A stretch of 26,350 nucleotides of DNA, from positions 1 through 26,350 of IMG/VR virus record IMGVR_UViG_3300042868_009890; one strand, given 5' to 3'. Origin of the DNA: a virus. Below are positions 1 through 26,350 of the stretch, in pieces. Made by a program: the position numbers and the translations under genes. The notes below the pieces were generated by a model. The model worked only from the letters and a program-made list of their open reading frames with translations, was not told the origin of the DNA and made no database searches. Numbering within the stretch: position 1 is the stretch's first letter; the number at the start of each line of letters is the position of its first letter.

Positions 1-27
1 TTTTTATTTTTATCTTTAAAATAAAAA

Positions 28-1275
28 ATGAAAATTTTTATTCAGATTGCATCCTATCGTGACCCACAACTTATACCCACAATTAAAGATTGTATTAACA
101 AAGCGAAAAAACCTGAAAACTTAAGATTTGGTATTTGTAGACAATTTCATCCTGAAGACGGTTTTGATAATTTATCAGAATATGAAAACGATGATAGATT
201 TAGGATTCTGAATGTTCCTTATCAAGAATCAACAGGAGTATGTTGGGCAAGAAACCAAGTCCAACAATTGTATAGGGGTGAAAAATACACCTTACAATTA
301 GATTCCCATATGAGATTTGAACAAAATTGGGACGACACATTAATCAAAATGATTAAAGGGTTACAGAAAGATGGTTATAAAAAACCATTGTTAACAGGTT
401 ATGTTTCATCTTTCGATCCTGAGAACGATCCACAAGGTAGAGTTACGGAACCTTGGCGTATGGCGTTTGATAGATTTACACCCGAAGGAGTCGTTTTCTT
501 TTTACCTGAAGTAATCCCAAATTGGAAAGATTATAAAAAACCAATTCCTGCAAGATTTTATTCTGCACACTTCGCGTTCACATTAGGGGAGTTTTCAAAG
601 GAAGTTCAGCACGATCCTGAATATTACTTCCACGGTGAAGAAATATCAATTGCCGTAAGAGCTTATACACACGGATATGATTTGTTTCACCCACACAAAG
701 TTGTTATTTGGCACGAATACACAAGAAAGGGTAGAACCAAACAATGGGACGATGATAAGGAGTGGTATAAAAAAAACGAATCTTGTCATAGAAAAAATAG
801 ACAGATACTTGGTATTGATGGAGAATCATATGAAGGTGATTTAGGTAAGTATGGTTTTGGTTCTGAAAGAACAATCAGGGATTATGAGAAATATTCGGGA
901 ATTTTATTTTCAAAAAGATCAGTACAAAAATATACAATAGATAAAAATTATCCACCAAACCCATACGAATATAATAATGAAGATGAATGGTTAAAAAGTT
1001 TTACACAAGTCTTTAAACATTGTATTGATGTATCTTTTGATTTTGTTAAAGAACCTGATTATGATTTTTGGGTTGTTGCATTTCATAATGAAAAGGATGA
1101 AACATTACATAGACAAGATGCGGATATTAATGAAATAAATAGAATGATGAATGATCCTGATGGGTATTGTAAAATATGGAGGGAATTTAACACGGACGAA
1201 AAACCAAAGTATTGGGTTGTTTGGCCCCATTCGGTGTCTAAAGGGTGGATGGAAAGATTAACTGGTAATTTATGA
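28..1275 (+). CDS. GlcNAc-transferase-like glycosyltransferase
   Basis: A 415-residue protein resembling the GlcNAc glycosyltransferase family (Skp1 GnT1-like, PF11397 type), which transfers a sugar from UDP-GlcNAc. The N-terminus opens with the nucleotide-sugar-binding strand FIQIASYRDPQL. A STGVCWARNQ segment (about 68-77) precedes the DxH-type metal motif D92-S-H94 in LQLDSHMRF. A later acidic YFHGEEISIAVRAYTHGYDL segment (200-219) fits the catalytic and acceptor side. Residues about 320-415 form an extra C-terminal region that I cannot assign; it is rich in W, D and H. The ATG at 28 follows an A-rich leader without a Shine-Dalgarno sequence. It is the first gene of a six-gene cassette, and its TGA overlaps the next ATG (ATGA). 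The acceptor is unknown; virion protein, host glycan or another polymer are all possible. Confidence 0.8.
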   Translation: MKIFIQIASYRDPQLIPTIKDCINKAKKPENLRFGICRQFHPEDGFDNLSEYENDDRFRILNVPYQESTGVCWARNQVQQLYRGEKYTLQLDSHMRFEQNWDDTLIKMIKGLQKDGYKKPLLTGYVSSFDPENDPQGRVTEPWRMAFDRFTPEGVVFFLPEVIPNWKDYKKPIPARFYSAHFAFTLGEFSKEVQHDPEYYFHGEEISIAVRAYTHGYDLFHPHKVVIWHEYTRKGRTKQWDDDKEWYKKNESCHRKNRQILGIDGESYEGDLGKYGFGSERTIRDYEKYSGILFSKRSVQKYTIDKNYPPNPYEYNNEDEWLKSFTQVFKHCIDVSFDFVKEPDYDFWVVAFHNEKDETLHRQDADINEINRMMNDPDGYCKIWREFNTDEKPKYWVVWPHSVSKGWMERLTGNL

Positions 1276-1976
1276 TAAAATTTAATAATATTAAAATTGC
1301 CGATACTGGATTCTATATTAATTTAGATAAAAGAAAAGATCGTAAAGAAAAAATTGAATCTCAATTAAACGAATTTAACATTTCTGGTGTTGAGAGGTTT
1401 TCCGCATTTGATGAATATGATGCGAATACATTAAATTGTAAACGAAGTCATTTAATGTTGATGAAAAAATTACTTGATAGTGACTTTGATACATTGTTAA
1501 TTTTGGAGGATGATTGTTTATTTTTGGATGTTTTAAAGAAAGATGGTGAAAAAATTTTTCAGGACATAAATAATACAGACTGGGATTTATTTTGGTTGGG
1601 GTGTAAAAATAGAAAAAACATAGTTAAATATAAAAATAACTGTTTTCAAGTGTCATCAACATCTTACGCACAGTCTTATTTGATTAAACGAAATATGTGT
1701 GAATTTATAATAAATAATTTTTATGATAATAATTTTTATTGTCAACCTGTCACACCAGATGAACTATTAACGTTATCACCATATGGTATTGATGTAGTGT
1801 TACATCCTGAAAAATATAATTTTTATAATCTTGATAGTCCATTAAACACCTTACCAACACATTTTAAACACCTATGTTATAAATACCCATTAACAACACA
1901 ATATTCATCATATAGTGATTTGTGGCATAGAGAAGTTAATTACGAAGATTACATACAAATTAAATATCCTATTTAA
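1272..1976 (+). CDS. GT25-like glycosyltransferase
   Basis: A 234-residue protein with the layout of glycosyltransferase family 25 (LPS biosynthesis type). It has FYINLDKRKDRKEKIESQL (14-32), then the conserved SH pair (S59-H60, in CKRSH) before LILEDDCLFLD, whose E79-D80-D81 supplies the expected metal and sugar-nucleotide acidic motif. GT25 enzymes typically add galactose or glucose to LPS, LOS or collagen-type acceptors. The start overlaps the previous stop by 4 nt (ATGA), so translation is probably coupled. The stop is followed one base later by the next start. The sequence is very AT-rich and N/K/I-rich, like the next two genes. The donor sugar cannot be told from sequence. Confidence 0.75.
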   Translation: MIKFNNIKIADTGFYINLDKRKDRKEKIESQLNEFNISGVERFSAFDEYDANTLNCKRSHLMLMKKLLDSDFDTLLILEDDCLFLDVLKKDGEKIFQDINNTDWDLFWLGCKNRKNIVKYKNNCFQVSSTSYAQSYLIKRNMCEFIINNFYDNNFYCQPVTPDELLTLSPYGIDVVLHPEKYNFYNLDSPLNTLPTHFKHLCYKYPLTTQYSSYSDLWHREVNYEDYIQIKYPI

Positions 1977-1977
1977 A

Positions 1978-2727
1978 ATGATTAAATTAATTTCGGTGAC
2001 TTGGTCTTATAATGATACATCTGACGTTAAAAATACTAGATTGTATAAATCATTTATTAAATGTAATGACAAAAAAAATTTTTATAATATTCATTTTAAT
2101 AGAACTAATTATCAAAAATTAGAAAAACAATTTAATGATAAATTTGGTTATCAATATGAGTTTTTATTATATAGAATTTTTTTATTGAGTGAAGAACTAA
2201 CAAAATTAGATGTTGATTTGATTATTTTTTCAGACACAAATGATGTTGTTTGTTTATCAAATTTAGACGATATTGAATTTGATTTAAATGATAAAATTGT
2301 TTTCTCTTCCGAAAAACACAGATACCCAAATGAACAAAATGTTGTTAATTGGGAACCAAATTATAAATATGATTTGTCCGACGTTAAAAAATCAAATTAT
2401 CTTAATGCTGGATTATCTATTGGGAAAAAAGAAAAGTATATTGAGTTGTTTAACTATTGTAATGATAATATATTTGATAAAGAATATAAAAATTTTGGTG
2501 GTGATCAAGGAGTTTTTACGTATTACTATTTAAATAGTAATAATTTAATTGTGTTAGATAAAGAAACTGAATATTTTTTAAGTACCTATTTAGATTCACC
2601 AAATAACTACTCTTTAATAAATGGAAAAATAAAAAACTTAAAAACAAATAGATTCCCACATTTTATACACGATAATGGATGGAATTATGGGAGTCCTAAA
2701 TTTATAGAACATTTTAAATTAGTATGA
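1978..2727 (+). CDS. LH3/PLOD-like glycosyltransferase (first copy)
   Basis: A 249-residue protein starting at the ATG at 1978, one base after the previous stop. A longer in-frame reading from 1915 would overlap the GT25 gene by 62 nt and adds 21 residues unrelated to the fold. The order of motifs matches the glycosyltransferase domain of lysyl hydroxylase LH3 (PLOD) and related viral proteins: the acidic metal motif in FSDTNDV (D86, D89), FSSEKHRYPN (109-118), YLNAGLSIGK (141-150), the GGDQGVF segment with D176, and FPHFIHDNGW near the C-terminus. These domains move galactose or glucose from UDP-sugar. No collagen-like substrate is visible in the window. It is adjacent to a second protein of the same fold, so an old duplication or parallel recruitment is likely. 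Specificity is unknown. Confidence 0.65.
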   Translation: MIKLISVTWSYNDTSDVKNTRLYKSFIKCNDKKNFYNIHFNRTNYQKLEKQFNDKFGYQYEFLLYRIFLLSEELTKLDVDLIIFSDTNDVVCLSNLDDIEFDLNDKIVFSSEKHRYPNEQNVVNWEPNYKYDLSDVKKSNYLNAGLSIGKKEKYIELFNYCNDNIFDKEYKNFGGDQGVFTYYYLNSNNLIVLDKETEYFLSTYLDSPNNYSLINGKIKNLKTNRFPHFIHDNGWNYGSPKFIEHFKLV

Positions 2728-3458
2728 ATAAATGTGCTTTAGTAACGACATTATATTGTGATAAATGTCCAAAACCAACAACAATAGAATTAAAAAATAA
2801 ATTTAATTATGATGGAGATAATGAAGATATCTTCATAAATTTTTCAGATTATTTTGGACCCTTTAATTTTAATCTAATACCTAACGTGGGTATAAGTAAA
2901 CGCAAAGATTTGGTGTATGGTAAAATTTTTAAATTACGGAAGTTTATTGAGGATAATATCTATGGGAGATATGAGTATTTAATACATTTAGATTATAACG
3001 ATACTAAATTTATAAGAAGTTCAACTGAACTATTTAAACACTTTATTGAGTCAAAAAAAGATATTGTGGTATCAACGGAAAAAGATTGTTGGCCGTACAT
3101 AAATGTTGTATCTAACTGGGTGAATAAAAATTTAGAATCGTCAGAGTTTAAATTTTTAAATTCTGGATTGATAATATCAAAAACTGAAAAGTTTTTAATT
3201 ATCTTAAAAAGATTAGAAGGATTATGTTTAAATAATCCAATTGACTTTTGGGATGACCAAGGCGTTTGGCAATTTTATGATTTGACTTGTGAGGACTTAC
3301 ATAAGGATAACACTTGTGAATATTTTTTTTCTACCGCTTTTTTAGATGATTCTTATTATGAAATGAAAGAAAATACTTTAAAAACTAAATTTGGTACATA
3401 TCCTTTCATTGTACACGATAACTCAAGTTTTTCGCTAAAATTAATACAAAAATTTTAA
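2724..3458 (+). CDS. LH3/PLOD-like glycosyltransferase (second copy)
   Basis: A 244-residue protein with the same motif order as its upstream neighbour and closer to the LH3/PLOD glycosyltransferase domain. It has HLDYNDTKF with D90 and D93, VVSTEKDCWPY (115-125; compare the FSAE..CWP motif of PLOD), KFLNSGLIIS (143-152), FWDDQGVWQFY with D177-D178-Q179, and YPFIVHDNS near the C-terminus. The start overlaps the previous stop by 4 nt (ATGA). The two copies have diverged strongly, so they probably act on different acceptors or in sequence on one glycan. Family assignment rests on motif order and spacing seen by eye; a profile search would settle it. Confidence 0.68.
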   Translation: MNKCALVTTLYCDKCPKPTTIELKNKFNYDGDNEDIFINFSDYFGPFNFNLIPNVGISKRKDLVYGKIFKLRKFIEDNIYGRYEYLIHLDYNDTKFIRSSTELFKHFIESKKDIVVSTEKDCWPYINVVSNWVNKNLESSEFKFLNSGLIISKTEKFLIILKRLEGLCLNNPIDFWDDQGVWQFYDLTCEDLHKDNTCEYFFSTAFLDDSYYEMKENTLKTKFGTYPFIVHDNSSFSLKLIQKF

Positions 3459-3460
3459 TT

Positions 3461-4075
3461 ATGGATAAAAATGAAAAAGTAACTGGATGGTTTTCATATG
3501 AGGGAATAACAACACAACAACATTATGACGTTGGGAAATTTTTTAATCAATTATTTAATCAAACTAAACCCTCTCGTATTTTAGAGATTGGGACTGCGTT
3601 TGGGGGGTTAACTTTATTATTACGAAATATACTTGATGATTTATCATTCAGTACTGAAATAAGGACATATGATATTGATTCTAAACATTACTTACAACCG
3701 TACATAGATAATGGGTTGAAAATTGATGTTCGTATTAAAAATATTTTTAATCACGAATATAGTGAATTGACTGAATTGGACGATATTAGTACATACGTAC
3801 AGTCAGAGGGTGTTACTATTGTTTTATGTGATGGAGGTAGTAAAAAAAATGAATTTAAAATTTTATCAAGTTTATTAAAACCTGGTGATATTATTATGGC
3901 TCACGATTATTCACCAAATCAAACTTACTTTGAGGAGAATATTAATAATAAAATATGGAACTGGTTAGAAATACAAGATTCGGATATTGATGAAAGTTGC
4001 TTAACTTATAATCTAAAACCATATATGGAAGATGAATTTCGTTCAGTTGTATGGGTTTGTAAAATTAAAGAATAA
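3461..4075 (+). CDS. class I SAM-dependent methyltransferase-like protein
   Basis: A 204-residue Rossmann-fold protein of the methyltransferase_24 / cephalosporin-hydroxylase-like (CmcI) type. SAM-binding motif I is RILEIGTAFGG (39-49). An acidic residue for the ribose ends the second strand (YDID, D71/D73). IVLCDGGSKKNEF (120-132) carries D124, and DIIMAHDYSPN (143-153) carries D149. In glycan loci such proteins often O-methylate sugars. It starts 2 nt after the preceding GT stop, and its TAA overlaps the next ATG by one base (TAATG). A role in capping or modifying the glycan made by the flanking GTs is inferred from position. Confidence 0.72.
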   Translation: MDKNEKVTGWFSYEGITTQQHYDVGKFFNQLFNQTKPSRILEIGTAFGGLTLLLRNILDDLSFSTEIRTYDIDSKHYLQPYIDNGLKIDVRIKNIFNHEYSELTELDDISTYVQSEGVTIVLCDGGSKKNEFKILSSLLKPGDIIMAHDYSPNQTYFEENINNKIWNWLEIQDSDIDESCLTYNLKPYMEDEFRSVVWVCKIKE

Positions 4076-5736
4076 TGATAACATTAGTAACAGGTTTATG
4101 GGATATTGGTAGAGGTAATCTTGATGAAGGGTGGTCAAGGTCTTACCAACATTATTTAAACAAATTTGAGGAATTACTTTCCGTTGATTGTAATATAATT
4201 ATTTTTGGTGACGAAGAGTTAAAAGAATTTGTTTTTCAAAGGAGAAACGAAGAAAATACCCAATTCATTGTTAGAAATACAGAATGGTTCAAGAACAATG
4301 AATACTACGATAAAATACAAACAATAAGAAATAACCCAAATTGGTTTAATCAAGTTGGTTGGTTATCTAACTCAACACAATCAAGATTAGAAATGTATAA
4401 CCCTTTGGTTATGTCAAAAATGTTTTTACTTAATGATGCAAGACTTTTAGATAAATTTAATTCCGATAAATTATATTGGATTGATGCTGGATTAACAAAC
4501 ACCGTTCATTCAGGATATTTTACACACGATAAAGTTTTAGATAAAATACAACATATAACAGAAGATTTTTTGTTTGTTTGTTTTCCTTATGATGCCGAAA
4601 CGGAAGTTCACGGGTTTGATTATAACGAAATGAAACGTTTGACAACTACGGAACCTAAAGTTGTTGCAAGAGGTGGATTCTTTGGTGGTAGTAAACAATC
4701 AATAGAGCAAATGAACACATTATATTATTCGTTACTTATTGACACCCTTAATAGGGGGTTTATGGGTACGGAAGAAAGTTTGTTTACAATATTATTATAC
4801 CAATACCCAAACTTCATAAATTATTGTCAAATAGGTTATGATGGTTTAATGTATAAGTTTTTTGAGGATGTTAAAAATAATAATGTAATCTTACAAAGGG
4901 ATAAGAATAAAATAACTTTCACATCAGGTAATGGTGTTGGTTTATATGTTATAACATTCAATAGTCCAAATCAATTTGAGACATTGATAAAATCAATGTT
5001 AGAATATGACTCTGATTTTATTACCAAAACTGAAAAATTTGTACTTGATAACTCAACTGATTTATCAACAACACCAAAATACTTAAAACTTTGTGAAGAA
5101 TATGGATTTACCCACATTAAAAAAGATAATATAGGAATTACTGGTGGTAGACAATTTATTGCAGAACATTTTGATGAACAAGATGAATTGGGATATTATT
5201 ATTTTTTTGAGGATGATATGTTTTTTTACGATAAAAAAGAAACTTGTAAAAATGGTTTTAATAGATATGTACCAAAACTTTTTACTAAATCACTATCCAT
5301 TCTTAAAAAAGAAACCTTTGATTTTTTAAAATTAAACTTTACGGAATTTTATGGTTCAAACGATAAACAATGGTCTTGGTATAATGTCCCACAGGATTTT
5401 AGACAAAGTCATTGGCCAAATAACCCCAAATTACCACAACAAGGATTAGATCCAAATTCACCAAATACAGAATTTAAATATATTAAATCACATCAAGGAT
5501 TGCCATATGCTAGCGGTGAAATCTATCTATGTAATTGGCCTAGTTTATTTTCTAAAGAAGGAAACTATAATTGTTATTTAAAAACAAAATTCCATCATCC
5601 GTTTGAGCAAACTTTAATGAGTCAATGTTATCAAGAAACGATAAAAGGAAATGTGAAACCTGGGTTATTGTTATTAACACCTACGGAACATAATAGGTTC
5701 GATCATTATGATGCATCATTAAGAAAAGAATGTTAA
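4075..5736 (+). CDS. two-domain protein: HtrL/YibB-like plus GT-like domain
   Basis: A 553-residue protein. Residues about 1-270 resemble the HtrL/YibB family (PF09612 type): LVTGLWDIGRGN at the start, LEMYNPLVMSKMFLL in the middle, and the acidic DKLYWIDAGLTNTVHSGYF segment, then FFGG and a late EES motif. YibB sits in LPS core loci in enterobacteria and is GT-like in fold. After a short linker, residues about 295-553 start a new fold with YVITFNSPNQFETLIKSML, then VLDNSTD and YFFEDDMFFYD. This is the strand, loop and EDD layout of a GT-A glycosyltransferase. The protein is therefore probably bifunctional and ends the GT cassette. A 36-nt gap with a promoter-like motif follows. Donor and acceptor are unknown. 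Confidence 0.62.
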   Translation: MITLVTGLWDIGRGNLDEGWSRSYQHYLNKFEELLSVDCNIIIFGDEELKEFVFQRRNEENTQFIVRNTEWFKNNEYYDKIQTIRNNPNWFNQVGWLSNSTQSRLEMYNPLVMSKMFLLNDARLLDKFNSDKLYWIDAGLTNTVHSGYFTHDKVLDKIQHITEDFLFVCFPYDAETEVHGFDYNEMKRLTTTEPKVVARGGFFGGSKQSIEQMNTLYYSLLIDTLNRGFMGTEESLFTILLYQYPNFINYCQIGYDGLMYKFFEDVKNNNVILQRDKNKITFTSGNGVGLYVITFNSPNQFETLIKSMLEYDSDFITKTEKFVLDNSTDLSTTPKYLKLCEEYGFTHIKKDNIGITGGRQFIAEHFDEQDELGYYYFFEDDMFFYDKKETCKNGFNRYVPKLFTKSLSILKKETFDFLKLNFTEFYGSNDKQWSWYNVPQDFRQSHWPNNPKLPQQGLDPNSPNTEFKYIKSHQGLPYASGEIYLCNWPSLFSKEGNYNCYLKTKFHHPFEQTLMSQCYQETIKGNVKPGLLLLTPTEHNRFDHYDASLRKEC

Positions 5737-5750
5737 AATAAAGTAATCGT

Positions 5751-5760
5751 ATATTTATAG
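5751..5760 (+). promoter_or_regulatory. ATATTTAT motif before the 138-residue gene
   Basis: ATATTTATAG followed by TAAAAA, ending 12 nt before the ATG at 5773. It is one of eleven motif copies placed just before gene starts in the gene's orientation, and it marks the break between the GT cassette and the next unit. Promoter function is inferred. Confidence 0.45.
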
Positions 5761-5772
5761 TAAAAACTATAG

Positions 5773-6189
5773 ATGGAATTCTACATTAAAAAAAATGCAA
5801 CCCTTCCTGTTTTAAAATTACAAGTAGTAAAAGACGGAAGAAGTGATTATAACAATTTTATGTCAATGATTGAGGAATCCGCAATTTTCTTTTCTATGGT
5901 TAATACCGAAACAGGAATTCCAAAAATATCAACAAGACCTGCGGGGTTTGTAGAAAAGGTTCAACTTGAACCGAACTCAACACCAGAGTATTACATCTAT
6001 TATAGGTTTACACCAAGAGACACAAATAAAGTTGGTAGATATGAAGGACAATTCTTATTAAGAAATGATGATGGAACTTTAATTTTACCAATAAGAGAAC
6101 AATTATTTATAAATGTTCAAGAAAGTTACATTGCAGACGAATTACCATATCAAGATTGTTATGTGATAGATTTTCCTTGTTGTGGATAA
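5773..6189 (+). CDS. small beta-rich protein, possible virion module
   Basis: A 138-residue protein of unknown function. The opening FYIKKNATLPVLKLQVVKDG and the later STPEYYIYYRFTPRDTNKVG and YEGQFLLRNDDGTLILP look like alternating strands of a beta sandwich. The pattern recalls the N-terminal domain of phage baseplate upper proteins (BppU type), where a short chain- or ligand-like parameter is declared and then checked. It ends in a Cys-Cys-Gly tail. No signal peptide or membrane segment is seen. It follows the GT cassette with its own upstream motif and precedes the polymerase by about 100 nt. A structural or adaptor role is a weak inference from fold and phage context. Confidence 0.5.
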   Translation: MEFYIKKNATLPVLKLQVVKDGRSDYNNFMSMIEESAIFFSMVNTETGIPKISTRPAGFVEKVQLEPNSTPEYYIYYRFTPRDTNKVGRYEGQFLLRNDDGTLILPIREQLFINVQESYIADELPYQDCYVIDFPCCG

Positions 6190-6195
6190 CCCCAA

Positions 6196-6224
6196 TTGAC
6201 AATATAGTTTTTCTATAATATATT
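6196..6224 (+). promoter_or_regulatory. sigma70-like / Bacteroidota-like promoter before DNA polymerase
   Basis: TTGACA at 6196-6201 is followed after 17 nt by TATATT at 6219-6224. The same bases can be read as TTG at 6196-6198 and TATATTTA at 6219-6226 with 20 nt between, close to the Bacteroidota pattern of TTTG and TAnnTTTG. It lies in the 98-nt gap upstream of the polymerase and may be an early promoter read by host RNA polymerase. The site was found by eye in AT-rich DNA. Confidence 0.35.
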
Positions 6225-6287
6225 TAAGTGTAAAGGTAAATGCCAACATAGTTTGGTAGATAATGAACCATTTTAAATATATTATTA

Positions 6288-9095
6288 ATGATAAGTCCTG
6301 ATGAAATTAAATCCTTCTTGGAAGGTACCGATCCCGAAAAATTTATTACTGCGATTGAGTACGATTATGCTGCTAATTGTATCTACAAAATAAAAGAAGA
6401 TCCCGTAAAAGGTAAATCAATTCAAAAAGAAAACTTCATTTCATTTGCTTGGGTGGGTGATTTAAGAGGTTTAAACTTTTATAGTAACTCCAAAACACAA
6501 CAAAAGGATGCAATGTCCAAATATGGGATTGTTATTGAAAAACTTCGCACTGACGGTAATGAAAGATTAGAAAAGGGTTTAACATTTATTGTTAAATCAA
6601 TTAAAGGTTACAGAGAACTTATACAATTTTTTAGAGATGGCGGATTGGACCCTTGGGGGGAAAACACTAAAGACAAAATAATGATTCTACCTCCCGTAGA
6701 ACAGTTCCTTATCTCAAAAGAAAAACGATTATTTAAAGGTTTTGAAGAATATAATGATATCACTAGATTTGTATTTGACTTGGAAACTACTGCTTTAGAA
6801 CCTAAAGATGGTAGGATATTTATGATTGGTATGAAAACTAACAAAGGTTTTCTAAAGGTTATTGAGTGTAAAGATGAAGATGAGGAACGAGCAGGTTTGG
6901 TGGAGTTCTTTAATATTATAGACGAAATAAAACCATCAATCATTGGTGGGTATAACTCGGCAAACTTTGACTGGTATTGGATATTTGAACGTTGTAAGGC
7001 GTTACATATTGATTTAAAAAAGATACCAACATCATTAAACAGGATGAAACCTATTTCGCAAAAAGATTCAATGTTAAAGTTGGCAAACGAAGTTGAGAGA
7101 TATAACCAAGTCCAAATGTGGGGTTACAATGTTATTGATATAATCCACTCTGTTCGTAGAGCACAAGCAATAAATTCAAACATCAAAGAAGCGGGACTTA
7201 AATATATTACAAAGTTTATTGATGCTGAAGCCAAAGACAGGATTTATATTGATCACACAAAAATTGGATCGATGTATGCGAAAAAAGAAGATTATTGGTT
7301 AAATACTCAAAATGGTAATTATAAAAAAGTTGGTTCTGATTCTAAAATTGATGAGGTTTGTTACAGAAGAGGTGACATTTATATAAAGACAACAGGTGAT
7401 GATATTGTTGAGAGATATCTTGATGATGACTTGGAAGAAACCCTATTGGTGGATGACGAATTCAATCAAGGTACTTTTCTATTGGCGTCACTGGTACCAA
7501 CAACATATGAGAGAGTTTCAACAATGGGTACCGCAACATTGTGGAAGATGTTGATGTTAGCATGGTCTTATAGACACGGACTTGCAATACCCGCAAAAAA
7601 TGAAAAAAGAGGATTTGTTGGTGGGTTATCACGATTAATTAGAACAGGGTACTCAAAGAACGTATTAAAACTTGACTACTCTTCACTCTACCCATCAATT
7701 CAGTTGGTTCACGATGTTTTTCCTGAATGTGATATCACAGGTGCGATGAAAGGATTGTTATCCTATTTTAGAAATACTCGTATTATGTATAAAAACTTGG
7801 CAGAAGAATATGCAAGTATTGATAAGAAAAAGTCATTGTCATTTGATAGAAAACAATTACCAATCAAGATTTTTATCAACGCATTCTTTGGTTCATTATC
7901 TGCACCACAAGTATTCCATTGGGGTGATATGGACAAGGGTGAAATGATTACTTGTACAGGTAGACAATATCTTCGTATGATGATTCATTTCTTTATGGAT
8001 AGAGGATACACACCTCTCGTGATGGATACGGATGGTATTAACTTCTCTGTTCCTGATGGTGTAGATTCAAGAAGATATGTCGGTAAAGGTTTGAATTGGA
8101 AAGTTAAAGAGGGTAAGGAGTATATTGGTGAGGAGGCTGATGTTATGGAATTTAATGACTTAGCTATGAGGGGTGAAATGGCTCTTGATACTGACGGACA
8201 ATGGCCGGCATGTATTAATTTGGCAAGAAAGAACTACGCACTTATTACAGGTAAAGGTAAAATCAAACTTACAGGTAACTCAATCAAATCTAAAAAAATG
8301 CCAAAGTATATTGAGTTGTTCTTGGATAAGGCAATTAAAATGTTACTTGATGGTGATGGGAAAGGTTTTGTAGAATATTATTATGAATATATACAAAAGA
8401 TATTTGATCAAAAAATTCCTTTGATGCAGATTGCAAATAAATCAAAAGTTAAACAATCAATTGATGATTACATTGCAAGAAGTAAAACCAAAACAAAGGC
8501 TGGGGCTCTTATGTCAAGACAAGCCCATATGGAATTGGCAATGAAAGAAAACTTAAATGTTAATCTTGGTGATATAATTTATTATGTCAATAACGGAACT
8601 AAAGCTTCACACGGGGATGTACAAAAGGTTAATAAGTTGAAGAAAGGGTGGACAAACGAACAATTAAAGTATTATTTCTTAGATCATGGGAAATATCCTG
8701 ATGAATCGATGACATCAATGATACAACTTAATTGTTATAGATTGGATCCGTCTGAAATTGAAAACAACCCCGATATGTTAGGAGAATACAATATCCAAAG
8801 AGCGATTGCAACATTTAATAAACGAGTAGAACCTTTACTTGTGGTTTTTCAACAGGAAGTTAGAAATAATCTTTTGGTTAAGAATCCAGAAGAAAGAGGA
8901 TTCTTTACGACGGAACAATGTCAACTTATAAATGGACAACCATTTAAAGAAGATGATCAGGATAAGTTAGAAGACGTGATGCAAATCTCGGATGAAGAAC
9001 TTACATTTTGGGAAAGAGTAAATGAAACACCTTTTCATATGTATAGAAAGGCGGATCCTTATATGTTAAAATATGTTGATGAAAAAGATTTATGA
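6288..9095 (+). CDS. family B DNA polymerase with 3'-5' exonuclease
   Basis: A 935-residue replicative polymerase, similar in size to T4 gp43 (898). The exonuclease domain has Exo I FDLETTAL (D164, E166), Exo II YNSANFDWYW (N223, D228) and a likely Exo III in ERYLDDDLEE (Y377 with D380 or D381). Between Exo II and III lies VIDIIHSVRRAQ, the usual spacer strand. The polymerase domain has motif A KLDYSSLYPS (D463), motif B KIFINAFFG (K527, N531, F534, G535) and motif C VMDTDGIN (D580, D582). Both catalytic aspartates are therefore present. Motif B has Ala and Phe where Ser and Tyr are usual, and motif C has Gly instead of Ser after DTD. It starts at 6288 in an AT-rich leader. Its stop overlaps the end of the convergent minus-strand gene. 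Confidence 0.95.
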   Translation: MISPDEIKSFLEGTDPEKFITAIEYDYAANCIYKIKEDPVKGKSIQKENFISFAWVGDLRGLNFYSNSKTQQKDAMSKYGIVIEKLRTDGNERLEKGLTFIVKSIKGYRELIQFFRDGGLDPWGENTKDKIMILPPVEQFLISKEKRLFKGFEEYNDITRFVFDLETTALEPKDGRIFMIGMKTNKGFLKVIECKDEDEERAGLVEFFNIIDEIKPSIIGGYNSANFDWYWIFERCKALHIDLKKIPTSLNRMKPISQKDSMLKLANEVERYNQVQMWGYNVIDIIHSVRRAQAINSNIKEAGLKYITKFIDAEAKDRIYIDHTKIGSMYAKKEDYWLNTQNGNYKKVGSDSKIDEVCYRRGDIYIKTTGDDIVERYLDDDLEETLLVDDEFNQGTFLLASLVPTTYERVSTMGTATLWKMLMLAWSYRHGLAIPAKNEKRGFVGGLSRLIRTGYSKNVLKLDYSSLYPSIQLVHDVFPECDITGAMKGLLSYFRNTRIMYKNLAEEYASIDKKKSLSFDRKQLPIKIFINAFFGSLSAPQVFHWGDMDKGEMITCTGRQYLRMMIHFFMDRGYTPLVMDTDGINFSVPDGVDSRRYVGKGLNWKVKEGKEYIGEEADVMEFNDLAMRGEMALDTDGQWPACINLARKNYALITGKGKIKLTGNSIKSKKMPKYIELFLDKAIKMLLDGDGKGFVEYYYEYIQKIFDQKIPLMQIANKSKVKQSIDDYIARSKTKTKAGALMSRQAHMELAMKENLNVNLGDIIYYVNNGTKASHGDVQKVNKLKKGWTNEQLKYYFLDHGKYPDESMTSMIQLNCYRLDPSEIENNPDMLGEYNIQRAIATFNKRVEPLLVVFQQEVRNNLLVKNPEERGFFTTEQCQLINGQPFKEDDQDKLEDVMQISDEELTFWERVNETPFHMYRKADPYMLKYVDEKDL

Positions 9096-9446
9096 CATCT
9101 TAAGTCCATCACTAGAAAGTATGTACCAGTTACCCTCAACAAAATGAAAATGTACACAAGAACCTTTTTCTAAAAGAAGTTCGTCCCATTCTTCATCTAT
9201 TAAACCAACATCAGGTTTTATTAAAACGGTAGTCAAAGATTTAATGGTTACCGTTTTATTTTTTTCAGAATTTAATGTTACTTCAGAACTCTCAACATCT
9301 TTAACTATTACCAAAATTTCCTCATCAATCTGATGGGTTTCTGTAGTTACAATTTTGTCCTCAACAATATTTGTTGGTTTAGGTGGAATGTGTGTTTGAT
9401 ATTTAACCACATTTTTTCTTGGTGAAATATTCTCTACTCTTATCAT
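9090..9446 (-). CDS. small beta-rich protein after the neck gene
   Basis: A 118-residue protein that I do not recognise. The first third is charged and proline-containing (HIPPKPTNIVED). The rest looks like short beta strands ending in GSCVHFHFVEGNWYILSSDG, the kind of repeat-and-turn pattern seen in phage fibre, whisker or decoration domains. It overlaps the upstream neck gene by 4 nt (ATGA), so the two are probably translated together, suggesting a neck- or tail-associated role. Its TAA lies opposite the last sense codon of the polymerase, so the two genes converge and overlap by 6 nt with no room for an intergenic terminator. The function is a guess from context. Confidence 0.6.
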   Translation of the reverse strand: MIRVENISPRKNVVKYQTHIPPKPTNIVEDKIVTTETHQIDEEILVIVKDVESSEVTLNSEKNKTVTIKSLTTVLIKPDVGLIDEEWDELLLEKGSCVHFHFVEGNWYILSSDGLKMS

Positions 9447-10573
9447 ATCACATAAATTTGTCTTGGGAATGCTCTATACTTTAAACTTTTGTTCAAATTT
9501 TCAGCTAATAATGCTTCTCGCTCTAATACTTTATCGGGTCTTAGTCTTGTTAATTTACCTTCAGCACCTGTTAGTTCCTCAATTAGTTTTGTCTTTTCGT
9601 CTTTACCTTCAGTTGATAATGATTGGTAATCCATTGTTAATTCAGAATCAGGTGTTTTAAGATTACCTGAATATTTTCCTCTAACTTTTGATAACGTTTC
9701 TTTACAACTTGCAATGAACCAATTACGAACCCATACCTGTGCTGGGTGGTTTAAATCAACCCAAGATAATTTATCAATTGGGACATCAGATGGTAATTTA
9801 ATTATATCGGGATTTGATTTTAAACATTCATCCCTACCTCCTTCAGATGTGTCATAATACCAATACCATACTTTTCCTCTAGTCATTGTTCCGTTACCAA
9901 AATCAAATTTACCTCCCGGAGTATTCATTAAATGTATTGCCTTTTTACCGCCTGGTAGTGCGGTAATTCTATATGTTAAATCACCTGCTATGATTCTTCT
10001 TTGGATGTTGATTTCTTGCATTCTCAATAACATATCAAATGCTGGCATCATAAAATATGAACCTGCCATATTACCCCCCATTTGTGCAAGACCTCCTCCA
10101 CCACCAAGACCTCCACCATATCCTAATGAACCAAATGACCACGGATCAAACATTGTATTGTTTAGTGTTGCCGGAGTAAACCATAGAAGTTCATTGATTT
10201 CTCTACCTGCAGGTATTTCATAAATTTGTTGATTTTTAACTAATTGGATATAATCTTTTTTAAGTTCCCATTCTCCACCAGCTTGTAAACCAACAATTTT
10301 TGAGTAAGCGTATGTATATCTTGTTTCGTAATCTAAACTTTTTGTTACAAAGGCTCTTGATAACGATTGAGTTTCAAGATTCAAATTCCACAAACTTGTC
10401 CATTGAGATTCAATCAACCAATCATTAACTTTTTGAGAATATTCATCAATTGCGAATTCAAGAAGGGTGTCCATCTGTTCATCTTCCAATTCAACACCTC
10501 TTAAAGGAGCACCTAATAGGTGTCTTATCTTTTTATATAATTCAGATCTTTCTGGTTCGGGAATTATTGCCAT
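9443..10573 (-). CDS. T4 gp13-like neck / head-completion protein
   Basis: A 376-residue protein. The N-terminal helix pattern IRHLLGAPLRGVELEDEQMD followed by LLEFAIDEYSQ matches the start of T4 gp13-type neck proteins, which join the filled head to the tail. Conserved aromatic-rich strands follow (GEWELKKDYIQLV, IYEIPAGREINELLWF). A glycine-rich stretch at 148-172 (GYGGGLGGGGG) is low-complexity and probably a flexible loop. The C-terminal half has VWVRNWFIASCKETLSKVRG, which recalls the helix that docks on the portal ring in this family. It is transcribed with the SOD fusion and helicase on the minus strand, away from the other neck and tail genes on the plus strand. The ATG at 10573 is preceded by the ATATTTAT motif. 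Assignment is by pattern, not by alignment. Confidence 0.68.
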   Translation of the reverse strand: MAIIPEPERSELYKKIRHLLGAPLRGVELEDEQMDTLLEFAIDEYSQKVNDWLIESQWTSLWNLNLETQSLSRAFVTKSLDYETRYTYAYSKIVGLQAGGEWELKKDYIQLVKNQQIYEIPAGREINELLWFTPATLNNTMFDPWSFGSLGYGGGLGGGGGLAQMGGNMAGSYFMMPAFDMLLRMQEINIQRRIIAGDLTYRITALPGGKKAIHLMNTPGGKFDFGNGTMTRGKVWYWYYDTSEGGRDECLKSNPDIIKLPSDVPIDKLSWVDLNHPAQVWVRNWFIASCKETLSKVRGKYSGNLKTPDSELTMDYQSLSTEGKDEKTKLIEELTGAEGKLTRLRPDKVLEREALLAENLNKSLKYRAFPRQIYVI

Positions 10574-10586
10574 AATAATGTTTTAT

Positions 10587-10596
10587 TATAAATATC
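10587..10596 (-). promoter_or_regulatory. ATATTTAT motif before the neck gene
   Basis: On the minus strand this reads GATATTTATA, followed by ATAAAA, 13 nt before the ATG at 10573. It is a good match to the extended motif shared by tube, tape measure and gp14-candidate genes. It also separates the neck gene from the SOD gene, whose stop lies at 10617. Confidence 0.45.
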
Positions 10597-10616
10597 TTGA
10601 TGAATAAAAAACTATT

Positions 10617-11705
10617 TTACTTATTTTTTAAATCAAATAGTTCATTAACAAAGTCCCAATTTACACAATCCCAAAATTTGTTAATGTATTGATCTCGTTT
10701 GTTACGGTATTTTAAATAATATGCGTGTTCCCATAAATCAAGTCCTAGTAATGGATACCCACCACCATCAACAACATTCATTAACGGATTGTCTTGATTT
10801 GGTGTTGACATTATCTTTAGTCTATTAGTCTTGGTTAATATCAACCAAGCCCAACCTGAACCAAATCTGTCTAATGAAACTTGATTAAATTCTTCTTTAA
10901 ATTTATTAAACGAACCATATTGTTTAACAATTTTATCATATACAACACCATTTGGTTTTTGTTTTTTTGGGGATAGCATTTTCCAAAACAATGCGTGATT
11001 AAAGGCTCCACCGGCATTATTTCTAACTTTTGTATCAAACTTACTTATTGATTTAATAATATCTTCTAAAGGCATTTCACCTTTTTTCTTTGATAAAGCA
11101 TCATTTAGTTTTTTAACATAACCTTTATAGTGTTTGTTATAATGAATATTCATTGTCTCAGGATCAACAAATCTTTTAATTGCGGAATATGAATATGGTA
11201 ATTTATCAATACCAATCTCCTTCATTTCGTTTAAGAAACTTTTTTGGATGTTTTCTTTTTCCGTTAAAACAATTTGTTCAGATAATAAATCTATTTTTTT
11301 TGTGATCTTTTTGAATCCTTCATACACTAATGATTCTAATTCGGGATGTTCTTTTTCAAACATCTTCATTAATCTCCCCGCAAATGCATTTGCTTCATCT
11401 TCATTCTGTCCACCAATGTCGGGACCTCTTTCTCTACCTAATATAGAGTGTTGATGTTCGTGAACCCACTCGTGAGCCAAAGTTCTTAATATATCTCTAT
11501 TAATTCTTTTTTTTGTTAGAATTTTTATAACGTGTTCTTTACTACGACTACCAGTAGTCATACCACCAATTCTTTCACCTAAAAATAAAATTTTAACATT
11601 ATGTTTTAATGGAAAATGTTTTTGTAAAAATTTTATAAACACATCCGCAAGTTCCCTACTGTCCTTATCCATTGGACAATTCATATGTTGGATTTTTACT
11701 TTCAT
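10617..11705 (-). CDS. metallopeptidase-like domain fused to Mn-type superoxide dismutase
   Basis: A 362-residue single reading frame with two recognisable parts. Residues about 35-115 carry a zinc-protease signature, AHEWVHEHQH (H78-E79-x-x-H82), followed by EDEANAFAGRLM with E104 as likely third ligand. That is the gluzincin layout seen in ImmA/IrrE-type peptidases. Residues about 169-360 are a complete Fe/Mn superoxide dismutase. The metal ligands are H188 (MNIHYNKHY), H237 (FNHALFW), D323 and H327 (DLWEHAYY). FGSGWAWLI is present. The Gly-rich NNAGGAFNH and Q304 in NQDNPLM are the Mn-type rather than Fe-type choices. A helical, charged linker (about 120-168) joins the parts. Ordinary SODs are about 200 residues. 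It probably detoxifies superoxide in the infected cell or virion; what the peptidase-like part acts on is unknown. Confidence 0.88.
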   Translation of the reverse strand: MKVKIQHMNCPMDKDSRELADVFIKFLQKHFPLKHNVKILFLGERIGGMTTGSRSKEHVIKILTKKRINRDILRTLAHEWVHEHQHSILGRERGPDIGGQNEDEANAFAGRLMKMFEKEHPELESLVYEGFKKITKKIDLLSEQIVLTEKENIQKSFLNEMKEIGIDKLPYSYSAIKRFVDPETMNIHYNKHYKGYVKKLNDALSKKKGEMPLEDIIKSISKFDTKVRNNAGGAFNHALFWKMLSPKKQKPNGVVYDKIVKQYGSFNKFKEEFNQVSLDRFGSGWAWLILTKTNRLKIMSTPNQDNPLMNVVDGGGYPLLGLDLWEHAYYLKYRNKRDQYINKFWDCVNWDFVNELFDLKNK

Positions 11706-11725
11706 TAACGATAAATATCCGTTAA
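11705..11725 (-). promoter_or_regulatory. inverted repeat around ATATTTAT at the SOD gene start
   Basis: TTAACG (11705-11710) and CGTTAA (11720-11725) are perfect inverted repeats flanking GATATTTAT on the minus strand (11711-11719). The arm nearest the gene includes the first base of the ATG. The motif is one of the eleven pre-start copies. It could be a promoter with an operator, or a small mRNA hairpin at the start codon. Confidence 0.4.
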
Positions 11726-11734
11726 ATCAAAGTT

Positions 11735-13498
11735 TTATCTTCTTTTGTTAATTGAGTTAAGGATTTCTTCTACGGTATCTCCACCACTTTCTTCCAAACC
11801 GTCCCCCATAACGGTATTTATGATTTGTTTTTTACGATTTAGAATATCGTAAATAGCACCTTCAATTGAGTTATCAAACAATGGGTAATAAACAAGAACG
11901 TTATTTTTTTGTCCGTAACGATACGCTCTATCCTCCGCTTGGGAATGCTCTGCGGGAACAAAGGACAAATCATTCATAATAACAACTTCTGCGGATGTTA
12001 AAGTTAACCCAACTCCTGCTGCTTTTAAGTTACCGATAAAAACTTTAATTTTTTCATTATCTTGGAACTGATCCACCGCATATTGTCTTTGTGGTTTTGT
12101 ACAACTACCATCAAGATAAACCGATTGTTTACCGAAATGTTGATGTAATATTTGTAGGGTGTCAGTAAAGTTTGTAAAGATGATGACTTTTTTACCTTGT
12201 TCTATAATGTTTTCGGCAACCTCTATTGTGTGTTTAATTTTTTCGTTTGCAATAATTTTTCTGACTTTCATTAGTTTACTGAACTGAACTGTAAGTGAAG
12301 ATGATTCGTCTGTTTTGTTTTCATACCAATCATAATACTCCCCCATCATTTCTTCATAATCCTTCGATTTGAGTCTCAAATAAATTGGGGTGATAATTTT
12401 GTCGGGTAAATCTAACACATCTTCTTTTAATCTACGAAGAATTTGTTTTGATGTCCTATCTCTTAATTCTTCCAAATTAGACGCCCCCGTAACGTTCCAC
12501 ACCTTTCTATTACCCGCTTTAAATTGATACCCCTGACAATAACGAATTGCATAAGCCATCCAATTTTGAGCGACGGGACTTTCAATTAATTGTAAAAGAT
12601 TGTAATAATTCATAGGACGGGATGTCATTGGTGTTCCTGTTAATAACCACGCCCTATGAACGTTTTTTACAAATGAATTAATTATTTTGGTTCGTTGTGC
12701 TTGTGGATTGGATATCATATGTGCTTCATCCAAAATAACTAAATCAAATTTACATTGTGTTAACAATGAATTTTCTTTGTCTTTGGTATCATAAAAGTTT
12801 TTCAGAATATCATAGTTAATAATCACAAAATCTGTTTCAGTTGAAAACTTCTTCCCTTCAGCAATAAAAACACTTCTATCTGAATAATTTGCAATTTCCC
12901 TTTCCCAATTTATCTTTAATGATGCGGGACATATAATTAGAATTTTTTTTGCCCCCGTTTCTAATGCCGCAATAATAGTTGACGTAGTTTTTCCAAGTCC
13001 CATATCGTCAGCAAGAATGAATCTTCTTGAACCTGCTAATTTTTCTATTGCCTCTTTTTGATGTGATAATGGGGGTCTATGTCCGTACTTTGAATAGTCT
13101 ATCTCAACCTTTTCAACGTTATGAGTTTTTATCAAAGCTGATTTTGGAACCCAAAATTCCGACAATTCACTGTTTTCAAAAAACTTACCCCAAATATGAT
13201 ATGATTTTTCTTTTTCAACCAAAAGTTTCTCAACATATACTTTATCAGGAACTTCAAGTAGATATTTTTCTTCCGCAAACTTTTTTGCAAAATATGAATC
13301 TAAATCAACCCACTTTCTTGCAACCTTTGGTTTCACATCGTGGTAATTTGTTATATAATCTGATTGTCCCCTTGTTGGGTAAAACTTTTTGTTTTTTTCT
13401 TTTTTAGATTTAATGGATAATATATAGTTATTCGCACCCGAATATGAATCAAGTATGTCCATTGCTTTTTGTTCTATCGTTTTTGATACAATATCCAA
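11735..13498 (-). CDS. SNF2-family helicase/translocase
   Basis: A 587-residue superfamily 2 ATPase. It has an N-terminal region of about 135 residues without clear domains, then the Q-like LSHQKEAIE, Walker A DDMGLGKTT (164-172), IICPASLKINWE (Ia), DEAH box LVILDEAH (253-260) and LLTGTP (285-290). The second RecA lobe has VIIFTNFTDT, LTLTSAEVVIMND and the SNF2 motif VI QAEDRAYRYGQ (520-530). It resembles SMARCAL1/HARP-like annealing enzymes more than chromatin remodelers. In phages such proteins serve recombination, fork repair or transcription, as T4 UvsW does. The frame opens with TTG at 13498. An ATG at 13462 would give 575 residues and is an equally reasonable start. It is first in the minus-strand operon, 29 nt before the SOD fusion, and diverges from the gene at 13559. 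Confidence 0.9.
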   Translation of the reverse strand: MDIVSKTIEQKAMDILDSYSGANNYILSIKSKKEKNKKFYPTRGQSDYITNYHDVKPKVARKWVDLDSYFAKKFAEEKYLLEVPDKVYVEKLLVEKEKSYHIWGKFFENSELSEFWVPKSALIKTHNVEKVEIDYSKYGHRPPLSHQKEAIEKLAGSRRFILADDMGLGKTTSTIIAALETGAKKILIICPASLKINWEREIANYSDRSVFIAEGKKFSTETDFVIINYDILKNFYDTKDKENSLLTQCKFDLVILDEAHMISNPQAQRTKIINSFVKNVHRAWLLTGTPMTSRPMNYYNLLQLIESPVAQNWMAYAIRYCQGYQFKAGNRKVWNVTGASNLEELRDRTSKQILRRLKEDVLDLPDKIITPIYLRLKSKDYEEMMGEYYDWYENKTDESSSLTVQFSKLMKVRKIIANEKIKHTIEVAENIIEQGKKVIIFTNFTDTLQILHQHFGKQSVYLDGSCTKPQRQYAVDQFQDNEKIKVFIGNLKAAGVGLTLTSAEVVIMNDLSFVPAEHSQAEDRAYRYGQKNNVLVYYPLFDNSIEGAIYDILNRKKQIINTVMGDGLEESGGDTVEEILNSINKRR

Positions 13499-13532
13499 AA
13501 TAGTTTGTTTTTATAATAATAATCAATATTTA

Positions 13533-13541
13533 GATATTTAT
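13533..13541 (+). promoter_or_regulatory. ATATTTAT motif in the helicase/neck divergent gap
   Basis: GATATTTAT followed by CAATAAAAC, ending 17 nt before the ATG at 13559. It lies in the 60-nt gap shared with the divergent helicase gene, and no exact copy points toward the helicase. Confidence 0.45.
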
Positions 13542-13558
13542 CAATAAAACAACTTTTT

Positions 13559-14071
13559 ATGCAAAATAAAGTTCCAATTACAAGGTTAGGAAAGTTTTTT
13601 GGTGAAAGTGATTTCAATTTAGATATATCAATGGGTGAAGAGTGGTTGGTTGGTGATATGAACTTCACTTGTGTATTATATAGAATAGACAGACAAAAAA
13701 CAAAAACTGACGATGTTTATGGTGAAACAGTAAGTGATGGTGTTAAGTTTCTACCCCCTGTAGAATTTAATGCATTTATTCAAGTCTCAGCACCTGAAAA
13801 CAAAATGATGGGTTCATCAAGAATAGAACAAATGGAACCAGGAAATATAAGAATATCTGTATATCAGAAAACTTTAGATGATTTGGATATTGATATTAAT
13901 TTTGGTGATTATATTGGATACTATGAAAGCGAAACTGTTGTTAGATATTATACCGTAAATAATGATGGTCGTGTTGTTTCGGATAACAAACATACGTACG
14001 CAGGATATCGTCCGTATTATAGAACAATAAATGCATCTTATGTTGGACCTAACGAATTTAAAGGATTGTAA
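13559..14071 (+). CDS. virion protein, candidate neck/head-closure (gp14-position)
   Basis: A 170-residue protein. It is beta-rich with a pattern seen in head-closure proteins: PPVEFNAFIQVSAPE, IRISVYQKTLDDL, then a 'declared format' strand pair INFGDYIGYYESETVVRYYTVNN and a closing YRPYYRTINASYVGP. T4 gp14 has a similar central run in which a numeric or strand motif is followed by a statement of position within the structure. The gene is just upstream (2 nt) of the gp15-like tail terminator, where T4-type phages carry gp14. The identification rests mainly on that order, since direct similarity to gp14 is weak. Size is smaller than T4 gp14 (256). The ATG at 13559 follows an ATATTTAT leader. 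Confidence 0.5.
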   Translation: MQNKVPITRLGKFFGESDFNLDISMGEEWLVGDMNFTCVLYRIDRQKTKTDDVYGETVSDGVKFLPPVEFNAFIQVSAPENKMMGSSRIEQMEPGNIRISVYQKTLDDLDIDINFGDYIGYYESETVVRYYTVNNDGRVVSDNKHTYAGYRPYYRTINASYVGPNEFKGL

Positions 14072-14073
14072 TT

Positions 14074-15111
14074 ATGCCATTACCTAAAAAGATAAAGAAA
14101 TACTTACCTTTAGTTGAACCGAAAACTCTATACCCAAGAAGACAGGAGTTGAAGGAAATGATTGAGATGGATGGCACTTATTTACCGAAGTCATTACTTC
14201 ATGCAGACTTGGATAGGGGATTTTTAGATTTTGTTAAAGATGAATTAAGGTGTGTTGTTGAGGGAAAAACGGTTCCTATGGTTGATGTTTTAATATCATC
14301 ACAAAATTGGTCTCAGTTTGTTGAGACTTGGAACTTCCAGAATATAGATAAAAACGCGGAACCACCCTTTATTACTGTGGTTAGAGATCCTGTACCAAAA
14401 TTTGGTACCCATCCTGCATTAAGATATAACATACCTAATAGAAGACAATATTATTATGCGCAAGTACCGACTTGGGATGGACAAAGACACGGAATGGACA
14501 TATATAAAATTCCGCAACCAGTTCCAATTGATATAAAATATACTGTAATAATTGTTTGTAATAGAATGAGGGAACTGAACAAGTTTAACCAAATTGTGTT
14601 AGAGAAATTTTCATCAAGACAAGCATACCAAGTTATTAAGGGGCATTACATACCAATTATTAATGATGATATATCAGATGAATCAACATTAGATTTAGAA
14701 AAAAGAAAAGTTTATATACAAAAATATAACTTTACGTTGGTTGGTTTTTTAATTGATGAGGAAGAGTTTCAAGTATCTCCCGCAATAACAAGAATTCTTC
14801 AGATGTATGAAACCGATACAACAACAAGAAAGAAACGACAAAAAAGAGAAGAACCTATAATACCACCAACTTACGAAGAAAATTACCCATCAGGAGTTAC
14901 TCAATCAGTATACACTTTTGATTATACAGTTAACCTACAATTAGGTGATTCTATCAATGTGGATAATTTTGATGTATATATAAATGGTGATTACTATGGT
15001 AATAGCGTTACCGAAATACAAATTAATACGAAAGATGTGTTAACATTAGAAATAACAAAAGATATATCATCGGATAGTGCTAAGATAATATTTACACAAG
15101 AATTGTTATAA
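14074..15111 (+). CDS. T4 gp15-like tail terminator / sheath stabiliser
   Basis: A 345-residue protein. Its middle part follows the layout of T4 gp15, which caps the tail tube and sheath and binds the neck. The matches are VPMVDVLISSQNWSQFVETW (67-86), TVVRDPVPKFGTHPALRYN (101-119), PVPIDIKYTVIIVCNRM (149-165), FNQIVLEKFSSRQAYQVIKG (171-190) and YIQKYNFTLVGFLIDEEEF (214-232). T4 gp15 is 272 residues. The extra C-terminal part (about 278-345, from YTFDYTVNLQLGDS on) looks like a separate small beta-sandwich, probably surface-exposed on the neck. It starts 2 nt after the preceding gene, so the two are co-transcribed. Its TAA ends directly against the stop of the convergent small regulator. Confidence 0.72.
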   Translation: MPLPKKIKKYLPLVEPKTLYPRRQELKEMIEMDGTYLPKSLLHADLDRGFLDFVKDELRCVVEGKTVPMVDVLISSQNWSQFVETWNFQNIDKNAEPPFITVVRDPVPKFGTHPALRYNIPNRRQYYYAQVPTWDGQRHGMDIYKIPQPVPIDIKYTVIIVCNRMRELNKFNQIVLEKFSSRQAYQVIKGHYIPIINDDISDESTLDLEKRKVYIQKYNFTLVGFLIDEEEFQVSPAITRILQMYETDTTTRKKRQKREEPIIPPTYEENYPSGVTQSVYTFDYTVNLQLGDSINVDNFDVYINGDYYGNSVTEIQINTKDVLTLEITKDISSDSAKIIFTQELL

Positions 15112-15273
15112 TCATTCACCGTAAATATCCTTTTTTTCCTTACATTTTTCTAAAATTAAATTCTCCAAAAATTTATACATTTTTATACCACGTTTGTCAC
15201 AATACTTCTTCAAGACATCGTGAACTTCAATTGATATCTTCAAATTTTTTATCTTCTTGGGTTCTTTATCCAT
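15112..15273 (-). CDS. 53-residue ribbon-helix-helix-like regulator
   Basis: A 53-residue protein. The strand NLKISIEVH is followed by helix DVLKKYCDKRG and helix KMYKFLENLILEKCKEKK. This strand-helix-helix order and size is the CopG/RHH DNA-binding fold, which acts as a dimer or tetramer on short repeats. The start ATG (15273-15271) is preceded on the same strand by two 11-base repeats and an upstream TATTTATA motif. It is convergent with the gp15-like gene (stops abut at 15111/15112) and divergent from the sheath gene, so it could repress itself and perhaps the sheath transcript. It is small, but its layout is convincing. Target and role are inferred. Confidence 0.65.
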   Translation of the reverse strand: MDKEPKKIKNLKISIEVHDVLKKYCDKRGIKMYKFLENLILEKCKEKKDIYGE

Positions 15274-15297
15274 AGGTAGAAAAAAGGTAGAAAAAAA
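15274..15297 (-). repeat. tandem 11-base repeat upstream of the RHH gene
   Basis: AGGTAG followed by five A occurs at 15274 and again at 15285, i.e. with an 11-base period, about one turn of the helix. It lies directly against the regulator's start codon. RHH proteins often bind such short direct repeats, so an autoregulatory operator is plausible. Confidence 0.5.
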
Positions 15298-15308
15298 TCA
15301 TACCAATA

Positions 15309-15316
15309 TATAAATA
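15309..15316 (-). promoter_or_regulatory. TATTTATA motif for the RHH gene
   Basis: The minus strand reads TATTTATA 35 nt before the regulator's ATG. It is the copy pointing away from the sheath gene, and the tandem repeat lies between it and the start. Confidence 0.4.
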
Positions 15317-15351
15317 GTTTTAACTAAGTAAAGTTTTTGCTTAAATCATCA

Positions 15352-15360
15352 ATATTTATA
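15352..15360 (+). promoter_or_regulatory. ATATTTATA motif before the sheath gene
   Basis: ATATTTATA followed by TAAAAATAAA, 33 nt before the sheath ATG. The leader is almost pure A/T with a long A-rich run, very like the leader of the tail tube gene, which fits strong late expression. Confidence 0.5.
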
Positions 15361-15393
15361 TAAAAATAAATCTATAAATTAAAAAAGACAAAA

Positions 15394-18300
15394 ATGGCAA
15401 CTAACAGTAAAGTATTTGTATCACCAGGTGTGTACACTTCTGAAGTAGACTTAAGTTTCGTTGCTCAAAGTGTCGGTGTTACAACTTTAGGTATTGCAGG
15501 TGAAACTTCTAAAGGTCCTGCTTTTGAACCTATATTCATCCGAAACTTTGACGAATTTACTAATTACTTTGGGGGTACCTCAGCTGAAAAATTTGTGAAT
15601 ACTCAAATCCCTAAATATGAAGCGGCTTACATCGCTAAAGCATATTTACAACAATCAAATCAATTATTTGTAACAAGAATATTAGGTTTGTCAGGTTATG
15701 ATGCGGGACCATCTTGGTCTATCACAACTGTAGCGAACGTAGATCCAACAACTGTTGGGTTTAATTGTGCTAGTGGAGTAACCGTTGATTGTGAATTCGT
15801 TTGTACTTCCGCAAATACAATAGACTTCACAGTACCTTTCAGTGGATGTGACGATTCTCAAAGCACAATTTCATTTTTAAGTGATTTCCCTGATGAGATA
15901 CAATCAATATTAACAGAAACATATCAACAATTTACAGGAAGTCTTTCATCGTTAAATGATAACATTACAGGTTCAATATTTAATATTATAACCTCTAATA
16001 ATCCATCATCAGAATTAAGCATTGATTATTTCGGTTCTATAGATACAGATGATTTTAACATTTTAAATTCAACTTTTTCTGCAGGGACTAGTCTTAATAG
16101 ATTTGACGTACCTTCAGTTTCTTTTGATGCAACTGATTTAACATCTCCTCTAAATGATTCTTGGTATTACGCGTTATTTGATAATACAGGAAATGGTAAT
16201 TACACAGGATTCTCATTTTATAGTTATTATACAGGAGTAACCGCAACAACAACATCAAGTAATTGTGCTTCTTTCTACGATTATAGTATAAGTGGTACTT
16301 CAGGTATAATTAACTACAATACAAACGTAATTAATGTATGTTTACCATCAGGTTTTACAGGTGATTTGTCAGCAATTACACCAACATTTAGTGCCTGTAC
16401 AACAGGAGTTAGTGTTAATTCTGTAATTCAAGTTAGTAACTCAACGGTAGTAAATTTTTCTGCGGGAACACTAACCTATGTGTTAACATCTGAAGACAAT
16501 ACAATAACGGAAAATTTTACGGTAAATGTTGTTATTAATGATCCTTGTAATCCTTGTACATTTGCAAGTGGTGGGACTCAGAATATTGGAGAAATCACAA
16601 CTTGTTATTCGGGTGAGGTTGTTGGTAGAATTTTCCTTTACACGGGTAATTCATTTACTGATTATGATGATTTAGTTGTTGCAACTTTAAGATCAAGAGG
16701 TATTTCAGATTATGTTGACGGAACTAACCCAACTTGGGAAATTACAGGTATAACAGATGTTTCTTTAGATATGACAGGTGCATACTCTGGTGTGACTAAA
16801 AACCCATATCTTCCATTCTTAGTAAATGCAACAAATTATGATGGAACAAACTTTAGTTTTGAAACTTCGTTTTCTTCTTCAGATGCTAAGTACTTAACAA
16901 AAGTATTCGGTACAAGTAACTTTGGTAAACCAAGAAATACGGTTCCGTTATTCTTAGAAGAAAGATTTCAGTCATTATTAAACTATGCTTACAGACAAGG
17001 TTATATTAGAGGTTTGAATCCTGAATTAATATCTTTAGATTCGGCTCAAAGCTCATCGTCAACATCAGTAGGTTGGTATTTAGATAGATACCAATCTCCA
17101 AGTTCTCCTTGGGTAGTATCAGAATTAAGAGGTAATAAAGTTTTTAACTTATTTAAGTTCTACACTATTGCAGATGGTAACAATGCTAACACTGAAGTTA
17201 AAATCTCAATTACAGATATTTCTTTCGCAAACCAGACATTTACAGTTCTAATCCGAGATTATTTTGATACCGACTCAACACCAACAGTGATTGAGAAATT
17301 TACAAACTGTTCAATGGATCCAAGCCAAAATAACTTTATTGCTAAAAAAATAGGTTCTTTGGATGGAGAGTTTGAGTTAAATTCAAGATATGTTATGGTT
17401 GAGATGAACGAAGATGCTCCTGTTGATTCATTACCTTGTGGTTTTGAAGGATTCTCTTTCAGAGAGTACTCAGGTGCTAGATCTCCATTCCCAATATTTA
17501 AAACAAAATATGATTTCCCAGGTGAAGTTATTTATAACCCACCATTTGGATTACCAACAGGGGGTGATAACTCAACCACAACAGGAGGTGATAATGTAAG
17601 AAGAACATATCTTGGTATGTCAAACTTCTGGGGTTATGACACTAACTTCTTTGAATATGTTGGTAAAAGAAATCCTATCTCACCTTGTGATTTAGAAGGA
17701 GGAGAATGGTCGTACAAGACAAGAGGTTTCCATATGGATTCAGGGGCAAGTGGACTTACAATCGGAAGTGCGTTCTCAACAAGTGGTACACCAAGATTCT
17801 ATGTCGGGGACGCACCATTTAGTTCAGAACCAACAAATGAGACAAGTCCATACTATAGATTGTTCTCAAGAAAATTCACTTTGTTTGTACAAGGAGGGTT
17901 TGATGGATGGGATATCTATAGAGAATATAGAACAAACAGTGATAGATACGTTTTAGGTAGAAATGGTTTCCTTAATGGGGCTTGTGCAACAGATAGATAC
18001 CCAACTGCAACAGGATGGGGTGCCTTCAAACAAATTTCAATCGGAGACGGTACAAGAAGTTGGGCAAATACCGACTACTACGCTTACTTGTTAGGGATTA
18101 GAAGTTTCTCAAACCCTGAAGCGGTCAACATCAATGTATTTGTAACTCCTGGTATTGATTATGTTAATAATTCAGATTTAGTTGGTGATGCTGTTGATAT
18201 GATTGAAAACGAAAGAGCAGATTCATTGTATATTACAACAACACCGGACTACAACTTGTTTGTTCCTACGACAACAAATGGTGATAACTTAATATACCCT

Positions 18301-18960
18301 CAAGAGGCGGTTGATAATTTGGAAGAATCAGGAATTGATTCTAACTATACGGCAACTTACTACCCTTGGGTATTGACTCGTGATACTGTTAACAACACAC
18401 AAATTTACATTCCGGCAACTGCTGAGGTAACAAGAAACTTGGCGTTGACAGATAATATCGCTTTCCCTTGGTTCGCCGCGGCAGGTTATACTCGTGGTAT
18501 TGTTAATTCAATCAAGGCACGTAAAAAGTTAACACAAGAGGATAGAGATACTTTATATGTTGGTAGAGTTAACCCAATTGCAACTTTCTCTGATGTTGGT
18601 ACAGTAATTTGGGGTAACAAAACTCTACAAGTTAGAGAATCTGCACTTGACAGAATCAACGTAAGAAGATTGTTATTACAAGCTCGTAAATTGATTTCAG
18701 CGGTTTCTGTGAGATTACTATTCGATCAGAACGATGAACAAGTAAGACAAGACTTCCTAAATGCCGTGAACCCAATTTTGGATTCAATCAGAAGGGATAG
18801 AGGTCTTTACGATTTCCGAGTAACAGTTTCTTCAGATACTGCTGACTTAGACAGAAATCAAATGACAGGTAAGATTTATATCAAACCTACTCGTTCACTT
18901 GAATTCATTGATATTACATTCTACATTACTCCAACAGGAGCGTCGTTTGAAAATATCTAA
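15394..18960 (+). CDS. tail sheath protein (gp18-like), enlarged
   Basis: A 1188-residue contractile sheath subunit; T4 gp18 has 659 residues. The N-terminus FVSPGVYTSEVDLSFVAQSV and the following GIAGETSKGPAFEPIFIRNF are classic sheath sequence. The C-terminal third has PWFAAAGYTRGIVNSIKARK, YVGRVNPIATFSDVGTVIWG, and the conserved INVRRLLLQARKLI with LEFIDITFYITP at the end, which form the tube-facing contractile core. About 400-500 residues of extra sequence are inserted after residue 100. Part of it (about 292-384) looks like an Ig-like domain with ISGTSGIINYNTNVINVCLP, VVNFSAGTLTYVLTSEDNTI and FTVNV, a pattern common in Bacteroidota surface proteins. The insert is rich in Cys, Ser and Thr and is probably surface-exposed. 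A hairpin terminator follows the stop. Confidence 0.93.
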   Translation: MATNSKVFVSPGVYTSEVDLSFVAQSVGVTTLGIAGETSKGPAFEPIFIRNFDEFTNYFGGTSAEKFVNTQIPKYEAAYIAKAYLQQSNQLFVTRILGLSGYDAGPSWSITTVANVDPTTVGFNCASGVTVDCEFVCTSANTIDFTVPFSGCDDSQSTISFLSDFPDEIQSILTETYQQFTGSLSSLNDNITGSIFNIITSNNPSSELSIDYFGSIDTDDFNILNSTFSAGTSLNRFDVPSVSFDATDLTSPLNDSWYYALFDNTGNGNYTGFSFYSYYTGVTATTTSSNCASFYDYSISGTSGIINYNTNVINVCLPSGFTGDLSAITPTFSACTTGVSVNSVIQVSNSTVVNFSAGTLTYVLTSEDNTITENFTVNVVINDPCNPCTFASGGTQNIGEITTCYSGEVVGRIFLYTGNSFTDYDDLVVATLRSRGISDYVDGTNPTWEITGITDVSLDMTGAYSGVTKNPYLPFLVNATNYDGTNFSFETSFSSSDAKYLTKVFGTSNFGKPRNTVPLFLEERFQSLLNYAYRQGYIRGLNPELISLDSAQSSSSTSVGWYLDRYQSPSSPWVVSELRGNKVFNLFKFYTIADGNNANTEVKISITDISFANQTFTVLIRDYFDTDSTPTVIEKFTNCSMDPSQNNFIAKKIGSLDGEFELNSRYVMVEMNEDAPVDSLPCGFEGFSFREYSGARSPFPIFKTKYDFPGEVIYNPPFGLPTGGDNSTTTGGDNVRRTYLGMSNFWGYDTNFFEYVGKRNPISPCDLEGGEWSYKTRGFHMDSGASGLTIGSAFSTSGTPRFYVGDAPFSSEPTNETSPYYRLFSRKFTLFVQGGFDGWDIYREYRTNSDRYVLGRNGFLNGACATDRYPTATGWGAFKQISIGDGTRSWANTDYYAYLLGIRSFSNPEAVNINVFVTPGIDYVNNSDLVGDAVDMIENERADSLYITTTPDYNLFVPTTTNGDNLIYPQEAVDNLEESGIDSNYTATYYPWVLTRDTVNNTQIYIPATAEVTRNLALTDNIAFPWFAAAGYTRGIVNSIKARKKLTQEDRDTLYVGRVNPIATFSDVGTVIWGNKTLQVRESALDRINVRRLLLQARKLISAVSVRLLFDQNDEQVRQDFLNAVNPILDSIRRDRGLYDFRVTVSSDTADLDRNQMTGKIYIKPTRSLEFIDITFYITPTGASFENI

Positions 18961-18978
18961 TGACTATTTAATTAAAAG

Positions 18979-19006
18979 AAAGGGAGACAAGTTCTCCCTT
19001 TTTTAT
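18979..19006 (+). terminator. rho-independent terminator after the sheath gene
   Basis: A 9-bp stem (AAAGGGAGA pairing with TCTCCCTTT, loop CAAGT) is followed by a T-run. It lies 18 nt past the sheath stop and 20 nt before the next start. This is the clearest terminator in the window and separates the sheath from the phosphatase gene. Confidence 0.8.
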
Positions 19007-19014
19007 TTATCCTA

Positions 19015-19022
19015 ATATTTAT
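19015..19022 (+). promoter_or_regulatory. ATATTTAT motif before the HAD gene
   Basis: ATATTTAT ending only 4 nt before the ATG at 19027, just after the sheath terminator. If it acts as a -10 element, the transcript would be leaderless or start inside the gene. Confidence 0.4.
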
Positions 19023-19026
19023 TAAT

Positions 19027-19926
19027 ATGAATCATAGAATACTTGTAAGAAAAATAATGACCGAAATGGTTAATGAAATTGAGGACAAAAAGTACGGTCT
19101 CAAATATTATGCATTTGATTGGGATGATAACTTAATGAAAATGCCAACTGAAATAATATTAAAAGACGAAGACGGAAATGAAGTAGGAATGTCCACTGAA
19201 GATTTTGCAGAATACAGAACAGATATTGGAAAAAAACCTTTTGAGTATAATGGTGAAACGGTTGTTGGTTTTGCTGAAGATCCTTTTAGGTTTTTTAGAA
19301 CGGAAGGTGATCAAAAGTTTATGAGGGATATTGAAAATGCTCCGTTAGTTAGAGGTCCTTGGACAGATTTTGTGGAAGCAATCAATAATGGTTCAATATT
19401 TTCAATCATCACAGCAAGGGGACATCACCCTAACACCCTTAAAAAAGGGGTGTACAAGTTAATTATGATGGGTAGAGGTGGATTAGATAAAAGACAACTT
19501 GTTGACTCACTTAAAGAATACCGAAAAAGAATGGGGTTAAAACCTGTGGAAGATGAAAACTGGTTAATTAAAGATTATTTAGATAGATGTAAGTTTTATC
19601 CTGTTTCATATGGTGAAGGTTCCGCTACAAATCCAGAGGAAGGTAAAATCAAAGCAATGGAAGAGTTTGTAAGTTATGTAAAAAGATTATCTCTTAGATT
19701 ACAGAAAAAAGAATATCAATTTGTAAATGATGTAAGTAACAATTTTGTACCTACAACCCCGATGGTTGGTTTTTCAGATGACGATATAAGAAATATAGAA
19801 TCAATGAAAAAACATTTTGAAAAAAAGGATGATAATATATTAAGAACTTATCATACAAAAGGAGATGAAAAATATATGATGGAGCACCTAGTTAATAGGA
19901 TTGTAACGAAAATTAAATCAAAGTAA
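19027..19926 (+). CDS. HAD-superfamily phosphatase-like protein
   Basis: A 299-residue protein. HAD motif I is YAFDWDDN (nucleophile D31, acid D33). Motif II is FSIITARG (T129), a candidate motif III Lys lies at K207 or K209 in EEGKIKAMEEF, and motif IV is GFSDDD (D251-D253). These residues are the set needed for a Mg-dependent phosphohydrolase, and DWDDN is close to phosphatases rather than dehalogenases. The region between motif I and II (about 45-105) holds a cap. The substrate (nucleotide, sugar phosphate, protein or nucleic-acid end) cannot be told. It sits between the sheath and the tube genes, which in T4 are next to each other, and has its own motif, so it looks like an inserted accessory gene. 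Confidence 0.78.
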   Translation: MNHRILVRKIMTEMVNEIEDKKYGLKYYAFDWDDNLMKMPTEIILKDEDGNEVGMSTEDFAEYRTDIGKKPFEYNGETVVGFAEDPFRFFRTEGDQKFMRDIENAPLVRGPWTDFVEAINNGSIFSIITARGHHPNTLKKGVYKLIMMGRGGLDKRQLVDSLKEYRKRMGLKPVEDENWLIKDYLDRCKFYPVSYGEGSATNPEEGKIKAMEEFVSYVKRLSLRLQKKEYQFVNDVSNNFVPTTPMVGFSDDDIRNIESMKKHFEKKDDNILRTYHTKGDEKYMMEHLVNRIVTKIKSK

Positions 19927-19948
19927 AGAGAAAAAATTTTACAACGAT

Positions 19949-19957
19949 ATATTTATA
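19949..19957 (+). promoter_or_regulatory. ATATTTATA motif before the tail tube gene
   Basis: ATATTTATAATAAAAATAAA lies upstream of the tube, with 35 nt between the motif and the ATG. It is the fullest copy of the extended motif and closely matches the sheath leader. Confidence 0.5.
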
Positions 19958-19992
19958 ATAAAAATAAACACAAAATTTAAAACTAAAAAATT

Positions 19993-20481
19993 ATGGCTGA
20001 TTTGTTAATGAAAATGCCAGTTCCGTATGAACCGAAAAGACAGAACCGATTTATATTGAGATTCCCATCTTCTTTGGGGATTAACGAATGGTTCGTGGAA
20101 AGCGCATCCCGACCATCAATTAAAATCGGCTCAACTGAAATACAATTTTTAAATACTTCAACGTTTGTTGCAGGACGATTCAACTGGGATCCAATTACGG
20201 TTAAATTCCGTGACCCTATCGGACCATCTGCATCTCAAGCATTAATGGAGTGGGTTCGTTTATGTGCTGAATCTGTTACAGGACGTATGGGTTATGCTGC
20301 TGGTTACAAGAAAAATGTGGATATTGAAATGTTAGACCCAACAGGTGTTGTTGTTGAGAAGTGGATTTTGGAGGGTACATTTATGACTGATGTAAACTTT
20401 GGCTCACTTTCTTATTCACAAGATGCAATTGCTGACATTTCAGCAACACTTCGTATGGATCGTTGCATCCTCGTTTACTAG
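19993..20481 (+). CDS. tail tube protein (gp19-like)
   Basis: A 162-residue protein, the same length as T4 gp19 (163). It has the usual tube fold pattern: RFILRFPSSLGINEWFVESA (20-39), SRPSIKIGSTEIQFLNTSTF, GRFNWDPITVKFRDPIGPSA, then the helix LMEWVRLCAESVTG, and a closing strand set DIEMLDPTGVVVEKWILEG, FGSLSYSQDAIADISATLR. It forms the hexameric inner tube within the sheath. The start ATG at 19993 follows an A-rich leader without a Shine-Dalgarno site. The stop is 50 nt before the homing endonuclease start, with a hairpin between. Confidence 0.92.
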   Translation: MADLLMKMPVPYEPKRQNRFILRFPSSLGINEWFVESASRPSIKIGSTEIQFLNTSTFVAGRFNWDPITVKFRDPIGPSASQALMEWVRLCAESVTGRMGYAAGYKKNVDIEMLDPTGVVVEKWILEGTFMTDVNFGSLSYSQDAIADISATLRMDRCILVY

Positions 20482-20510
20482 AATATATCTATCCATTTAC
20501 AATATTGTTT

Positions 20511-20540
20511 AATTCCCATATATTTATATGTATGGGAATT
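20511..20540 (+). promoter_or_regulatory. hairpin over the homing endonuclease start, with ATATTTATA in it
   Basis: AATTCCCATA (20511-20520) and TATGGGAATT (20531-20540) are perfect inverted repeats. Three more pairs (one U-G) extend the stem to 13 with a 4-base loop. The motif ATATTTATA (20520-20528) is inside, and the ATG (20532) is in the 3' arm. A T-rich run follows, so it may also act as a terminator for the tube transcript. Confidence 0.65.
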
Positions 20541-21443
20541 TTTATTTGTAATATATGTCAAATCAAGTTTGATTCAATAAACGGACTACGATCACACTCC
20601 GTTCAAAAACATAATATTTCTGCCGATGAGGTATATACGACATATATTTTAAAAGGTAAACAACCTAAATGTGAGTGTGGATGTGGAGGTAAACCACAAT
20701 TCATTTCAATTTCAAAAGGATTTTCAAGATTTATAAGGAGTCACCATAATAGAGTTAAAGGTAAAAATAACTTTCACAAAAATCCTGAAACTCATCAAAA
20801 GGCAATTGAAACACAAAAGAAAAATTGGAAAGAAGGTAAATATAAAGGTTGGTGGGAAGATAAAACACCGGAGACAATAAAAAAAATAGAGGGGATAAAG
20901 GAAAAACTTCGTAACAATAAAGAAAGAGGAAAAAAAATATCAAAAAAATTAAAAGGTATCCCTAAAACAGAGGAATCAAAAAAACGTTTATCGGAAACCC
21001 AAAAAAACAGGTATAAGAATAACCCTAAATTAAAAGAAGAGTTATCCAAAAGAAGGTTGAAGTGGATGAGAGAAAATTCAAAGGTAAAAACGTCTAAACT
21101 TGAAACGGTTTTTATAGAAATATTAAAATCAATTGGTTTAGTTGAAGATATTGATTTTATTCACAATCATTTAGTTTCAAACATTAAAACTTTTTTTGAT
21201 TTTTATTTCCCATCAAAAAAGATTATCATTGAGGTTGATGGGGATTTTTATCATTGTAACCCAAGTACGGTATATTCGGTACCTGAATATGAAATTCAGA
21301 AAAAAAACATATCTAATGATAAAAGAAAAAATACTTGGTGTCGTAATCACAACATAAAATTACTTCGTTATTGGGAAAAAGACATTAAAGAACGACCGGA
21401 GTGGGTTATATCAGAACTAAAGAAAGAATTAACTTTACAATAA
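20532..21443 (+). CDS. free-standing Vsr-like homing endonuclease
   Basis: A 303-residue protein starting at the ATG at 20532. The open frame extends upstream to a TTG at 20463 inside the tube gene, but those 23 residues are not part of the fold. The N-terminus is a C2H2-type zinc finger (C6, C9, H22, H27), followed by a second Cys-rich knuckle (CECGCGG). NUMOD3-like helical modules of the type found in homing endonucleases follow (GKNNFHKNPETHQK; SKKLKGIPKTEESKKRL). The C-terminal 115 residues are Vsr/PD-(D/E)xK-like: SKLETVF, FFDFYFPSKK (D223), IIIEVDGDFYH (E234, D236, H241), ending LLRYWEKDI. Such enzymes cut intron- or gene-less alleles to spread themselves. It is inserted between tube and chaperone genes; the cut site is probably in one of those genes in related phages. 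Confidence 0.82.
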   Translation: MGIFICNICQIKFDSINGLRSHSVQKHNISADEVYTTYILKGKQPKCECGCGGKPQFISISKGFSRFIRSHHNRVKGKNNFHKNPETHQKAIETQKKNWKEGKYKGWWEDKTPETIKKIEGIKEKLRNNKERGKKISKKLKGIPKTEESKKRLSETQKNRYKNNPKLKEELSKRRLKWMRENSKVKTSKLETVFIEILKSIGLVEDIDFIHNHLVSNIKTFFDFYFPSKKIIIEVDGDFYHCNPSTVYSVPEYEIQKKNISNDKRKNTWCRNHNIKLLRYWEKDIKERPEWVISELKKELTLQ

Positions 21444-21476
21444 ATTTATTACAACTATTTTTAAAACAAAAAGTAT

Positions 21477-22241
21477 ATGGAAGACAATGCAACACAATAT
21501 GGGCAAATGGATTTTAATTTACCACACGACGTGGTAAAACTACCTTCAGGTGGAATTTATTATAAATCAAAAAAGAAAAGTGTTAAGGTTGGTTATTTAA
21601 CTGCCGCTGATGAAAACATTATCGCAAACATTAATCCCAACAAATCAATAAGGGAATCAATCGTTTTACCTTTATTAAGAAATAAAGTGTATGAACCCGA
21701 TTTAAGACCTGAAGATATGTTGGACGGTGATGTTGAAGCTCTTATGTTGTTTTTAAGAAATACCTCTTTTGGTCCTGAATATACCGTATCCGTTAAAGAT
21801 CCGATAGATGGAAAACCATTTCCTGCAACAATAATGTTGGATGAAATAAATATTAAAAAGACTGATGTAACGCCAGATGAAAATGGTAATATATCAACCA
21901 CACTACCAAGAAGTGGTAATCTTGTAAAACTCAAATTCTTAACCATTCGTGATTTAATGGAGGTTGAGGAAATGATTAATCAATATCCTGCGGGTAGAAT
22001 ACCACCAACACAAACAATTAGATTAAATAAAATGATTGTAAGCATTGATGGTAATTCAGATAGAGGTGATATTACAAAATTTATTGAGACGATGCCAATA
22101 ATGGACTCAAAACATATTAAAAAGGTAATCGCCGAAAACGAACCAAGATTGGATTTAACAAAACAAGTTGTAGCCCCGTCAGGAGAAAAGGTGTCCGTTG
22201 AGATTGCCTTTGGGGTTGAATTTTTTCGGCCTTTCTTCTGA
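21477..22241 (+). CDS. gp26-like tail assembly chaperone (short product)
   Basis: A 254-residue protein with the T4 gp26-type pattern (PF12322-like): VVKLPSGGIYYKSKKKSVKV (19-38), the GYLTAADENIIANIN segment, IVLPLLRNKVYEP, DVEALMLFLRNTSFGPEYTV (84-103) and a late LKFLTIRDLMEVEEM. It lies directly before the tape measure, the place of tail assembly chaperones in almost all tailed phages, so I call it a chaperone rather than a baseplate hub part. Its frame stops at 22239, while an open +1 frame continues with conserved-looking sequence to 22386. It probably ends with a programmed shift. The start ATG at 21477 has an AT-rich leader. Confidence 0.72.
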   Translation: MEDNATQYGQMDFNLPHDVVKLPSGGIYYKSKKKSVKVGYLTAADENIIANINPNKSIRESIVLPLLRNKVYEPDLRPEDMLDGDVEALMLFLRNTSFGPEYTVSVKDPIDGKPFPATIMLDEINIKKTDVTPDENGNISTTLPRSGNLVKLKFLTIRDLMEVEEMINQYPAGRIPPTQTIRLNKMIVSIDGNSDRGDITKFIETMPIMDSKHIKKVIAENEPRLDLTKQVVAPSGEKVSVEIAFGVEFFRPFF

Positions 22242-22386
22242 TTATTCTAAAAATTTATTGGACGAATTTCATTTTATGGTAAAAAGATTCAGGAGTTCTT
22301 ATTCTGACTTTTTATCTATGCCCACATATGTGAGAAGGTATCTAATTGACAAGGAGGTTGAAATACTAAAAAACAGTTCTAAATAA
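22225..22386 (+). CDS. +1-frame C-terminal extension of the chaperone
   Basis: A 53-residue frame with no good start of its own. From 22225 it reads FGLSSDYSKNLLDEFHFMVK, and it later contains SYSDFLSMPTYVRRYLIDK. If ribosomes shift +1 at GAA TTT TTT CGG (22218-22229), the chaperone gains this tail for a total of about 303 residues. The shift has a clear mechanism: tRNA-Phe moves from UUU to UUC while the next codon, the rare CGG Arg codon, is slow. The frame ends 18 nt before the tape measure. A separate product from the ATG inside it (36 residues) is possible but unlikely. Confidence 0.6.
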   Translation, partial: FGLSSDYSKNLLDEFHFMVKRFRSSYSDFLSMPTYVRRYLIDKEVEILKNSSK

Positions 22387-22394
22387 TATTTATA
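22386..22394 (+). promoter_or_regulatory. ATATTTATA motif before the tape measure
   Basis: ATATTTATA followed by AAATAAAAAT, 10 nt before the ATG at 22405. It overlaps the last base of the frameshift extension's stop codon. ATATTT (22386-22391) and AAATAT (22401-22406, into the ATG) could pair, but such pairs are common in DNA this AT-rich. Confidence 0.4.
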
Positions 22395-22404
22395 AAATAA
22401 AAAT

Positions 22405-24231
22405 ATGTTAAGACTTGTAGACGGTAGCGCACCAGAAAAAGAAGTTGAATCTACCACCGCGTATAAAAGTGCAGATGTTTTTACTGAATTAAAGGACCTA
22501 ATATCAGGACAAGGTAATTTTTTGCAACGTGCCTTATCTTTAGTGAGTTCAAAAGTAGGTTTTGAGGCGGTTTTAAATGCAACAAGACAATTAGATACTG
22601 AATCAGCAAATTTAGTTAAAGCACTTGGTGTTGGTAGTCAAAGAAGTATTGGACTTACAAACTTAATTTCAGAAACAATACCAAAAGTTGTTGGTATGGG
22701 TATGGAAGCAACTGATGTTGCAAAAATATACGAGGATATTATTGGGACATTTAACACCAATATAATGTTGAGCGATGAAAACATTACTGAATTAGGTGCC
22801 ACTACAAAAGTCACTGGTGTTTCAACTAAAGAATTAGCGGAAGCATTTAGAGGTGTGGGGATGAGTATTGATAGTGTTGGTGAAACAATGTTAGATGTTA
22901 CTCAAATTGCGAATAAGGCGGGAGTTACAGTTAGTAGTGTTTCCGCAGGTGTTGTGAAGAATATGGATAAAATGAATCTGTATAATTTCCAAGGAGGTGT
23001 AGAAGGGTTAGCAAAAATGTCGGTACAAGCATCTAGATTAGGTATTGATATGGAGAAAGTGTTTAGTGTTGTTGACCAAGTATTTAACCCTGAAGGTGCG
23101 ATTGAATTGGCAGCTAGTTTACAAAGATTAGGTGTCCAAACGAGTGAAATGTTGGATCCGTTAAGATTAATGGATTTAGCTCAAAACGATCCTGCTGAAC
23201 TTCAGAATCAAATTGTTGGAATGACAAAACAATTCACAAGGTTCAACGAAGAAACGGGTAGTTTTGAAATATTGCCTGGTGCAAAAAGACAGATGGCGGA
23301 AATTGGGAAGGAATTAGGGATGACAGGAGGAGAATTCCAAAAAATGGCATTGAACGCGGCAAATTTTGATTCCAAACTAAAACAGATTAAGTTTTCACCT
23401 GATGTAAAAGAAGAGGATAGAGAATTTATCGCTACAATGTCAAAAATCAATGAAAAAGGTGAGTCAATAGTTAAAGTCGCTTTAAAAGATGAAAAGGGTG
23501 AATTTACTGGCGAGTATGACACTGTTATGGCTAGTAACCTTACCACCGATCAAATCAAGGCGATGAAAGAGGAACAAGAGTTGAGAGGTGCCACTATGGA
23601 AACTATTGCTTTTGATCAATTAAGTGAACAGAAAAAAACAAATGCGACAATTGACGAATTGGTTACAACATTACAGCAAGGTTTTGCAACAACAACACAA
23701 ATCCAAGGGTTATATAAAGGAGGTTTAAAACTTGCCAGAGAAGGTACAAGTGCAGTACAAGAAAAAGTTGGCACGGTTAAAGATGTTAGACAAACACCTG
23801 ACGAAATAAATAAACTTTTAAAATCTATGGGTGTTGATTTAAGTGCAATGGCGGAAGATTTAGGAAAGTGGGCTAATGACTTATTAGGTTCCGATGCCGT
23901 TCAGTATATAAAAGATGGGTGGGATAGTGTTATTGAATATATTACACCAGGAGCAAAGTCAATCGTAAATACTGTTTCATCAAGTGCGTCTGCAGGAATT
24001 ACTGAAGTGTCTAATTTATTGGGTAGTAATTTAACAACAACCACATCCACCCCATCAACACCAAGCATACCCGAATCAATAACCCTTAATCACATTTTTG
24101 ATTTTAAAAACGTCCCACAAAATATGACAAGTACTGAGGTTACGACAATTATGAAAGATTGGGCAACTAACGCCCAAAATGCGTATACAATTGTAGCGGC
24201 GGCAGGTAAAGTGAATACAGGTTTAACATAA
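22405..24231 (+). CDS. tail tape measure protein
   Basis: A 608-residue protein, close in length to T4 gp29 (590), which sets a tail of about 100 nm. It is helical and low in Cys. The middle (about 120-330) has the repeating pattern of phage tape measures: TNIMLSDENITELGATTKVT, LAEAFRGVGMSIDSVGETML, SVSAGVVKNMDKM, with GVSTKELAEAFRGVG and LAKMSVQASRLGI like PhageMin_Tail domains. The C-terminal third has a Ser/Thr-rich stretch (about 520-560) and ends with a short structured tail. It is preceded by the chaperone and its frameshift extension, the standard order. An internal channel-forming or host-entry role is known for the family but is not visible here. Confidence 0.8.
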   Translation: MLRLVDGSAPEKEVESTTAYKSADVFTELKDLISGQGNFLQRALSLVSSKVGFEAVLNATRQLDTESANLVKALGVGSQRSIGLTNLISETIPKVVGMGMEATDVAKIYEDIIGTFNTNIMLSDENITELGATTKVTGVSTKELAEAFRGVGMSIDSVGETMLDVTQIANKAGVTVSSVSAGVVKNMDKMNLYNFQGGVEGLAKMSVQASRLGIDMEKVFSVVDQVFNPEGAIELAASLQRLGVQTSEMLDPLRLMDLAQNDPAELQNQIVGMTKQFTRFNEETGSFEILPGAKRQMAEIGKELGMTGGEFQKMALNAANFDSKLKQIKFSPDVKEEDREFIATMSKINEKGESIVKVALKDEKGEFTGEYDTVMASNLTTDQIKAMKEEQELRGATMETIAFDQLSEQKKTNATIDELVTTLQQGFATTTQIQGLYKGGLKLAREGTSAVQEKVGTVKDVRQTPDEINKLLKSMGVDLSAMAEDLGKWANDLLGSDAVQYIKDGWDSVIEYITPGAKSIVNTVSSSASAGITEVSNLLGSNLTTTTSTPSTPSIPESITLNHIFDFKNVPQNMTSTEVTTIMKDWATNAQNAYTIVAAAGKVNTGLT

Positions 24232-24259
24232 AAACGTCTAAAAAAAAATATATTTTGGG

Positions 24260-24266
24260 TATTTAT
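24260..24266 (+). promoter_or_regulatory. TATTTAT motif before the last gene
   Basis: TATTTATTAGGTAAAG lies 16 nt before the ATG at 24283. It is the least perfect copy (G before TATTTAT). AGGTAA is the nearest thing to a ribosome-binding site in this part of the window. Confidence 0.35.
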
Positions 24267-24282
24267 TAGGTAAAGAATTTAT

Positions 24283-26350
24283 ATGTCAGAAAGTACATTA
24301 TCATTTGCTTCTTCATCATCATTTAGAAACACATTGATTGCCCGAAATTTAGCACCTTATCAAGTACAAGGTGTTTATACACCACCGGCAGGAAATGTTA
24401 CGTATGAAGTGTCCCCATTTTCAAATAGTAATGTTATAGATTCCCCTGACACATATATCTCAACAAATCAATTTGCAGAACAATTATACCCATTAAATGA
24501 ATATGGACCTGAAGGGGGTTTCATTGGGAAATATAGTTTACCTGGTTCACCATATCCTGTTGAATCAAATAAAGGACCTTACGATCCGAATGATACTGTA
24601 TTAGATTTAATTAATGAATTTTATATTGATGCCGCATATATTCAGAATAAATATGGTCCTGAAGATGGGTTTAAAGATTTAGTTGTTATTACAGATGTTA
24701 TTACATCAAACAAGTTTTACCAACCATATTGGGACCCATCAATCTTTATCCCTTCGGCATATAGTCCGTATGAAATTTTAACAAGTGACAATCCAAACGG
24801 TTCTAGTGGTTTATTATCTCAAGATTCCTATTTGGCAAAAATTGGAGCGTCACAACTAAAAGGGTATTTTGAAGATAGGATTGCCGCTGAATTACAACAA
24901 TTAACGATTGGTTCTATAAATCTTGATACATTATCAGATCCATTTAGTGCTAGTTTATTGGCATCAGGACAACAACCATTTTTTATTAAAAATTGGAAAA
25001 TTACGGTACCTGAAAATCCTGTGTTAGCTGCGGTTTCATTTGCAAACAGATTAACAGGAACATATTTTCCTGTTTCATTTATACCTGGTGATTATTTTAA
25101 TGAAGATGATCCAATTGGTAATGTACCTAACGGATTAAATGTAGTAAATAATTTAACAGGTGGTGCTTTAGGTCCGATAATAAACAAATATAGAAACCCA
25201 TCTGAAGTATTTTTAGCAAATACGGGTAATGGACAACAATCTGTTTTATTTGGTAACTTAGACTATAACCTTTATAGACCTCAATATCAGAAAAATTTAG
25301 GACAGACAATATCCACGGCAATCAGTAACTTATTTAATGGAAGTGAAGGTGGTGGTGGTTATTATGTTGGTAGTGTTGATGCTGAACCATCTCAAATTAA
25401 TACACCGGCAAATGAGGTTGCTGTTGATAGATTTGGTAAACAACAAGCAACACCGGTATATGGACCTGATGAATTAGGTAAATTATATGAAGGGAATGAG
25501 GGTAAAATTAACTTCGGATTAGGTTCAAGATCGTATCACGATGGTGATGGGATTGCGGGTAGATTTGTATGGACATCCCCTAAATATAGACCAAACGCAG
25601 GTTTTAAAGTAGGTAGAGGTGCGGAAGTCTTCCAACAAGACAATGAATTTAATATAATTGAGGCTCAGTATAATCAAGATCAATCAATTGATGTTGAATT
25701 TAAAGGAGGTTCAATATTAGATAGTACACAGAGATTAATAAATGCCGGTGATAACGTTGCTGGTATTAAAAGACTTAAACACGTCGGAAACGCAATTAAC
25801 CAAGTCTCAAAGGTGTTTAATGATGGTTATAAAGAAATGACTAAAGGTTCTCAAGTTATTGCATATTATGACTCAACAACAAATAGTACAACTATCGGTG
25901 AAAGCGGTTTTGAGGTTGGTAGAGAGTATTGTAGGGTTTTCCAAAAGGATACCCCATATTTAACTTACGCTGATTTACAAAAAACAGATGGTATAACTAC
26001 TACGGGTAGAAAGTTTAATAATTCGGTATTTGATAATACGTACAATTTAAATATCGCCCCTTTAAGAAACCCTGGTTCTACAAATATTGTTGATAATAAA
26101 GTAAAAAAATATATGTTCTCTTTGGAGAATTTGGCGTGGAGAACCTCAAGCGAACCTGGTTATAGGTATGACGATTTACCCGTGTGTGAAAAAGGACCAA
26201 ATGGGGGCAGGATTATGTGGTTCCCACCATATGACATATCATTTAGTGAAGATAGTAGAGCAAGTTGGAATCCAACGTCTTTTCTTGGTAGACCTGAACC
26301 AATCTTTACGTACAAAAATACACAAAGGACGGGAAGTTTAAGTTGGAAAA
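24283..26350 (+). CDS. large tail/baseplate structural protein (partial)
   Basis: An open reading frame from the ATG at 24283 that runs off the window, with 689 residues visible. It is not a secreted or membrane protein. It is beta-rich, with many Gly, Asn, Pro and Tyr, including short repeated PLNEYGPEGGF and NKYGPEDGF segments at about 72 and 122. The last visible part has MWFPPYDISFSEDSR and FLGRPEPIFTYKNTQRTGSL, a pattern typical of baseplate and tail-tip proteins that bind the tube end. Its place directly after the tape measure fits a baseplate hub or tail-tip role. No catalytic motif is seen in the visible part. The exact T4 counterpart cannot be named from this fragment. Confidence 0.75.
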   Translation, partial: MSESTLSFASSSSFRNTLIARNLAPYQVQGVYTPPAGNVTYEVSPFSNSNVIDSPDTYISTNQFAEQLYPLNEYGPEGGFIGKYSLPGSPYPVESNKGPYDPNDTVLDLINEFYIDAAYIQNKYGPEDGFKDLVVITDVITSNKFYQPYWDPSIFIPSAYSPYEILTSDNPNGSSGLLSQDSYLAKIGASQLKGYFEDRIAAELQQLTIGSINLDTLSDPFSASLLASGQQPFFIKNWKITVPENPVLAAVSFANRLTGTYFPVSFIPGDYFNEDDPIGNVPNGLNVVNNLTGGALGPIINKYRNPSEVFLANTGNGQQSVLFGNLDYNLYRPQYQKNLGQTISTAISNLFNGSEGGGGYYVGSVDAEPSQINTPANEVAVDRFGKQQATPVYGPDELGKLYEGNEGKINFGLGSRSYHDGDGIAGRFVWTSPKYRPNAGFKVGRGAEVFQQDNEFNIIEAQYNQDQSIDVEFKGGSILDSTQRLINAGDNVAGIKRLKHVGNAINQVSKVFNDGYKEMTKGSQVIAYYDSTTNSTTIGESGFEVGREYCRVFQKDTPYLTYADLQKTDGITTTGRKFNNSVFDNTYNLNIAPLRNPGSTNIVDNKVKKYMFSLENLAWRTSSEPGYRYDDLPVCEKGPNGGRIMWFPPYDISFSEDSRASWNPTSFLGRPEPIFTYKNTQRTGSLSWK

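What the first reader, a model, noticed from the sequence alone, without database searches (positions are those of the whole stretch)
10617..11705. Metallopeptidase-like domain fused to a superoxide dismutase in a phage
One uninterrupted frame joins an ImmA/IrrE-like zinc site (H78-E79-x-x-H82 and E104) to a full Mn-type SOD with all four metal ligands (H188, H237, D323, H327). SOD genes do occur in phages, but I know of no established family with this fusion. The peptidase part could process a capsid or host protein, sense redox state, or be a structural metal site that ties SOD to the virion. This is the strongest candidate for a new system in the window.
Basis: partly seen in the sequence, partly recalled or inferred. 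Interest (0 to 1): 0.78.

Follow-up and report, generated by a model that had tools for sequence, protein, structure and literature searches.

The report
Phage protease-like domain fused to superoxide dismutase
A large lake phage, of a group predicted to infect Bacteroidetes, makes one protein that joins a zinc-peptidase-like domain to a superoxide-destroying enzyme; conserved cut sites between the parts suggest it is loaded into the virus head, cut by the virus's own head protease and injected into the host, which has not been tested.

Summary
One open frame (10617-11705, minus strand, 362 aa) joins a zincin domain (H78-E79-x-x-H82; E102/E104) to a complete Mn-type superoxide dismutase (H188, H237, D323, H327). 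It is not a frame error: 70 complete relatives carry the same fusion, with the same gene order in 64 of 64 loci tested. (1) The protein is modular. The commonest form lacks the zincin and starts with a ~30-aa leader; most members carry a further, swappable C-terminal module; two near-complete genomes encode zincin and SOD as separate genes. (2) The linker holds two invariant motifs, [LI]xE143 and [LIV]xE160-M, and [LIV]xE recurs after the SOD (53/53). This matches the cleavage consensus of T4-type prohead protease gp21 (gp23 FLTE|A; Alt ITE, LTE). (3) The near-complete genomes tested encode that protease, and their capsid protein has LINE|A in 82/82. Best explanation: the protein is head cargo, cut into separate enzymes by the prohead protease and injected with the DNA (confidence ~0.55; virion location untested). 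ImmA/IrrE membership is not supported: Pfam M78 stays below its cut-off. The same phages carry dozens of proteins with similar leaders, possibly a large injected set.

The parts
10617..11705 (-). zincin-SOD fusion gene, 362 aa
   Evidence: Pfam; relatives
11316..11705 (-). residues 1-130: zincin (HExxH) domain
   Evidence: AlphaFold pLDDT 90.1, pTM 0.87; zincin/IrrE-like fold matches; natural boundary: stand-alone copies end at residue 129
11460..11474 (-). H78-E79-W80-V81-H82, putative zinc site
   Evidence: H78, E79 and H82 invariant in 34 relatives
11394..11402 (-). E102-D103-E104, candidate third zinc ligand (E102 or E104)
   Evidence: E102 and E104 invariant in fusions; only E102 kept in the diverged copy of L363
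11226..11315 (-). residues 131-160: linker, equivalent to the N-terminal leader of zincin-less SODs
   Evidence: pLDDT < 50 over 130-173; leader forms listed
11277..11285 (-). first predicted prohead-protease site, L141-S-E143|Q
   Evidence: [LI]xE[QNEK] in 41 of 41 representatives; E143 52 of 52
11226..11234 (-). second predicted prohead-protease site, L158-N-E160|M
   Evidence: [LIV]xE|M in 148 of 148 distinct proteins and 64 of 64 representatives at 85% identity
10620..11225 (-). residues 161-362: Mn-type superoxide dismutase (ligands H188, H237, D323, H327)
   Evidence: Pfam; PDB phmmer E = 4e-60 to Mn-SOD; Foldseek E = 4e-17
11711..11718 (-). promoter-like box ATATTTAT, 5 nt before the start codon
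   Evidence: TATTTAT before 36 of 36 zincin-SOD and 46 of 46 leader-SOD genes; same box before sheath, tube and neck genes of the window
9443..10573 (-). downstream neighbour, head-tail adaptor/neck-like protein
   Evidence: phrog_211; synteny SNF2-SOD-neck in 64/64 and 51/51 loci
11735..13498 (-). upstream neighbour, SNF2-type helicase
   Evidence: synteny

Best explanation
The gene encodes a head-cargo precursor of a T4-like phage. The linker (in relatives, an N-terminal leader) works as a capsid-targeting and propeptide segment. During head maturation the phage's gp21-type (S77) prohead protease cuts at [LI]xE143|Q and [LIV]xE160|M. This frees the zincin domain (about 1-143) and a mature Mn-SOD starting at M161; in longer relatives cuts after the SOD free a C-terminal module as well. 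The free enzymes are packed with the DNA and injected. There the SOD would remove superoxide in the newly infected host, or protect packaged DNA, and the zincin would act on an unknown substrate. Shown by sequence: the fusion, the intact SOD and zincin residues, the invariant motifs between modules, the protease gene and matching capsid-protein site in related genomes, and conserved synteny. Inferred: actual cleavage, packaging, injection, and both enzyme activities.
For: [LIV]xE|M before the SOD in 64/64 representatives and a first site in 41/41 zincin-bearing ones, in a linker that is otherwise variable and predicted disordered. A further [LIV]xE site after the SOD in 53/53 representatives and a second in 44/53, before unrelated C-terminal modules. 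The consensus fits T4 gp21 sites: gp23 SFLTE|A, and Alt processed at ITE-6 and LTE-619 (PMC5694885). Peptidase_S77 is present in five near-complete contigs (290-321 kb) and in two partial ones. The major capsid protein of the lineage has LINE|A at residue 60 in 82/82. Zincin-less forms put the same segment at the N-terminus as a ~30-aa leader, where a T4 capsid-targeting sequence sits. N-terminal [LIV][LIV]xE segments are enriched genome-wide (95 vs 52 shuffled in G002, 106 vs 60 in G001). The promoter-like box is shared with the window's sheath, tube and neck genes.
Against: No virion proteomics or cleavage data were found for these phages. A narrower motif test on 210 ortholog pairs showed no excess of conserved hLxE over the same motif with D or T, so motif presence alone is weak. 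The leader patterns giving the largest excess were written after seeing examples. P1' is Met or Gln at the linker sites, unlike the A/S/G common at the capsid and post-SOD sites. The box also precedes other genes, and only 17 of 64 capsid genes have it, so 'late' is not shown. The stand-alone zincins seen lack a leader, and one in Synechococcus phage S-SRM01 lies among replication genes, so the zincin need not be cargo. The protease gene itself is not in the 26-kb window; it is inferred from relatives. A 274-kb contig of the group (G003) gave no S77 match, though it may be incomplete.
Confidence: 0.55

Rival explanations
1. A bifunctional enzyme that stays whole and works in the infected cell: an auxiliary SOD made during infection to lower superoxide, with the zincin as tethered partner (for example clearing damaged proteins). 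The linker Glu residues are structural.
For: Single conserved frame; SOD and zincin residues all intact. SODs without this fusion are annotated in other phages. Acting inside the infected cell is the usual assumption for phage metabolic genes (general knowledge).
Against: Does not explain why the same [LIV]xE motif flanks the SOD on both sides before unrelated modules, nor its match to the capsid-protein site of the same lineage. The linker is predicted disordered.
Confidence: 0.27
2. A virion protein that is not injected: SOD and zincin sit in the head or neck and protect the particle or act at the cell surface.
For: Fixed position beside a neck/head-completion gene; promoter-like box shared with virion genes. 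Precedent for a packaged viral SOD: chlorovirus PBCV-1 Cu/Zn SOD, a late gene product packaged in the virion (PMC7019647).
Against: [quoted passage not shown] an SNF2 helicase gene lies on the other side.
Confidence: 0.12
3. The zincin itself is the processing protease that cuts the linker or other head proteins.
For: Intact HExxH and Glu; zincin fold model.
Against: The site before the SOD is equally conserved in SODs with no zincin (23 of 23 leader-only representatives); several such contigs have no detectable zincin, although those are partial; and an S77 protease, a family of fitting known specificity, is present.
Confidence: 0.05
4. A chance or erroneous fusion (frame error, or two genes that lost a stop).
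For: Stand-alone zincins of 129 aa and zincin-less SODs exist in related phages.
Against: 77 of 80 best zincin loci carry the fusion in one frame, in separately assembled contigs. SOD-domain tree: all zincin-bearing representatives but one form one clan, support 0.99.
Confidence: 0.01

Closest known systems
T4 Alt and internal proteins IPI-III (head cargo processed by gp21)
   Same: Proposed logic: short propeptide or capsid-targeting sequence removed by S77 protease; Alt is cut near both ends at ITE and LTE (PMC5694885).
   Different: Here the segment lies between two enzyme domains, so cleavage would split a polyprotein; the cargo is an SOD and a zincin; packaging is not shown.
Bacterial Mn superoxide dismutase (SodA)
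   Same: All four ligands, Mn-type second sphere; best PDB matches are Mn-SODs, e.g. Sphingobacterium (46% in Foldseek).
   Different: Carries N-terminal zincin and linker; below the NCBIfam equivalog cut-off for SodA (194 vs 363 bits).
ImmA/IrrE (M78) and SprT-like zincins of phages
   Same: HExxH helix followed by a Glu-bearing helix; Foldseek E = 1e-11 to 1e-4 to phage proteins, several named IrrE N-terminal-like.
   Different: M78 is not among the Pfam matches of the window's own domain, whose two listed matches are both below cut-off; solved-structure matches are weak (best E = 3e-3, M61 peptidase).
Chlorovirus PBCV-1 packaged Cu/Zn SOD
   Same: A virus-encoded SOD carried in the virion (PMC7019647).
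   Different: Unrelated SOD fold and metal (general knowledge), eukaryotic virus; no fusion or protease sites mentioned in the passages read.
bS21-encoding freshwater Bacteroidetes phages (Chen et al. 2022, PMC9723584)
   Same: Same lineage by features: ~300 kb, bS21 on the opposite strand in the terminase/portal/protease/capsid region.
   Different: The main text of that paper does not mention superoxide; its supplements were not readable here.

Membership tests
Fe/Mn superoxide dismutase | Sod_Fe_N and Sod_Fe_C domains over Pfam cut-off | tested here: met
   75.1 and 134.4 bits vs cut-offs 27 and 20.9
Fe/Mn superoxide dismutase | three His and one Asp metal ligands | tested here: met
   H188, H237, D323, H327 invariant in 34
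Fe/Mn superoxide dismutase | superoxide-dismutating activity | not testable with these tools
   needs assay
ImmA/IrrE (peptidase M78) | HExxH plus downstream Glu ligand | tested here: met
   H78, E79, H82 with E102 and E104 invariant; which Glu is the ligand is open
ImmA/IrrE (peptidase M78) | Pfam PF06114 match over curated cut-off | tested here: not met
   best E = 0.035, in 3 of 23 members; the window member has no PF06114 match listed
ImmA/IrrE (peptidase M78) | similar fold | tested here: inconclusive
   IrrE-named phage proteins E = 2e-6 and 1e-5, TM 0.73; no IrrE among the PDB matches listed
T4-type prohead-protease-processed head cargo | S77 prohead protease in the same phage | tested here: met
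   in five near-complete relatives; not tested for the window's own phage, whose record is only 26 kb
T4-type prohead-protease-processed head cargo | cleavage motif (L/I)xE at propeptide end | tested here: met
   64/64 representatives with [LIV]xE; capsid protein 82/82
T4-type prohead-protease-processed head cargo | targeting segment at the N-terminus | tested here: not met
   internal in the window protein; N-terminal only in zincin-less relatives
T4-type prohead-protease-processed head cargo | presence in virion and actual cleavage | not testable with these tools
   needs virion proteomics

The most novel reading that the evidence does not exclude
These phages load their heads with a large, exchangeable set of injected enzymes by means of a shared leader/linker ending in (L/I)xE. 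The zincin-SOD (and SOD-nuclease-like) proteins are cleavable polyproteins of this set, so the phage delivers an antioxidant enzyme, a zincin and further modules at the first moment of infection.
Probability: 0.4. Interest if true: 0.8.

Novelty: new variant of a known kind. Interest (0 to 1): 0.62.

Why it matters
If right, a phage SOD is not simply made in the infected cell but delivered in the particle as part of a polyprotein cut by the prohead protease. This would link phage entry to host oxidative state, and give a sequence rule ((L/I)xE leader in an S77-protease phage) for predicting which of the many unknown proteins of large Bacteroidetes phages are injected. The rule can be tested with one virion proteomics experiment.

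Tried and rejected
Frame error: rejected by 70 complete fused relatives. ImmA/IrrE membership by Pfam: not met. Scan of bacterial and archaeal genomes for the zincin domain: no relative found at that sensitivity. Named phages: no fusion, only SODs and distant stand-alone zincins in Synechococcus phages. Strict conserved-site test over 210 ortholog pairs: no enrichment; kept as a negative result. Full-length AlphaFold model: SOD dominated the fold search, so the zincin was modelled alone. Identity of the C-terminal modules: no Pfam match over cut-off and no NCBIfam match for the two types tried; two types share a weak match to phrog_5018 over a D...QVKP stretch, suggesting a PD-(D/E)xK nuclease but not proving it. 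Literature: no paper found on this fusion or on the RLTESDL leader; the library holds only part of the literature.

Full report
Observation. The frame 10617-11705 (minus strand) encodes 362 aa without interruption. Pfam assigns both halves of Fe/Mn SOD to residues 166-355 and nothing over cut-off to residues 1-165. The putative zincin residues and the SOD ligands are invariant in 34 relatives. The residues around the metal (GG..NH, NQDNP) are those of Mn-type SOD, from established knowledge of the family.

Relatives. In IMG/VR at least 483 stretches encode the zincin domain; in the 80 best loci 77 have SOD in the same frame, two are stand-alone 129-aa zincins and one is truncated. At least 600 stretches encode the SOD family, and the commonest form seen has no zincin: a leader such as MKKIEEKIQQLETQILENHITKEKELLITE precedes M-KKIG and the SOD. 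Most members continue past the SOD into modules of several apparently unrelated types. Gene order SNF2 helicase - SOD - neck protein is the same in 64/64 loci of the fused set and 51/51 of the leader-only set, so the zincin was added or lost at one locus. In the SOD tree the zincin-bearing representatives except L067 form one clan with support 0.99. Two near-complete genomes with leader-SOD (G015, G016) have a separate zincin gene elsewhere. The SOD and the zincin each occur once in the fused near-complete genomes searched.

Structure. The zincin domain alone models with pLDDT 90.1, pTM 0.87, with HExxH in helix 70-87 and E102/E104 at the start of helix 100-119. Its best viral matches are a 127-aa phage protein (TM 0.87) and IrrE-named or SprT-named phage proteins; matches to solved structures are weak but several are zincins (M61, aureolysin). 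Residues 130-173 of the full model have pLDDT below 50.

Linker. E143 and E160 are invariant in all 52 fused sequences, with Leu/Ile at 141 and Leu/Ile/Val at 158. On 64 representatives at 85% identity the site before the SOD is present in 64, the first linker site in 41 of 41 zincin-bearing ones, and a site after the SOD in 53 of 53 with a C-terminal module, followed by a second in 44. The residue after the Glu is mostly S, G, A or N at the sites after the SOD.

Protease. Near-complete relatives encode Peptidase_S77, the T4 gp21 family. The major capsid protein is a Gp23 homologue with LINE|A at residue 60 in 82 of 82 sequences, at a place like that of T4 gp23 FLTE|A, where 65 residues are removed. 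T4 Alt, an ejected head enzyme, is processed at ITE-6 and LTE-619 (PMC5694885). This is the strongest line for the cargo reading, but it is a sequence match, not a cleavage result.

Genome-wide context. In G001 and G002, proteins with [LIV][LIV]xE in the first 45 aa are about 1.8 times more frequent than in shuffled N-termini (106 vs 60; 95 vs 52), and tighter patterns reach 4 to 6 times (72 vs 12; 47 vs 10), many sharing MKKVIRLTESDLTRIVKRVINE. The tighter patterns were written after seeing examples. A stricter conserved-site test gave no excess.

Expression. A box TATTTAT lies close before 36/36 fused (5-7 nt) and 46/46 leader-SOD genes (mostly 16-23 nt). The longer form ATATTTAT also lies before sheath, tube and neck genes of the window and not before DNA polymerase or the helicase. 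It is promoter-like; timing is not known.

Host. The lineage matches the bS21-encoding freshwater phages predicted to infect Bacteroidetes (PMC9723584); the closest named capsid proteins include Microcystis phage Mel-JY01 and Flavobacterium phage immuto.

Verdict. A real and widespread fusion; a new arrangement of known parts. Head cargo cut by the prohead protease is the best-supported mechanism (0.55); an uncut cellular enzyme is the main rival (0.27).

Noticed in passing
G001 and G002 contigs (loci L251-L281); e.g. G001:13969-14301, G002:240736-241197: Dozens of otherwise unrelated small proteins carry an N-terminal leader such as MKKVIRLTESDLTRIVKRVINE, ending in [LIV][LIV]xE, strongly in excess of shuffled N-termini; possibly a common capsid-targeting sequence.
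   Followed up: partly
window, upstream of 5773, 10573(-), 11705(-), 13559, 15394, 19027, 19993, 22405; also G001 and G002: Promoter-like box ATATTTAT, often followed by A-rich sequence, concentrated 0-20 nt before start codons in sense orientation (95 of 122 upstream hits); at 5 nt the mRNA could be nearly leaderless.
   Followed up: partly
L038, L012, L026, L170 and relatives, downstream of the SOD: At least four apparently unrelated C-terminal modules swapped behind the SOD; two types share a conserved D...QxK stretch typical of PD-(D/E)xK nucleases (weak phrog_5018 match).
   Followed up: partly
window 19027-19926: HAD-like protein (FDWDDNL) with an N-terminal leader containing IMTE|M and MVNE|I, another possible processed protein between sheath and tube genes.
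   Followed up: no
window 15394-18960: Unusually long tail sheath protein (1188 aa), sheath domains only in the last ~290 residues.
   Followed up: no
L363 and G015:227003-227395: Stand-alone diverged zincin keeps HExxH and E102 but has Met in place of E104 by hand alignment, which questions which Glu is the third zinc ligand.
   Followed up: partly
L067: Zincin-bearing SOD that groups outside the main zincin clan in the SOD tree; a second fusion or a recombinant.
   Followed up: no
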